Shown piece by piece: positions 1 through 64,000 of a stretch of 64,000 nt of DNA. This DNA comes from Roseococcus sp. SDR (GTDB lineage Bacteria; Pseudomonadota; Alphaproteobacteria; Acetobacterales; Acetobacteraceae). The position numbers were made by a program, and so were the translations under genes. A model generated the notes under the pieces. It was not told where the DNA came from and searched no databases. It worked only from the letters and a program-made list of their open reading frames with translations. Location of the stretch: contig NZ_JAHRCU010000008.1 in assembly GCF_019083995.1 (NCBI RefSeq), positions 124,001 to 188,000 on the forward strand. Direction: 5' to 3'. Position 1 is the stretch's first letter. Every line of letters begins with the position of its first letter.

Positions 1-51
1 AGCAACTGGATCAGCTTCCGGGACCCCTGGCTCTCGATCCCCGATCGGTGA
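1..51 (+). CDS. C-terminal end of a truncated upstream gene (possibly DUF1467)
   Basis: Frame 1 is open from the first base and reads SNWISFRDPWLSIPDR before a TGA at 49-51. A hairpin with a T-run follows about 55 bases later, as expected for the end of a gene. DUF1467 membrane proteins often precede proS in alphaproteobacteria and can end in a similar ISFR-like tail, but sixteen residues cannot establish identity. The call rests on reading frame and position only. Confidence 0.35.
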   Translation, partial: SNWISFRDPWLSIPDR

Positions 52-106
52 CCTGCACAAAGAAAAGGCGACTGTCCGGGTTTCCCTGGACCGCCGCCTG
101 CGTTTT

Positions 107-137
107 GAGCATCCGTTGGCCGGACGCTCGTTTTTTC
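107..137 (+). terminator. Rho-independent terminator of the upstream gene
   Basis: The arms GAGCaTCCG and CGGAcGCTC (107-129) form a stem with one internal mismatch. Six T residues follow at 131-136. The position fits termination of the truncated gene ending at 51. Confidence 0.65.
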
Positions 138-177
138 GCCGTCTACAGCACCGATTGGCGTTGAGGCTTCCCGGCCT

Positions 178-289
178 TTTGCGGCAATCTTCACTTCAGA
201 GAGAGGATTTTCCTCTTTCTGCCGTGTGACTGGCGTTTCCTCCCTAAACTTGGGCCGCTCCCGTTCGGGGGTGGCCCTTTCTTTTTCTT
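178..289 (+). ncRNA. Probable trans-acting small RNA, AbcR/ar15-like
   Basis: This stretch lies between two terminators and has no convincing reading frame, so it is probably an independent transcript of about 110 nt. A 5' hairpin can form from GCGGCA (181-186) with TGCCGT (220-225), with an inner AGAGGA/TCCTCT stem (202-216). An unpaired TTTCCTCCC (236-244) follows that could pair with Shine-Dalgarno sequences, then a strong terminator (252-289). The architecture and the anti-SD motif resemble the alphaproteobacterial ar15 (AbcR) sRNAs, which repress mRNAs of ABC-transporter binding proteins. The segment ACTTGGGCCGCTCC (248-261) nearly recurs in the candidate at 55935-56053. The 5' end is a guess because no clear promoter was seen. 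Confidence 0.5.
252..289 (+). terminator. Strong Rho-independent terminator of the candidate sRNA
   Basis: GGGCCgCtCCC and GGGgGtGGCCC form a GC-rich stem around a short loop, followed by a T-rich tail (TTTCTTTTTC). It lies 150 bases before proS and cannot serve the gene that ends at 51, which has its own terminator at 107-137. From 290 to 430 I see no gene; it presumably carries the proS promoter and leader. Confidence 0.8.
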
Positions 290-439
290 AAGCCATTTCG
301 TTCACACCTATCAAGACATTTTCGAGCCTTCCGGACATGTTGCGGCGCAGCATTGTTGCGCGTCCGTGCGGGCGGTTTCGGCCAAACCCGTTCTCGGTTA
401 GGTTCCGCGCCGACCCCCGACCGGTAAGGAATTCTGGCC

Positions 440-1753
440 TTGCGTCTCACCCGCGCCTTTCTGCCCACCCTCAAGGAAACCCCGGCCGAGGCGCAGATCG
501 TCTCGCACCGGCTGATGCTGCGCGCGGGGCTGATCCGGCAGACCTCGGCCGGCATCTATGCCTGGCTGCCGGCGGGCTGGCGCGTGCTGCAGCGCGTGAC
601 GCAGATCGTGCGCGAAGAGCAGGACCGCGCCGGCGCCCAGGAAGTGCTGATGCCGACCATCCAGTCGGCCGAGCTCTGGCAGCGCTCCGGCCGCTATGAG
701 GATTACGGCAAGGAGATGCTGCGCCTGAAGGACCGGCATGAGCGCGACATGCTCTTCGGGCCGACCAATGAGGAGATGATCACGGACATCTTCCGCGGCT
801 ATGCCACCAGCTACCGCGACCTGCCGCGCAACCTCTATCACATCCAGTGGAAGTTCCGGGACGAGGTGCGCCCGCGCTTCGGCGTGATGCGTGGCCGCGA
901 ATTCCTGATGAAGGACGCCTATTCCTTCGACATGACGGTGGAGGGCGCCCAGCATTCCTACCGCCAGATGATGCTGGCCTATCTGCGCACCTTCCAGCGC
1001 ATGGGGCTGAAGGCCGTGCCGATGCGCGCGGATACCGGCCCCATCGGCGGCAATCTCAGCCACGAATTCATCATCCTGGCCGAGACGGGCGAGAGCACCG
1101 TCTTCTACGACAGCGAATTCGAAAGCCGCGACTGGGCGGATGCGAGCCTCGGCTATGACGATGTGCCGGCTCTGCAGGGCTTCTTCGACCAGGTCACTTC
1201 CATGTACGCGGCGACCGAGGAGATGCATGACCCGGCCGCCTGGGAGGGCGTGCCTGAGGCGCGCCGGCGCGAGGGCAAAGGCATCGAGGTCGGCCACATC
1301 TTCTATTTCGGCCAGAAGTATTCCGCGACGATGGGCCTCTCCGTCGCGGGGCCCGATGGCGCGAATGTGGTGCCGGAGATGGGCAGCTACGGCATCGGCG
1401 TCTCGCGCCTCGTCGCCGCGCTGATCGAGGCGAACCACGACGATGCCGGGATCAAGTGGCCGGATGCGGTCGCACCCTGGAAGCTCGCCATCCTGAACCT
1501 GAAGGTGGGCGATGCGGCGTGTGACGCGCTCTGCGAAAAGCTCTACGCCGCCTTCCCCGACCAGGCCGTGTATGACGACCGCGCCGAGCGCGCCGGCGTG
1601 AAGTTCAACGATGCCGACCTGATGGGCTTCCCCTGGCAGGCCATCATCGGGCCCCGCGGCGCGGCCGCCGGGAAGGTGGAGCTGAAGCGCCGCATGACGG
1701 GTGAGCGCGTGGAGTTGTCTCTCGAGGACGCGCTCGCGAAGCTCAACGCTTGA
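440..1753 (+). CDS. proS: Prolyl-tRNA synthetase, short alphaproteobacterial form
   Basis: This cytoplasmic class II enzyme charges tRNA-Pro with proline. The 437-residue product lacks the large editing insertion of the E. coli-type enzyme and matches the compact form usual in alphaproteobacteria. Class II motif 2 is visible ([17 protein letters not shown]), as is motif 3 ([10 protein letters not shown]). The start is TTG at 440, preceded by a TAAGGA ribosome site at 425-430 with good spacing; no nearby ATG fits. The stop overlaps the start of the LolC-type gene (TGATG), so the two are translationally coupled. Confidence 0.95.
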
Positions 1754-3003
1754 TGTTCAACGCCTTCGAACGCACCGTCGCCGCGCGCTATCTCATGTCG
1801 CGCAAGAGCGACCGCTTCACCTCGGTGATCGCGGGCTTCTCGCTCATCGGCATCATGCTGGGCGTGGCGACGCTCATCATCGTCATGTCGGTCATGGGCG
1901 GCTTCCGGCAGGAATTGCTCGGGCGCATCCTGGGCCTGAACGGGCATCTCGGCGTCTATGCGGCCGATCGCGGCAATCTGCGCGATTTCGACGCCATCGC
2001 CGCCACCATCCGCCGCCTGCCCAATGTCGTCTCCGCGACCCCCATCGTGGAGGGCCAGGTGCTGCTGACCGGCGCGGGGGCGACGGCCACGGGCGGCCTC
2101 GCGCGCGGCATCCGGCCGGATGATCTCCGCGCGCGACCTATCATCGCGCAGAACATCCGCGCCGGCTCGCTCGCGAATTTCGAAGGGGAGGATGCGGTTG
2201 CCATCGGCACGCGCCTCGCTTTCCGGCTGGGGCTGTCCATCGGCGACAAGATCACGCTGGTGAGCCCGCAGGGGCGTGCGACGGTGATCGGCACCATCCC
2301 GCGGCTGCGCGCCTATACCGTTGCCGCGATCTTTGAAGTCGGCATGAACGAGTATGACAGCACCTATGTCTTCATGCCGCTGAGCGCCGCGCAGATCTAT
2401 TTCCAGACGGGCGATGCGGCCTCCCAGGTCGAAGTGTTCGTGGCGGATCCGACGCGCGTGCGGGCCGTGAACCGCGAGATCCGAGCCGCACTCAGCCAGC
2501 CGGTCCGCATTCTCGACTGGCAGGACGCCAATTCCAGCTTCTTCGCGGCGGTGCAGGTGGAGCGGAACGTGATGTTCCTGATCCTGACCCTCATCATCAT
2601 CGTCGCCGCCTTCAACATCATCTCCTCCCTCATCATGCTGGTGAAGGACAAGGGGCGGGACATCGCGGTGCTGCGCACCATGGGCGCCACGCGCGGCGCC
2701 ATCATGCGCATCTTCCTGATGTGTGGCGCCTGGATCGGCGTGGTCGGCACGCTGGCGGGCTTCCTCGTCGGCGTCGTCTTCTGCCTGAACATCGAGAGCA
2801 TCCGGCAATTCATCCAGATGCTGAGCGGCACCGAGCTGTTCAGCGCCGAGATCTACTTCCTCACGCAACTCCCCGCCGTGCTGAACTGGACCGAGGTGGC
2901 GCAGGTGGTGGCGCTGGCCCTCTCACTCGCGCTGCTGGCGACGATTTATCCGAGCTGGCGCGCGGCGAAGACGGACCCTGTCGAGATGCTGCGCAATGAG
3001 TAG
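1753..3003 (+). CDS. lolC: Lipoprotein-releasing ABC transporter permease, LolC/LolE family
   Basis: This is the inner-membrane permease of the Lol complex, which extracts outer-membrane lipoproteins from the inner membrane and passes them to LolA. The 416-residue protein has one N-terminal membrane segment (about 22-50), a large periplasmic MacB-type domain, and three C-terminal segments in a FtsX-like domain, ending in the typical [16 protein letters not shown] tail. The start is ATG 1753, overlapping the proS stop; a TTG three bases upstream is less likely. Only one permease gene is seen beside lolD, so the complex may be a homodimer, or a second permease lies elsewhere. Confidence 0.93.
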
Positions 3004-3676
3004 CCCGCCGCTGGAGCTGCGCGCCGTCGAGCGGCGCTACAAGACCGAGGCCGGCGCGCTCACGGTGCTGCGCGGCGCGGACCTGACCTTGCAGGCTGGC
3101 GAGATCGTGGCGCTCGTCGCCCCCTCGGGCACGGGCAAGTCCACGCTGCTGCATGTGACCGGCCTGCTGGAGCGCCCGGATGGCGGCGAGGTCTTCGTCG
3201 AAGGGGCGGCTGCCGGCACGCTCAGCGATGATGCGCGCACGGCGATCCGCCGCAACACCATCGGCTTCGTCTACCAGTTCCATCACCTCCTCCCCGAATT
3301 CACGGCGGAGGAGAATGTGATGCTGCCCCAGCTCGCCGCCGGCACGCCGCGCGGCACGGCCAAGGCGCGGGCGGCGGAGATCCTGGGCCAGTTCGGCCTG
3401 GCCGCGCGGCTGCAGCACCGGCCGGGCAAGCTCTCGGGTGGCGAGCAGCAGCGTGTCGCCATCGCCCGCGCGCTGGCCAATGCGCCGCGCCTGCTGCTGG
3501 CGGATGAGCCGACCGGCAATCTCGACACCGGAACCGCGAACCTGGTCTTCGAGGAGTTGCTGCGCGAGGCGCGGGGCAGGGGCCTCGCCTGCCTCATCGC
3601 CACGCACAACCCGGAGCTTGCTGCGCGCATGGACCGCACCGTCACGCTGCGCGAGGGCCGCGTCGTCCCCGGGTAG
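2996..3676 (+). CDS. lolD: Lipoprotein-releasing ABC transporter ATPase LolD
   Basis: This ATPase powers lipoprotein release together with the adjacent permease. The 226-residue ABC protein shows a Walker A (APSGTGKST, about 42-50), a Q-loop ([11 protein letters not shown]), the signature LSGGEQQ (146-152) and Walker [13 protein letters not shown] with the catalytic Glu at 171. The gene overlaps the permease gene by 8 bases, so the three genes form one operon with proS. Size and motifs are normal for the MacB/LolD subfamily. Confidence 0.94.
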
Positions 3677-3725
3677 CGCGGTACGCGGCAGCGCCTAAAC
3701 TGCGCCCCGACAGGAGGGACGCAAG

Positions 3726-4862
3726 ATGGATCTGCCGCTGACGGGGCTCACCGTGATCGAAGTGGGCCAGGCGCTGGCCGGGCCCTTGGCCGGCGTGGTG
3801 CTGGCCGATATGGGCGCCGATGTGATCAAGGTGGAAAAGCCCGATGGCGGGGATGATGCCCGCCTTTGGGGCCCGCCCTATGGGCCGGACGGCGTCACCT
3901 CGCTCTATTTCCACGGGCAGAACCGCTCCAAGCGCTCCATCACGCTCGACCTCAAGAAGCCCGAGGACGTGGCCGAGCTGCATCGGCTGTGTGAGAGCGC
4001 CGACATCCTGATCCAGAACCTGCGCCCCGGCGTGGTGGAGGAGATCGGCATCGGGCCGGAGGCGATGCTCGAGCGGCATCCACGCCTGATCTACTGCTCC
4101 ATCTGGGCCTTCGGTTTCGAGGGGCCGATGAAGATGAAGCCGGGCTTCGACCCGCTGCTCCAGGCCTATGGCGGGATGATGAGCGTGACCGGCCAGCCCG
4201 ATGGCCCGCCCACCTTCTGTGGCGCCTCGATCAACGACAAGGCGACGGGGCTCTTCATCACCATCGGGGCACTTGCGGCGCTGCGCTGGCGCGACCGCAC
4301 GGGAAAGGGCTGCCTGGTGGATGGCAGCCTCTTCGAGACGGCGGCCTTCTGGGTGGAGGGGCAGATCAACAACCACCTGGCCACCGGCGACATCCCGCAG
4401 CGGCACGGCACGGGGGCGGCGGTGATCGTGCCCTACCAGGTCTTCGACACGGCGGACCGGCCTCTGTGCCTCGCCGCCGGCAACAATCGGCTCTTTGCCC
4501 GCGCGGCCAAGGTGATGGGGCATCCCGAATGGGCGGAGGATCCGCGCTTCGCCACCGGCGGCAACCGCGTGCGCAACAAGGATGCGCTGATCCCGCTGAT
4601 CAAGGCCGTGCTGCTGACGCGCCCGCGCGACGAATGGCTGGCCGAGCTGGATGCCGTCGGCGTGCCGAGCGGGCCGGTGAATGACATCGCGGAGGTCACG
4701 GCCAGCCCGCAAATGGCGGCGGTGGATCTGATCCAGGACCTGCCGGGCGGCGGCCCGAAGGTCATTGGCCTGCCGCTCTCCTTCAACCGGCAACGCCCGA
4801 AGCCGCGCAGCGATTCGCCCAAGCTCGGCGCGCATAACCGCGAGATCCTGGGGCGGGATTAG
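3726..4862 (+). CDS. Family III CoA-transferase (CaiB/BaiF family)
   Basis: These enzymes move CoA from one acyl-CoA to a free carboxylic acid through an aspartyl-CoA intermediate. The 378-residue protein starts with the family's LTVIEVGQALAGPLAG motif and contains GFDPLLQAYGG with the expected catalytic Asp at 142. The substrate cannot be read from sequence. A GGAGGG-type ribosome site lies just before ATG 3726. The gene faces the GntR regulator, and their stop codons overlap in a TTAG tetramer at 4859-4862. It may be independent of the operon beyond the regulator. Confidence 0.9.
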   Translation: MDLPLTGLTVIEVGQALAGPLAGVVLADMGADVIKVEKPDGGDDARLWGPPYGPDGVTSLYFHGQNRSKRSITLDLKKPEDVAELHRLCESADILIQNLRPGVVEEIGIGPEAMLERHPRLIYCSIWAFGFEGPMKMKPGFDPLLQAYGGMMSVTGQPDGPPTFCGASINDKATGLFITIGALAALRWRDRTGKGCLVDGSLFETAAFWVEGQINNHLATGDIPQRHGTGAAVIVPYQVFDTADRPLCLAAGNNRLFARAAKVMGHPEWAEDPRFATGGNRVRNKDALIPLIKAVLLTRPRDEWLAELDAVGVPSGPVNDIAEVTASPQMAAVDLIQDLPGGGPKVIGLPLSFNRQRPKPRSDSPKLGAHNREILGRD

Positions 4863-5491
4863 CCGTCCTGCCGGCGGCCCGCGCGGCGCACATGCCGCGC
4901 GGCGAGCAGGGCGGCGAGTTCCTCGTCGCCCTCGGAGACGGCCTCCAGGATCATCGCGTGCTCCTGCCAGTCGCGCACGGCGCGTTCGGTGCTGTTGCGG
5001 CGAAAAACGAGCTCGGTGCGTTCGCGCAGCGGGCGCATCACCTCACGCAGGGCCTGGTTGGTGCCGGCGAGCGCCAGCAGGTCATGGAATTCGGTGTTGA
5101 GCGCGGCCAGCTGCTCGGCATCGCGCTGCGGGGCCGCGGCGAGTGCGGCGCCGCGTTCCAGCAGCGCCTCGATCTCGGCTTGCGTCTTCGCGTTGCAGTG
5201 GCGCGCGGCGAGGCGTGCGGTCAGCCCTTCCAGCACGGCGCGCACCTCGATCAGGTCCCGCGCGAAATCCTCCGTCATCACCGCGACCTGCGCGCCGCGC
5301 GTGCCTTCGGCGGGCACGGCGAGGCCCTCGGCGATCAGCTGCTGGATGGCCTCGCGGATCGGCACGCGGGACATGCCGAGCTCGGCCGAAAGGCGTTCCT
5401 CCACAAGCCTTTCGCCGGGCTGGAGTGCGCCGGAGAGGATGGCGGCGCGCAGGCGCTGCAGGGCCTGGCGGCTGAGGGGTTCGCGGGTCAT
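4859..5491 (-). CDS. GntR family transcriptional regulator, FCD domain (FadR subfamily)
   Basis: This is a 210-residue DNA-binding regulator. An N-terminal winged helix-turn-helix (about 8-70, with the hallmark LSAELGMSRVPIREAIQQL) is followed by an all-helical FCD ligand-binding domain that usually senses a small carboxylate. It is divergent from the diiron-protein operon starting at 5619. Two perfect FadR-type operators lie in the shared 127-base gap, so it very probably controls that operon and itself. Loss of DNA binding on ligand binding is usual for the family; the ligand here is unknown. Confidence 0.92.
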   Translation of the reverse strand: MTREPLSRQALQRLRAAILSGALQPGERLVEERLSAELGMSRVPIREAIQQLIAEGLAVPAEGTRGAQVAVMTEDFARDLIEVRAVLEGLTARLAARHCNAKTQAEIEALLERGAALAAAPQRDAEQLAALNTEFHDLLALAGTNQALREVMRPLRERTELVFRRNSTERAVRDWQEHAMILEAVSEGDEELAALLAARHVRRAGRRQDG

Positions 5492-5498
5492 GGGTTCA

Positions 5499-5508
5499 TT
5501 GTATACGA
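5499..5508. promoter_or_regulatory. GntR/FCD operator, regulator-proximal half
   Basis: TTGTATACGA fits the FadR-subfamily consensus TNGTNNACNA exactly. It sits 8 bases upstream of the regulator's start codon, in a position to block its own expression. Confidence 0.7.
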
Positions 5509-5531
5509 AAAGGGCGCGATATGCGTCTGAT

Positions 5532-5549
5532 CTTCCCTAAATCGGGAAG
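5532..5549. promoter_or_regulatory. Central inverted repeat of the divergent control region
   Basis: CTTCCC and GGGAAG flank a 6-base centre. The centre of symmetry (5540.5) is exactly midway between the centres of the two GTATAC operators (5503.5 and 5577.5). It may be a site for a second regulator or a DNA-bending element. Confidence 0.5.
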
Positions 5550-5572
5550 GTTTCGTTTGACTCCGGCACTTC

Positions 5573-5582
5573 TCGTATACCA
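5573..5582. promoter_or_regulatory. GntR/FCD operator, operon-proximal half
   Basis: TCGTATACCA again fits TNGTNNACNA. It lies about 37 bases before the start of the diiron-protein gene and just downstream of a possible -35 element TTGACT (5557-5562), so binding here should repress the operon promoter. The -10 element is not clear. Confidence 0.7.
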
Positions 5583-5618
5583 TGCTCGCATCCTCCCCAC
5601 CGCAGGAAGGACGCGCCC

Positions 5619-6335
5619 ATGACCGCCCTGATGACCCATGACGAGTTCCGCACCGCGCTCGAGAACGCCATCAAGGGCAAGGCCGCGACCGCCTCGCCCT
5701 TCAGCATCGCCTGGGCCAATGGCACGCTGACGCGCGAGCATCTCTGCCGCTGGGCCGAGAACCACTACCACTATGTCGGCCCCTTCGCCGACTACCTCGG
5801 CTACGTCTATGCCCGCATGCCCGCGCACATGACCGAGGCCAAGGATTTCCTCCTGGCCAACATGTATGAGGAGGAGATCGGCGGCGATCGCCACACCGAC
5901 CTCTTGATCCGCTTCGCCGAGGCCTGTGGGACCACGCGGGAGCGCGTGCAGAACCCCGACAACATGTCCCCCACCACCCGCGGCCTGCAGAGCTGGTGCT
6001 ATGCGGTGGCGATGCGCGAGGACCCGGTGGTGGCCGTGGCCGCGCTGGTCGTCGGCCTCGAATCCCAGGTGCCCAGCATCTACCGCAAGCAGACGCCGAC
6101 GCTGCGTGAGAAATACGGCTTCACCGACGAGGAGGTGGAGTTCTTCGACCTGCACATCGTCTCGGATGAGATCCATGGCGAGCGCGGCTACCAGATCGTC
6201 CTCGAGCATGCGAACACGGTCGAGCTGCAGCAGAAATGCCTGCGGATCTGCGAGATCGGCGCCGAGATGCGGCTGCTCTACACCACGGCGCTGTATCACG
6301 ACTATGTCGAGCGCCGCCTCGCCGCCGCGGCCTGA
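5619..6335 (+). CDS. Haem-oxygenase-like diiron oxidase (TenA/PqqC/CADD-type fold)
   Basis: This 238-residue all-helical protein resembles the iron-containing redox enzyme family. The six ligands expected for a non-haem diiron centre are present with the spacing known from CADD: Glu85, His92, Glu148, His179, Asp183 and His186 (motif HIVSDEIH). It is therefore unlikely to be the cofactor-free PqqC or the thiaminase TenA. Family members use O2 to cleave C-C bonds, hydroxylate nitrogen or make alkenes; the substrate here is unknown. It is the first gene of an operon with two ferredoxins, plausible electron donors. A GGAAGGA ribosome site precedes ATG 5619. Family placement is strong; function is inference. 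Confidence 0.85.
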   Translation: MTALMTHDEFRTALENAIKGKAATASPFSIAWANGTLTREHLCRWAENHYHYVGPFADYLGYVYARMPAHMTEAKDFLLANMYEEEIGGDRHTDLLIRFAEACGTTRERVQNPDNMSPTTRGLQSWCYAVAMREDPVVAVAALVVGLESQVPSIYRKQTPTLREKYGFTDEEVEFFDLHIVSDEIHGERGYQIVLEHANTVELQQKCLRICEIGAEMRLLYTTALYHDYVERRLAAAA

Positions 6336-6631
6336 TGCCGAAGGTCACCTTCCACAAGGCGGGCGAGGTGCATGAGGGCGAGGTGCCGGAGAAGGGCAAC
6401 CTCGTCGTCCGCGCCGGCATCAGGAAATACCCCTGGCCGCATCTGCGCTATGGCTGCGGCATGGGCAAATGCGGCAAATGCGCCTGCCGCGTGCTGGCGG
6501 GCGGCGACGCGCTGCCCGAGCCCAATTGGAAGGAAGTGAAGCAGCTGGGCGAGCGCATCGGCGAGGGCTACCGGCTGATGTGCCAGCTCTGGCTCGAGCA
6601 TGACATCACCCTGGAACAGGATGCGGCCTGA
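6335..6631 (+). CDS. Plant-type [2Fe-2S] ferredoxin 1
   Basis: This 98-residue electron carrier has a cluster-binding pattern of Cys41-x4-Cys46-x2-Cys49 and Cys83, within YGCGMGKCGKCACRV and MCQLW. An extra Cys51 sits beside the cluster motif. The ATG at 6335 overlaps the stop of the diiron-protein gene (TGATG), implying coupled translation and a shared task. It probably delivers electrons to the diiron site. No ferredoxin reductase gene is nearby, so a housekeeping reductase would be needed. Confidence 0.9.
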   Translation: MPKVTFHKAGEVHEGEVPEKGNLVVRAGIRKYPWPHLRYGCGMGKCGKCACRVLAGGDALPEPNWKEVKQLGERIGEGYRLMCQLWLEHDITLEQDAA

Positions 6632-6930
6632 TGCCCCAATATGTGATCCTGACCAGCAAGCCCGGCCAGTTCCGCACCGAACTGACACCCGGCCTGGTTC
6701 CGGTCGAGACCTATGACTACCAGGCTCAGGGCAAGCTGCGCGCGCAATTCGTGATCGCGGAATTGCAGCACGAGACCAAGCTGCGCGTGGTGGATCTGGC
6801 CGGCGAGCCGATCCTGAACCTGGTGCCCAGCAAGTTCCTGCCCCGCTTCGCCGATCTCGATGCGGCGCGGGCGGAGCTCTCGCATCTCACCCGCTTCCGC
6901 AGCGTCGAGGCCGAGCTGGTTCGTCAATGA
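6631..6930 (+). CDS. Small protein of unknown function in the diiron operon
   Basis: I do not recognise this 99-residue protein. It has no cysteine, no signal peptide and no membrane segment. The first two thirds look strand-rich (YVILTSKPGQFRTEL and LRVVDLAGEPILNLV), and the C-terminal third is helical. Its start overlaps the stop of ferredoxin 1 (TGATG) and its end overlaps ferredoxin 2 by 4 bases, so it is made together with both. A scaffold, an effector subunit for the diiron enzyme or a ferredoxin partner are possible roles; none can be shown from the sequence. Confidence 0.8.
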   Translation: MPQYVILTSKPGQFRTELTPGLVPVETYDYQAQGKLRAQFVIAELQHETKLRVVDLAGEPILNLVPSKFLPRFADLDAARAELSHLTRFRSVEAELVRQ

Positions 6931-7256
6931 GCGAGGCTGAGGCGCCGCGCATCCGCGTGACCTTCGTGAGCAATGACGGCAAGCAGGTGGAGGCCGCGGC
7001 CGGTGGCAGCCTGCTGCGCATCTCCATCCGCGAGAAGGGCGGCATTCCCTTCAAATGCGGCGGCGGGCATTGCGGCACCTGCCGCTGCCGCTTCGAGGCC
7101 GGCCTGGAACACGCCTCCGCCGTCACGGCCAAGGAGCGCAAGCATCTGACGGAGGAGGAATTCGCCGCCGGCTGGCGCATGGCCTGCCAGACCTTCGTGA
7201 ACGGCGATGCCAGCATCTCCTGGCCGCCCAAGCCTGCTCAGGGAACCGCTGCATGA
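6927..7256 (+). CDS. Plant-type [2Fe-2S] ferredoxin 2
   Basis: This second small iron-sulfur protein, 109 residues, has Cys44-x4-Cys49-x2-Cys52 and Cys87 as cluster ligands (FKCGGGHCGTCRCRF and MACQTF). It is clearly diverged from ferredoxin 1, so the pair is not a recent duplication. One may serve the diiron oxidase and the other a different step, or they may act in series. The start overlaps the preceding gene (ATGA) and the stop overlaps the next gene. Confidence 0.9.
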   Translation: MSEAEAPRIRVTFVSNDGKQVEAAAGGSLLRISIREKGGIPFKCGGGHCGTCRCRFEAGLEHASAVTAKERKHLTEEEFAAGWRMACQTFVNGDASISWPPKPAQGTAA

Positions 7257-7732
7257 AATCCGCCCTGAAGCTCGAAACCCGCGAGGCGCGGGCGATGGTG
7301 GCCGGCGCCACGGCCAAGGCGCTGGAGATCGGCGTGCGGCAGAGCGTGTGCATCGTGGATGAGGGCGGCGTGCCCATCCTGCTGGAGCGCATGGATGGCG
7401 CCCGCATCACGGGGCCCCAGATCGCCTGGAACAAGGCCTTCACCGCGGCCGGGCACAAGCGCTCCACCCATCTGTTCAACACGCCGCCCAACGGGCCGGC
7501 TCTGCCGGGCAATGAGGCCTTCGGCATCCAATGGAGCTTCGAGGGGCGCTTCGCGGTCTTCGTCGGCGGCTTTCCCATCGTGCTGAACGGCGAAGTCGTC
7601 GGCGGCATCGGCCTCTCGGGTGGCAATGGCGAGCAGGACATCGCCTGCGGCGTGGCCGGCCTCCAGGCCCTGGCCGAGCTTCTGGGCCCCGAGGGGCATG
7701 TCGTGCAGGTCGCGGCCGACCTGAAGCTCTGA
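7253..7732 (+). CDS. GlcG/HbpS family haem-binding-like protein
   Basis: This 159-residue protein of the GlcG/HbpS/PduO-C fold (Pfam PF03928) shows the typical [19 protein letters not shown] strand region and the glycine-rich [17 protein letters not shown] ending. Members bind haem, corrinoids or small acids and often accompany oxidases and dehydrogenases of organic acids. No signal peptide is seen, so it is cytoplasmic here. ATG 7253 overlaps the ferredoxin 2 stop (ATGA). Its role in this operon is not clear; substrate or cofactor binding is a guess. Confidence 0.85.
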
Positions 7733-7802
7733 CGCCGCCCCCTGGGTTGTGCCTTCGGCGAAGCTGCCCCACCTTCTCGCCAAAGCAACCGGAGAGACCC
7801 CC

Positions 7803-9242
7803 ATGGCCGATTATCCCAACACCCTGCTGCACATCGCCGGCGAATGGCGCGAGGGCGAGGGCGGTCGCAAGATCGACGTCCTGAACCCCGCCAATGAGGA
7901 GGTGATCGGCACCGTCGCCCATGCCTCGATCAAGGATCTGGACGCGGCGCTGGCGGCCACCGAGCGCGGCTTCGCGGCCTGGCGCAAGGTCGGCACCTAT
8001 GACCGCTCCAAGATGATGCGCAAGGCGGCGGACCTGATGCGCTCCCGCGCCGATGAGATCGCCAAGCTCATGACGATGGAGCAGGGCAAGCCGCTGGGCG
8101 AGGCCAAGGTCGAGATCATGGGTGGTGCGGACACCATCGACTGGTTCGCCGAGGAAGGCCGCCGCGCCTATGGCCATGTCATCCCGGCCCGCGCCCCCGG
8201 CGTCTACCAGATGACGATCAAGGAGCCGGTCGGCCCCGTCGCCGCCTTCACGCCCTGGAACTTCCCGATCAACCAGATCGTCCGCAAGCTCTCGGCGGCG
8301 CTGACCACCGGCTGCTCGATCATCGTGAAGGCGCCGGAAGAGACGCCGGCCAGCCCGGCCGCGCTCATCAAGTGCTTCCTCGATGCCGGCGTGCCGGGCG
8401 ATGTGATCGGCCTGGTCTACGGCGTGCCGAGCGAGATCAGCTCCTACCTCATCGCGAGCCCGATCATCCGCAAGGTGACGTTCACCGGCTCCACCCCCGT
8501 GGGCAAGATGCTGGCCGCCATGGCCGGCCAGCACATGAAGCGCGTGACGATGGAATTGGGCGGCCATGCGCCGGCGATGGTCTTCGACGATGCCGATGTG
8601 GAGCACGCGGCCAAGACGCTCGCTTTCGCCAAGTTCCGCAACGCCGGCCAGGTCTGCGTCAGCCCGACGCGCTTCCTGGTGCAGGAGCGCGTCTATGACC
8701 AGTTCGTCGCGAGCTTCGTGGGCCATGCCAAGGCGCTGAAGGTCGGCAATGGCCTGGAGGCCGATACCCAGATGGGCCCGATGGCCAATGAGCGCCGCGT
8801 GCCGCAGATGGAGGTGCTGATCGCCGATGCCAAGCAGAAGGGCGCCGAGGTCGTCACCGGCGGCAACCGCATCGGCAACAAGGGCTATTTCTTCGAGCCG
8901 ACAGTGGTGGCGGGTGTCACCACCGACATGCGCGCGATGAACGAGGAGCCCTTCGGCCCCGTCGCCCTGATGCGCCCCTTCAAGACGCTGGACGAAGTGG
9001 TGAGCGAGGCGAACCGCCTGCCCTTCGGCCTCGCCAGCTACGCCTTCACCGGCAGCGGCAAGACGGCCTCCGCGCTCGCGGCCGGCGTCGAGGTGGGGAT
9101 GATGACCATCAACCACCTGGGCCTCGCCATCCCCGAAGTGCCCTTCGGCGGCGTGAAGGACAGCGGCTACGGCACCGAGGGCGGCGATGAGGCGATCGAG
9201 GCCTACCTCAACACCAAGTTCGTGACCCAGGCCGGCCTGTAA
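7803..9242 (+). CDS. NAD(P)-dependent aldehyde dehydrogenase (succinate-semialdehyde type)
   Basis: The enzyme oxidises an aldehyde to a carboxylic acid. The 479-residue protein carries the full catalytic set: Asn153 (FTPWNFP), Glu251 (TMELGGHAP) and nucleophile Cys285 ([10 protein letters not shown]). Overall it resembles GabD-like semialdehyde dehydrogenases. The start is ATG 7803 behind a GGAGAG ribosome site (7791-7796), 70 bases after the HbpS-like gene, and a strong terminator follows. It closes the operon and probably removes an aldehyde formed by the upstream oxidase. The exact substrate cannot be told. Confidence 0.92.
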
Positions 9243-9264
9243 GGCTCAGCCTCCGCCCATGATG

Positions 9265-9307
9265 AGCCCGCCGTCCGGCAGAGGCCGGGCGGCGGGCTTT
9301 CTCGTTT
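9265..9307 (+). terminator. Rho-independent terminator closing the diiron operon
   Basis: AGCCCGCCGtCCGGC pairs with GCCGGgCGGCGGGCT in a long near-perfect stem (9265-9298), followed by TTTCTCGTTT. It lies 22 bases after the aldehyde dehydrogenase stop. Confidence 0.85.
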
Positions 9308-9352
9308 CGAGCTCGGGTTGCTGGCGCCCTGGCGCTGGGCTACCCCGCGCGC

Positions 9353-11038
9353 ATGCCAAGCCGCCCCTGGATCCTGCCCTACGGCCTGCTGCTGGCCGGC
9401 TTCGCCTGGGTCTGGGCCAGCCTGCCGCTGATGGCCATTCCCAATGCGGGCGTGGATGACGCGCTCTTCGTCCGCCATGCGGCGCTGATCCTCAGCGGCC
9501 AATGGCTCGGCCCCTACACGCAGTTCACCCTGGCCAAGGGGGTCGGCTATCCGCTCTGGCTGGCGCTGACGGGCGGGCTGGCCATCCCCGCCCTGCTGGC
9601 CCAGGCGCTGCTCTATGCGGCGGCCGCGCTGCTGCTGGTGCGGGCGCTTTCGCGCTGGATCCCGCAGGAGGGCGCGCTGTTTGCTCTGCTGGTCCTGCTG
9701 CTGGCCAACCCAGGCCTCTATGGCACCGAGAACCTGCGGATCATCCGCGAGGGCTTCTACACGCCCACCCTGCTGATGATCCTGGCCCTGCTGCTCTGGT
9801 GGGTGCGCTGGTCGGGCGAGGGGCTCGCGGCGCGGCTCAGCCTCGCCGCGGCGCTGGGCCTTGCCCTCGGCCTCTTCCACCTGACGCGCGAGGAGGGGGT
9901 CTGGATCCTGCCCTTCCTGCTGGGCTGCCTGCTGCTGCGCGGCCTCGCCTTCTGGCGCGGCTGGACGCCCGCCTCCTGGCGGGCCGAGGCGGTGGCGCTG
10001 CTGGCCTGCGGCGTCATGGCCGTGCTGCCGGTGCTGGCGGTGAGCGCCATGAACGCCCGGGTCTATGGCGTCTTCCGCACCGTGGAGTTCCGCGACCCCG
10101 CCTTCATCGCCGCCTATTCGGCGCTGGCCCGCCTGGGGCCCGAGGAGCCCTCGCTCATCGTGCTGCCCCGGGCGCGGCTGCCGGAATTGTTCGCGGCGAG
10201 TCCGGCGGCGGCCGAGCTTGCCCCCTATTTCGAGGGCACCCGCGGGCAGGACTACCTCAATGTCGGCTGCCAGACCTACCGCATCACCCCCTGCGACGCC
10301 GAGTTCCGCGCCGCCTGGTTCATGTGGGCGCTGCGCGATGCCACCGTGGTCGTCGCCGGCCACACCGATGCCGTCGCGGTCCAGCGCTTCAACCTGCGCC
10401 TGGCCGAGGAGGTGAACGCCGCCTGCGCCAGCGGCCAACTCGCCTGCCTGCCGGCGCGCCACAGCCTGGCCCCGCGGTTTCGCGCCGCCTATATCCTGCC
10501 CACGCTGGGCGCCGCCTGGCAGGTCTGGACCACCGGTCTCGCGCCGGTCGGGCTGCCCGATCCGCGGCGGCTGCGCTCGGTCTATTTCTCCGGCGGGGAG
10601 CTGGAACCCCGCGGCTCGGCCTTCCTCGACGTCGTGCGCGGAGACCTCTTCGTGGACGTGCTGCGGCCGGAGGCGACGCCGCCCTATCCCTTCCCCTCGC
10701 TCGCCGTGGAGCGCGCGACACGATTGCTGCGCGGGTTGGAGGGGTGGATGCGCGTCTGGGGCATCCTGGGGCCGCTGCTGCAGGTGGCGGCGCTGCTGGC
10801 GCTGCTGGCGCTGCCCTGGCTCTGGCGCGCCCGGCCGGAGCGCGCCTGCTGGCCCATGCTGGCGCTCTGCGCGGGGGCCTATCTGATCTATGCCACCCGC
10901 GTGGCGCTGCTGGCCTATCTCGACACGGTCGCCATCCCGAGCGTGAACATGCTCTACCTCTCGCCCGCCATGCCCGCGCTTCTGCTGGGCCTCGCCTTGC
11001 CGCTGATCCTGCTGTGGCGGACGCTCCGCCGGGGCTGA
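9353..11038 (+). CDS. Polytopic membrane protein, possible GT-C-type glycosyltransferase
   Basis: This 561-residue inner-membrane protein has about nine or ten hydrophobic segments. After the first segment it carries VDDALFVRHA, an acidic loop reminiscent of the DD/DE motif of GT-C glycosyltransferases that use lipid-linked sugars. A second charged loop, LTREEGVWI, lies further on. A soluble stretch (roughly 230-430) sits between the membrane blocks. The next gene is a DPM1/GtrB-like GT2 enzyme, which often makes the lipid-linked donor for such proteins. The glycosyltransferase assignment is inference; hypothetical membrane protein is the safe call. Confidence 0.7.
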   Translation: MPSRPWILPYGLLLAGFAWVWASLPLMAIPNAGVDDALFVRHAALILSGQWLGPYTQFTLAKGVGYPLWLALTGGLAIPALLAQALLYAAAALLLVRALSRWIPQEGALFALLVLLLANPGLYGTENLRIIREGFYTPTLLMILALLLWWVRWSGEGLAARLSLAAALGLALGLFHLTREEGVWILPFLLGCLLLRGLAFWRGWTPASWRAEAVALLACGVMAVLPVLAVSAMNARVYGVFRTVEFRDPAFIAAYSALARLGPEEPSLIVLPRARLPELFAASPAAAELAPYFEGTRGQDYLNVGCQTYRITPCDAEFRAAWFMWALRDATVVVAGHTDAVAVQRFNLRLAEEVNAACASGQLACLPARHSLAPRFRAAYILPTLGAAWQVWTTGLAPVGLPDPRRLRSVYFSGGELEPRGSAFLDVVRGDLFVDVLRPEATPPYPFPSLAVERATRLLRGLEGWMRVWGILGPLLQVAALLALLALPWLWRARPERACWPMLALCAGAYLIYATRVALLAYLDTVAIPSVNMLYLSPAMPALLLGLALPLILLWRTLRRG

Positions 11039-11102
11039 CCGGGTTCCCGGGCCGCGCATCACCCCATATATGGCCCCAGCCGGGACCGGCCGAGGAGAAT
11101 CC

Positions 11103-12266
11103 ATGACCGCCGCGTCGCTCGAACTCACCATCCTGATGCCCTGCCTGAACGAGGCGGAGACGCTCGCCACCTGCATCCGCAAGGCGATGGGCTACCTGGC
11201 GCGCAGCGGCGTCCAGGGCGAGGTGCTGATCGCCGACAATGGCAGCACCGATGGCAGCCAGGCGATCGCGGAGAGCCTCGGCGCGCGGGTGCTGCCGGTG
11301 CCCGAGCGCGGCTATGGCGCGGCGCTGATCGCGGGCATCAAGGGCGCGCGCGGCCGCTTCGTCATCATGGGCGACAGCGATGACAGCTATGACTTCGAGA
11401 ACCTCGACCCCTTCGTGGCCAAGCTGCGCGAGGGCCATGACCTCGTCATGGGCAACCGCTTCAAGGGCGGCATCAAGCCCGGCGCCATGCCGCCTTTGCA
11501 CCGCTACCTCGGCAACCCGGTGCTGACGACGATCGGCCGCGTCTTCTTCGGCAGCCCGAGCGGCGATTTCCACTGCGGTCTGCGCGGCTTCAACCGCGAC
11601 GCCATCCTCGGGCTCGACCTGCGCGCGCCCGGCATGGAATTCGCGAGCGAGATGGTGGTGAAGGCCACGTTGCAGAAGCTGCGCATCACCGAGGTGCCGA
11701 CGACGCTCTCCCCCGATGGCCGTTCCCGTCCGCCGCATCTGCGCTCCTGGCGGGATGGCTGGCGGCATCTGCGCTTCCTGCTGGTCTTCTGCCCGCGCTG
11801 GCTCTTCCTCTATCCGGGGCTGATCCTCTTCCTGGGCGGCCTCTTCGGCATGGGCGCGCTGCTGACCGGGCCGGCAAAGCTGGGTGGTGTCACGCTCGAC
11901 GTGCACACGCTGCTCTACGCCTCGGCGGCGGTGAGCATGGGCTTCCAGCTCATCCTCTTCTGGGCCTTCGCCCGCATCCATGGGGCGCGCGAGGGGCTGG
12001 TGCCGGAGCAGCCCTTGCTCACCGCCTTCCTGGCGCGCTTCGGGCTGGAGCCCGCGCTGCTGACGGCGTTGGGCTTGTTCGTGCTCGGCCTGCTGCTGGG
12101 CCTGGCGGCGGTGGTGATCTGGGGATCGGTCAGCTTCGGCGAGATCGGAGGGCATGGGACGATGCGGCTGGCCATCGCCTCCATGACGGCCATGCTGCTG
12201 GGGTTGCAGTTGGCCATGGGCGCCTTCTTCATCGCGGTGCTGGACATGGTGCGCGCGCGGCGGTGA
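11103..12266 (+). CDS. Family 2 glycosyltransferase, DPM1/GtrB-like, membrane-anchored
   Basis: This 387-residue protein has a GT-A catalytic domain (about 1-225) with LMPCLNEAETL, IADNGSTDGS and the metal-binding acidic motif MGDSDDSYDF. Three or four membrane segments follow in the C-terminal half. Relatives transfer a sugar from a nucleotide donor to polyprenyl phosphate on the cytoplasmic face of the membrane. ATG 11103 follows a GAGGAG ribosome site; longer starts lack one. It lies 64 bases after the membrane protein gene and 20 bases before dnaE, and probably works with the former. Confidence 0.85.
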   Translation: MTAASLELTILMPCLNEAETLATCIRKAMGYLARSGVQGEVLIADNGSTDGSQAIAESLGARVLPVPERGYGAALIAGIKGARGRFVIMGDSDDSYDFENLDPFVAKLREGHDLVMGNRFKGGIKPGAMPPLHRYLGNPVLTTIGRVFFGSPSGDFHCGLRGFNRDAILGLDLRAPGMEFASEMVVKATLQKLRITEVPTTLSPDGRSRPPHLRSWRDGWRHLRFLLVFCPRWLFLYPGLILFLGGLFGMGALLTGPAKLGGVTLDVHTLLYASAAVSMGFQLILFWAFARIHGAREGLVPEQPLLTAFLARFGLEPALLTALGLFVLGLLLGLAAVVIWGSVSFGEIGGHGTMRLAIASMTAMLLGLQLAMGAFFIAVLDMVRARR

Positions 12267-12286
12267 AGGCGCGCTAAACTCGCGCC

Positions 12287-15702
<3,416 letters not shown>

Positions 15703-15706
<4 letters not shown>

Positions 15707-15717
15707 GGCGGCCTCAG
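15703..15717. terminator. Palindrome spanning the dnaE and nhaA stop codons
   Basis: CTGAGGC and GCCTCAG flank a single G. The TGA of dnaE and the TGA of nhaA on the other strand lie in its two arms. It could act as a weak bidirectional terminator, but there is no T-run. Confidence 0.35.
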
Positions 15718-16904
15718 CCAGGGCGGGGCTTCGGCGCGGCCAGCACCAGCAGGATCGCGCCGCACAATGCCGAGAGCAGCGAGCCCGCCAGCACGCCGAT
15801 CTTCACCGCGGCCTGCAGCGCCTCCGACTCGTCGAAGGCGAGCATCCCGATGAAGAGGCTCATGGTGAAACCGATGCCGGCCAGCAGCGCCACGCCATAG
15901 ATCTGCGCGAAGCTGGCGCGCGCCGGCTTCTCGGCCAGGCCCAGCCGGATGGCGAGCCAGGTGATGCCGAAGACGCCCACCTGCTTGCCGAGGAAGAGGC
16001 CCGCCGCGACGCCGATCGGCACCGGCGCCAGCAGCGCGGCCCAGCTCATCCCCGCGAGGGAGACGCCGGCATTGGCGAAGCCGAAGACGGGCACGACCAG
16101 GAAGGCCACCCAGGGATGCAGCGCGTGCTCCAGGATGTGCAGCGGAGAATCCGCAGCGTCCGGCGCGGCCGGGGAGGGGGTGAGCGGAATGGTCAGTGCC
16201 AGCGCCACGCCGGCCAGCGTCGCGTGCACGCCGGACTTCAGGACCAGGAACCACAGCACGGCGCCGACCAGCAGATAGGGCAGCAGCGCCATCACCTTGA
16301 GGCGATTGAGCAGGACCAGCGCCAGCAGCGCCCCACCCGCGAGGCCGAGCCAGAAGAGCGACAACTCCTCCGTGTAGAAGAGCGCGATCACGATCACCGC
16401 CAGCAGGTCATCGATGATGGCAACGGCGGTGAGGAAGACCTTCAGCGAAAGCGGCACGCGCTTGCCCAGAAGCGCCAGCACGCCGAGCGCGAAGGCAATG
16501 TCGGTCGCGGCTGGAATCGCCCAACCGCGCAGCGTCTCGGGATTGCCGGCGTTGAAGGCGACATAGATCAGTGCCGGCGCCACCATGCCGCCCACGGCGG
16601 CCAGGCCCGGCAGGATTCGCTGCGACCAGCGCGAAAGCTGCCCGTCCAGGAACTCGCGCTTGATCTCGAGGCCCACCAGCAGGAAGAACAGCGCCATCAG
16701 CGCGTCATTGATCCAGTGGTGGATGCTGAGGCCCGCGACATAGGTCTTGAGCACGGCGAAATAGGCCGGTGCGAGCGCGGAATTCGCGACGATGAGGCCG
16801 AGGGCCGCCGCGATCATCAGGGCGATGCCGCCGCTCGCTTCGCCCTTGAGGAAGCTGCGGAAGAGGGAGGGGGGACGCTGCGCCGAAGATGTCATAATGT
16901 TCAT
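15714..16904 (-). CDS. nhaA: Na+/H+ antiporter NhaA
   Basis: This inner-membrane antiporter expels sodium in exchange for protons and supports pH and salt homeostasis. The 396-residue protein has about twelve membrane segments. It keeps the essential acidic residues of the unwound helices in [16 protein letters not shown] and [17 protein letters not shown], where the Asp pair matches E. coli Asp163/Asp164. The start is ATG 16904; a second ATG three codons on is also possible. It is separated from the upstream YqhA gene by 54 bases on the same strand and could be cotranscribed with it. Confidence 0.94.
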
Positions 16905-16958
16905 CTTCTCGACGCCGCGAGGCAGGGTGTCAACGAAAACCGGGGCGCCTCGGTTTCG

Positions 16959-17489
16959 TCAGCCTTCCTTCGGCTTTGAGCCCTTGGCGATCAGCTTGGT
17001 CTGTGCCTGCATCTTGTCGATGAAGGCCAGCACCAGCGCGCCGACCACGAAGCACATGTGGATGATGACGCCCCAGGTCAGCGCCCGGTCATCCAGGCTG
17101 TCCACATTCATGAATTTCTGCAGCAGGTGGATCGAGCTGATGGCGATGATGGCGAGGCCCACCTTCAGCTTCAGATTGCCCGGATCGAGGTTGGAGACCC
17201 ATTCGATCTCGGACTTGCCCTGCTCATTGATCAGGCGGGAGACGAGGCTGTCATAGGAGGAGATGGCCACCATCGCGACGAGCGACGCCACCAGCGCGCT
17301 GTCCACGAGGTAGAGGATGCTGAGGAGGATCTGGTTGTCATCCGTCTCGGTCAGGATGGTGGTCGCGAATTTCCAGACCTTGAACCCGAACTTGACGGCA
17401 TAGGCGGCCAGCGCCACGGCAAGCCCGAGGTAGAAGACCGCCAGGATGTAGCGGCTGGCGATCATCGCACGGTCGAGTAGAGTCTGCAT
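16959..17489 (-). CDS. YqhA/UPF0114 family membrane protein
   Basis: This 176-residue protein has three or four membrane segments and the family patterns NQILLSILYLVDSALVASL and ISSIHLLQKFMNVD. UPF0114 proteins have no firmly assigned biochemical role. The gene lies just upstream of nhaA on the same strand, hinting at a membrane or ion-homeostasis link, but this is only context. Confidence 0.88.
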   Translation of the reverse strand: MQTLLDRAMIASRYILAVFYLGLAVALAAYAVKFGFKVWKFATTILTETDDNQILLSILYLVDSALVASLVAMVAISSYDSLVSRLINEQGKSEIEWVSNLDPGNLKLKVGLAIIAISSIHLLQKFMNVDSLDDRALTWGVIIHMCFVVGALVLAFIDKMQAQTKLIAKGSKPKEG

Positions 17490-17536
17490 GGCGCGCTATG
17501 TGGCTCAACCGGGGCGCGGAAAAAAGGGGTGATGTG

Positions 17537-17884
17537 ATGATCCGACGTCTGGCGGAGGAGGGGCGGCTTTCGGGCGCCGTGGTGCATGGCGGGCTGGTCT
17601 GGCTCGCGGGCCAGGTGGCCGATGACGCGACACTGGACGCCGAGGGCCAGACGGCCGATATCCTGGCCCAGATCGACGCCCTGCTGGCCGAGGCCGGGAC
17701 CAGCAAGGCGAATCTGCTCAGCGTGCAGATCATCCTGCGCGACATCGCGGATGCGCCAGCGATGAACCGCGCCTGGGACGCGTGGCTCGATCGGGGCAAC
17801 AAGCCCGCGCGCATGACCATCCAGGCGCCGCTGGTGGATCCGGCCTGGCGCGTCGAGATCACCGGGGTCGCGGCGCTGCCCTGA
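17537..17884 (+). CDS. RidA family protein (YjgF/YER057c/UK114)
   Basis: RidA-type enzymes hydrolyse reactive enamine/imine intermediates released by PLP enzymes; some subfamilies have other roles. The 115-residue protein shows the trimeric RidA pattern with HGGLVWLAGQVADDAT and a C-terminal DPAWRVEITGVA. The canonical R...E ending seen in true RidA is altered (WRVEI), so the deaminase substrate may differ. ATG 17537 follows AAAGGGGTG; an upstream ATG at 17498 would add an unlikely extension. The stop overlaps the next gene's ATG (TGATG). Confidence 0.87.
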   Translation: MIRRLAEEGRLSGAVVHGGLVWLAGQVADDATLDAEGQTADILAQIDALLAEAGTSKANLLSVQIILRDIADAPAMNRAWDAWLDRGNKPARMTIQAPLVDPAWRVEITGVAALP

Positions 17885-18807
17885 TGGAGGTGCCCTCGCC
17901 CCGCCGCCGCGCCCTGCTGGCGACGGGGCTGACGCTGGCCTTCATGCTGCTGGTGGCCATGGGCGTCTCCGACCAGGGCTGGATCTTTTCCATCGTCACG
18001 CTGCTGATCGCGAGCCTCGCGCTCGGCGGGCTACACTTCATTTTCCCGCATGGGCTGATGTTCGCGCTGGGCGCCGCAAATGGGCTCGCGATCTACGTGA
18101 GCCTTTTCGTGGTGATCGGCCAGGCCTCCTTCCCGGCAGCGGCGGCCTGGTCGCGCTCGGTCGCCTTCCTCCTGCCGGTGCTGGCCTTCGTGCTGGCTTG
18201 CTGGGCGCGGCGGGACGTGCTGGCCGCCGCCGCCTCGGCCGAGGGCGGCGCGGACCTCCGCCACTTTCCCCGCGCCGTCCGCTGGCTGCTGCCGACGGGC
18301 ATGATCGGCATCGTCTCGCTCTCCGCACCGATCAACCGGGCCATGCCGGAGTGGCAGACCCTGGCCCTGCTGCTGGCCATGGCCGGCATCGCCATCATCG
18401 GCGCCGTCTCGGTCGGCCATATCGTGCGGCTGCTCGTGGATATCTCGGCCATCCTGCGGCGGGTCGGCATGCGGCTGCAGTTCCTCGCCGTGCCGATCGC
18501 CACCTATGTCAGCCTCTTCGCGCTGCTCTCGGTCGCCTTCGCCTGCTTCTACCGGATCGCCGATGAGTTCTCGCGGGGCGAGATCTTCATCCTGATGGGC
18601 CAGCCGGGGCGGCTCGCCTTCTCGGATGCGCTGCATTTCAGCATCGTCACGCTCTCGACGGTGGGCTATGGCGACATCCAGCCCGCCGATGACGGCATCC
18701 GGCTGCTGGCGGCGATCCAGATGATCCTGGGCCAGCTGCTGCTGCTCTTCGGCTTTGCCGAGATCATGCGCAGCCATGGCGGGGGCACACGGGCGACGGA
18801 TAAATGA
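17884..18807 (+). CDS. Potassium-channel-like membrane protein
   Basis: This 307-residue protein ends in a two-helix pore unit with the selectivity filter TLSTVGYGDIQP, the signature of K+-selective ion channels. About six further hydrophobic segments precede it, which is more than a simple 2TM channel and lacks the charged S4 of voltage-gated channels. No RCK/TrkA-N domain follows. Translation is coupled to the RidA-family gene (TGATG). K+ conduction is inferred from the filter; gating is unknown. Confidence 0.8.
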   Translation: MEVPSPRRRALLATGLTLAFMLLVAMGVSDQGWIFSIVTLLIASLALGGLHFIFPHGLMFALGAANGLAIYVSLFVVIGQASFPAAAAWSRSVAFLLPVLAFVLACWARRDVLAAAASAEGGADLRHFPRAVRWLLPTGMIGIVSLSAPINRAMPEWQTLALLLAMAGIAIIGAVSVGHIVRLLVDISAILRRVGMRLQFLAVPIATYVSLFALLSVAFACFYRIADEFSRGEIFILMGQPGRLAFSDALHFSIVTLSTVGYGDIQPADDGIRLLAAIQMILGQLLLLFGFAEIMRSHGGGTRATDK

Positions 18808-18810
18808 TAC

Positions 18811-18825
18811 CACGCCGCTGGCGTG
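18811..18825. other. Short inverted repeat after the channel gene
   Basis: CACGCC and GGCGTG flank a 3-base loop 4 bases after the channel gene stop. No T-run follows, so it is at best a weak transcript end. Confidence 0.25.
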
Positions 18826-18868
18826 ATTCCGCCGCAATGCGGGCCATGATGAGGGACGTCGAACACAG

Positions 18869-19900
18869 GTGGCGAACGTGAGTTCTGGTTTGGGTGATCC
18901 GGGCTTCTGGCGCCGGAAGCGGGTTCTGGTGACGGGTGGGGCGGGCTTCCTCGGCAGCAATCTCTGCCATGCCCTGGCGGGTCTCGGCGCGCGCGTCACG
19001 GCGCTCGATGCCATGCTGCCCGATGGCGGCGCCAACCCGGCCAATCTCGAAGGGGCCGGCGTCATGCTGGTGCGCGGCGACCTGCGCGACACGGAGCTCG
19101 CGACCCTCTGCCAGGGCGTGGACGTGCTGTTCAACATGGCGGCCCAGACCAGCCACATGGGCGGCCAGAAGGACCCGGTCTTCGACATCGCCATCAATGC
19201 CGTGGCCCAGGTGCGCCTCGTGCAGGTGATGCGCGAGGCCGCGCCCAAGGCGGCCGTGATCCATGCCTCGACGCGCCAGTTCTACGGGCGCCCGATCAGC
19301 CTGCCGGTGAACGAGCTGCACCCGGTGAACCCGCCCGATGCCAATGGCGTCTCCAAATGGGCGGGCGAGCAGTACTGGATGCTGGAGAACCGGGTGCTGG
19401 GCCGGCCCGTCGTCTCGCTGAGGCTCACCAATTGCTACGGTCCGCGCCTGCGCATCGCCGATGCGCGGCAGACCTTCCTCGGCATCTGGCTGCGCCGCCT
19501 GCTGGAGAATGAGCCCTTCGAGGTCTGGGGCGGCGCGCAGCTGCGCGACCTCGCCTATGTGGATGATGTGACGCGCGCCTTCCTGGTGGCGGCCGAACAG
19601 GCCGGCAGCCCCGATGTGGCCGGCCATGTCTTCAACCTGGGCGGTGCGCCGCCCGTCTCCCTGCTCGACCTCGCGCATCTGGTCATCGCGGCCAATGACG
19701 GCCAGGGCCGCTTCACCACGCGGGAATTCCCGGCCGACCGCGCGCCGATCGACATCGGCAGCTATCACGCCGATGACCAGGCCTTCCGCGCCGCCACCGG
19801 CTGGGCGCCGCAGGTCAGCCTGGAGGAAGGGCTGCGCCGGAGCCTGGACTGGTATCGGGAGCGCATGAGCGACTACATTTTCAGCGACGCGCCGAAATGA
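18869..19900 (+). CDS. NAD-dependent epimerase/dehydratase (extended SDR), nucleotide-sugar type
   Basis: This 343-residue extended short-chain dehydrogenase binds NAD with TGGAGFLGSN (22-31) and probably acts on a nucleotide sugar. Ser134 and Lys163 of the catalytic triad are present, but the Tyr expected four residues before Lys163 is Asn159 (ANGVSKWAGE). Sugar-modifying SDRs with this Asn variant exist, so the protein need not be dead. The start is GTG 18869; another GTG three codons later is possible. The following gene is a sugar aminotransferase, suggesting a pathway to an amino sugar for surface polysaccharide. Confidence 0.85.
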   Translation: MANVSSGLGDPGFWRRKRVLVTGGAGFLGSNLCHALAGLGARVTALDAMLPDGGANPANLEGAGVMLVRGDLRDTELATLCQGVDVLFNMAAQTSHMGGQKDPVFDIAINAVAQVRLVQVMREAAPKAAVIHASTRQFYGRPISLPVNELHPVNPPDANGVSKWAGEQYWMLENRVLGRPVVSLRLTNCYGPRLRIADARQTFLGIWLRRLLENEPFEVWGGAQLRDLAYVDDVTRAFLVAAEQAGSPDVAGHVFNLGGAPPVSLLDLAHLVIAANDGQGRFTTREFPADRAPIDIGSYHADDQAFRAATGWAPQVSLEEGLRRSLDWYRERMSDYIFSDAPK

Positions 19901-19964
19901 GGGCCGCCCGCCCCATCACACCGCCGAAGGCCGCCGGGGCCGAGGCGAACCGCCATCAAGAGCC

Positions 19965-21119
19965 ATGCCGATGAACGCCTCCCCCGCCATCCTCCCCTTC
20001 GCCGATCCCGGCGCCGGCTACCGGGCCCTGCAGCCGGAGATCGACGCCGCCGTCGCCCGTGCGCTGGCCTCGGGCTGGTACATCCTAGGCCGCGAGGGCG
20101 AGGCCTTCGAGGCGGAATTCGCCGCCTGGCTCGGCGACCAGCCGGGCGCGCCCGCCATGCATGCGGTGGGCTGCGCCAATGGCACGGATGCCATCATGCT
20201 CATCCTGCGCGGCATGGGCATCGGCGAGGGCAGCACGGTCGTCACCGTGAGCCACACCGCGGTCGCGACCGTCGCCGCCATCGAGATGGTGGGCGCCACG
20301 CCCCTGCTGCTCGACATCGACCCCGACACCTACACCATGGACCCGGATGAGCTGGCCTCGGTCCTGGCGGACCCGCCGCCCGGCCTGCCGCCGATCCGCG
20401 CCGTGATTCCGGTGCATATCTACGGGCAGGCGGTGGATCTTGGCCCCATCAAGGCGGCCTGTGACGAGGCGGGCGTCTTCCTCATCGAGGATTGCGCGCA
20501 ATGCCATGGCGCGATGCTGGGCGGCGCCAAGCTTGGCACCATCGGGCATGCGGCGGCCTTCAGCCTCTATCCGACCAAGAATCTGGGCGCCCTGGGCGAT
20601 GGCGGCATCCTGGCCACGCCGGACCCGGAGCTTGCGGCGCGGATCGGCGCGATCCGGCAATATGGTTGGAAGCGGCGCTATATCAGTGATCTGCAGGGGG
20701 TGAACTCCCGCCTGGACGAGGTGCAGGCCGCCATCCTGCGGGTGAAGCTCCAGCACCTGGACCGGCAGAATGACCGCCGCCGGCAGATCGCCGCCGCCTA
20801 TGACGCGGCGCTGGCCGGCACGGCGCTGACGCCGCCGGTGCGGCGCGAGGGCGCGCATCACGTCTTCCATCTTTACGTGCTGCGCCACCCGAAGCGCGAT
20901 GAGTTCATGTTCGCGCTGAAGGCGCGCGGCATCGGCACCGGCATCCATTACCCCATGCCGGTGCACAGCCAGCCCGCCTATGCCGGCCGCGTGCCGCTCG
21001 GCCCCGCCAATTGCGCCGAGACGGCGCGCGCGGCGGAGGAGGTGTTCAGCCTGCCCATGTATCCCGAACTGACGGATGAGCAGGTGGCGCGGGTCTGCGA
21101 AGCGCTATCGGGCCTCTGA
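19965..21119 (+). CDS. DegT/DnrJ/EryC1/StrS family PLP-dependent sugar aminotransferase
   Basis: The enzyme transfers an amino group, usually from glutamate, to a keto group of a nucleotide sugar. The 384-residue fold-type I protein has the PLP-binding lysine in [16 protein letters not shown] (Lys205), the [10 protein letters not shown] cofactor Asp region and the [14 protein letters not shown] family motif. It lies 64 bases after the epimerase gene and is probably cotranscribed with it. The start is ATG 19965, or ATG 19971 two codons later. Confidence 0.92.
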
Positions 21120-21127
21120 CCGCCCCT

Positions 21128-21460
21128 TTGGGCGCCGGGCTGATCTTCGCGCTGGCGGCGGTCTTCGAGATCGCCGGCTGCTTCGCGTTCTGGGCGGTGC
21201 TGCGCCAGGGGGCGTCCGTGCTCTGGCTGCTGCCGGGCGTGGGCGCGCTCATCGCCTTCGCCTGGCTGCTCACGCTGGTTCCGGGCGAGATCGCGGCGGG
21301 GCGGGCCTTCGCGGCCTATGGCGGGATCTATGTCGCGGCGACGCTCGCCTGGCTCATGCTGGCGGAAGGGCTGCGGCCGACCGCCTGGGACCTGGCGGGC
21401 GTGGCGCTGTGCCTGGTGGGCACGGCGGTGATCCTGCTGGGCGCCGCCCGGCAGGTTTAA
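21128..21460 (+). CDS. YnfA family (UPF0060) small membrane protein
   Basis: This small inner-membrane protein of about 110 residues has four hydrophobic helices and the family pattern [16 protein letters not shown] and [16 protein letters not shown]. YnfA relates to the small multidrug resistance fold; its natural role is not settled. The start is a TTG at 21128, or a CTG at 21116 overlapping the preceding stop; no ATG fits the family's length. Confidence 0.85.
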
Positions 21461-21526
21461 CGTCGCTGTCGCTGGCCAATCGGGCGGGGCGGCATTACCT
21501 CAGGAGCAAACGCCCGGGAGCACCGC

Positions 21527-22843
21527 ATGAACCGCCGCAGCCTCTTCGCCTCCACCGCCGCCCTGGCCTTGGCCGCGCATGGCCCTGCCGCGGCGCAAGG
21601 CGCGCCCCGGCCGACCAATGTCATCTTCTTCCATCCTGACGGCTTCGGCGTCGCCGCCTGGGGCGCGGTGCGCATGGTGAGCGTGGGCCCCGATGGCCGG
21701 ACGGAGTGGGACCGGCTGCCGCACAGCGCCGTCTATCTCGGCCACATGAAGGACGGGCTGACCAGCACCTCGCATGGGGGCGCCACCACCCATGCCTTCG
21801 GCCGGCGCGTCCAGGCCGACAGCTTCGGCATGGATGGCGACCAACCGATCCGCGGCCTCTCGGGCTTCGAGGGCTCGATCGCGAAGGAGGCGCTGGCGCG
21901 CGGCAAATGGGTCGGCCTCGTGCAGACGGGGGCCGCCTACGAGCCGGGGACGGCGGCCTTCGTCGCCAGCACGCCGCGCCGCAACAACCTCGCCGAGATC
22001 ACCCGCCTCGTCGTCGAATCCGGCGTGCAGCTGCATCTGGCGGGCGGCGAGCGCTGGTACCTGCCGCGCGGCATGCAGGGCCGCTTCGGCGAGGGGGCGC
22101 GCGAGGATGGGCTGAACCTGATCGAGCTGCTGCGCCAGCGCGGCTACACCATCGTCTTCACGAAGGAGGAGCTGGCCGCGGTGCCGGCCGGCACGGAAAA
22201 GCTCTGGGGCATCTTCGCGCATGACCACAGCTTCCATGACCGCAACGAGGAAACCCTCGCCCGCGAGAACCTGCCGCACTACGTCCCCAGCGCCCCCAGC
22301 ATCGCCGAGATGAGCGAGGCGGCGCTGCGCTTCCTCTCCCGCGCGCCGGACGGGTTCTTTCTGGTGGCCGAGGAGGAGGGGACCGACAATTTCGGCAATG
22401 TGAACAATGCGGCCGGCGCAATCGAGGCCGGCATCCGCGCGGATGCGGCGATCGGCGTCTTCCGGCGCTTCGTGGCGGCCAACCCGAACACGCTGATGCT
22501 CACCACCTGTGACTCCGATGCGGGCGGCATGCAGGTGATCGGCCCCGGGCGGCAGCAGAACGTGATCCGCGAGGGCGCCAACCTGCCCGAGCGCGACCGC
22601 AACGGCGCGCCGCTGGATGGCCAGCGCGGCACGGCCACCACCGCCTGGCTCTCCGCGCCCGATCGCAACGGCGTGCGGCATCCTTTCGCCATCGCCTGGT
22701 CGACCCTGACCGACGTCTCGGGCGCCATCCTGGTGCGAGCGGTGGGTTTGAACGCCGAGCGGGTGAGCCAGGCCGGGACGATGGACAATGTCGATGTCTA
22801 TCGCCTGATGTACCGGACGCTGTTCGGGCGTGACCCCGGCTGA
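21527..22843 (+). CDS. Secreted alkaline phosphatase superfamily protein with altered metal site
   Basis: This 438-residue exported protein has a signal peptide (MNRRSLF...AAAQ, about 1-24) and an alkaline-phosphatase fold. Equivalents of E. coli Asp51 (Asp38 in HPDGFG), Ser102 (Ser82 in TSHGGATTHAFG), Asp327 (Asp287) and Asp369 (Asp329) are present. All three zinc-binding histidines appear lost: His331 is Asn291, His370 is Ser330 (TCDSDAGG) and the His412 region reads TDVSGA. It may bind a different metal or act on another ester. A stretch GIFAHDHSFHD (about 228-238) adds non-canonical histidines. The alignment was made by eye. Confidence 0.8.
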   Translation: MNRRSLFASTAALALAAHGPAAAQGAPRPTNVIFFHPDGFGVAAWGAVRMVSVGPDGRTEWDRLPHSAVYLGHMKDGLTSTSHGGATTHAFGRRVQADSFGMDGDQPIRGLSGFEGSIAKEALARGKWVGLVQTGAAYEPGTAAFVASTPRRNNLAEITRLVVESGVQLHLAGGERWYLPRGMQGRFGEGAREDGLNLIELLRQRGYTIVFTKEELAAVPAGTEKLWGIFAHDHSFHDRNEETLARENLPHYVPSAPSIAEMSEAALRFLSRAPDGFFLVAEEEGTDNFGNVNNAAGAIEAGIRADAAIGVFRRFVAANPNTLMLTTCDSDAGGMQVIGPGRQQNVIREGANLPERDRNGAPLDGQRGTATTAWLSAPDRNGVRHPFAIAWSTLTDVSGAILVRAVGLNAERVSQAGTMDNVDVYRLMYRTLFGRDPG

Positions 22844-22910
22844 TTTGTCCGGAGGAGTTGTCGCCGCCCTGGGCCGGGCCTAGATTTTCCGGCGTCCAGG
22901 GAGAAAAGCC

Positions 22911-23678
22911 ATGCCCATCGCCGCCTCCGCCGAGGCCGTCCGCCCGACGCGCCGGCCCGTCACCGCCAATGGCGTGCCGATCCACACCACCACCTATATC
23001 GGCACCAACTGGACCAACCGCACGGCCGACAGCCCGCCGCCGCCCGCGCCCGGCACCTATTACCCCATGGCCTTCCTGGTGGAGCAGCCGCCCGGTTCCG
23101 TCGTGCAGTCGCATTTCCATGCGGCCGACCAGTTCCAGGTGGTGGTGGCCGGCGGCGGCCATCTCGGCCGGCACCCGGTGCGGCCGGTGACGGTGCACTA
23201 CACCAATGCCCACACCGCCTATGGCCCGATCACGGCGGGCGAGGAGGGGCTGCACTATTTCACGCTGCGCAACGGCTATGACCCGGGCGCCCGCTACGTG
23301 GCGCAGGAGGCGGCGGCGCTGAAGGCCATCCCGGGGCGCAGGCCCTGGCAGACCACCACGGCGCCGGTCGAGCCCATGCCCGCCATCGCCGGCCCGGCGC
23401 GCGTGGAGGAAATGCTGGAGCCGCGCGCCGATGGGCTCCATGCTGATGGATTGGGCGCCTGGCGCCACATCCTGCCGCCCGGCGCGCGCCTCACGGGGCC
23501 GGACCCGGCGGCCGGGAGGGGCCAGTTCTGGGTGGTGACGGCCGGGAGCCTGGACGGCATGCCGCCGCTCTCGCTCGTCTATGTGCATCCCGAGGACGCG
23601 GCGCGCGAGGCCGAGGCGGGGGCGGAGGGGGCTGACCTGCTGATCCTGCAATACCCACGGCGGACGGCCGACGCCTGA
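22911..23678 (+). CDS. Cupin-like protein of unknown function
   Basis: This 255-residue protein has no signal peptide or membrane segment. Residues about 45-130 look like a cupin barrel with the metal-binding pair in VVQSHFHAADQFQVVVAGGG. The C-terminal half (about 165-245) may be a second degenerate barrel, with WRHILPPGARL and FWVVTAGSL but no His pair. A two-barrel arrangement is common in dioxygenases and isomerases of aromatic or sugar acids, but the activity cannot be told. It stands alone between the phosphatase and a TTT receptor. Confidence 0.65.
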   Translation: MPIAASAEAVRPTRRPVTANGVPIHTTTYIGTNWTNRTADSPPPPAPGTYYPMAFLVEQPPGSVVQSHFHAADQFQVVVAGGGHLGRHPVRPVTVHYTNAHTAYGPITAGEEGLHYFTLRNGYDPGARYVAQEAAALKAIPGRRPWQTTTAPVEPMPAIAGPARVEEMLEPRADGLHADGLGAWRHILPPGARLTGPDPAAGRGQFWVVTAGSLDGMPPLSLVYVHPEDAAREAEAGAEGADLLILQYPRRTADA

Positions 23679-23808
23679 CCCCTGGCGGGCAGCCGGCGCA
23701 TCATCTTTGGGCAGGGCGCGGCTGGCGTCGCCGCTTTCGTCGCATGCGATGCTGGCGGCCGCGGCCGGGCTGTCCGAGGCTGAGGCCCTGGATGCAAGGG
23801 GAATGGGC

Positions 23809-24759
23809 ATGCTGACACGTCGAACCCTGCCGGCCGCCGCGATCCTGCTGGCCGCGCCCGCGCTGCGTGCGCAGACGCGCGTGATCCGTCTGGTCATCCC
23901 TTTCGGTGCGGGCGGCATCACAGACCTCGTCGCCCGCATCCTGGCCGAGCGCGCGGCGGCGGAACTGGGTGTCACCATCGTCGCCGAGAACCGGGCCGGG
24001 GCGAATGGAAACATCGCGGGCGAGTATGTGGCGCGCGCGGCACCGGATGGCACGACGCTGCTCATGGCCTCGCTCGCCATGTTCTCCGTCAATCCGGTGA
24101 TCTATCCCCGCATGAGCTATGATCCACTCACGGATTTCGCGCCCGTGGCGCTGGCGGCCAGCACGCCGCATGTGGTGGTGGCGCATCCGGGCAGCGTGCC
24201 CGCGGGCTTCGCCGCCATGCTGGCCGCCGCCCGCGCCCGGCCCGAGGGGCTGAGTTGGGGCACGGCGGGGGCGGGGAGCAGCCCGCATCTCACGCAGATC
24301 CTGCTGCAGTCTCTGGCCGGGGTCAGCTTCCTGCCGGTTCATTTCCGCAGCGGTGCGGCCAGCGTGCAATCGGTGATCGCGGGGCAGGTCGCGTTGACAG
24401 CCGAAGCGACGCCCATCGTCGCCGAGCATGTGCGCGCGGGCACGCTCAGCGCGCTCGCCGTCGCCTCGCCCGAGCGGCTGGCCCTGCTGCCCGATGTGCC
24501 GACGGCAACGCAGGCCGGGCTGCCGGGGCTGGAGAATGGCTCCACCTCGGCCATCGTCGCGCCCCGCGGCACGCCCGATGCGGTGCTGGCGCGCCTGGCC
24601 GAGGGCTTTCGGGCGGCACTCGCAGCACCGGAGACGCGCGCCCGCCTCAGCCAGCAGGGGACCATCCCGCTGGGCGGCACGGGCGCCGAGTTCACCGGCC
24701 TCATCACGCGGGAAGTCACCCGCTGGCGCCCTCTGCTCACCGGCATCCAGCCCGGATAG
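23809..24759 (+). CDS. Tripartite tricarboxylate transporter receptor (Bug/TctC family) 1
   Basis: This 316-residue periplasmic binding protein has an N-terminal signal (MLTRRTLPAAAILLAAPALRAQ) and the family motifs IRLVIPFGAGGITDLVARI and VENRAGANGN-like EN(R)AGANGN. Such receptors bind carboxylic acids for TctAB-type secondary transporters; no TctA or TctB gene is present here, so it is an orphan receptor. ATG 23809 has AAGGGG at a suitable distance; ATG 23803 is less well placed. Confidence 0.9.
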   Translation: MLTRRTLPAAAILLAAPALRAQTRVIRLVIPFGAGGITDLVARILAERAAAELGVTIVAENRAGANGNIAGEYVARAAPDGTTLLMASLAMFSVNPVIYPRMSYDPLTDFAPVALAASTPHVVVAHPGSVPAGFAAMLAAARARPEGLSWGTAGAGSSPHLTQILLQSLAGVSFLPVHFRSGAASVQSVIAGQVALTAEATPIVAEHVRAGTLSALAVASPERLALLPDVPTATQAGLPGLENGSTSAIVAPRGTPDAVLARLAEGFRAALAAPETRARLSQQGTIPLGGTGAEFTGLITREVTRWRPLLTGIQPG

Positions 24760-24819
24760 CGGCGCGCGCGCAACCATGGTCACATCCTGCCAACAGCATC
24801 GCCTGATCGGAGAGCTTCC

Positions 24820-25296
24820 TTGAGCGAATTCACCTGGGCCGGGCGCCTGCTCGCCATCCACATCACCGAGCAGGCCGCGGCCGACATGCAGGAGTTGCGG
24901 GAGGCGAAGCTCATCGTCGGCGTCGGCATCGAGGGCGACCGCTACGCCACCGGCCGCGGCACCTACAGCAAGAAGCCACAGCCCGAGCGCCAGGTGACGC
25001 TCATCGAGATCGAGACTCTCGAAGCCATCCAACGTGATCACAAGATCGAGCTGCCGCCGCATGAGACGCGCCGCAACCTGCTGACGCGCGGCGTGCCGCT
25101 GAACCATCTGGTGGGCAAGGCGTTCCGCGTGGGCGAGGTGGAGCTCTTCGGCGGGCGGCTGAACGTGCCCTGCGTCTATCTCGACAAGCTGTTGGGGAAG
25201 CCGCTCTTCGGGCCGCTGACCAACCGCTCCGGGCTGAACTGCGTGATCACGAAGGGCGGCGTGATCCGGCCGGGGGATGCGATCACGCCTCTCTGA
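24820..25296 (+). CDS. MOSC domain-containing protein
   Basis: This 158-residue single-domain MOSC protein is related to the C-terminal domain of molybdenum-cofactor sulfurases and to YiiM/YuaD. Conserved elements include GIEGDRYATGRGTYS, RRNLLTRGV and the cysteine in NVPCVYLDKL expected to handle sulfur or the Mo cofactor. The start is TTG 24820 behind GGAGAG. The stop lies in the left arm of an inverted repeat (GAGGCC 25295-25300 with GGCCTC 25317-25322), which could help end the transcript. Confidence 0.85.
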   Translation: MSEFTWAGRLLAIHITEQAAADMQELREAKLIVGVGIEGDRYATGRGTYSKKPQPERQVTLIEIETLEAIQRDHKIELPPHETRRNLLTRGVPLNHLVGKAFRVGEVELFGGRLNVPCVYLDKLLGKPLFGPLTNRSGLNCVITKGGVIRPGDAITPL

Positions 25297-25322
25297 GGCC
25301 ATCAAGCGCCGGGCGCGGCCTC
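25295..25322. terminator. Inverted repeat between the MOSC gene and the convergent metallopeptidase
   Basis: GAGGCC and GGCCTC flank a 16-base loop that itself can pair (GCGC/GCGC). No T-run follows on either strand. It is a possible bidirectional transcript end in the 63-base convergent gap. Confidence 0.3.
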
Positions 25323-25359
25323 TGCCGCTTCGCTTTGGCCCCCTGGGCGGCCGCTGGTC

Positions 25360-25767
25360 CTAGTCCTCGTTCTCCAGCCGCTCGATATCCTCGTCCGAGA
25401 GGCCGAAATGGTGCCCCACCTCGTGCAGCAGCACGTTGCGGACGAGGCGGAACAGATCCTCCCCCGTCTCGATCCATTCGAGCAGGATGGGCTCGCGGTA
25501 GAGCAGGATGGTGTCGGGCTCGGCCGGCGTGTCCTGCGTGGATTTGTGGGTGAGCGGCGTGCCGCGATAGAGGCCGGTCAGCTCCCAGGGGCTTTCCAGG
25601 CCGAGCTCGGCCACCACCTCATCCTCCGGGACCTCTTCCACGATGATGGCGGTCCCGCGCACCATGTCGCGCAGCGGGCGGGGGATGGCGGCGAGGGCAT
25701 CCTCGGCCATCTCCAACAGGTCTTCCAGGCTGGGGGGCGTGGTCGGGCGCATGGGGGCTTGTGCCAT
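25360..25767 (-). CDS. Zincin-like metallopeptidase (PF06262 family)
   Basis: This 135-residue cytoplasmic protein carries the zinc-protease motif [11 protein letters not shown] (His115, Glu116, His119, Asp125) close to the C terminus, exactly as in the small PF06262 family. The family adopts a minimal zincin fold; physiological substrates are not known. The gene is divergent from phhB with only 26 bases between start codons, so the promoters overlap the neighbouring reading frames. Confidence 0.88.
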
Positions 25768-25793
25768 GCGGCGGGCGGAAAGGGGAGGGGCGG

Positions 25794-26081
25794 ATGATCG
25801 AGCGGCTGGATGAGGGGGCGCGGGCGGAACTGGCCCAGCGCCTGCCGGATTGGGAGATGGTGCCGGGGCGTGACGCCATCCGGCGGCGCTTCCGCTTCCA
25901 GGATTTCAGCGCCGCCTGGGGCTTCATGAGCCGCGTCGCGCTGCTGGCGGAGGCGCAGGACCATCACCCCGAATGGTCCAACATCTACAATCGCGTCGAC
26001 ATCATCCTCACCACCCATGACGCAAGCGGGCTTTCGGCACGGGATGTCCGCATGGCCCTGGCCATCGACGCGCTGCTGTGA
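25794..26081 (+). CDS. phhB: Pterin-4a-carbinolamine dehydratase
   Basis: The enzyme dehydrates 4a-hydroxytetrahydrobiopterin so that the pterin cofactor of aromatic amino acid hydroxylases is recycled. The 95-residue protein shows the family signature [19 protein letters not shown] followed by [13 protein letters not shown] 25794 follows AGGGGAGGGG. No phenylalanine hydroxylase gene lies in the window. The stop overlaps the next gene's GTG start (GTGA). Confidence 0.92.
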
Positions 26082-26545
26082 CGCTCGACGCACCCCAGCG
26101 GACCTTCGCCGTGACGCGCTCGGCCATGCGCTATTGCCTCGCCTGCGCCTGGTCGCCGCTGGCCGAGGTGCCGCTGCCCGATGGCAGGCGCGCGGACATT
26201 CTGGCCCTCCGCCCCGACGGCGGCTTCGTGATCATCGAGGTGAAGTCCTGCGCGCGGGATTTTCTCAGCGACGGCAAGTGGCAGGATTACCGCGACTTCT
26301 CCGATGAACTGCACTTCGCGGTGGACCTGGATTTCCCACAGGAGCTGCTGCCCGGCGATGTCGGGCTGCTGGTCTGCGACGGCTATGAGGCGAGCCCCTT
26401 GCGCGCGGCGCCTGCCCACCCGCTGGCCCCGGCCAGGCGCCGCGCCCTGCTGCACCGCTTCGCCACGCTTGCCGCCACGCGCTTGGCCACCGTGAACGAC
26501 CCGGTGGGCCTGGCCGAGCGGCGGTCTGCGCTACGGCTCGACTGA
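26078..26545 (+). CDS. mmcB: MmcB family DNA repair protein
   Basis: This 155-residue protein of the MmcB (DUF1052) family was named after a Caulobacter SOS/LexA-regulated gene that affects survival of DNA damage. It has a restriction-endonuclease-like core: [19 protein letters not shown] gives the D...ExK catalytic pattern, followed by [14 protein letters not shown]. The start is GTG 26078, overlapping the phhB stop. I saw no obvious LexA box upstream, and the gene is embedded in the phhB transcript. Confidence 0.85.
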
Positions 26546-26603
26546 AGCTTCCATTGCCGAGAGGGTCTGGCCAGGACACGATCCGGGCCTGGAGGACTCG
26601 GAC

Positions 26604-26912
26604 ATGCTCAGATACCTGGTTCCGCTCGCCCTCATGGCCGGGCCGGCCGCCGCGCAACAGCAGCCCATGGCGGGCGAGGGGCTGCGTGTCGCGCGGCAAT
26701 GGTGCGCCGCCTGCCACGTCATCTCCCGCGACATGCCGCCGCCGGCCGCCGATGCCGCGCCAAGCTTCCCCGGCATCGCCGACCGCGCGAACACGACCGA
26801 GACCGGCCTGCGCGCCTTCCTGCAGACGCCGCATGCCAACATGCCCAACTGGCAATTGAGCCGGGCGGAGCTGGACGCGGTGGTGGCCTATATCCTCTCG
26901 CTCCGCCGATGA
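26604..26912 (+). CDS. Small periplasmic c-type cytochrome
   Basis: This 102-residue exported electron carrier has a signal peptide (about 1-18), one haem attachment site CAACH (Cys34, Cys37, His38) and a likely axial Met81 in ANMPNW. Its closing helix, ELDAVVAYILSLRR, is typical of class I cytochrome c. Redox partners are not evident from the neighbours. The following GST gene starts inside its stop region. Confidence 0.88.
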   Translation: MLRYLVPLALMAGPAAAQQQPMAGEGLRVARQWCAACHVISRDMPPPAADAAPSFPGIADRANTTETGLRAFLQTPHANMPNWQLSRAELDAVVAYILSLRR

Positions 26913-27469
26913 TCCTCTACTTCGCGCCGGGCAGCCCCTTCGCGCGCATCATCCGCATCCTGGCGCGCGAGCGCGGCCTGGCGCTGGATGAGGTGGAGAC
27001 GCCCCTGCGCGACCCCACCGCGCCGCAACTCGCCCACAACCCAGCCGGGCGTGTGCCCGCGCTGCTGGATGGCGGCGCGCTGATCTGCGAGACGCCGCTG
27101 ATCCTGGCCCATCTGGGCTGGCTGCCGCGCGAGCCGGCGGCGCTTTCCCGCCTCGGCCAGGCTTGCGCCTTCATCGATGGCATCGCGGTCTGGAACCGTG
27201 ACCTGCGGCGGCCGGAGCATGAGCGCTCGCCGGGCTTCCAGGCGTTGGAGCGGGTGCGGGCCAATCGCATCCTGGATGCGCTGGACCTCGATGCCCACGC
27301 GCCGCATTCGGTCGAGGCCGTCGCGCTCGCCTGCGGGCTTGGCTATTGCGACCGGCGGCATACCGTCTTTGCGTGGCGGGAGGGGCGCCAAGCCCTCACC
27401 CTGTGGTATGACGCCATGACCGCGCGGCCGGCCTTCGCCGAGACCGTCCCTCCTGTTTCCGGGATTTGA
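26909..27469 (+). CDS. Glutathione S-transferase family protein
   Basis: This 186-residue protein has an N-terminal thioredoxin-like domain (MILYFAPGSPFARIIRI, with GRVPALLDGGALICETPLIL giving the cis-Pro and Glu-Thr glutathione-binding pair) and a helical C-terminal domain. Such enzymes conjugate or reduce substrates with glutathione. ATG 26909 overlaps the cytochrome gene stop (ATGA-type overlap). The substrate is unknown. Confidence 0.87.
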   Translation: MILYFAPGSPFARIIRILARERGLALDEVETPLRDPTAPQLAHNPAGRVPALLDGGALICETPLILAHLGWLPREPAALSRLGQACAFIDGIAVWNRDLRRPEHERSPGFQALERVRANRILDALDLDAHAPHSVEAVALACGLGYCDRRHTVFAWREGRQALTLWYDAMTARPAFAETVPPVSGI

Positions 27470-27471
27470 CC

Positions 27472-28890
27472 ATGCAGAACACCGAACCCGTCTGGCGCAT
27501 CGTGGATGAGAAGGCGCAGCCCGCCATCGAGCTGAGCGACCGCGTCTGGGGCATGCCGGAGTTGGCCTATAACGAGCACAAGTCCGCCGCCGAACACACC
27601 GCCTACCTCCATGCCGAGGGTTTCCGTGTGACGGAGCAGCTTGCCGGCATCCCAACGGCCATGATGGGCGAGGCGGGCGAGGGCGGCCCGGTCATCGCGA
27701 TCCTGGGCGAATTCGACGCGCTGCCGGGCCTCTCCAATGAGGCCGGGGTCGCCGAGCACCGCCCCGTGCCGGGCGACGGCAATGGCCATGCCTGCGGCCA
27801 CAACCTGCTGGGCGCGGCCTCGCTGCTCGCCGCCACCGCGGTGAAGGATTACCTCAAGGCCAACGGCATCGAGGGCCGCGTGCGCTATTACGGCTGCCCG
27901 GCCGAGGAGGGTGGTGCGGCCAAGGGCTTCATGGCCCGCGCCGGCCTGTTCGACGATGTGGACATCGCCATCTCCTGGCATCCGGGCAGCTTCGCCTCGG
28001 TGAATGAGCCGATCTCGCTGGCCAATACGCGCATCGACTTCACCTTCCATGGCCGCGCCAGCCATGCCGCCGCCTCGCCCCATCTGGGCCGCAGCGCGCT
28101 GGATGCCGTCGAGCTCATGTCGGTCGGCGTGAACTATCTGCGCGAGCACATCCCGCAGGAAAGCCGCATCCACTACGCCTATCTCGATGCCGGCGGCGTG
28201 GCGCCCAATGTGGTGCAGGCCAAGGCGAAGGTGCGCTACCTGATCCGCGCGGCCGATGTGAAGGCGCTGAACAGCCTGGTGGCGCGCGTGCGCAAGATCG
28301 CCGATGGCGCGGCGCTGATGACCGATACGCGCGTCGAGACGCAGGTCATTTCGGCCGTGTCCAACCTGCTCGGCAACACGCCGCTCGAGAAGCTGATGCA
28401 GGATGCGCTGGACCGCCTGGGCCCGCCGCCCTTCGACGCCGAGGACCGCCAGCGCGCTGCCGAATTCCAGGCGACGCTCTCGGAGGAGGACATCGCCGCC
28501 GCCTTCCGCAAGGTGGGCATGCCGCGCAATGACGACCCGCTGCCGACCAGCATCGTGCCGCTGGATTCCAAGCGCGCGCCGATGATCGGCAGCACGGATG
28601 TGGGTGATGTCTCCTGGGTGGTGCCGACGGTGCAGGCGCGCGGTGCGACGCACGCCATCGGCACGCCCCTGCATTCCTGGCAGGCGACGGCGCAGGGCAA
28701 GCTGCCGCATGCGCACAAGGGCATGGTGCATGTGGCCAAGGTGATGGCGAGCACGGCGGTCGAGGCGCTCACGAAGCCCGAGATCATCGCCGCCGCCAAG
28801 GCCGATCACGCGGCGCGCGCGGGCGGGGCCTATGTCTGCCCGCTGCCGGAAGACGCCAAGCCGCCGATCGGGATGTCGCTGGCCGTCTGA
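27472..28890 (+). CDS. M20 family amidohydrolase (AbgB-like)
   Basis: This 472-residue metallohydrolase resembles AbgB, the p-aminobenzoyl-glutamate hydrolase subunit, and related carboxypeptidases that cleave amide bonds with a two-metal centre. Metal-binding motifs are visible in GEFDALPGLS, GHACGHNLLGAAS and PAEEGGAAKGFM. A dimerisation domain lies at about 190-310 (RIDFTFHGRASHAAASPH). ATG 27472 was chosen over an in-frame TTG two codons upstream that overlaps the GST stop. The stop overlaps panC (TGATG). Confidence 0.88.
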   Translation: MQNTEPVWRIVDEKAQPAIELSDRVWGMPELAYNEHKSAAEHTAYLHAEGFRVTEQLAGIPTAMMGEAGEGGPVIAILGEFDALPGLSNEAGVAEHRPVPGDGNGHACGHNLLGAASLLAATAVKDYLKANGIEGRVRYYGCPAEEGGAAKGFMARAGLFDDVDIAISWHPGSFASVNEPISLANTRIDFTFHGRASHAAASPHLGRSALDAVELMSVGVNYLREHIPQESRIHYAYLDAGGVAPNVVQAKAKVRYLIRAADVKALNSLVARVRKIADGAALMTDTRVETQVISAVSNLLGNTPLEKLMQDALDRLGPPPFDAEDRQRAAEFQATLSEEDIAAAFRKVGMPRNDDPLPTSIVPLDSKRAPMIGSTDVGDVSWVVPTVQARGATHAIGTPLHSWQATAQGKLPHAHKGMVHVAKVMASTAVEALTKPEIIAAAKADHAARAGGAYVCPLPEDAKPPIGMSLAV

Positions 28891-29726
28891 TGCTTGTCAT
28901 TCGGGACGCGGCCGCACTTCGCGCCGCCACCCAGGGTTGGAAGAACCAGGGCGAGCGCATCGCCCTGGTGCCGACCATGGGCTATCTGCATGCGGGCCAT
29001 CTGGCCCTGGTGGCGCGCGCCCGCGAGCTCGCGCCGCGCGTGATCGCGACCATCTTCGTCAATCCCACGCAATTCGCGCCGCATGAGGATCTCGGCCGCT
29101 ATCCGCGCGACGAGGCGGGGGACATCGCGAAGCTCGAGGCGGCAGGCTGCGACCTGCTCTTCGCGCCGGATGTCGCGACGGTCTATCCGCCGGGCTTCGC
29201 GACCCGCATCACCATGGCCGGGCCCGCGGAGGGGCTGGAGGGCACGCATCGCCCGCAGATGTTCGGCGGCGTGGCGCTGGTCTGCACGCGGCTTTTCGGG
29301 CTTTGCGCGGCGGATGTGGCCGTGTTCGGCGAGAAGGATTGGCAGCAGGTGATGGTGGTGCGGCAGGTGGCCCGCGACCTCGCGCTGCCGCTGACCATTG
29401 AGACGGTGCCGACGATCCGGGCGGAGGATGGCTTGGCGCTCTCTTCGCGCAACGCCTATCTCGACGCCGAGGCACGGCAGCGGGCGACGGTGCTGCACGC
29501 CGCACTTCAGCATGCGGCGACGCGTCTGCGGGCGGGCGCCGGGGCGGAGGAGGCCTGCAGCGAGGCCGAGGCGCGGCTCAGCGAGGCGGGCTTCCGGCAG
29601 GTGGATTACGTGGCGCTGCGCCGCGCCGAGGACTTCGCGCAGATGGCGCGGTTGGAGGCGCCGGGGCGGCTGCTGGGCGCCGCTTGGCTCGGCCAGGTGC
29701 GGCTGATCGACAACATCCTGGTCTGA
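28890..29726 (+). CDS. panC: Pantothenate synthetase
   Basis: The enzyme joins pantoate and beta-alanine with ATP in vitamin B5/CoA synthesis. The 278-residue protein has the nucleotidyl-transferase motif PTMGYLHAGH, FVNPTQFAPHEDLGRYPRD, FGEKDWQQ and SSRNAYLD, all standard for PanC. Translation is coupled to the M20 gene. panB is not in the window. Confidence 0.95.
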   Translation: MLVIRDAAALRAATQGWKNQGERIALVPTMGYLHAGHLALVARARELAPRVIATIFVNPTQFAPHEDLGRYPRDEAGDIAKLEAAGCDLLFAPDVATVYPPGFATRITMAGPAEGLEGTHRPQMFGGVALVCTRLFGLCAADVAVFGEKDWQQVMVVRQVARDLALPLTIETVPTIRAEDGLALSSRNAYLDAEARQRATVLHAALQHAATRLRAGAGAEEACSEAEARLSEAGFRQVDYVALRRAEDFAQMARLEAPGRLLGAAWLGQVRLIDNILV

Positions 29727-29738
29727 GAGCCGCTGCCG

Positions 29739-30365
29739 TCAGCAGCCGTGGAAGCCACCGCCGGGCAGCTTCACGAATTCCACGATGCCGAGCGGCTGTG
29801 CTGCGCCGGGCTCGATCACCAGCGCGGCACCTTCCGGGAAGGCGGTGCCGCCCACGCTCTGGCCGTAGATCATGATGGCGGGCGTTCGGTGACCCACCAG
29901 CACGCGGTTCACGCCCGCCGGCAGCGGCGCGTTGAACAGGCGGCGATGCTCCGCCAGCACCCAGTCCAGCCGCGCACCGGCATAGTCATCGGCGAGCAGG
30001 CTGTCGGTGACTTGCACGCGCGCTGAACCCCAGGCCTCCTCCGCCGTGTCGCGGGCGCGATAGACGGGGCCGGCCAGCACCGGGAACTGCACGGGAATGC
30101 CAAGCTCCGCGAAGCGCTGGCCGATGCGCCGGGCCTGCGCGCGCCCGCGCGGTGAGAGGTTGCGCTGGCCGGCGCGGTCCCCCAGGCGGTAGCTGCGATC
30201 ACAAGGCTCGCCCGCCGTGTCGGCGTGCCGGAAGAAGAGAACGAGGCCGCCCGCGCGCAGCCGTGGCAGCAGGGCCGAGCCATCCACTTCCCCAGGCACC
30301 ATCTGCTGCGCTGCGGCGGGTGCCGCGAGCGTCAGTCCCAGCAGGGCGCGGCGCGTCGTGCTCAA
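29739..30365 (-). CDS. Exported histidine phosphatase family protein
   Basis: This 208-residue protein has a signal-like start (STTRRALLGLTLAAPAAAQQ) and a branch 2-like histidine phosphatase core: the catalytic His is in VLFFRHADT instead of the usual RHG, and the second His is in VLVGHRTPAIM. It probably removes phosphate from a periplasmic or surface substrate. The start is TTG 30365, whose TTGA overlaps the porin stop; a longer upstream start would run into the porin gene. It is the last gene of the minus-strand run. Confidence 0.8.
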   Translation of the reverse strand: MSTTRRALLGLTLAAPAAAQQMVPGEVDGSALLPRLRAGGLVLFFRHADTAGEPCDRSYRLGDRAGQRNLSPRGRAQARRIGQRFAELGIPVQFPVLAGPVYRARDTAEEAWGSARVQVTDSLLADDYAGARLDWVLAEHRRLFNAPLPAGVNRVLVGHRTPAIMIYGQSVGGTAFPEGAALVIEPGAAQPLGIVEFVKLPGGGFHGC

Positions 30366-31126
30366 AATTTGAAGGTCAGGCCCGCGATCACGCGCGCCGT
30401 GCAGACATCCTGCTGAACGCCTTGGCCGCTCAGGCACTGGTTGCGGGGGATGGTCGTGTCGAAATAGTTCACGCTGGCCGTGAAGGTGCCCACACCCGCG
30501 ATCTCGAAATCACGGCTCACGGCCAGGCCCCACCAGGTGTAGTCCGGCGTGCCGTAGCGTGGGTTCTTCTCGATGAACTGGTAGCCGAGCCGCGCGCTGA
30601 GCGTGAGGTCCCAGAAGGCCGTATCCCAATCCGCCCCGCCCTCGACATAGACGCCAAGCCCGGTCGCATCGAAGTAGTTGGGCGAGACGTTGATCGAGGC
30701 CATGAGCTTCACCGGGCCGAATGAGCGGTTCACGCGCAGATAGGCCTCGCCGTAATCCACCGCGTCGCTGGCGCGGCCGCTGGAGTAGCTCGGGTAGAAG
30801 GTGCCGATGCCGCCGATATCGAAGTTGGTGTCGCCCCAGGTGAAGCGGAAGCCGGCGAGGAGATCGATTTCTTCCCGCGCATCGGTGCCCGCGAAGCGCA
30901 CATTGCCGATGAAGCCGCCGATATAGACGCCGCTCTCATGCGCCAGCTCGCCGCTGGCCTGGTAGGCCATCCGCCCCATGGTCTGGCTGATGCCGCGCGA
31001 GACATAGTCGCTGGCGAGGGTGCCTGTGCCGCTGATCGTCCAGCCGCTCTCACCGATTGCCACCTGCGCCCGCACGGGCAAGGCGAGGCACAGCAACGCC
31101 AGGAGGAGCGGAACCGCGCGCCGCAT
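30362..31126 (-). CDS. TorF family putative outer-membrane porin
   Basis: This 254-residue outer-membrane beta-barrel has a signal peptide (MRRAVPLLLALLCLALPVRAQ), a TorF-like N terminus (GTGTLASDYVSRGISQT), alternating strands rich in aromatic residues, and a C-terminal Phe (LTFKF) as the assembly signal. It probably lets small solutes into the periplasm. It abuts a TTT receptor gene directly, so porin and receptor may serve uptake of the same compound. Confidence 0.87.
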   Translation of the reverse strand: MRRAVPLLLALLCLALPVRAQVAIGESGWTISGTGTLASDYVSRGISQTMGRMAYQASGELAHESGVYIGGFIGNVRFAGTDAREEIDLLAGFRFTWGDTNFDIGGIGTFYPSYSSGRASDAVDYGEAYLRVNRSFGPVKLMASINVSPNYFDATGLGVYVEGGADWDTAFWDLTLSARLGYQFIEKNPRYGTPDYTWWGLAVSRDFEIAGVGTFTASVNYFDTTIPRNQCLSGQGVQQDVCTARVIAGLTFKF

Positions 31127-32110
31127 CTATTCGAGGCGCGCGCCCGAGAGCTGCACCAGGCGTTGCCAATTGGGCGTGTCGCGCTCGATCAAGGCGGTCA
31201 GTGCGGCCGGGGTCGCGCTGGTCACGGTGCCGTAGCCCAGCGGCTTCAACCGCTCCACGAAATCCGCCTGCGCACCCACGCTGCGGATCGCGCCATGCAG
31301 GCGCTGGATATGCTCGGGTGGGGTGCCGCCCGGCGCCATCACCGCGTTCCAGGTGACCACATCGTGCCGGCCGAGGCCGAGATCGGCGAAATCCGCCATG
31401 CCCGGCACCTCGGGCAGGATGGAGAGGCGCGCGGCCGAACTCACCGCCAGCGGCAGGAAGCGGCCAGCGGTCACATGCGGCATCAGGGCGGGCATCACGT
31501 CGAACATCATGTCGATCGTGCCGGCCAGCAGGTCCGTGATGGCGGGGCCGCCGCCGCGATAGGGCACGTGAAGGATCTTGGCGTTGGCCTCGGCGTTGAT
31601 CGCCTCGATGTTGATGTGGCTCGTCGTGCCCGTGCCGCTGCTGCCCATCTTCAACTGCTCGGGGTTCGCCCGGCTCCAGGTGATCAGGCGACGGAAATCG
31701 CTCCAGCCCTGCTGCCGTGCCTTTTCGGCGTTCACGACGCAGAGCAGCGCGCCATCGGTGATCTGCGTGACGGGGGCGAGGTCTGTGCGCGGGTTGAAGG
31801 GCAGGCGGGAGGTCATGAAGGGGAAGGCGCAGAGCGTGGTGACGCTGATGAGGCCGATCATCGTGCCGTCACGGTCGCCCTTGGCCAGCGCATCGGCGCC
31901 GATCAGCCCGCCGGCACCGCCGCGGTTCTCGACGACGACGGGCGTGCCGAGTGCTGAGGGCAGCCGCTCGGCCAGGACGCGGCCCAGGATGTCCACCGCG
32001 CCGCCGGGCGGGAAGGGCACGATGATCCGCAGCGGGCGCCCCTGCGCGAGAGCCGGTGCGGCGAGCGGCAGGGAAGCGGCGCCGAGGATGAGGCTGCGTC
32101 GTTGGGTCAT
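31127..32110 (-). CDS. Tripartite tricarboxylate transporter receptor (Bug/TctC family) 2
   Basis: This 327-residue periplasmic receptor begins with a twin-arginine-like signal (MTQRRSLILGAASLPLAAPALAQ). It contains RIIVPFPPGGAVDILGRVLAE and VVENRGGAGGLIGAD, both typical of the family. ATG 32110 is chosen because the signal peptide starts there; an upstream in-frame ATG adds 19 unlikely residues. It lies between the Nudix and porin genes, with no membrane subunits of its own. Confidence 0.9.
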   Translation of the reverse strand: MTQRRSLILGAASLPLAAPALAQGRPLRIIVPFPPGGAVDILGRVLAERLPSALGTPVVVENRGGAGGLIGADALAKGDRDGTMIGLISVTTLCAFPFMTSRLPFNPRTDLAPVTQITDGALLCVVNAEKARQQGWSDFRRLITWSRANPEQLKMGSSGTGTTSHINIEAINAEANAKILHVPYRGGGPAITDLLAGTIDMMFDVMPALMPHVTAGRFLPLAVSSAARLSILPEVPGMADFADLGLGRHDVVTWNAVMAPGGTPPEHIQRLHGAIRSVGAQADFVERLKPLGYGTVTSATPAALTALIERDTPNWQRLVQLSGARLE

Positions 32111-32147
32111 GGAGCGTTTCTCCCGGGTTACCGTGCGAGATTGCGGC

Positions 32148-32588
32148 TCATGCCGGGGCTTCCGCAAGGCGCTTGCGGGAAAGCGCGATCACCGCCTGCG
32201 CTTCGCGTGTCAGGGCATATTTCGGGAGCTCATCGGGGCGCGCCCAGGCGACGGCGCTGACATCGTCACCTGCCCGCGCCTCGCCATCCACCCATTCGGC
32301 GCAGTAATCCACGATGGTGTAGTGGTAGCGCACGGCGCCAGCCTCATCGCGCGTGACGGAATCGATCACGTCGGCGAGCAGGAGTGGGCCGACGGTGATG
32401 CCCGTCTCCTCCAGCAATTCGCGCCGCGCGGCTTCCTGCGCGCCCTCGCCCACATGCTGCGCGCCGCCGGGCAGCGACCATGAGCCGATGCGGGGCGGCT
32501 TGCCGCGTTGGACCAGCAAAACCTCCTCGCCGCGGAAGACGATGACGCCGATGCCGATCCATGGGCGGTCGGGATATTCCCGGGTCAC
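32148..32588 (-). CDS. Nudix hydrolase
   Basis: This 146-residue enzyme carries a perfect Nudix box (Gly42-x5-Glu48-x7-Arg56-Glu57-x2-Glu60-Glu61-x-Gly63) and cleaves a nucleoside diphosphate linked to another group. The early part IGIGVIVFRGEEVLLVQRG and box resemble ADP-ribose pyrophosphatase/MutT-like enzymes of broad range. The start is GTG 32588, overlapping the DUF4340 gene stop (GTGA); longer starts would overlap that gene more. Confidence 0.88.
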   Translation of the reverse strand: MTREYPDRPWIGIGVIVFRGEEVLLVQRGKPPRIGSWSLPGGAQHVGEGAQEAARRELLEETGITVGPLLLADVIDSVTRDEAGAVRYHYTIVDYCAEWVDGEARAGDDVSAVAWARPDELPKYALTREAQAVIALSRKRLAEAPA

Positions 32589-33577
32589 GAAACGACCAGG
32601 TCCTCGAGACGCGGGACCATCGCCTTCTCCTTCCAAAGACCGAGCTGGAAGGCCCAGCCCTGGAAGCGCGCGTTGAGCCGCTGCGCCTCCTCACTGCCTT
32701 CCGCGCCGAGGCGCACCCAGAAGAGCTCTCCCTCGCGATGCGCGTGGAGCGTGATCGTGACCTCATCCGTGTAGTGGAAGCGCGCCTCGCCCAGCGCCTC
32801 GCCGGGCGCGTCGGTGCGGACCTCGATGAAGGTGAGCCCGTCGAAGGCGCGGCCCACCTCGTCCAGCGCGATGCGGTCGGCCACTGGGTGTTCGGCGGGG
32901 GTGATGATGTCGAGCGGCGCATCCACCTCGCCCGCGCGGGCCAGCACGAGCGGCGGCTGGCCGCTGCGGTTGACCTCGACGCGGCGCAGGCGGGCGGGGG
33001 CGAGGCTCGCGAGATCGCGGTCGAGCCAGAGCGAGGGGTCGGCATCGGCGCCGAGGCGCCCTTCGGCCAGCCACGCGCGGTTCTCACCGGGGCGGCGGGC
33101 ATAGATGCCCTCGGGCTGGTTGCCCTGGGTGCGGACGCGGCGGCGGCCGAGGATCATCTCGGCGAGCGGCCTCCCCTCGGCGTCGAAGACGCGCAGCAGG
33201 GTCGCGGTGCTGCCGGGGGCGGCGGGATCCTCCACGCCCAAGCGCGGCCATTGTGCTGGGTCGCTGCTGCGCTCCTCCGTCAGGCGGAGTTCGGTGAGGC
33301 CCACCAGGGTTTCGCGCACGCGTTCGGGCCGGGCGGGATAGCCCTGGAATTCGGCGATACGCCAGGTCTCGCCCTCGCGGATCAGGGTGGTGCCCTGCGC
33401 GCCGCGCCGAAGTTCGATGCGGCGCGCGCCGGCGAGCCGCGTGGCGAGGCCCGGGAAGGCCAGGCTGCCTTCGCTGATGCGCCCCTCCACCTCGCCCTCC
33501 GGCCGCAGCAGCAGGGCGGCACCGAGGCTTGCCACCGCGGCACCACCAAGGGCGATCAATCCGCGCTTGCCGATCAT
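32585..33577 (-). CDS. DUF4340 domain protein of the Gld-type ABC system
   Basis: This 330-residue protein has an N-terminal membrane anchor (about 5-25) and a long non-cytoplasmic region with repeated beta-rich modules, such as RIELRRGAQGTTLIREGETW. DUF4340 proteins accompany GldG-like proteins in ABC export systems of unknown substrate. ATG 33577 overlaps the GldG-like stop (ATGA). The function is known only by association. Confidence 0.82.
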   Translation of the reverse strand: MIGKRGLIALGGAAVASLGAALLLRPEGEVEGRISEGSLAFPGLATRLAGARRIELRRGAQGTTLIREGETWRIAEFQGYPARPERVRETLVGLTELRLTEERSSDPAQWPRLGVEDPAAPGSTATLLRVFDAEGRPLAEMILGRRRVRTQGNQPEGIYARRPGENRAWLAEGRLGADADPSLWLDRDLASLAPARLRRVEVNRSGQPPLVLARAGEVDAPLDIITPAEHPVADRIALDEVGRAFDGLTFIEVRTDAPGEALGEARFHYTDEVTITLHAHREGELFWVRLGAEGSEEAQRLNARFQGWAFQLGLWKEKAMVPRLEDLVVS

Positions 33578-35505
33578 GCGCGGGCCTTGGCGCGGCGGCG
33601 GGCGCGCAGCACGCCGATGACGATGGCGAGGATGGTCAGCAGCACCGGCACGAAGGCGATGTTGAAGATGCGCAGCCATGTCTCCAGCGCCTCGATGTCA
33701 CGCCGCAGCTCAAGCTGCACCGCGCGGAGCTGGCGGCGAGTGGCGGCGATCTCCTCGCGCGCGCGGTCGATTTCGGCGCGCTGCTCGGGCGTGATCACGG
33801 TCTGGTTGGTGTTCCGCGCCCCAGCTTCGCCCCCTGGGCCGCCCGTGCCCTGGCGCAGCTCACGCAGGCGGCGCTCGGTGGCCTGGAGGCGTTCGGTCAG
33901 CTGCTGCTCGCTCTGGCGGAACTGGGCATCGGCCTGGCGGCGGATATCCTCCACCAGCTCGAAGGGCCGCTGGGATTCGCCGCGCGAGCGCAGGCTGATC
34001 ATGGCGTCCGAGCCCGCCAGCGTATCGGCGATGTTCACGACGAAGCTGCCATTGCCCGAGAAGGGATTGGCGACGGGCTGGCCGAAGAACTCCTGAACGC
34101 GCACCCAGAAGCGGTCCTCCAGGATATCCGTGTCATGCACGACGACGACATTGGCTGGGCCGGTGCTGCGCGGGAGATGCGCGGGGAAATCGGCCGGGCG
34201 CTCCACACCCTCGGCCGGGGCGGGGGCGCCTTCCTGGAAGGCGCTGCGCAGATTGCCGCGGATGCGGGCCGCGATGACACGGCGCTGACCATCGGCGCGG
34301 AACTCGGCCAGGATACGCGTGGGCGAAGGGTCGGTCCGCACGCGCGCCGCGTCCACCAGCATGGATTGCGACGAGCTGGTCAGCAGCGGGATGAACTCGA
34401 TGCCCGCATTGGGTCGCGGCGCGAGATAGCCGGAGGAAGCCACCGTCACCTGCTCCAGCAGGGCTGTGGCCACTTCCTGGCGGTTGATGCTGTCGCCCTG
34501 CAGGTTGAACCAGGCGATGTAATCCACCGCCTGCACGCGCTCATTGGGCGCGGCGCGCACGCGCCAGGCGCCGCGCAGGTCGAGCACCACCTGATCGGCC
34601 GGTGCTTCCACGCCCCAGGCCTCCAGCAGGCGCGGCAGGACGGAGGCGGTGTTGGCCGGCGGACGCCCGCCCGGGCCGGGCCGCGAGGCCTGGAACTCGC
34701 TGTGCGGGTCGATCATCAGGAAGAGGCGGCCGCCGCGCATGACGAACTGGTCCACCGCGTATTGCGCGGCCTCCGGCAGGTCCTGCGGGTGAGCCAGCAG
34801 CAGGATCTGCACATCGGCGGGGATCACCTGCACGTCGAAGCCGAGGTCGCGCACCGTGAAGCCCTCGCGCAGCTGGCGCATCACCACCTGCGGCTGGGCC
34901 AGGGCGGGCTGGCGCATCATCATCGCGCGCGGATCGCCATTCAGCGGCAGCGGCGACATGACGCCGAGCACCGGCTTGGTCGGGTTGGAGAGCTCGAAGA
35001 TCAGGCGCGTCAGGTCGGCTTCCAGGAAGCGCTCGCGCTCCGGCTGGAAGAAGGGGATGTTCCGTTCGTCATCCACCTGGTTGCTGCCGGAGAGGCCGAA
35101 ATAGACCTGCTCGCCGGCCTGATCGAGCGGCACGCCCTGCATGCCGAGCGAGACGGCGCGGTCCTCCACCTCGGAGAAGGGTTCGGGGTCGAAGATCTCG
35201 AGGCGCAGCTTGCCGCGGGCGGCGACCACGTATTCGCGCAGCATCTCGCGCACGCGCTCGGCATAGGCGCCGAATTGCGGGGCCTCCGCACCCAGCTTGC
35301 GCGAGTAGAAGAAGCGCAGCGTGATCGGGTCCTGCAGGCCTTCCAGCACCTGCCGCGTGCCGGGCGAGAGGGTGTAGATGCGGTTCTCGGTCAGGTCCAC
35401 GCGGGCGGAGGCGAGCAGCCGGTCGGCCAGCATGTTGACGCCGACGGCGAGTGCGAGGGCGGCGAGGATGCCGAGGGAGGAGTAGAGGAGGCGGGAATTG
35501 CGCAT
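33574..35505 (-). CDS. GldG-like ABC transporter auxiliary membrane protein
   Basis: This 643-residue protein has one N-terminal membrane segment (about 8-28) and a large periplasmic GldG-like domain beginning with RVDLTENRIYTLSPGTRQVL. A heptad-rich coiled coil (about 525-610, very rich in Arg, Glu and Gln) precedes a C-terminal membrane segment. In Bacteroidota, GldG works with GldA and GldF in gliding. Proteobacterial relatives occur in non-gliding cells, where the substrate is unknown. It lies 4 bases from the permease gene. Confidence 0.85.
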   Translation of the reverse strand: MRNSRLLYSSLGILAALALAVGVNMLADRLLASARVDLTENRIYTLSPGTRQVLEGLQDPITLRFFYSRKLGAEAPQFGAYAERVREMLREYVVAARGKLRLEIFDPEPFSEVEDRAVSLGMQGVPLDQAGEQVYFGLSGSNQVDDERNIPFFQPERERFLEADLTRLIFELSNPTKPVLGVMSPLPLNGDPRAMMMRQPALAQPQVVMRQLREGFTVRDLGFDVQVIPADVQILLLAHPQDLPEAAQYAVDQFVMRGGRLFLMIDPHSEFQASRPGPGGRPPANTASVLPRLLEAWGVEAPADQVVLDLRGAWRVRAAPNERVQAVDYIAWFNLQGDSINRQEVATALLEQVTVASSGYLAPRPNAGIEFIPLLTSSSQSMLVDAARVRTDPSPTRILAEFRADGQRRVIAARIRGNLRSAFQEGAPAPAEGVERPADFPAHLPRSTGPANVVVVHDTDILEDRFWVRVQEFFGQPVANPFSGNGSFVVNIADTLAGSDAMISLRSRGESQRPFELVEDIRRQADAQFRQSEQQLTERLQATERRLRELRQGTGGPGGEAGARNTNQTVITPEQRAEIDRAREEIAATRRQLRAVQLELRRDIEALETWLRIFNIAFVPVLLTILAIVIGVLRARRRAKARA

Positions 35506-35509
35506 GGTC

Positions 35510-36241
35510 TCAATCCGCCTTCTTCAGCTCGAGGATCACGGTGTTCACGAAAAGCCAGAAGGCGATGAAGCTGGCGAAGAAGACGAAATCCCGCGCCGAG
35601 ATCACGCCGCGGGTGAAGCCGTTGATCCGCTCGCTGACGGAGATGCCGCGGGCGACTTCCGCCAGGACCGGGAATTGCGAGGAGAGAAACTCCGTCACCA
35701 CGGGCGAGCCGGCGGCGGCGAAGAGGAAGCAGCCGGCCACCGCCAGCACGAAGGCGATGACCTGGTTGCGCGTGACGGCCGAGATGGCAGCCCCCACGGC
35801 GAGATAGGCGCCGGCGACCAGGAAGCAGCCGAGATAGCCGGTGAGAATCACGCCATTATCCGGCTCGCCCAGCAGGTTCACCGTGAGGACCAGCGGGAAG
35901 GTCAGCGCCAGCGCCACCGCGCAGAAGGCCCAGGCGGCGAGGAACTTGCCCACCACTGCCTGGCCGGCCGTGATGGGCAGCGTCAGCAGCAATTCGATGG
36001 TGCCGAGGCGGCGTTCCTCCGCCCAGAGGCGCATGGTCAGCGCGGGGACGAGGAACAGGAAGAGCCAGGGGACGAAGCTGAAGAAGGGAATGAGGTCCGC
36101 CTGGCCGCGCCCGAAGAAGCCGCCCAGCGTGAAGGTGAGCGCGCCCGAGAGCACCAGGAAGATCACGATGAAGACGGTGGCGACGGGCGTCGCGAAATAG
36201 GCCGCGAATTCGCGCCGCGCGACTGTCAGGGCGGCCTTCAT
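35510..36241 (-). CDS. ABC transporter permease, GldF-like
   Basis: This 243-residue ABC-2 family permease has six hydrophobic segments. It begins MKAALTVARREFAAYFATPV, typical of Gld-type permeases, and contains the EERRLGTIELLLTLPI motif shared by ABC-2 exporters. The start overlaps the ATPase stop (ATGA). With the ATPase, the GldG-like and the DUF4340 proteins it forms a four-part export or envelope-remodelling machine. Confidence 0.87.
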   Translation of the reverse strand: MKAALTVARREFAAYFATPVATVFIVIFLVLSGALTFTLGGFFGRGQADLIPFFSFVPWLFLFLVPALTMRLWAEERRLGTIELLLTLPITAGQAVVGKFLAAWAFCAVALALTFPLVLTVNLLGEPDNGVILTGYLGCFLVAGAYLAVGAAISAVTRNQVIAFVLAVAGCFLFAAAGSPVVTEFLSSQFPVLAEVARGISVSERINGFTRGVISARDFVFFASFIAFWLFVNTVILELKKAD

Positions 36242-36999
36242 GCGGCGGCTCCCAAGGTCAGCGAGCGGAAGACTTCCTCCATGCTGCGCCCGTCCGCCAC
36301 CAGCGCGGCGGGCGTGGCATCGGCCAGCACGCGGCCGCGCGCGATCACGATGGCGCGGGTGCAGACGGCCGCCACCTCCTCCAGGATGTGGGTCGAGATG
36401 ATGATGGCCTTCTCCGGCGCCATGGCGCGAATGAGCTCCCGCACCTCGTGCTTCTGGTTGGGGTCCAGGCCATCCGTCGGCTCGTCCAGCACCAGCACGG
36501 GGGGCGAGTGGAGCAGCGCCTGGGCGAGGCCCACGCGGCGCTTGAAGCCCTTGGAAAGCGTCTCGATCGGCTGCAGCCGCACGCCTTCGAGCTGCGTCAG
36601 CGCCATGGCATGGGCCACGCGCTCCTCCCGCTCGGCGCCGCCGAAGCCGCGGATGCGGGCGCAGAAATCGAGGAAATCGGTGACACTCATCTCGGGATAG
36701 GTGGGGGCACCCTCGGGCAGGAAGCCCAGGTTGCGCTTGGCGGCCACGGGGCTCTTCACCACATCCTCGCCGCAGATGCGCGCCGTGCCCGCGGTGGGCA
36801 GCATGAAGCCGGCCAGCATCCGCATGGTGGTGGATTTGCCGGCGCCATTGGGGCCCAGGAAGCCCACCACCTCGCCGCGTTTCACAGAGAAGCTGACCCC
36901 ATCCACGGCGGTGAAGCTGCCGAACCGCTTGGTCAGGCCCTCGATCTCGATCAGGCCCGCGCTTTCGCCCGGCCCTTCCATGTCGTTTGGCGAAGTCAC
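36238..36999 (-). CDS. ABC transporter ATP-binding protein, GldA-like
   Basis: This 253-residue ATPase has Walker A GPNGAGKST, signature LSKGFKRRVGLAQALL and Walker B VLVLDEPTDGLD, followed by a switch His in ISTHILEEV. LSKGF rather than LSGGQ is common in drug-type ABC-2 exporters. I chose GTG 36999 because a GGGAG ribosome site lies 8 bases upstream; the in-frame ATG 36981 has none. It opens the minus-strand run ending at 29739. Confidence 0.88.
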   Translation of the reverse strand: MTSPNDMEGPGESAGLIEIEGLTKRFGSFTAVDGVSFSVKRGEVVGFLGPNGAGKSTTMRMLAGFMLPTAGTARICGEDVVKSPVAAKRNLGFLPEGAPTYPEMSVTDFLDFCARIRGFGGAEREERVAHAMALTQLEGVRLQPIETLSKGFKRRVGLAQALLHSPPVLVLDEPTDGLDPNQKHEVRELIRAMAPEKAIIISTHILEEVAAVCTRAIVIARGRVLADATPAALVADGRSMEEVFRSLTLGAAA

Positions 37000-37030
37000 C
37001 AACAATTCTCCCGGTTCGGCCAGCCGATTT

Positions 37031-37038
37031 AAAAAAAA
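37031..37038 (-). other. T8 tract between recG and the GldA-like gene
   Basis: Eight A on the plus strand read as eight T on the minus strand, unusual in this GC-rich sequence. It lies 17 bases after the recG stop and 32 bases before the GTG of the ATPase. A weak GGG...CCC pairing precedes it on the minus strand, so it may be a poor terminator for recG or part of the ATPase promoter. Confidence 0.35.
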
Positions 37039-37054
37039 CGACAGGGAATTCAAG

Positions 37055-39145
37055 TCACCCGGCCGCCAGGAGCGCCACCGCGCCCTCCTTGTCAAACAGG
37101 CGCAGCAGGAGGCGCGCGGCCTGGCCGCGGGGCGAGGCGAGCGCCGGGTCCCGCGTCAGCAGCACCTCGGCATCCTGGGCCGCCATCTCGATCAGCGCGT
37201 TCTGGCGGTTGGCAGCGCGCTGGGCCGCGGCCTCATCCTCGCCGCGCAGGCCCAGGCGGAACTGAACCTGGCCGGCCTGGCGCGTGCCCAGCGCCTCGCC
37301 GCCGCCGCGGATGCGCAGATCCTCCTCGGCGATGACGAAGCCATCCTCCGTGTCCCGCAGGATCAGCAGGCGTTCGCGCTCGCGCTCCGACAGCGCCTCG
37401 GAATGCACCAGCAGGCAGGAGGAGGGCTTGGAGCCGCGCCCCACGCGGCCGCGCAGCTGGTGCAGGGCGGAGAGGCCGAAGCGCTCGGCCTGCTCGATCA
37501 GGATGATGGTGGCTTCCGGCACATCCACGCCGACCTCGATGACCGTGGTGGCGACCAGGATCTGCGTGCGGCCCTCGGCGAAGTCGCGCAGGGCGCCTTC
37601 ACGGGTTTCCATCTCCAGTTCGCCATGGGCAAGGCCGACCTGGCCGGGAAACAGCTCGGAGAGCTCGGCGAAGCGGGTTTCGGCGGCGATGCTGTCGTCA
37701 TGCTCGCCGCCGGTGATGGCGCGCACCACCCAATAGGCGCGCTCGCCCCGGGCCAGGGCCTGGCGGAGGCGGGCGATGATCTCGGGCAGGCGGGCGCTGC
37801 TGGCGATGCGGGTCGCGATGGGCTGCCGGCCGCGCGGCTTGCCCGCGATGCGGCTCACCTGCATCTCGCCCCATTGGGTGAGCTGCAGCGTGCGGGGGAT
37901 GGGGGTCGCCGTCATCACCAGCATGTCCACCTGCGCGCCCTTGCCGGCCAGTTCCAGCCGCTGCGCCACGCCGAAGCGGTGCTGCTCATCCACCACGGCC
38001 AGCGCCAGGTCGCGGAACTCGACCCCCTGCTGGAAGAGCGCATGCGTGCCGATGGCGATGGGGATGGAGCCATCCGCGAAGCCCTTGAGCACGCGCCGCC
38101 GCTCCGCCCCCTTCACCGAGCCGGCCAGCAAAGCCACGGGCACGGGGGAGAGCCTTTCCAGGGTGCGCAGATGCTGCCGCGCCAGGATTTCCGTGGGCGC
38201 CATGATGGCCGCCTGCGCCCCGGCCTCGACGGCTTGGAGCATGGCGAGGATGGCGACCAGCGTCTTGCCCGAGCCCACATCGCCCTGCAGCAGGCGCAGC
38301 ATGCGGCGGGGCGCGGCGAGGTCGCGGGAGATTTCCGCCAGGGCCTGGGCCTGGTCGGGCGTCGGTTCATGGCCGAAGGCGGCGAGTGCCTGGGCGCGCA
38401 GGCTGCCATCGCCGGTGAGCGCGCGGCCCGGCGCCTCGCGGTTGCGGCGGCGGAGCAAGGCGAGGGCGAGTTGGCCCGCCAGCGCCTCGTCATAGGCCAG
38501 GCGCTCCCAGGGCTTGGCGTCCGGGCGCGTTTGGGGGGCGTGGAGGGCGCGCAGTGCCGCGGCGAAGCCGGGCCAGGCCTCGCGGGCCAGGAGGGGCGCG
38601 TCCTGCCACTCCGATGGGTCGGGCAGGCGCTTGAGGGCCGCCATGACGGCGGGTGCCATATGGCCGCGCTTCAGCCCCTCGGTGAGGGGCCAGATGGCCT
38701 CCAGCGCCGGAAAGCCCGCCTCATTCGCCGACACATCGGGGCTGATGCAGGACCAGCCATCGCCCTCGGGGCGGATGCGGCCGGAGATCCAGCGCGGCTC
38801 GCCCCTGGGCAGCAGCCGCTCGATCCAGCCCAGGTTGGATTGCATGAAGCGGAGGGTGACTTCCTCGGCCGTGCGCACCTCCACGTAGCGGCGGCGCGTC
38901 GCGCGGCTCATGGCGCTGCGAGTCGCAACGGGCGTCACGCGCAGCACGCACTCGGTCTCCGGCGGCGCCTCGGCGGGATGACTGATCTGCGTGCGGCTCG
39001 CGATGCGGTCGGGCAGGTGGAAGAGCAGATCGAGGATGCGCGGCCCGCCGCAGGCCTTGGCGATGAGTTCAGCGCGCTTGGGCCCGACCCCCGGCAGGGT
39101 TTCGAGGGAATCAAACAGGCTCTGGAGGCTGACACTCTGGCTCAC
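37055..39145 (-). CDS. recG: ATP-dependent DNA helicase RecG
   Basis: This enzyme rewinds and regresses stalled replication forks and processes Holliday junctions. The 696-residue protein starts with helix-hairpin-helix-like and wedge regions (LPGVGPKRAELIAKACG). It has Walker A GDVGSGKT, the RecG-specific box DEQHRFG, TATPIPRTLQLT and the C-terminal TRG region near GRVGRGSKPSSCLLVH. The start is GTG 39145. It is divergent from sdhE with only 10 bases between starts, so each promoter must lie in the other gene's 5' end. Confidence 0.95.
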   Translation of the reverse strand: MSQSVSLQSLFDSLETLPGVGPKRAELIAKACGGPRILDLLFHLPDRIASRTQISHPAEAPPETECVLRVTPVATRSAMSRATRRRYVEVRTAEEVTLRFMQSNLGWIERLLPRGEPRWISGRIRPEGDGWSCISPDVSANEAGFPALEAIWPLTEGLKRGHMAPAVMAALKRLPDPSEWQDAPLLAREAWPGFAAALRALHAPQTRPDAKPWERLAYDEALAGQLALALLRRRNREAPGRALTGDGSLRAQALAAFGHEPTPDQAQALAEISRDLAAPRRMLRLLQGDVGSGKTLVAILAMLQAVEAGAQAAIMAPTEILARQHLRTLERLSPVPVALLAGSVKGAERRRVLKGFADGSIPIAIGTHALFQQGVEFRDLALAVVDEQHRFGVAQRLELAGKGAQVDMLVMTATPIPRTLQLTQWGEMQVSRIAGKPRGRQPIATRIASSARLPEIIARLRQALARGERAYWVVRAITGGEHDDSIAAETRFAELSELFPGQVGLAHGELEMETREGALRDFAEGRTQILVATTVIEVGVDVPEATIILIEQAERFGLSALHQLRGRVGRGSKPSSCLLVHSEALSERERERLLILRDTEDGFVIAEEDLRIRGGGEALGTRQAGQVQFRLGLRGEDEAAAQRAANRQNALIEMAAQDAEVLLTRDPALASPRGQAARLLLRLFDKEGAVALLAAG

Positions 39146-39155
39146 ACGCGCCTAT

Positions 39156-39470
39156 ATGCCACCCGTGACGAGTCCTGACGAAACCCCCGAACTCCCCCAC
39201 CGCCAACGCCGCCTCCTGTTTCGGGCGCTGCATCGCGGCACCAAGGAATGCGACCTGATGCTGGGCGGCTTCGTGCGCCGGCATATCGGCGCGCTCTCGC
39301 CACCCGAATTGGATGAGCTGGAAGCCATCATGGAATTGCCGGATGTGGATTTGGCCGATTGGTTTTCCGGCCGCCGCGCGGCGCCGCCCGAGGTGCGCGG
39401 GCCGCTGTTTGACCGGATCGCGGCCGAGAGCGCGGCACCCGGCGCGGGCGTGCCGGAACACTTGCGATGA
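39156..39470 (+). CDS. sdhE: Succinate dehydrogenase assembly factor 2 (flavinylation factor)
   Basis: SdhE promotes covalent attachment of FAD to the succinate dehydrogenase flavoprotein. The 104-residue protein carries the key RGxxE motif (Arg27-Gly28-Thr-Lys-Glu31) in LFRALHRGTKECDLMLGGF. The DWF near the end of the fold is also typical. The ATG at 39156 is chosen; a GTG three codons later is possible. The stop overlaps mfd (ATGA). Confidence 0.9.
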   Translation: MPPVTSPDETPELPHRQRRLLFRALHRGTKECDLMLGGFVRRHIGALSPPELDELEAIMELPDVDLADWFSGRRAAPPEVRGPLFDRIAAESAAPGAGVPEHLR

Positions 39471-42400
39471 CGCTGCGCGTCTACGGCGCCCCCGAGGGCT
39501 ATGACGCGCTCCTGCTGCGCCAGCGCCGGGCCGAGACCCAGGCGCCTGTTCTGCATGTCTGCCGCGATGATGCCCGCATGGCCCGCATGGCCGATGCGCT
39601 GGCCTTCTTCATGCCCGAGGCCGAGATCCTGCGCCTGCCGGCCTGGGATTGCCTGCCCTATGACCGCGTCTCGCCCAATCCGGAGCTGATCGCCGAGCGT
39701 GTGGCCACGCTGGCCGAACTCACCACCCAGGCCACGCGTCCGCGCATCGTGCTGACGACGGTGAACGCGCTGGTCCAGCGCGTGCCGCCCCGCAGCGCCT
39801 TCGCCGATTCCGCGCTGCTGCTGCGCAAGGGCGGCCGCGCCAGCATCGGGCAGATCACCGCCTTCCTCGAGACCAATGGCTACAACCGCACGGGCACCGT
39901 CATGGAGCCCGGCGAATATGCGGTGCGCGGCGGCATCCTGGACCTCTTCCCCTCGGGCGAGGCGGACCCGCTGCGCCTCGATCTGTTTGGTGACGAGATC
40001 GAGAGCATCCGGCGCCTCGACACGGGCACGCAGCGCAGCGGCGCGGCGGTTGATCGGCTGACGCTGCGCCCGGTGGGCGAGGTGTTTCTCGACCCCGCCT
40101 CGATCGAGCGCTTCCGCACCGCCTATCGCGAGCTCTTCGGCAATGCGGCGGCCGAGGACCCGCTCTATGTCTCGGTCAGCGCCGGGCGGCGGCACCCGGG
40201 CATGGAGCATTGGGCGGGGCTGTTTCACGCCGAGATGGAGACCCTGCTGGACTATCTGCCCGGCGCCTCGGTCAGCCTGGACGCGCAAGCCGAAGAAGCG
40301 CTGACGGCTCGGCTGGAGATGATCCAGGACCACTACGAAGCACGGCGCATCCCGGCCCGGCTGAATGAAGGCGAGGTGCCCTATCGCCCCGCGCCGCCCG
40401 CGCGCCTCTACCTCGACCGCAAGGGATGGGAGGCCATGCTGGCCCAGGGGCCGCAGCTGCATTTCTCGCCCTTCCACAAGCCGGACGGCGCGGAGGGCTT
40501 CGATGCCGGCGGGCGCGCGGGTCGCCTTTTCACCGAGATCCGCCAGGCGGGCGAAAACCTATTTTCCGCCTATGCCGCCCATGCGGAGACCGAGCGCGGC
40601 CGTGGCCGGCAGCCGATGCTCGCCGCCTGGACCCGCGGCTCGCGCGAGCGGCTCGTCACCCTGCTGCGCGAGAACCGCGTGGCGGCCGAGCCGGTGGACG
40701 ACTACTACGCCTTCCAGCGCCTGGCGCCCGGCGTGGTCGGCGTCGGTATCCTGGGCCTGGAGCGTGGCTTCACCGCCGAAAAGATATCGATCACCGCCGA
40801 GCAGGACCTGCTGGGCGAGCGCATCGCCCGCCCGGCGCGGCGCAAGAAGCGCGCCGACCAGTTCATCGCGGATGCCACCCAGATCGAGGTGGGAGACCTG
40901 CTGGTCCATCAGGATCACGGCATCGGGCGCTATGACGGGCTCGCCACCATCGAGGTGAGCGGCGCGCCCCATGACTGCCTGCGGATGATCTATGACGGCA
41001 ATGACAAGCTGTTTGTCCCGGTCGAGAATATCGAGATCCTGAGCCGCTTCGGCAGCGAGACGGCGGGTGTGGCGCTGGACAAGCTGGGCGGCGCCTCCTG
41101 GCAGGCGCGCAAATCCAAGGCCAAGCAGCGCATCGCCGACATGGCGGGTGCCCTGATCCGCATCGCGGCCGAGCGCCAGACGCGCGAGGCGCCGATGATG
41201 GCCCCACCCGAAGGCGCCTGGGACGAGTTCTGCGCCCGCTTCCCCTATGCCGAGACGGAGGACCAGGCGCGTGCCATCGCCGATGTGCTGGAGGATCTCG
41301 CCTCCGGCCGGCCCATGGACCGGCTGATCTGCGGCGATGTGGGCTTCGGCAAGACGGAGGTGGCGCTGCGCGCGGCCTTCACCGTCGCGATGTCCGGCTC
41401 CCAGGTCGCGGTCGTGGTGCCGACCACGCTGCTGGCGCGCCAGCACCACCGCATCTTCACCGCGCGTTTCGCGGGGCTGCCGATCAAGGTCGCGCAGCTC
41501 TCCCGCATGGTGACGGCGAAGGAGGCCGCGCAGGTGAAGGCGGCGCTGGCGGCGGGCGAGGTGGATATCGTCGTCGGCACCCATGCGCTGCTGGGCAAGG
41601 GCATCGGTTTCGACAATCTCGGCCTCGTCATCGTGGATGAGGAGCAGCATTTCGGCGTGAAGCACAAGGAACGCCTGAAGGAGCTGGAAGCGGGCGTGCA
41701 TGTGCTGACGCTGACGGCCACCCCCATCCCGCGCACCTTGCAGCTGGCCCTGTCCGGCGTGCGGGAGATGAGCGTGATCGCGACCCCGCCGGTGGATCGC
41801 CTCGCCGTCCGCACCTTCATCATGCCCTGGGATTCCTTGGTTCTGCGCGAGGCGGTGCAGCGCGAGCGCTTCCGCGGTGGCCAGGTCTTCGTCGTCGTCC
41901 CCCGCATCGAGGACATGGCGAAGATGGCCGAGCGGCTCGCCGAAGTGGCGCCCGAGGCGCGCGTGGTGCAGGCGCATGGCCGGCTCGCGCCCACCGAGCT
42001 CGAGCAGGTGATGACCGAGTTCGGCGATGGCAAATACGACATCCTGCTCGCCACCAACATCGTGGAATCCGGCCTCGACATGCCGGCGGTGAACACGCTC
42101 ATCATCCACCGGGCCGACATGTTCGGCCTCGGCCAGCTCTATCAGCTGCGCGGGCGCGTGGGCCGCGGCAAGCAGCGCGGCTATGCCTACCTCACCTGGC
42201 CGCCGCATCACCGGCTCAGCCCCACCTCGCAGAAGCGGCTCGAGGTCATGCAGACGCTGGACAATCTCGGCGCCGGCTTCACCCTGGCCAGCCACGACCT
42301 CGACATCCGCGGTGCCGGGAACCTGCTGGGCGAGGAGCAATCGGGCCAGATCCGCGAGGTCGGCATCGAACTCTACCAGGAGATGCTGGAGGAAGCCGTG

Positions 42401-42907
42401 GCCGATCTGCGCGCCGGCTCCAAGCGCGCGCGGGAGGCGGAGGGCCGCTTCACGCCGCAGATCAATCTCGGCCTGCCCGTTCTGATCCCCGAGAACTACG
42501 TGCAGGAACTGCCGGTGCGCCTGGGGCTCTACCGCCGCATCGGCGGGCTGGAGACCGAAGCCGAGGTGGAGGCCATGGCCGCCGAATTCGCCGACCGGTT
42601 CGGCCCCATCCCGCCCGAGGTGGAAAACCTGCTGCAGGTGGTGAGCCTCAAGCTCGCCTGCCGGGCGGCGGGGGTTGAGAAGGTGGATGCGGGGCCGAAG
42701 GGCGTCGTCATCGCCTTCCACAAGAACCGCTTCGCCAATCCGGCGGGTCTGGTCGCCTGGGTCTCGGGCCAGAAGGGCCTGGTTTCGCTGCGGCCCGACC
42801 ATAAGCTCGCCCTGCTGCGCGAATTGCCCTTCGATGCTCGGGTGAAGGCGGCGCGGGGCCTCGTGACGAATCTGGTGCGTGTCGTGGAGCAGGCGAAGGC
42901 GGCCTGA
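39467..42907 (+). CDS. mfd: Transcription-repair coupling factor Mfd
   Basis: Mfd removes RNA polymerase stalled at DNA damage and recruits UvrA. The 1146-residue protein has a UvrB-like N-terminal part, the CarD-like RNA-polymerase interaction domain (GDLLVHQDHGIGRYDG, about 470-540), and a RecG-like translocase with Walker A GDVGFGKTE and DEEQHFGVKHK. A TRCF C-terminal domain that masks UvrA binding follows. Complete by length and order. It is coupled to sdhE, so both share a transcript. Confidence 0.96.
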   Translation: MTLRVYGAPEGYDALLLRQRRAETQAPVLHVCRDDARMARMADALAFFMPEAEILRLPAWDCLPYDRVSPNPELIAERVATLAELTTQATRPRIVLTTVNALVQRVPPRSAFADSALLLRKGGRASIGQITAFLETNGYNRTGTVMEPGEYAVRGGILDLFPSGEADPLRLDLFGDEIESIRRLDTGTQRSGAAVDRLTLRPVGEVFLDPASIERFRTAYRELFGNAAAEDPLYVSVSAGRRHPGMEHWAGLFHAEMETLLDYLPGASVSLDAQAEEALTARLEMIQDHYEARRIPARLNEGEVPYRPAPPARLYLDRKGWEAMLAQGPQLHFSPFHKPDGAEGFDAGGRAGRLFTEIRQAGENLFSAYAAHAETERGRGRQPMLAAWTRGSRERLVTLLRENRVAAEPVDDYYAFQRLAPGVVGVGILGLERGFTAEKISITAEQDLLGERIARPARRKKRADQFIADATQIEVGDLLVHQDHGIGRYDGLATIEVSGAPHDCLRMIYDGNDKLFVPVENIEILSRFGSETAGVALDKLGGASWQARKSKAKQRIADMAGALIRIAAERQTREAPMMAPPEGAWDEFCARFPYAETEDQARAIADVLEDLASGRPMDRLICGDVGFGKTEVALRAAFTVAMSGSQVAVVVPTTLLARQHHRIFTARFAGLPIKVAQLSRMVTAKEAAQVKAALAAGEVDIVVGTHALLGKGIGFDNLGLVIVDEEQHFGVKHKERLKELEAGVHVLTLTATPIPRTLQLALSGVREMSVIATPPVDRLAVRTFIMPWDSLVLREAVQRERFRGGQVFVVVPRIEDMAKMAERLAEVAPEARVVQAHGRLAPTELEQVMTEFGDGKYDILLATNIVESGLDMPAVNTLIIHRADMFGLGQLYQLRGRVGRGKQRGYAYLTWPPHHRLSPTSQKRLEVMQTLDNLGAGFTLASHDLDIRGAGNLLGEEQSGQIREVGIELYQEMLEEAVADLRAGSKRAREAEGRFTPQINLGLPVLIPENYVQELPVRLGLYRRIGGLETEAEVEAMAAEFADRFGPIPPEVENLLQVVSLKLACRAAGVEKVDAGPKGVVIAFHKNRFANPAGLVAWVSGQKGLVSLRPDHKLALLRELPFDARVKAARGLVTNLVRVVEQAKAA

Positions 42908-42925
42908 GCCCAAGCGCGCTCAGGC
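42902..42925. terminator. Inverted repeat spanning the mfd and kinase stop codons
   Basis: GCCTGAGC (42902-42909) and GCTCAGGC (42918-42925) are perfect complements. The mfd TGA lies in one arm and the kinase TGA in the other. A possible bidirectional transcript end, without a T-run. Confidence 0.4.
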
Positions 42926-45367
42926 TATGGGCAGGCGGATTCTGAAGGCCGTGCCGCCCGGCACATTCTCGGCCGTGAGGCTGCCACCCATGTCCTGGAT
43001 GATGCCGTAGCTGATCGAGAGGCCGAGGCCCGTGCCCTGGCCGACGGGCTTGGTGGTGAAGAAGGGTTCGAAGATGCGCGGCAGGATCTCGGGAGCGATG
43101 CCGCCCGCCGCATCGCGCACCTCCATCAGGACATGCGTCCCGTCCCGGACTGCCCTGAGGCGGACGCGGCGCCCGGGCCCGTCGTCGGGCGACTGGGCGT
43201 CGTAGGCGTCGCAGGCATTGGCGACCAGGTTCATCAGCACCTGCTCCAGTGGGATGGCGCTGCCGAGGACCGGCGGCAGCCCGGCCTCCACCTCCTGCAC
43301 CACCTCGACCGAGGAGAGCGTCAGCTTGCTGTTCAGCATCTCAAGCGCCGCGGTGATCACCTGAGGGATGTCGAGGGGGGCCGGCGGCAGGTTCTCCGCG
43401 CGGCCAAAGATCCGCATATGGTCGATCAGGTTCGCCATCCGCCCGGTCTGGCCGATGATCTTCTCGAGCCGCTCACGCATCGGCGCCAGCGCCGGGTCGG
43501 CGGCGTCGAGCTGCAGCAGCATGATGTCGGCCGCCATGCTGATGGTGGCGAGCGGCTGGTTCAGCTCATGCGCCATGCCGGTCGTCACCTCGCCCAGCTG
43601 GGCGAGCTTGGCGGAATGGGCCAGCTGCTCGGCCAGCTGCTTCTCCCGCGTGATGTCCGTCCAGATGCTCATCAGCTCCGGCACACCTGCGGCATTCACC
43701 TGGCTGCGCTGGATGCCGCGGATCCAGAGCCAACGCCCATCCTTGTGGCGGAAGCGGAATTCGGTGGCGGATTCAGGCTGGCCGATCGTCGCGTCCGGCA
43801 GGGCCATCACGCGGTCGCAATCCTCGGGGTGCGCATGGGCCCGGAACCAGCCGAGCTGGGTGGCCTCGCCCGGGGTGAAGCCGGTGAGCGCCTCCAGCTG
43901 AGCCGAGGCATAGCGGCGAAGCCAACGGCCATCGGCCTGCCGCTCGAAGCGGAACAGCACGCCGGGCAGCCGGGCCAGCATGGAGTCGCGCTCGGCCAGC
44001 GCTTCGGCGCGGGCGATCTCCGCCTCACGCTCCAGGGTCACGTCACGCTGGATTGAGACCCAATGGGTGAACCGGCCCTCGCTGTCGGCCACCGGGGAGA
44101 TCCGCAGATCGGACCAGAAGGTGCTGCCATCCTTGCGGTAGTTCAGCACCGCCTGCCGCACGGGCTGCCACGTTTCCAGCGCGTTGCGGATGTTGCGCCG
44201 GGCCTTCGCGGAAGTGCCGGGGCCCTGGAGCAGGCGGGGCGTCCGTCCGGTCACCTCGGCCAGGGTGTAGCCGGTCTCGCGCTCGAAGGCAGGGTTCGCG
44301 TAGACGATGCGGGGTCCGGGTTCGTCGAAGGGTTCCGCCTCGGTGATGAGCACCACGTCGGAGCTCGCCTCGACGACGCGGCGCAGGAGGCGGGCCTGCT
44401 CCTCGTCGCGCAGCCGGCGAAGGATGGGGCGCAGCGCCGCGACCGCCTGCTCCAGGAGATGCGACACCTCCGCAAGGTCGGTCCGCCCCGCGCCGAGCCC
44501 GATCAGCAAGGCGAAGCCTTGCGACTCCAGATGGAAAGGGGAGACCATGAGCGCGGATAGGCCCCGCTGCGCGGCGGCCTCCAGCAACGGGTTGCCGGCC
44601 TGGTCCTCGGAGGTCACATCCTCCACCAGGATCTGCCGACCCTCGCTCATCGCGCGCAGGGTCGGGGAATTGGGGACGGAGACCACCTGGTTGCGCTGCG
44701 CACCAGGCCCGACCTCGAAGGTGGGCTCACTCCAGCCTCCGAGGAATCGGGCGCTCAGCTCCGAGCCTCCGTGGCGCTGCCAGAGCTGGCAGGTGAGGGC
44801 CTGGGTCGCCTCGCAAAGCGCCTGGGCGGCGGAGCGGACCGAACTTTCGAGATCCGCCGCCTCGGCCGCGACGGCCATCAGCCGCCGCAGCAATTGTGCA
44901 TCACGCGCAAGGCGAGCTTCGCCCAGCGCGCGGCGACGCTCCTCCAACTGCTCCATGACAATCCGGGCGAGATCGAGCAGCGCCTCGCGGATCGCATCCC
45001 GGGCCGTGCCGCCAGGCGGCGGGCCGGGGCGCTGGTCGAGGACGCACAGGGCGCCCAGCACGATGCCCTGGGTGTTGATGAGGGGGACACCCGCCACGAA
45101 GCGCCACGCGGCCGATGGAGCGGTGACGATCGGCGCCCCGGTCTCCATCACTTCCCGCGCGAGGGTATCGAGGGCGATGGCGGCGCTCGGTGCCTCCTCG
45201 CCCAGGGCGGTGCGCGGGCCGCCGTCGCGGAAGAGCACGGCCCCGGCCGAGGCGTCACAGAGGCGCAGGGCGAGGCGGAGGGCGCGCTCATGCTCCGGCT
45301 CGCGGCCCGCTGCCAAGAGGCCATGCGCGGCAAGCTCCGCGGTCCAGGCCCGCTCGGTATCTCTCAT
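42920..45367 (-). CDS. GAF/PAS sensor histidine kinase with a degenerate LOV-like domain
   Basis: This 815-residue cytoplasmic kinase has two GAF-like domains (about 15-145 and 160-315), a LOV-like PAS domain (about 325-445), a second PAS/PAC domain (about 462-575), then HisKA with the phosphorylated His600 ([14 protein letters not shown]) and a HATPase domain ending in [13 protein letters not shown]. The LOV motif GRNCRFLQG reads GRTPRLLQG, with Pro377 instead of the photoactive Cys, so no covalent flavin adduct can form. No membrane segment or adjacent response regulator is seen, so it is an orphan. Signals are unknown. Confidence 0.88.
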
Positions 45368-45452
45368 TTCTTCAACTTTCCGAGGCCTTCGCCCCTTCCA
45401 ATCGCGCCATCCATGGCCAGTTCCCGGCCGCGCGCAAGCGGGTACCCCGCCC

Positions 45453-46112
45453 TCAGCCGGCGGCCAGCGCCACTTCGATCAGCCGTTCAAGCACTTCCGG
45501 TTCCTGCGCGCCGGCGATGGCATGCTCGCCATCCACCAGGAAGCAGGGCACGCCGTTGATGCCAAGGCGGTGGGCGCGGAGATTCTCCAGATGCACCCAT
45601 TCCGTCTCGCCCGCGCCGCCCAGCAGGCGGAGGGCGGCCGTCTGGTCGAAGCCTTCCTCGCCGGCCAGCATGGCGAGCGTCGCGTGCTGGCCGATGTCCA
45701 GCCCCTCGCAGAAATAGGCGGCGAAGAGGCGCTCCACGAGGCGATCCACCGGCGCATGCCGGCCGGCCCAGCGGAGCAGGCGATGCGCGTCAAGGCTGGC
45801 CGGGATGCGGCGCAGCAGGTCGAAGCGAAAGGCGATTCCCTCGGCGCGGCCGAGTTCGGTGATGGTGCCATGCAGGCGCCGGGCGCGGTCCTCGCCGCCG
45901 AACTTGCGGGCCAGCCAATCCTGACGGGGGATGCCGCCGGGTGCGATCTCCGGGTTCAGCAGGAAGGGGCGCCATTGCAGCTCCGGCTGCAGGTCATGCC
46001 GCTCGGCCAGCACCCGCATGAGGCGGCGGATGCCCAGGTAGCACCAGGGGCAGACGAGATCGAAGACGATCTCGACCGAAAGCCGCGGGCGTGGTGGCGC
46101 GAGGATGTTCAC
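45453..46112 (-). CDS. DsbA family (FrnE-like) thiol oxidoreductase
   Basis: This 219-residue protein has a thioredoxin fold with a helical insertion. It carries the redox motif Cys21-Pro-Trp-Cys24 (VCPWCYLGIRRL) and the cis-Pro region GINGVPCFLVDGEHAIAGAQ. No signal peptide is seen, so it works in the cytoplasm, as FrnE-type disulfide isomerases do. It is divergent from the AI-2E family gene, with 43 bases between the start codons. Confidence 0.9.
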   Translation of the reverse strand: MNILAPPRPRLSVEIVFDLVCPWCYLGIRRLMRVLAERHDLQPELQWRPFLLNPEIAPGGIPRQDWLARKFGGEDRARRLHGTITELGRAEGIAFRFDLLRRIPASLDAHRLLRWAGRHAPVDRLVERLFAAYFCEGLDIGQHATLAMLAGEEGFDQTAALRLLGGAGETEWVHLENLRAHRLGINGVPCFLVDGEHAIAGAQEPEVLERLIEVALAAG

Positions 46113-46155
46113 GCGTGCATGCTACAGTCTTCCGGCGCGTCTGGGCAAAGGGTGG

Positions 46156-47235
46156 ATGATGGAAAGCAAGGAGCAACTGGCCCGGCTGGTGGGCTTCATC
46201 GCGGCCGGTGCGCTGGCGGCGGGCTGTTTCCTTGTGCTCAAGCCCTTCATCTCGACGCTGATGTGGGCTGTCATCCTCGTCTTCTGCACCTGGCCGGCCT
46301 ACCGCTTCCTGACCGACCGGCTGCGGCTGGGAGCGGGGCTGGCGGCGGGCGTCATGGTGGCGGCCGAGTTCCTGCTGATCGGCCTGCCGCTGGTCTTTGC
46401 CACGCCGGTGCGGCGGGAAGACATCGAGGGCATCCGCAATTGGCTGGTGCGCGTCTTCAGCGAGGGCCTGCCCGACCTCTCGGGCGTCTTCCTGCTGATC
46501 CCCCTGGCCGGTCCCTACCTGAACGATTGGTGGCAGGCGCTGGCGGGCGATGCCTCCCACCTCGTCGCCACCATCCGACCCTATGCGGGCGACATCGCGC
46601 AATTCGCGCTGTCGCTGCTGCTGGGCCTGCTCTCGGGCGTGGCCGAAATGCTGATCGCGATCCTGCTCGCCTTCTTCATCTACAAGGACGGACCGGCGCT
46701 GGCGAAAGGGGCCTATGGGCTGCTGGAGCGGCTGGCCGGCGCCCGGGCCCCGCATCTGTGGGACCTGACGGGCAACGTCACCCGCGGCGTGGTCTATGGC
46801 ATGCTGGGCACGGCGGTCGCCCAGGGCTTCATGACCTTCTTCGGCCTCTGGATCTCGGGCGTGCCGCAGCCCGTGCTGCTGGCGGTGATCGCGGGCGTCA
46901 TCTCCATCCTGCCGGTGGGGGCGCCGCTGGTCTGGATCCCGGCCGCGATCTGGCTGCTGGCGACGGGCAGCATCGGCTGGGGCATCTTCCTGGCGCTCTA
47001 TGGGGGCTTGGGCATCTCCTCGGTGGACAATGTGATCCGGCCCTGGTTCATCTCGCGCGGCGCGGACCTGCCGCTGCTGCTGACCATCCTGGGCGCGCTG
47101 GGTGGCGTGCTGGCCTTCGGCTTTCTGGGCCTCTTCCTGGGGCCGGTCCTGCTGGCGCTGGGCTATACCCTGGTCAAGGAATGGGCGCTGGGCGTGCCGG
47201 AGGAGACTTCCCCCGAGGCGCGTCCGCCCCTATAG
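46156..47235 (+). CDS. AI-2E family transporter (PerM-like permease)
   Basis: This 359-residue inner-membrane protein has about seven or eight membrane segments in the typical 2+1+5 arrangement. The C-terminal block shows the family's VLLAVIAGVISILPVGAPLVWIP-like and SVDNVIRPWFISR motifs. Members move varied small molecules, and some are Na+/H+ antiporters; the name is historic. ATG 46156 follows AAAGGG; an ATG directly after it is an alternative. The peptide transporter begins 43 bases downstream. Confidence 0.87.
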   Translation: MMESKEQLARLVGFIAAGALAAGCFLVLKPFISTLMWAVILVFCTWPAYRFLTDRLRLGAGLAAGVMVAAEFLLIGLPLVFATPVRREDIEGIRNWLVRVFSEGLPDLSGVFLLIPLAGPYLNDWWQALAGDASHLVATIRPYAGDIAQFALSLLLGLLSGVAEMLIAILLAFFIYKDGPALAKGAYGLLERLAGARAPHLWDLTGNVTRGVVYGMLGTAVAQGFMTFFGLWISGVPQPVLLAVIAGVISILPVGAPLVWIPAAIWLLATGSIGWGIFLALYGGLGISSVDNVIRPWFISRGADLPLLLTILGALGGVLAFGFLGLFLGPVLLALGYTLVKEWALGVPEETSPEARPPL

Positions 47236-47278
47236 CGGCGCTTTCCGGCCGGAGAGGCCTGGGGTTCGGGAGACATCA

Positions 47279-48859
47279 ATGAAGGCTCTGTGGCGGGCCG
47301 CGATGCTGGTCGCGGCGCTGATGGTGGGTGTTGCCGAGGCGCGGACCGTGCGCTGGGCGGCGAGCGGCGATCCGAACACGATGGATCCGCACAGCCAGAA
47401 TGTCGGCACCGTCACCATGGTGCTGCAGCAGATCTATGACGCGCTGATCAGCCGCAACCCACAGCTGGGGCTCGAGCCCGGCCTCGCCACCGCCTGGCGG
47501 CAGGAGGAGCCGACGCGCTGGCGCTTCACGCTGCGCCCCAATGTGCGCTTCCATGAGGGCGAGGCCTTCACCAGCGACGATGTGGTCTTCAGCATCACCC
47601 GCGCCCTGCAGCCGACCAGCAATTTCGGCATCTTCGTGGACACGATCGACCGCGCCGTGGCTGTCGACCCGCTGACGGTCGACATCATCACCAAGGCGCC
47701 CGACCCGATCCTGCCCAACAAGCTGGCCTCCGTCTTCATGATGTCGCGCAGCTGGAGCGAGCGGAACAATGCGGCCCGCCCGCAGAACACCCGCCAGCGC
47801 GAGGAGATGTTCACGGTCCGCAACACCAACGGCACCGGCGCCTTTCGCCTGCAGTCGCGTGAGCCGGATGTCCGCACTGTGCTGGCCCGCAACCCCGACT
47901 GGTGGGGCTGGCAGGTGCCGGCCAACAACGGCAACGTGACCGAGATCATCTTCCGCCCGATCGCGAGCGATGCGACCCGCGTGGCCGCCCTGCTCTCCAA
48001 CGAGATCGACTTCGTCATCGATCCGCCGCTGCAGGATCTGGCGCGGCTGCGCAATGCCCAGGGGCTGCGCGTGCTGGAAGGGCCGGAGGTGCGGACCATC
48101 TTCCTCGCGATGGATGTGGCGCGCGACGAGCTGCTCTATTCCGACGTGCGCGGCCGCAACCCGCTGCGCGACATCCGCGTGCGCCGCGCGCTGTATCACG
48201 CGATCGACATCCAGGCGATCCATCGCACCATCATGCGCAACCAGTCCGTGGTGACCGGCACGCTCTTCCCCGAGCAGGTGCAGGGCTATTCGCGTGAAGA
48301 AGATGTGCGCCTGCCCTATGACCAGGCCCGCGCCCGCGCCCTGCTGACGGAGGCCGGCTATCCGAACGGCTTCGAGATCACGCTCGACTGCTCCAACAAC
48401 CGCTACATCAATGACGAGCAGATCTGCCAGGCGATCGTCGCCATGTGGGCGCGCGTCGGCATCCGGGCGCGACTGAACGCCATGCCGCTCGGCCCCTTCT
48501 TCGCCAAGATCCAGCGCGATGACACCAGCCTCTACATGCTGGGCTGGGGCGTGCCGACCCTGGATGCGCTTTATTCCTTCCAGTCGCTGCTGGCGACGCG
48601 CAACGGCGCGCAGGGTGACGGCATCTGGAACTACGGCCGCTACTCCAACCCGCAGATGGATGCGCTGATCCAGCGCATGAAGACCGAGACGGGCGAGGCG
48701 CGGAATGCGACCATCCGCGAGGCGCTGCGCCTCTATCGCGAGGACGTGCCGCACATCCCGCTGCACCACCAGATGATCCCCTGGGCGGTGCGCGGCAACA
48801 TCACCATCCCGCACATGGCCAACAACCAGCCTTACTTCCGCTGGGCCGTGGTGAACTGA
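47279..48859 (+). CDS. ABC transporter substrate-binding protein, peptide/nickel family (SBP family 5)
   Basis: This 526-residue periplasmic protein has a signal peptide (MKALWRAAMLVAALMVGVAEA) and the family 5 opening WAASGDPNTMDPHSQN. The signature region is LEPGLATAWRQEEPTRWRFTLR with VRFHEGEAFTSDDVVFSI. It captures oligopeptides or a related ligand for the following permeases. ATG 47279 begins the signal peptide. If the sRNA candidates at 178-289 and 55935-56053 are AbcR-like, an mRNA of this kind is the expected target. Confidence 0.93.
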   Translation: MKALWRAAMLVAALMVGVAEARTVRWAASGDPNTMDPHSQNVGTVTMVLQQIYDALISRNPQLGLEPGLATAWRQEEPTRWRFTLRPNVRFHEGEAFTSDDVVFSITRALQPTSNFGIFVDTIDRAVAVDPLTVDIITKAPDPILPNKLASVFMMSRSWSERNNAARPQNTRQREEMFTVRNTNGTGAFRLQSREPDVRTVLARNPDWWGWQVPANNGNVTEIIFRPIASDATRVAALLSNEIDFVIDPPLQDLARLRNAQGLRVLEGPEVRTIFLAMDVARDELLYSDVRGRNPLRDIRVRRALYHAIDIQAIHRTIMRNQSVVTGTLFPEQVQGYSREEDVRLPYDQARARALLTEAGYPNGFEITLDCSNNRYINDEQICQAIVAMWARVGIRARLNAMPLGPFFAKIQRDDTSLYMLGWGVPTLDALYSFQSLLATRNGAQGDGIWNYGRYSNPQMDALIQRMKTETGEARNATIREALRLYREDVPHIPLHHQMIPWAVRGNITIPHMANNQPYFRWAVVN

Positions 48860-48865
48860 GGCCGC

Positions 48866-49846
48866 ATGTTCTCCTTCATCGTCTCCCGCATCCTCCAGGC
48901 GCTGCCGGTGATGTTCGTGGTCTCGCTCATCAGCTTCGCCATGTTCGCCTATGTGGGTGACCCGGTGGCGATCATGCTGGGCCAGGACTTCACCGAGGCG
49001 CAGCGCGAGGCGCTGGTGCGCGATCTGGGGCTGGACCAGCCCTTCTTCGTGCAGTTCGCGACCTTCCTCGGCAATGCCGTGCAGGGCGAGTTCGGGCTTT
49101 CCTACCGGCTCTCCCGCCCGGTGGCGGAGCTGATCGCGGAGCGCGCGCCGGCCACGCTGGAGCTGGCGCTGACGGCGGCCTTCATCGCGCTGATGATCGG
49201 CGTGCCGATGGGGGTCTATACCGGCCTCTACCGCAATTCCTGGCTTTCCCGCTTCTTCCTGACCTTCAGCCTGGTCGGCGTTTCGCTGCCGACCTTCCTG
49301 ATCGGCATCCTGCTCATCCTCACCTTCTCGGTCTGGCTTGGCTGGCTGCCGAGCTTCGGGCGGGGAGACGTGACACGGCTGGGCTGGTGGTCCTCGGGCT
49401 TCTTCACCTGGTCGGGCATCAAGGCGCTGATCCTGCCCGCCATCACGCTGGGCCTGTTCCAGCTGACGCTCATCATGCGCCTCGTGCGTTCCGAGATGAT
49501 GGAGGTGCTGCGGACCGACTACATCAAGTTCGCCCGCGCGCGGGGCCTCAGCAACCGCGCCATCAATTTCGGCCATGCGCTGAAGAACACGCTGGTGCCG
49601 GTCATCACCATCGCGGGGCTGCAGCTTGGCGGCATCATCGCCTTCGCCATCGTGACCGAGACGGTGTTCCAATGGCCGGGCATGGGGCTGCTCTTCATCC
49701 AGAGCGTGGGCGCCGCCGATATCCCGGTCATGGCGGCCTATCTGATGCTGATCGCGCTGGTTTTCGTGACGATCAACCTGATCGTGGACCTTCTCTATTA
49801 TGCGGTGGACCCCAGGCTGCGTGTCGGCCGCGGGAAGGGGCACTAG
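48866..49846 (+). CDS. ABC transporter permease, DppB-like
   Basis: This 326-residue inner-membrane permease has six segments and is of the DppB/OppB type. It opens FIVSRILQALPVMFVVSLI, and the coupling loop EVLRTDYIKFARARGLSNR contacts the ATPases. It starts 6 bases after the binding protein gene and pairs with the next permease. Confidence 0.93.
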   Translation: MFSFIVSRILQALPVMFVVSLISFAMFAYVGDPVAIMLGQDFTEAQREALVRDLGLDQPFFVQFATFLGNAVQGEFGLSYRLSRPVAELIAERAPATLELALTAAFIALMIGVPMGVYTGLYRNSWLSRFFLTFSLVGVSLPTFLIGILLILTFSVWLGWLPSFGRGDVTRLGWWSSGFFTWSGIKALILPAITLGLFQLTLIMRLVRSEMMEVLRTDYIKFARARGLSNRAINFGHALKNTLVPVITIAGLQLGGIIAFAIVTETVFQWPGMGLLFIQSVGAADIPVMAAYLMLIALVFVTINLIVDLLYYAVDPRLRVGRGKGH

Positions 49847-49849
49847 GCC

Positions 49850-50752
49850 ATGAAGGCGTTTTTCGACTCCGACCTCTGGTGGAGCTTCACGCGCTCGCCC
49901 GTCACGGTGATCTCGGCCATCGTGGCCTTCATCTGCATCGCGGGCGCGGTACTGGCGCCGGTGCTGGCGCCGCACAATCCGTTCGACCTCGCCTCGCTCC
50001 AGCTCATGGACGCCTTCAAGCCGCCGGCCTGGTCCAGCGAGGGCGACGCGACCTATCCGCTGGGTACGGATGACCAGGGGCGCGACATGCTCTCGGCCAT
50101 CATGTATGGCGCGCGTGTCTCGCTGCTGGTGGGCTTTGCCGCGGTGATCTTCTCGACGCTGGTGGGCGTGACGGTCGGCCTGCTGGCCGGGTATCTGGGC
50201 GGCAAGGTGGATGCGCTGCTGATGCGCATCGCGGACATCCAGCTCACCTTCCCCTCCATCCTGGTGGCGCTGCTGATCGATGGCGTGGTGCGTGCCGTGC
50301 TGCCGCGCGAGACGCATAGCGAGGTGGCGCTGTTTGTCGTGATCTTCGCCATCGGCATTTCCAACTGGCCGCAATTCGCCCGCACCGTCCGCGGCTCCAC
50401 CCTGGTGGAGCGCAACAAGGAATATGTGCAGGCGGCGCGCGTCATCGGGCTTTCGCCGCTGCGCATCATGCGCAGCCATGTGCTGCCCAATGTCATGTCG
50501 CCGGTGCTGGTGATCGCGACCCTCAACCTCGGCTTCGCCATCCTGGCGGAGGCGACGCTCTCCTTCCTTGGCGTCGGCGTGCCGCCGACCCAGCCCTCGC
50601 TCGGCACGCTGATCCGTATCGGCAATGACTTCCTGTTCTCGGGCGAGTGGTGGATCACGATTTTCCCGGGTGTCGCGCTGATCGTGATGGTGCTTTCCGT
50701 GAACCTGCTGGGCGACTGGCTGCGCGACGCGCTGAACCCGAGGCTGCGCTGA
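49850..50752 (+). CDS. ABC transporter permease, DppC-like
   Basis: This 300-residue partner permease has an N-terminal OppC-type segment followed by the transport core. YPLGTDDQGRDMLSAIMYGAR and the coupling loop RNKEYVQAARVIGLSPLRIM are diagnostic of the DppC/OppC group. It lies 3 bases after the DppB-like gene, and its TGA overlaps the ATG of the first ATPase gene. Confidence 0.93.
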   Translation: MKAFFDSDLWWSFTRSPVTVISAIVAFICIAGAVLAPVLAPHNPFDLASLQLMDAFKPPAWSSEGDATYPLGTDDQGRDMLSAIMYGARVSLLVGFAAVIFSTLVGVTVGLLAGYLGGKVDALLMRIADIQLTFPSILVALLIDGVVRAVLPRETHSEVALFVVIFAIGISNWPQFARTVRGSTLVERNKEYVQAARVIGLSPLRIMRSHVLPNVMSPVLVIATLNLGFAILAEATLSFLGVGVPPTQPSLGTLIRIGNDFLFSGEWWITIFPGVALIVMVLSVNLLGDWLRDALNPRLR

Positions 50753-51720
50753 TGTCTCTTCTTCAGGTCAAGAATCTCCGCGTCGAATTCCCGACGCGGC
50801 GCGGCACGCTGGTGGCGCTGGACGATGTCTCCTTCGACATCGCGCCTGGCGAGGTGCTGGGCGTGGTGGGGGAATCCGGCGCCGGCAAATCCATGACCGG
50901 GGCCGCCATCATCGGCCTGCTGGAACCGCCGGGCCGCATCGCCAAGGGCGAGATCCTTCTCGAAGGGCGGCGCATCGACAACCTGCCCTATGAGCAGATG
51001 CGCCGCATCCGCGGCCGCGAGATCGGCGCGATCTTCCAGGACCCGCTGACCACGCTGAACCCGCTCTACACCATCGGCCGCCAGCTGGTGGAGACGATGA
51101 CGACGCACCTGCCGATCACCCCCGCCGAAGCGCGGGAGAAGGCGATCGGCTGGCTCGAACTCGTGGGCATTCCGGCCGCGCGGGAGCGCATCGACAGCTA
51201 TCCGCATGAATTCTCGGGCGGCATGCGCCAGCGCGTGGTGATCGCTCTCGCCCTCTGCGCCGAGCCCAAGCTGATCGTGGCGGATGAGCCGACGACGGCG
51301 CTGGACGTCTCGATCCAGGCGCAGGTCATCGCCATGCTGAAGACGCTCGCGCGGGAGAAGGGGACGGCGATGATGCTCGTCACCCACGACATGGGCGTGA
51401 TCGCCGAGACGGCCGACCGCGTGGCGGTGATGTATGCCGGCCGCATCGCCGAGATCGGGCCGGTGCGGGAGGTGGTGCGCCAGGCGCGGCACCCCTATTC
51501 ACAGGGGCTGATGGGCTCCATCCCTCCGCTCGATCGCCGCGTGGAGCGGCTGCAGCAGATTGACGGCGCCATGCCACGGCTGACGGCCATCCCCAAGGGC
51601 TGCGCCTATAATCCGCGCTGTCCCAAGGTCTTCTCGCGCTGCGCTGTGGAGCGTCCGGAGCTGATGGATGCCGGCACCACGCGCGCGGCCTGCTGGCTTT
51701 ACGCGGAGGGACAGTCGTGA
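50752..51720 (+). CDS. ABC transporter ATP-binding protein, DppD-like
   Basis: This 322-residue ATPase has Walker A GESGAGKSM, signature FSGGMRQRVVIALAL and Walker B LIVADEPTTALD. The C-terminal oligopeptide-transporter extension contains a cysteine-rich CAYNPRCPKVFSRC stretch that in some relatives binds an iron-sulfur cluster. ATG 50752 overlaps the permease stop; a longer reading frame upstream is not needed. It pairs with the next gene as a heterodimer. Confidence 0.93.
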   Translation: MSLLQVKNLRVEFPTRRGTLVALDDVSFDIAPGEVLGVVGESGAGKSMTGAAIIGLLEPPGRIAKGEILLEGRRIDNLPYEQMRRIRGREIGAIFQDPLTTLNPLYTIGRQLVETMTTHLPITPAEAREKAIGWLELVGIPAARERIDSYPHEFSGGMRQRVVIALALCAEPKLIVADEPTTALDVSIQAQVIAMLKTLAREKGTAMMLVTHDMGVIAETADRVAVMYAGRIAEIGPVREVVRQARHPYSQGLMGSIPPLDRRVERLQQIDGAMPRLTAIPKGCAYNPRCPKVFSRCAVERPELMDAGTTRAACWLYAEGQS

Positions 51721-52712
51721 CTGCCACCCCGATGATCGCGGCGGACGACGTCGCGCGTTACTTCGATGTCTCGAAGCCGCTGATCCAGCGCATCGTGGCC
51801 CGCGAGGGCAAGCGCACGCTCAGGGCGGTGGACGGCATTTCCTTCGAGATTCCCAAGGGCACCACGCTTTCCCTTGTGGGTGAGAGCGGCTGCGGCAAGT
51901 CCACCGTGGCCCGGCTCATGGTCGGCCTCTATCCCACCACGCGCGGGCGGGTGATGTTCGACGGGCAGGACCTTTCGCAGGCGCGCGCCGATTCCAAGCA
52001 GCGCAGCCGCATGCAGATGATCTTCCAGGATCCCTATGCTTCGCTCAATCCGCGCTGGCGCGTGGTGGACATCGTGGCCGAGCCGATCCGCGCCTTCGGC
52101 CTGATCGAGGACAAGCAGGCGATCCTGACGCGCGTGGGCGAGTTGCTGACGCAGGTGGGCCTCTCGCCGCTCGACGGGCAGAAATATCCGCATGAGTTCT
52201 CGGGCGGGCAGCGGCAGCGCATCTCCATCGCGCGCGCGCTGAGTTCCAGCCCGGAATTCCTGGTCTGCGACGAGCCGACCTCGGCCCTCGACGTCTCCGT
52301 GCAGGCGCAGATCCTGAACCTGATGAAGGAGCTGCAGAGCCGCCTCGGCCTCACCTATCTCTTCATCAGCCACAACCTCGCCGTGGTGCGACAGGTGAGC
52401 GACCGCATCGGTGTGATGTATCTCGGCAAGCTGGTGGAGCTTTCGCCGGCCGAGAGCCTCTTCCAGAAGCCGCGCCACCCCTACACGCGCGCGCTGATGG
52501 AGGCGATCCCGGATCTGGAGATGACGGGGCGGCAGCGCATTCCGGTGGGCGGGGAGGTGCCGTCGCCGATTTCGCCGCCCTCCGGCTGCACCTTCCATCC
52601 GCGCTGCCCGCTCGCCAATGCGCGCTGCAAGGCGGAAGTGCCGGTGATGAAGCCGGCAGGCGATGCGATGGTGGCGTGTCACGCGGTCGAGGAAGGGCGC
52701 GCCACCGCCTGA
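51717..52712 (+). CDS. ABC transporter ATP-binding protein, DppF-like
   Basis: This 331-residue second ATPase has Walker A GESGCGKST, signature FSGGQRQRISIARAL, Walker B FLVCDEPTSALD and the extension GCTFHPRCPLANARC with cysteines. An N-terminal stretch before the core, VARYFDVSKPLIQRIV, is usual for this subgroup. GTG 51717 overlaps the DppD-like stop. A strong terminator 18 bases downstream ends the five-gene operon. Confidence 0.93.
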   Translation: MTATPMIAADDVARYFDVSKPLIQRIVAREGKRTLRAVDGISFEIPKGTTLSLVGESGCGKSTVARLMVGLYPTTRGRVMFDGQDLSQARADSKQRSRMQMIFQDPYASLNPRWRVVDIVAEPIRAFGLIEDKQAILTRVGELLTQVGLSPLDGQKYPHEFSGGQRQRISIARALSSSPEFLVCDEPTSALDVSVQAQILNLMKELQSRLGLTYLFISHNLAVVRQVSDRIGVMYLGKLVELSPAESLFQKPRHPYTRALMEAIPDLEMTGRQRIPVGGEVPSPISPPSGCTFHPRCPLANARCKAEVPVMKPAGDAMVACHAVEEGRATA

Positions 52713-52729
52713 GGCGATCTGCCCAAGCG

Positions 52730-52762
52730 CGCGCCATCGGGCTGGCTGGTGGCGCGTTTTTT
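52730..52762 (+). terminator. Rho-independent terminator of the peptide ABC operon
   Basis: CGCGCCA (52730-52736) and TGGCGCG (52750-52756) form a perfect stem, followed by six T. It separates the ABC operon from the TTT receptor gene at 52814. Confidence 0.8.
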
Positions 52763-52813
52763 CATGGCGTGAAAATTGCTGCGCCTCCGGGGACACGCTC
52801 CCTGGAGGTTCTG

Positions 52814-53776
52814 ATGCGCTTGGCGTTCCTGCTTGCCGCCTTCACCCTTCTCGCCCTTCCGGCCGCGGCCTTTCCGGACCGGCCCGTCACTCTCATCGTT
52901 CCCTTCGCGCCCGGCGGTCCGACGGATACGACGGGGCGCCTGGTCGCCGACGGGCTCAGCCAGCGCCTGGGCCAGCGCTTCGTGGTGGAGAACGTCTCCG
53001 GGGCAGGCAGCAGCATCGGCTCGGCCCGGGTGGCGCGGGCGGCGCCGGATGGGCATGTGCTTCTGGTGAACCACCTGGCGCTGCCGGGCAGTGCCGCGCT
53101 GCAGGCGAACCTGCCCTATGACACCGCCACCGCTTTCGTGCCGGTCGGGCTGATCAATTACGGGCCGATGATCCTGATCGGCCGGCGGGACCTGCCGGCG
53201 CGCGACGTCGCCGCCGCCTTCGCCTGGATGCGGGCGGGCGGCGAGCGTGTCACGCTCGGCCATGCCGGCACCGGCTCGGCGCTGCATCTCTGCGGGCTGC
53301 TGATCCAGCATCGGCTGGGCACGCGCTTCACCGAGATCGGCTATCGCGGCAGCGCGCCCGCCTTCCAGGACATGCTGGGCGGACGGGTGGACGTGATCTG
53401 CGATATCTCCACCACCGGCCTGCCGCAGGTGATGGCCGGCGCCGCCCGCGCCTTCGCCGTGACCACCCGCGCGCGGCTGCCCGCGCTGCCCGATGTGCCG
53501 ACGCTGGCCGAAGCCGGTTTCGAGGGCTTCGAGCTGGTGCTCTGGAACGCGCTCTTCGCGCCCGCCGGCACGCCGCGCCCGATCATCGATCGGCTGAACG
53601 CCGCCCTTCGCGAGGTGCTGGCCGACCCTGCCATCCGCGAGCGCTTCGCCGCCTTCGGCAGCGACATCTTCCCGCCCGCCGAACAGACGCCGGAGGCCGC
53701 GCAGGCGCGGCTCCAGGCCGAGATCGTCGCGATCCGCGACACGGTGCGGGCGATGGGGGTGCAGCCGGAACGCTAG
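52814..53776 (+). CDS. Tripartite tricarboxylate transporter receptor (Bug/TctC family) 3
   Basis: This 320-residue periplasmic receptor has a signal peptide (MRLAFLLAAFTLLALPAAA) and the family motifs TLIVPFAPGGPTDTTGRLVAD and VENVSGAGSSIGSARVA. It is an orphan without TctA/TctB. The start is ATG 52814 behind TGGAGG. Its TAG stop overlaps the CTA complement of the metallopeptidase stop in a CTAG tetramer (53773-53776). Confidence 0.9.
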   Translation: MRLAFLLAAFTLLALPAAAFPDRPVTLIVPFAPGGPTDTTGRLVADGLSQRLGQRFVVENVSGAGSSIGSARVARAAPDGHVLLVNHLALPGSAALQANLPYDTATAFVPVGLINYGPMILIGRRDLPARDVAAAFAWMRAGGERVTLGHAGTGSALHLCGLLIQHRLGTRFTEIGYRGSAPAFQDMLGGRVDVICDISTTGLPQVMAGAARAFAVTTRARLPALPDVPTLAEAGFEGFELVLWNALFAPAGTPRPIIDRLNAALREVLADPAIRERFAAFGSDIFPPAEQTPEAAQARLQAEIVAIRDTVRAMGVQPER

Positions 53777-54591
53777 CCCCGACCCAGGCAGGCCCCCGAA
53801 TCCGGGCCCGCGAGTCCGGTCTTCAAGGCACGGACGCGCTGTGCGCTGCTGCCATGGGTGAAGCTCTCGGGCACGACATGGCCGCGCGCCTGCTGTTGCA
53901 GGCGATCATCGCCGACGGCGGCCGCGGCGGCGAGGCCTTCCTCGATGTCGCCGGCTTCGAGGATCCGTCGCGTCTCATGCGCCTGACGCGCCCAGAAGCC
54001 GGCCAGGCAATCCGCCTGCAACTCCGTGCGCACCGATGCCGCATTGTCCCGCCCGCCGCCGAGGCGCCCCAGCAGGTTCTGCACGTGATGGCCCACCTCA
54101 TGCGCGATGACATAGGCCTGGGCGAAATCGCCCGGCGCGCCCATGCGCTGCGCGAGTTCCCGGAAAAAGGCGAGGTCGAGGTAAACGCGGCGGTCAGCCG
54201 GGCAGTAGAAGGGGCCCATGGCGGATTGCGCCGTGCCGCAGCCCGACTGCACCGCCCCCGAAAAGAGCACGAGGCGCGGCGGCTCATAGCGCTGGCCGTG
54301 GCGCGCGAACTCGGCCGTCCAGACATCCTCCGTGCTCGCCAGCACCCGGCTGACGAAGCGGGCCGCCGGGTCATCGCGCGGTGGGGCCTGCGCGGCCTGT
54401 TGCGTCGCGGGCGCCTGGCCGGTCTCGAGCGTGGAGAGCACAACGCCCGGGTCCACGCCCAGCAGGAGCGAGATCACCACCACCGCGATCAGGCCAAAGC
54501 CGCCGATCCGCGCGCCGCCGCCGCCCAAGGGACCACGCTGGCCGCGCCGGTCCTCGATGTTGCGGCTCTCGCGCTCGTCATCCATGCGCAT
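53773..54591 (-). CDS. YpfJ family neutral zinc metallopeptidase
   Basis: This 272-residue protein has an N-terminal basic region, one membrane segment (about 28-48), a Gln/Ala-rich linker and a peptidase domain with HEVGH (His164, Glu165, His168). A downstream ELQADCLAGFWA gives the third metal ligand. The family is anchored in the inner membrane with the catalytic domain outside; its substrates are unknown. ATG 54591 is used, and an ATG two codons on is equally possible. Confidence 0.9.
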   Translation of the reverse strand: MRMDDERESRNIEDRRGQRGPLGGGGARIGGFGLIAVVVISLLLGVDPGVVLSTLETGQAPATQQAAQAPPRDDPAARFVSRVLASTEDVWTAEFARHGQRYEPPRLVLFSGAVQSGCGTAQSAMGPFYCPADRRVYLDLAFFRELAQRMGAPGDFAQAYVIAHEVGHHVQNLLGRLGGGRDNAASVRTELQADCLAGFWARQAHETRRILEAGDIEEGLAAAAAVGDDRLQQQARGHVVPESFTHGSSAQRVRALKTGLAGPDSGACLGRG

Positions 54592-54615
54592 GGCGCTGGC
54601 TCCCGCGCGCCGGCG

Positions 54616-55797
54616 TCAGACGCGCTCGAGGATGCTCACGTAGTTGGCGACGGCCGCGCCGCCCATATTGAACACGCCGCCGATCTCGGCGCGCGGCAGT
54701 TGCATGGCCCCCGCCTCGCCGGTGAGCTGCATGGCGGCCAGCGCGTGCATGGAGACGCCGGTCGCGCCGATCGGATGCCCCTTGGCCTTGAGCCCGCCCG
54801 AGCGGTTGACCGGCAGGCGGCCATCCTTGCGCGTCCAGCCTTCCAGGATGGCGCGGCTGCCCTGGCCTTCCGGCGTCAGGCCCATCGCCTCGTATTCGAT
54901 GAGCTCGGCCACCGTGAAGCAGTCATGCGTCTCGGCGAAGGAGAGATCGGCGAGGGTGAGGCCGGCGGCCGCGAAGGCCCGTGCCCAGGCCTCGCGAGCG
55001 CCCTCGAAGCGGATGATGTCGCGCCGGGCGATGGGCAGGAAGTCGTTCACCTGCGCGGTGCCGCGGAAGCGCACGGCACGCCGCGCGGTGGCGGCCACAT
55101 CGCCCTCGGCGATGATCAGCGCCGCCGCGCCGTCCGAGACCAGGCTGCAGTCGGTGCGCTTCAGGGGGCGGGCGACGAAGGGGTTCTTCTCGCTCTCGTT
55201 GCGGCAGAACTCATAGCCGAGATCCTTGCGCATCTGGGCATAGGGGTTGTCGACGCCGTTCGCATGGTTCTTGGCGGCGATGGCGGCCAGCGCGTCGGAG
55301 CTGTCGCCATGGCGCTGGAAATAGGCCTCGGCGATGCGGGCGAAGACGCCGGCGAAGCCGGCCTCGATCCCGGCCTCGGTCTTGAGGTGGGAGGCGGAGA
55401 GCAGGATCTCGCCCACGCGCGGGCCAGGGGTGGAGGTCATCTTCTCCACGCCGACGACCAGCGTGATGCGGCCACGTTTCGCGCCCAGGAAATCCAGCGC
55501 GCCATGGATGGCGGCGGTGCCGGTGGCACAGGCATTCTCGAAGCGGGTCGCGGGCTTGAAGCGCAGCTCCGGTACGGCCTGGAAGACGAGGGAAGAGGGG
55601 AAGTCCTGCGCCTGGAAGCCGCCATTGAAGGTGCCGAGGAAGACGGCATCCACCTCATGCGGCTCGAGACCGGCATCGGCGATGGCCTCGCGCGCGACGA
55701 GGCCGATCAGCGCCTCGGCGTCCGGCGCCTCCTCCAGCTTGCCGAAGCGGCTATGCGCCCAGCCGATGATGGCGGCGTCATGTTGCGATGCGGTCAT
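54616..55797 (-). CDS. Thiolase family protein, SCP2-type
   Basis: This 393-residue thiolase-fold enzyme makes or cleaves beta-ketoacyl-CoA. The nucleophile is Cys90 in ENACATGTAA. The HDCF motif (ETHDCFTVAELIEYEAMGL) and GHPIGATGVSMH are those of SCP2-type thiolases, while the usual C-terminal CxG cysteine is replaced by NMGGAAVANY. A perfect 18-base palindrome like the sites of acyl-CoA regulators lies 86 bases upstream. The physiological acyl chain is unknown. Confidence 0.88.
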   Translation of the reverse strand: MTASQHDAAIIGWAHSRFGKLEEAPDAEALIGLVAREAIADAGLEPHEVDAVFLGTFNGGFQAQDFPSSLVFQAVPELRFKPATRFENACATGTAAIHGALDFLGAKRGRITLVVGVEKMTSTPGPRVGEILLSASHLKTEAGIEAGFAGVFARIAEAYFQRHGDSSDALAAIAAKNHANGVDNPYAQMRKDLGYEFCRNESEKNPFVARPLKRTDCSLVSDGAAALIIAEGDVAATARRAVRFRGTAQVNDFLPIARRDIIRFEGAREAWARAFAAAGLTLADLSFAETHDCFTVAELIEYEAMGLTPEGQGSRAILEGWTRKDGRLPVNRSGGLKAKGHPIGATGVSMHALAAMQLTGEAGAMQLPRAEIGGVFNMGGAAVANYVSILERV

Positions 55798-55882
55798 GGC
55801 AGCTTTCCTCTCGTTTCGGAGAGGTTAGGGCAGGGGCGGGTGCGTTGCCAGTGCTTCGGAATCCGCTGCCAAGGTCCGGACA

Positions 55883-55900
55883 TGTTGCAAATTTGCAACA
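55883..55900. promoter_or_regulatory. 18-base palindromic operator upstream of the thiolase gene
   Basis: TGTTGCAAATTTGCAACA is a perfect palindrome in an otherwise GC-rich gap. TTTGCAA half-sites are typical of RamB/ScfR-type regulators that sense short-chain acyl-CoA or acetate metabolism. The distance to the thiolase start (86 bases) fits promoter control. It also lies just upstream of the sRNA candidate on the other strand, so it may control both. Confidence 0.6.
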
Positions 55901-55934
55901 GATGGCACTTACGTTAAGCGATACATTTTCGAAA

Positions 55935-56053
55935 AGGTATTGAACCGGGGTTTGCGCAACCCATCTCTGTCCGCGTCGGGCGCTGACTCAGCCCCGACAG
56001 CTTTGCCTTCCTCAACCTTGACTTGGCCGCTCCGCAAGGGGCGGCTTTTTTTT
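55935..56053 (+). ncRNA. Second probable small RNA, AbcR/ar15-like
   Basis: In the 310-base gap between the thiolase gene and ispDF, the plus strand holds a compact structured unit of about 120 nt. Hairpin 1 is GGGTT...AACCC (55948-55962) and hairpin 2 is GTCGGG-GCTGA...TCAGC-CCCGAC (55975-55998). A pyrimidine-rich single strand with CCTTCCTC (56006-56013) follows, then a terminator. ACTTGGCCGCTCC (56021-56033) nearly equals ACTTGGGCCGCTCC of the candidate at 178-289. Both neighbouring genes are on the minus strand, so this terminator needs its own plus-strand transcript. The 5' end is uncertain; TACATT (55922-55927) may be a -10 element. Confidence 0.55.
56026..56053 (+). terminator. Strong Rho-independent terminator of the second sRNA
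   Basis: GCCGCTCC (56026-56033), loop GCAA and GGGGCGGC (56038-56045) form an 8-bp stem with one G-T pair. Eight T follow (56046-56053). Confidence 0.85.
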
Positions 56054-56107
56054 GCGCGCTACCTGGGGTGGCAAGAGGCCCGGACAAAGTCTTTCAAGAC
56101 AAGGGCT

Positions 56108-57250
56108 TCAGTCCGGCACCAGGAGGCTCACCGCCGCCTGGCAGGCGATGCCTTCGCCCCGGCCGGGGAAGCCCAGGCGCTCCGTCGTCGTCGCCTTCAC
56201 GCCGATGCGCCGTTCCTCCACGCCCATGATGTCGGCGAGGCGGGTGATCATCGCCGCCGCATGGGGGCCGATCTTGGGTTGCTCACAGATCAGGGTGACG
56301 TCCGCATTGACCAGCATGCCGCCCCGGCCGCGCACGCGTTCCATGGCGTGCACCAGGAATTGGGCGCTGTCGGCATCACGCCACTTCATCTGCGAGGGCG
56401 GGAAGTGGCGGCCGATATCGCCCTCGGCCAGCGCGCCGTAGATCGCATCGCAGAGCGCGTGGATGCCGACATCGGCGTCGGAATGGCCATCGAGGCCGAG
56501 TTCGTGCGGGATGGTCACGCCGCAGAGGATCAAGGGGCGGCCGGGCACCAGGCGGTGCACGTCGAAGCCGGTGCCGATGCGCGGAAGCAGCCGCGGCTGA
56601 AGGGTGGATTCCACGCGGGCCAGATCCTCCGGGAAGGTGATTTTGACATTGCTCTCATGGCCCGGAACCAGGGCCACGCTCTCGCCGATCCATTCCAGGA
56701 GCTGCGCGTCATCCGTCGCCTCCGCCGTCGCGGCCTCGTGGGCGGCGCGGATCGTGTCGAAGCGGAAGGCCTGGGGTGTCTGGGCGCGGAACAGGCCGGC
56801 GCGCGGCACCGTCTCGCCGATCACGCCGCCTTCGCCGCGCTTCAGCGTGTCGGAAACCGGCTGGGCGGGGATGGCGCCGGCGCGCGCCTCGAGCGCGGCC
56901 AGCAGCGTGGGGATGGTCCCGGCCGGGATGACGGGCCGGGCAGCGTCATGCACGAGAACGGCGCTGGGGGTGAGCGGGGCGAGGGCGGCGAGCCCGGCCT
57001 TCACGCTGGCCTGGCGCGTGGCGCCGCCGGTCACGGGCGGCAGATGCGGCAGCCCCTCCAGCATGGCGGCGATGCGCGCCTCTTCGCCCGCCGCGCAGAC
57101 CGGCTGCAGGGCCTGGACGTGGCCGCCCGCCAGCAGGGCCTCCGCCGCCACCCGCAGCACCGGGCGGCCCAGGAGCAGGGCATATTGCTTGGGTTGGGGC
57201 GCGCCGAAGCGCTCGCCGCGCCCCGCGGCCAGGAGAAGGGCTGCGATCAT
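56108..57250 (-). CDS. ispDF: Bifunctional IspD/IspF enzyme of isoprenoid synthesis
   Basis: This fusion catalyses two non-consecutive steps of the MEP pathway. The N-terminal IspD domain (about 1-220, LLLAAGRGERFGAPQPKQ and VLVHDAARPV) makes CDP-ME from MEP. The C-terminal IspF domain (about 222-380, GTGFDVHRLVPGR with metal ligands, and GHSDADVGIHALCDA) makes MEcPP. Such fusions are common in alphaproteobacteria. ATG 57250 has GGAG close upstream; ATG 57271 would add seven residues. The longer open frame upstream lacks homology and overlaps dusB. Confidence 0.95.
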   Translation of the reverse strand: MIAALLLAAGRGERFGAPQPKQYALLLGRPVLRVAAEALLAGGHVQALQPVCAAGEEARIAAMLEGLPHLPPVTGGATRQASVKAGLAALAPLTPSAVLVHDAARPVIPAGTIPTLLAALEARAGAIPAQPVSDTLKRGEGGVIGETVPRAGLFRAQTPQAFRFDTIRAAHEAATAEATDDAQLLEWIGESVALVPGHESNVKITFPEDLARVESTLQPRLLPRIGTGFDVHRLVPGRPLILCGVTIPHELGLDGHSDADVGIHALCDAIYGALAEGDIGRHFPPSQMKWRDADSAQFLVHAMERVRGRGGMLVNADVTLICEQPKIGPHAAAMITRLADIMGVEERRIGVKATTTERLGFPGRGEGIACQAAVSLLVPD

Positions 57251-57362
57251 CAGCTCCGTCAGATAGGCCATATCGGCGGGCACGGGAATTCGGGGCGAGA
57301 AATCTCGTCCGGCGATACGCGCGCCGTGGACGCGGGGCGCGGTTTTGCGTATGCCTGCCCAA

Positions 57363-58406
57363 ATGATGAGCAACCGCCTCCGGCCCATCTCGCTTGCGCG
57401 CGATGTGACCATCGAAACGCCCGTGATCCTCGCACCCATGTCGGGCGTGACCGATCTGCCCTTCCGCCGCCTCGCGCGGGCCGAGGGCACCGGGCTTGTG
57501 GTCAGCGAGATGATCGCCTCCGCCGCGATGATCCGCGAGAACCGCCAGAGCCTGAAGATGTGCGACACGACCGATGAGCTGGGCGGGCCCTCCTCCGTCC
57601 AGCTCGCCGGCTGCGACCCCGCCGTCATGGCCGAGGCGGCGCGCCTCGTCGTGGACAAGGGGGCGGCCATCGTGGACATCAATTTCGGCTGCCCGGTGAA
57701 GAAGGTGGCGGTGGGCCAGAGCGCCGGTTCCGCCCTCATGCGGGACGAGCTACGGGCGGCCGCGATCCTGGAGGCGGTGGTGAAGGCCGTGCCCGTGCCC
57801 GTCACGCTCAAGATGCGGATGGGCTGGGACCACCAGAGCCTGAACGCGCCGAAGCTCGCGCGCATCGCCGAGGAATGCGGCATCCGCCTCGTCACCATCC
57901 ATGGCCGCACCCGCCAGCAGCTCTACACCGGCGTGGCGGATTGGGATTTCATCGCCTCGGTGAAGGCGGCGGTCAGCATCCCCGTCATCGCCAATGGCGA
58001 CATCGTCACCGTGGACAACGCGCTGGACGCGCTGACGCGCTCGGGCGCCGATGGCGTGATGATCGGGCGTGGCTGCTACGGCCGGCCCTGGTTCCCGCGC
58101 CAGGTGGCCGCTTTCCTGCGGGACGGCATTCGCCTGCCCGATCCGACGCTGGAGGATCAGCTGGCCATCCTGCTCAGGCACTACCGGGCCATCCTGGAGC
58201 ATCACGGCGAGGGCGTGGGCGTGCGCATGGCGCGCAAGCATGTCGCCTGGTATTCGCGGGGCCTGCCGGGCAGCGCCGAGTTCCGCGCCCAGGTGAACCG
58301 CGTCGAGATGGGCGAGGCGGCGGAAGACCTCATCATGGGCTTCTACGGACCTCTCATCGAGCGTGGCCATGCGCCCGCCTCAGAGCCCTGGCGGGAGGCG
58401 GCATGA
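57363..58406 (+). CDS. dusB: tRNA-dihydrouridine synthase DusB (NifR3)
   Basis: This FMN enzyme reduces uridine to dihydrouridine in the tRNA D-loop. The product of about 347 residues shows [17 protein letters not shown], the catalytic Cys in [22 protein letters not shown] and IANGDI. The start among several in-frame codons (57345, 57351, 57363, 57366) is uncertain, as no ribosome site is clear. In alphaproteobacteria this gene (once nifR3) commonly leads the ntrBC operon; here its stop overlaps ntrB (ATGA). Confidence 0.93.
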
Positions 58407-59556
58407 CCGGGGTGATCAGCCGCGTGGCCGCGCTGGCCCGCCGCCCGCGCGGCTTCGCACTGCCCGACAGCGCGGCCATCCTGCAGGCCCTGCCCATGCC
58501 GGCCGTGGTGCTGGATGGCGAGGACCGCTTCCGGTTCGTGAACCCGGCGGCCGAGCTGTTCTTCCAGCAGTCGCAACAGACATTGATGGGCGTGCCTCTG
58601 GCCGAACTGCTGCCGGCCGATCATCGCCTCTTCGCCCTGCTGCATCAGGTCCGGCTGCAGGACAGCCCTGTGGCGGATCACGACCTCTCGCTGGAGAGCC
58701 CGCGCCTTCATCGGCATGGCGTCTCCGTTTACGGCGCGCCCATGCCGGACCTGCAGGGCGGCGTGGTGCTGACGCTGCAGGATGGCTCGACCGCGGCCAT
58801 GCTGGACCGGCAGCTGCACTTCCTGGGCGCGGCGCGGGGTGCGACCGCCATGGCGGCGATGCTCGCGCATGAGGTGAAGAACCCGCTCTCCGGCATCCGT
58901 GGCGCCGCGCAGCTGCTGGAGCAGGGCGCCTCCGACGGCGACCGCGAGCTCTGCCTGCTGATCCAGGAGGAGAGCGACCGCATCCGCAACCTGGTGGACC
59001 GGATGGAGATGTTCTCCGACCGGCCGATCACGCGGCGTGCGGTGAACATCCACTCCGTGCTGGACCATGTGCGGCGCGTCGCGCAATCGGGCTTCGCCTG
59101 CCATCTGCGCATCGTCGAGGAATACGACCCCTCGCTGCCCGCCGTCTGGGGCGACCGGGACCAGCTGATCCAGATCCTCCTGAACCTCGTGAAGAACGCT
59201 TCTGAAGCGCTGAGCGATGGGACTGGTGCGGGCGGCAGCGGCGAGATCCTGCTCTCCACCGCCTATCACCACGGCGTGCGCATCGCGGTGCCCGGCAGCA
59301 GCGAGCGCGTGCACCTGCCCCTGCAGGTCATCGTCCGCGACAATGGGCCGGGCATTCCCGAGGCGCTGCGCTCCACGCTCTTCGAGCCCTTCGTGACCAC
59401 GAAGCGCGGCGGGCAGGGGCTTGGCCTCGCGCTGGTCGCGAAGCTCGTTTCCAACCATGGCGGGCTGATCGAATGCGACAGCCGCCCCGGCCGCACCACC
59501 TTCCGCCTGTCCCTGCCGGCCCAGCCCCCGGGTCAGGCGGCGAATGAGAGTGACGA

Positions 59557-59560
<4 letters not shown>
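58403..59560 (+). CDS. ntrB: Nitrogen regulation sensor kinase NtrB
   Basis: This 385-residue cytoplasmic histidine kinase/phosphatase controls NtrC under PII signalling. It has an N-terminal PAS domain (about 25-130), the phospho-accepting His156 in [17 protein letters not shown], and a HATPase domain with [13 protein letters not shown]-like N box and [18 protein letters not shown]. It is coupled to dusB and overlaps ntrC by 4 bases. Confidence 0.95.
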
Positions 59561-60999
<1,439 letters not shown>

Positions 61000-61012
61000 G
61001 CGGCCCCTGACC

Positions 61013-63259
61013 ATGGTGAAGCCAGCCAGGGTCCCGCTGCTGCGACGCCTGGCCGACATGCTGCTCGGCCGGGGTGTGACGCTCGGCCTCGCGGTGGGCG
61101 CCCTTCTCATGGGCATCCTCACCTTCGTGGTGCTGTCGGATGGCAGCCCGCTCGGGCCGACGCGGCCCGGGCAGGTGGTCGCGCTCGTCCTCATCAACCT
61201 GGCCATCATCCTGCTGCTGCTGGCCTCGCTCGCCGGGCAGCTCGTGCGTGTCTGGGCGGAGCGGCGGCGTGGTTCGGCCGGATCGCGGCTGCACACGCGG
61301 CTCGTCTTGCTGTTTTCGGTGGTCGCCATCGTGCCGGCGATGCTGCTGGCAGGCTTCTCGGCGATCTTCTTCAACCTCGGCATCCAGGCCTGGTTCAGCG
61401 ACCGCGTGCGGACGGCCCTCGAAGCCTCGCTGATGGCCAGCCGCGCCTATTTCGAAGAGCACCAGAACAACATCCGAGCCGACGCGCTCGCCATGGCGAA
61501 TGACCTGAACCGTGCCGTCGTGCTGCTGCCCGATCAAAGCCTGGCCTTCGCCCGCGTCCTCGCCACCCAGGCCAGCGCGCGCGGCCTGACGGAGGCGGTG
61601 GTGTTCGAGCCGCTGCTGGGCCGCATCGTCGCGCATGCGGGTGTGACCTCCGCCTTCCTGCTCTCGCCTCCGCCCGACTGGGCGATCGAGATCGCGACCG
61701 GCGGCGAGGTGGCGGTGGTCGCCGTGGAGGAGGAGAACCGGGTGCGCGCCATCGTGGCGCTGACGCCCACCTCCGGCTTGCAGCTCATGATCGGCCGGCC
61801 GGTCGATTCCTCGGTGCTGGAGCACATGCAGCGCACCGAGCAGGCGGTGACGGCCTATCAGGCGATCGACCGCAATCGCGAGGGGCTACAGATCACCTTC
61901 GTGATGATCTTTGCCATCGGCGCGCTGCTCGTGCTGCTCGCCGCCGTGCTGGTTGGACTCGTCCTCGCCAATCAGTTGGCGGGGCCGATTTCGCGCCTGA
62001 TCACCGCGGCCGAGCGGGTGCGCGGCGGCGATCTCTCGGTGCGCGTCGAGGAGGGCGACGGCGATGACGAGATCGGCAGCCTGAGCCGCGCCTTCAACCG
62101 CATGACCAACCAGCTCGCTGGCCAGCGCAGCGAGCTTCTGGAGGCCTATCGCCAGATCGCCGAGCGGCAGAACTTCACCGAGGCCGTGCTGGGCGGCGTC
62201 TCGGCCGGCATCGTGGGGCTCGACCAGGAATTGCGGGTGAACCTGCCCAACCGCAGCGCGAGCCAACTGCTCGGCATCGACCTCGATCGCGAGATCGGCC
62301 GCCTGATGGCGGATGTGGCGCCGGAATTCGCGGGGCTGCTGGCCCAGCCCGGCACCACCCGCACGGCCGAGATCCGCGTGGGCCCGCCCAATGAGCGCAA
62401 GACGCTGCTGGCCCGCCTCTCGCCCGAGATGGAAGGGCAGGGGCATGTGCTGACCTTCGATGACATCTCAGCCCTGCTGACGGCGCAGCGCCAGGCCGCC
62501 TGGGCGGATGTGGCGCGGCGCATCGCGCATGAGATCAAGAACCCGCTGACGCCCATCCAGCTCAGCGCCGAGCGCCTGAAGCGCCGCTACCTGAAGCAGA
62601 TCACGCACGACCCCGAGACCTTCACCGCCTGCACCGACACCATCGTGCGCCAGGTGGGCGATATCGGCCGCATGGTGGATGAGTTCAGTGCCTTCGCCCG
62701 CATGCCCCAGCCGGTGATCCGCCCCGAGGAGATGGGCCGCCTGGTGCGGGAGGCGCTGGTGCTGCAGCAGCAATCCCGCCCCGAGATCGCCTGGGTGACC
62801 GACCTGCCGGAGGAGAAGCATCACGCGGCCTGCGACCGACGCCTGATCAACCAGGCGCTGACCAATCTGCTCAACAATGCGGCGGATGCCATCGCCATGC
62901 GGGTCCAGCGGGACGAAGAGGAGGGCCTTGCCTGCCCCAGGCCGGTCGGCCATATCCGGGTGAGCTTGTCTTCCGATGCGGGGCGTCTGATCATCGCGGT
63001 GGAAGATGACGGGATCGGCCTGCCGGCGGGGGACCAGCGAGACCGGCTGACCGAGCCCTATGTGACGCACAAGACAAAGGGAACCGGCCTTGGTCTCGCG
63101 ATCGTGAAGAAGATCATGGAGGACCACCGCGGGAGCATCCGCCTGGGCGATTCGCGCGAGGGGCGTGGCGCGCGGGCCGAGCTGATCCTGCCGGAGCTGG
63201 AGGCCGAGGTGGCCGGTGCCGCCGAGGGGGAGACCAGGGAGCCGCGGCATGGCGCATGA
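61013..63259 (+). CDS. ntrY: Membrane sensor kinase NtrY
   Basis: This 748-residue membrane histidine kinase pairs with NtrX. Three N-terminal membrane segments (about 20-110), a periplasmic sensor region and another segment (about 285-320) precede a HAMP linker and a PAS domain. The HisKA box is ARRIAHEIKNPLTPIQL (His near residue 506), and the HATPase domain ends with GTGLGLAIVKKIMEDHRG. The start is ATG 61013, 13 bases after ntrC. In relatives NtrYX links nitrogen and redox or oxygen status. Confidence 0.95.
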   Translation: MVKPARVPLLRRLADMLLGRGVTLGLAVGALLMGILTFVVLSDGSPLGPTRPGQVVALVLINLAIILLLLASLAGQLVRVWAERRRGSAGSRLHTRLVLLFSVVAIVPAMLLAGFSAIFFNLGIQAWFSDRVRTALEASLMASRAYFEEHQNNIRADALAMANDLNRAVVLLPDQSLAFARVLATQASARGLTEAVVFEPLLGRIVAHAGVTSAFLLSPPPDWAIEIATGGEVAVVAVEEENRVRAIVALTPTSGLQLMIGRPVDSSVLEHMQRTEQAVTAYQAIDRNREGLQITFVMIFAIGALLVLLAAVLVGLVLANQLAGPISRLITAAERVRGGDLSVRVEEGDGDDEIGSLSRAFNRMTNQLAGQRSELLEAYRQIAERQNFTEAVLGGVSAGIVGLDQELRVNLPNRSASQLLGIDLDREIGRLMADVAPEFAGLLAQPGTTRTAEIRVGPPNERKTLLARLSPEMEGQGHVLTFDDISALLTAQRQAAWADVARRIAHEIKNPLTPIQLSAERLKRRYLKQITHDPETFTACTDTIVRQVGDIGRMVDEFSAFARMPQPVIRPEEMGRLVREALVLQQQSRPEIAWVTDLPEEKHHAACDRRLINQALTNLLNNAADAIAMRVQRDEEEGLACPRPVGHIRVSLSSDAGRLIIAVEDDGIGLPAGDQRDRLTEPYVTHKTKGTGLGLAIVKKIMEDHRGSIRLGDSREGRGARAELILPELEAEVAGAAEGETREPRHGA

Positions 63260-64000
63260 CATCCTGATCGTGGATGACGAGCCGGATATCCGCTCGCTGA
63301 TCGACGGAATCCTCTCGGATGAGGGCTACGAGACCCGGCAGGCGCATAATTCGGACACGGCCATCGCGCATTTCCGCGCGCGCCGGCCATCGCTCGTGAT
63401 CCTCGACATCTGGCTGGCCAATTCCCGCATGGACGGGCTCGAGATCCTGGACGCGCTGCACCGCGAGGAGCCGCATGTCCCCTGCGTGATGATCTCGGGC
63501 CATGGCAATATCGAGACCGCGGTGCAGGCGATCCAGAAGGGCGCCTTCGACTTCATCGAGAAGCCGTTCAAGAGCGACCGGCTGCTGCTGATCGTGGCGC
63601 GCGCCCTGGAAGCGGCAAAGCTGAAGCGCGAGATCAGCGACCTCCGGCTGCGCGCCGGTTCGGAAGCGGAGCTGATCGGCGGTTCCGCCGCCATGGCGCA
63701 GATCCGCTCGGCCATAGAGCGCGTGGCGCCGACCAACTCGCGCGTGCTGATCAGCGGCCCGCCGGGCACCGGCAAGGAGGTGGCGGCGCGCATGCTCCAT
63801 GCGCGCTCCCGCCGCGCCGATGGGCCTTTCGTCGCGCTGAATTGCGCGACGCTCGATCCCTCCCGCATCGAGGAGGAGCTGTTCGGCGTGGAGCCGCGCG
63901 GCGACCAGCCGCGCCGCGCCGGGACGCTGGAGCGCGCGCATGGCGGCACGCTGCTGCTGGACGAGGTCTCCGACATGCCGCTGGAGACCCAGGGCAAGAT
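63249..64000 (+). CDS. ntrX: Response regulator NtrX, 5' part (cut by the window end)
   Basis: The first 250 codons are present, overlapping ntrY by 11 bases. The receiver domain has Asp53 (VILDIWLANSRMDG). The AAA+ domain has Walker A GPPGTGKE (170-177) and Walker B GGTLLLDEVSDMP. Where NtrC has GAFTGA, the sequence reads ELFGVEPRGDQPRRAGTLE, so the sigma-54 contact loop is missing, as reported for other NtrX proteins. It probably acts without activating sigma-54 polymerase. The DNA-binding end lies outside the window. Confidence 0.93.
   Translation, partial: MAHDILIVDDEPDIRSLIDGILSDEGYETRQAHNSDTAIAHFRARRPSLVILDIWLANSRMDGLEILDALHREEPHVPCVMISGHGNIETAVQAIQKGAFDFIEKPFKSDRLLLIVARALEAAKLKREISDLRLRAGSEAELIGGSAAMAQIRSAIERVAPTNSRVLISGPPGTGKEVAARMLHARSRRADGPFVALNCATLDPSRIEEELFGVEPRGDQPRRAGTLERAHGGTLLLDEVSDMPLETQGK

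Follow-up and report, generated by a model that had tools for sequence, protein, structure and literature searches.

A conserved, apparently catabolic gene cluster around a predicted haem-oxygenase-like diiron enzyme with its own ferredoxin pair

Results

Genes and regulatory features of the locus

The window (the whole 64,000-nucleotide stretch of Roseococcus sp. SDR contig NZ_JAHRCU010000008.1 that was analysed) carries at 5619-9242 all six genes that a sequence-only reading had placed there: a haem-oxygenase-like diiron protein (HDO), two ferredoxins (FdA and FdB) with a 99-aa protein between them, an HbpS/GlcG protein and an aldehyde dehydrogenase (ALDH) (Table 1). The stop of HDO and the start of FdA share TGATG, as do the stop of FdA and the start of the 99-aa protein, while the 99-aa protein and FdB, and likewise FdB and HbpS, overlap in ATGA, which places the HbpS start at 7253 (the HbpS searches were run with 7256-7729, i.e., one residue short of this start). 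Thus the claimed translational coupling holds from HDO through HbpS. The ALDH is not translationally coupled, as a 70-base gap separates it from HbpS. The terminator read after the ALDH is present as a hairpin of 16 pairs, 13 of them G-C; between 4800 and 9400 the number of terminator-like sites was ordinary (two versus 1.6 expected), and the stem of the other site had five pairs.

Table 1. Features of the HDO locus in the window
Feature	Position	Strand	Evidence
Class III CoA-transferase, neighbour	3726..4862	+	Pfam CoA_transf_3 1.8e-117
GntR/FCD regulator, 210 aa, divergent from HDO	4859..5491	-	Pfam GntR 3.5e-14, FCD 4.4e-20
Candidate GntR operator TTGTATACGA	5499..5508	.	match to TNGTATACNA
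Candidate GntR operator TCGTATACCA	5573..5582	.	match to TNGTATACNA
HDO, haem-oxygenase-like diiron protein, 238 aa	5619..6335	+	Pfam Haem_oxygenas_2 3e-37
FdA, small [2Fe-2S] ferredoxin, 98 aa	6335..6631	+	Pfam Fer2 1.2e-6
99-aa protein, unknown family	6631..6930	+	no Pfam, NCBIfam or PHROG match
FdB, second [2Fe-2S] ferredoxin, 109 aa	6927..7256	+	Pfam Fer2 1.5e-12
HbpS/GlcG (DUF336) protein, 159 aa	7253..7732	+	Pfam HbpS-like 1.7e-32
ALDH, near alpha-ketoglutaric semialdehyde dehydrogenase 5x5t	7803..9242	+	Pfam Aldedh 2.3e-159
Terminator-like hairpin, T-rich tail	9264..9299	+	terminator scan

The motif TNGTATACNA had only two matches in the window, both between the GntR gene and HDO (0.00 expected in shuffles), and sites matching it occurred in only 24 of 89 loci. 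The best NCBIfam model of the regulator was phnR_burk, below its cut-off (96.4 bits against 271.5); the available portions of the literature gave no support for the phosphonate use that this likeness prompts. A close homologue of the neighbouring CoA-transferase was seen only in loci L035 and L123, therefore this gene probably lies outside the conserved system.

Conservation of the cluster in related loci

Eighty of the related loci are the best 80 of 468 candidates and form a non-random sample; L061 and L122 come from one and the same stretch of contig, and L035 and L041 look identical to the G019 and G001 loci. L087 (3.5 kb) and the short loci L115-L119 were excluded from all counts over 89 loci. 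Under the GC3 rule, gene calling splits or extends some genes; the core genes were counted afresh with tblastn. For three Cupriavidus records the plasmid-collection annotation held no entries. HDO, FdA, the 99-aa protein and FdB were all present in 84 of 84 loci and HbpS in 80 of 84 (tblastn), with FdA, the 99-aa protein and FdB contiguous in 83. Thus conservation of the gene set elsewhere stands for this four-gene core but not for the exact five-gene order of the window (gaps below 200 bases), which was found in only 14 of the 84 loci, every one of them recorded as Acetobacteraceae.

Median identity to the window across loci was 0.87 for HDO, 0.66 for FdA, 0.63 for FdB and 0.54 for the 99-aa protein. 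Twelve aligned HDOs were 85-97% identical to that of the window, while fourfold sites of kept codons in seven distant loci matched at just 0.54-0.71, taken as near saturation for GC-rich genes; with silent sites this close to saturation, such protein identity cannot be put down to chance.

HDO and its putative metal site

HDO scored over the Pfam cut-offs of both Haem_oxygenas_2 and TENA_THI-4 (1.1e-10 for the latter), and thus belongs to the haem-oxygenase-like fold family of the HDO superfamily. It also carries the three-His, three-carboxylate ligand pattern of that superfamily: the six ligands that had been expected (E85, H92, E148, H179, D183 and H186) are all there, do not vary across the 84 loci, and align in sequence with the residues at the metal site of CADD (1rcw), which we take to be the metal ligands of CADD. 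HDO is therefore predicted from sequence to be a diiron, O2-activating enzyme.

The best NCBIfam models and solved-structure matches of HDO were CADD, PabS and PqqC, with CADD/PabS (1rcw, 8va9, 9pj4) the closest solved relatives by sequence. However, HDO fell below the curated cut-offs of both CADD/PabS (TIGR04305, 98.7 bits against 200) and PqqC (TIGR02111, 46.6 bits against 240), and its gene setting differs from that of CADD/PabS. Moreover Tyr27 and Lys152, which CADD sacrifices for p-aminobenzoate (PMC11965152), align with S29 and Q158 of HDO; since the sacrificed residues are absent, CADD cannot serve as a close model of HDO function.

Ferredoxins, 99-aa protein, HbpS and reductase

The ferredoxin-type cysteines of FdA (41, 46, 49 and 83) were kept in all 84 loci, as were Cys 44, 49 and 52 of FdB, whose Cys87 was kept in 83 of 83. 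Among 398 sampled genomes the 99-aa protein was found in exactly four, the same four that hold a close HDO (a count for which up to 12 candidates per genome were scored). Its predicted model (pLDDT 92.5) had no fold match in the PDB at E 0.001; the protein is probably a docking or gating partner of HDO. The solved relatives of HbpS include NahX and EfgA; formaldehyde release, prompted by the likeness to EfgA, gained no further support from the available portions of the literature. A FAD/NAD/Fer2 reductase (Pfam) was clustered in 45 of 89 loci, a figure quoted in place of the tblastn count (50), which may include ferredoxin matches. Within the unit of the window there is no such reductase; two ferredoxins are found instead.

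Given a core present in 84 of 84 loci, invariant ligands and the co-occurrence of the 99-aa protein with HDO, the cluster therefore appears to be a real, strongly constrained and probably multi-component oxygenase.

Aldehyde dehydrogenases

The window ALDH is close to the solved structure 5x5t (4e-193). It reached the cut-off of none of the 25 NCBIfam models listed, among them the alpha-ketoglutaric semialdehyde dehydrogenase equivalog (NF042993, 361.7 against 770). Its homologues adjoin the cluster in L035 and L123 only, the ALDHs of the other loci being 30-35% identical to it, and no ALDH lay within the stretch read in 17 of the 18 loci that Acetobacteraceae contribute to the 84. Thus an ALDH does lie downstream in the window, as had been claimed for the operon, but it is not the conserved one, most relatives carrying another; its membership of the unit is probable but not certain. 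An ALDH adjoined HbpS in 62 of 84 loci; the relatives' ALDH scored 559.7 against a cut-off of 770 with the GucD model, and its nearest solved structure was a betaine aldehyde dehydrogenase. For the routes from pyrrole-2-carboxylate or hydroxyproline to 2-oxoglutarate semialdehyde that these ALDHs prompt, the available portions of the literature held no linking report.

Carrier and sulfur-related neighbours

A carrier whose fold resembles those of MleN, IseQM and VcINDY was found in 69 of 84 loci, and among the 398 genomes in three of the four with a close HDO and in no other. TauE/SafE was present in 47 of 89 loci and in 14 of 20 taxon groups (assigned by hand from record titles and kinship lines, loci within a group not being independent); in 46 of the 47 a cluster gene was no more than 232 bp away. 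At 83 copies in 68 Mb, ~0.025 would be expected per 20.7 kb. With scores of 64.9 and 88.9 bits and no NCBIfam match, the cluster TauE forms a divergent subfamily, so that its export of sulfite is assumed. SorA was found in 16 of 89 loci (15/25 Achromobacter and 1/9 Cupriavidus), exceeded its curated cut-off (688.6 against 600) where this was tested, in a single locus, and adjoined a CxxCH protein in all three loci checked. In Achromobacter it lies ~1.1 kb from HDO with two small ORFs between; this neighbourhood may represent one event, Achromobacter being one genus. A small Achromobacter ORF considered as SorB was rejected, as it lacks CxxCH, and the protein that has this motif flanks SorA on the opposite side. 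SsuA-like binding proteins, present in 9 of 89 loci, scored under the curated cut-off (80.3 and 84.9 against 163.5).

The cluster of the window contains neither TauE, the carrier nor SorAB. No homologue of the cluster-type TauE was found in the 21 Acetobacteraceae and 13 Bradyrhizobium loci, nor elsewhere at E 1e-15 in the eight Acetobacteraceae and Bradyrhizobium genomes searched, that of the window included. Sulfite-oxidase-type genes across Acetobacteraceae were not discriminating (7/8 with HDO versus 16/28 without), and the one in the window's genome, 37 kb upstream on the same contig, was too weak a link (nearest SorA at 4.5e-52).

Several other neighbours were seen: i) an OCD/mu-crystallin gene, of a family that includes pyrroline-carboxylate reductases, in 24 of 84 loci; ii) an isochorismatase-family amidohydrolase near 9 of 89 clusters; iii) an esterase or alpha/beta hydrolase near a few; iv) a TctC receptor and an esterase in some loci; and v) a xanthine-dehydrogenase-type protein upstream of HDO in six Acetobacteraceae loci, two of which are the same contig.

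Discussion

HDO, the dedicated ferredoxins, the carrier of the relatives, the GntR/FCD regulator and the ALDH form a catabolic-looking setting. We consider it rather probable that the cluster encodes an HDO-based catabolic, multi-component, O2-activating enzyme system, because of the universal core, the co-occurrence, the HDO identity, the clustered reductase, the carrier and the ALDH-HbpS adjacency; gene content, ligand set, strong constraint, co-occurrence and candidate operators are direct observations. Against this, TNGTATACNA sites are confined to a minority of loci and, to our knowledge, all HDOs except MboA function without a dedicated partner. In this scheme a reductase would take electrons from NAD(P)H, one or both ferredoxins would relay them, and the diiron site of HDO would receive them, with the 99-aa protein probably helping in docking or gating. 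HDO would then oxidise a small organic anion, seemingly imported by a private carrier in most relatives, and the aldehyde that it may release would be removed by the ALDH.

The sequence-only reading had proposed a catabolic, aldehyde-releasing oxidase with C-C cleavage or alkene formation as possible chemistries. The ligands, ferredoxins, regulator, ALDH and the relatives' carrier agree with the first part, but TauE/SafE and SorAB as neighbours suggest sulfite release and thus make C-S cleavage a better lead than C-C cleavage or alkene formation. The transport and sulfite-handling neighbours of the relatives suggest breakdown of a sulfur-containing organic acid to an aldehyde. The likeliest chemistry would be hydroxylation at the carbon adjoining a sulfonate; the hydroxysulfonate would collapse to aldehyde and sulfite, the latter being exported (TauE) or oxidised (SorAB). 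HDO may thus be a desulfonase that yields sulfite and aldehyde by C-S cleavage, a reading we hold tentatively and would sooner bet against than for; the molybdenum hydroxylase in some loci and the TctC receptor and esterase in others count against it.

A sulfur-free substrate has somewhat less than an even chance: HDO would hydroxylate a carboxylic or amino acid or cleave a C-C or C-N bond in it, the product would become a semialdehyde, TauE would be a second organic-anion carrier, and SorAB would be there by chance. Both kinds of ALDH resemble semialdehyde dehydrogenases, the substrates of characterised HDOs are mainly fatty or amino acids (PMC13108848, section 4), the OCD/mu-crystallin gene recurs, and the Acetobacteraceae and Bradyrhizobium loci have no TauE. 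However, TauE stands beside the cluster far above the genome-density expectation, SorAB adjoins it in two genera, and the betaine aldehyde dehydrogenase nearest to the relatives' ALDH does not favour an oxo-acid. Degradation of an N- or O-heteroaromatic acid, with a molybdenum hydroxylase hydroxylating the ring and HDO opening it, would draw on the xanthine-dehydrogenase-type protein, the amidohydrolase and the hydrolases near some clusters; it is unlikely, as the molybdenum hydroxylase is confined to the six Acetobacteraceae loci and the literature portions available offered no link for pyrrole-2-carboxylate. Despite its best matches, HDO is very unlikely to make a cofactor as CADD/PabS or PqqC do: it scores below their cut-offs, it lacks the residues that CADD sacrifices, and ferredoxins, carrier and ALDH do not fit such a role.

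Among desulfonating oxygenases, SsuD, MsuD, TauD and MsmA are flavin, 2-oxoglutarate/iron or Rieske enzymes; they resemble the proposed desulfonase in cleaving C-S with O2 to sulfite and aldehyde, but are not HDOs. Bacterial multicomponent ferritin-like diiron monooxygenases combine an oxygenase, a small accessory protein and a ferredoxin/reductase chain, a component set similar to that proposed here but on another fold; the 99-aa protein has no Pfam family and no PDB fold at the threshold given above. If the desulfonase reading is right, which we regard as possible though short of an even bet, the cluster would encode the first C-S-cleaving HDO. This multi-component desulfonase would run on ferredoxins, include a new family of accessory proteins, and let proteobacteria that live in soil or with plants channel organosulfonate carbon into central metabolism as an aldehyde, with release of sulfite. 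It would be a new enzyme type in the biological sulfur cycle. Since the hosts include culturable genera such as Cupriavidus and Bradyrhizobium, deletion mutants and growth screens could be used to look for the substrate.

No described pathway with this gene set was found in the open-access full texts searched, in line with the sequence-only reading. Over 10,000 HDO sequences are known and about a dozen have been characterised with an assigned function; the roles listed in section 4 of a 2026 review are biosynthetic, and the review also states that no HDO examined to date requires a protein effector (PMC13108848). The HDO described here is conserved and seemingly catabolic, and it comes with two ferredoxins of its own and a protein whose fold has no match. 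The mangotoxin acetylenase MboA and its reductase MboB may be the first dedicated HDO-redox pair (PMC13185094). MboA is a biosynthetic peptide desaturase, and the available part of that report mentions no ferredoxin pair, 99-aa protein, ALDH or carrier; on the other hand, MboA has three His and three carboxylates as here, and MboB is an NAD(P)H/flavin/[2Fe-2S] partner of the kind that many relatives of the window system cluster.

The gene unit and its regulator

The six genes of the unit lie on the same strand, and consecutive stop and start codons overlap through the first five, which encode the haem-oxygenase-like diiron protein (HDO), a [2Fe-2S] ferredoxin (FdA), a 99-aa protein, a second ferredoxin (FdB) and an HbpS/GlcG protein; a 70-base gap separates these from the aldehyde dehydrogenase (ALDH) gene. 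A GntR/FCD regulator gene is divergent from the unit, and the 127-base region between it and HDO carries two TNGTATACNA sites, a shape typical of FCD-type GntR operators. These were the only copies in the 64-kb window (shuffles expect 0.00). Among relatives, 37 sites were spread over 24 of 89 loci (1.73 Mb), and 26 of the 37 lay between -150 and +400 bases relative to the point where a cluster gene or, at one locus (L120), the neighbouring Rieske gene begins.

Coordinates of features in the window and in related loci
Feature	Locus	Position	Remark
Six-gene unit	Window	5619-9242	HDO, FdA, 99-aa protein, FdB, HbpS/GlcG, ALDH
99-aa protein	Window	6631-6930	Alignment A4
Enolase-superfamily gene	L035 (nearest relative of window)	4659-5885	Between HbpS and ALDH
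Carrier	L036	7858-9384	With homologues: membrane protein, roughly 510 aa, ion-transporter-superfamily-like model
Distant HDO	L120 (G196)	9269-10063	About 45% identical; Rieske-domain gene alongside
Fused molybdenum-hydroxylase protein (xanthine dehydrogenase type)	L061	5035-7653	Upstream of HDO cluster; in group of Acetobacteraceae loci
Uroporphyrinogen-decarboxylase-family gene	L096 (Bradyrhizobium)	14716-16062	Near HDO cluster

Distribution and conservation

An HDO match of any kind was found in 32 of 60 relatives: eight, the window's genome among them, had a close HDO (84-100% identity), while the remaining matches were 20-25% identical and are probably mostly PqqC. Across 398 genomes of the phylum, an HDO profile at 1e-20 matched five, four of them close; the 99-aa protein occurred in the same four and no others, and the carrier in three of the four and nowhere else, the window's genome being without it.

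Searching genome_contigs gave 477 candidate stretches, 468 of them with genes for relatives. The best 80 of the 468 (from Achromobacter, Cupriavidus, Variovorax, Bordetella, Noviherbaspirillum, Bradyrhizobium, Acetobacteraceae and others) plus four plasmid or megaplasmid records formed a set of 84 loci. HDO, FdA, the 99-aa protein and FdB were each present in all 84, HbpS in 80 (of the four loci without it, three are contigs <10 kb), the carrier in 69, an ALDH of some kind in 65 and OCD in 24. FdA, the 99-aa protein and FdB were contiguous in 83 loci and FdA directly followed HDO in 61, while the window's exact five-gene order occurred in 14, every one filed under Acetobacteraceae. Median identity to the window was 0.87 for HDO, 0.77 for HbpS, 0.66 for FdA, 0.63 for FdB and 0.54 for the 99-aa protein; HDO ranked highest although its fourfold sites matched at 0.54-0.71 in seven distant loci, which marks the oxygenase as the component under the strongest constraint. 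Direct observations on the system comprise its components, their order and conservation, the set of ligands and the co-occurrence.

The oxygenase and its partners

By family and ligands, the protein is a predicted HDO. The sequence-only reading had named six diiron ligands; all were present, were unchanged in 84 of 84 loci and aligned with the metal-ligand places of CADD (p-aminobenzoate synthase), the top curated model (98.7, far short of the cut-off of 200), and by homology they would meet in one site. However, the residues that CADD sacrifices, Tyr27 and Lys152 (PMC11965152), are replaced by S29 and Q158 at the aligned places of the window HDO.

The 99-aa protein gave a confident model (pLDDT 92.5) of strands and one helix; a fold comparison with PDB at E 0.001 yielded no match, and neither did Pfam or NCBIfam. 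Electrons may flow from NAD(P)H through a reductase (clustered in 45 of 89 loci) and a ferredoxin to HDO, and the 99-aa protein may assist the reaction. A 2026 HDO review (PMC13108848) never uses the word ferredoxin and states that no protein effector is required by the HDOs examined to date. No precedent for a multi-component catabolic HDO was found in open-access full texts, a scope outside which most subscription journals fall.

The aldehyde dehydrogenase

The window ALDH was near the Azospirillum enzyme 5x5t, an alpha-ketoglutaric semialdehyde dehydrogenase (4e-193), and shared about one third of its residues with the ALDH found in Burkholderiales and Bradyrhizobium clusters. For the latter, the best model was GucD (559.7, below the cut-off of 770) and the best solved-structure match betaine aldehyde dehydrogenase. 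Thus the ALDH step is recurrent and is carried by two unlike enzymes. Because an enolase-superfamily gene intervenes between HbpS and ALDH in L035, it is likely but not certain that the window ALDH belongs to the HDO unit.

Fuller clusters and sulfur neighbours

The Lacisediminimonas cluster (L048; families assigned from homologues) runs in one direction through carrier, gamma-glutamyltransferase-like, HDO, ALDH, HbpS, reductase, FdA, 99-aa protein, FdB and TauE genes, with OCD and GntR divergent and an SsuA-like binding protein, a permease and an isochorismatase-family gene farther out. The carrier matched no family in Pfam or NCBIfam; its model (mean pLDDT 75.6) most resembled MleN (1.2e-6), then IseQM, SiaQM, ArsB and VcINDY, which at the level of fold is no more than a hint of an anionic substrate.

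Were HDO to act on a sulfonate, hydroxylating the carbon that bears the sulfonate group would give a hydroxysulfonate, which would break down to an aldehyde and sulfite, and the ALDH and the TauE and SorAB neighbours would be jointly accounted for. TauE/SafE occurred in 47 of 89 loci, which represent 14 of 20 taxon groups drawn up by hand, and in 46 of these loci it lay no more than 232 bp from a cluster gene; the background (83 copies in 68 Mb of 12 genomes) predicts about 0.025 per 20.7-kb stretch. SorA, above its curated cut-off in the one locus tested, was found in 15 of 25 Achromobacter and one of nine Cupriavidus loci, with a CxxCH protein in 3/3 loci checked; four bases separate the SorAB pair from FdB in Cupriavidus EM10 (L034), and about 1.1 kb with two small ORFs separates SorA from HDO in Achromobacter L042. 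SsuA-like binding proteins (nine of 89 loci) scored 80.3, below the curated cut-off of 163.5. Against a sulfur link, the cluster TauE is divergent, and TauE of the two cluster kinds was absent from all 21 Acetobacteraceae and 13 Bradyrhizobium loci and, at E 1e-15, from eight Acetobacteraceae/Bradyrhizobium genomes including the window's own, which has seven other TauE-family genes. Sulfite-oxidase-type genes likewise gave no separation, occurring in 7/8 Acetobacteraceae with HDO vs 16/28 without.

At L120, ferredoxin and 99-aa protein queries found no match across 19.5 kb, and two TNGTATACNA sites lie near the distant HDO.
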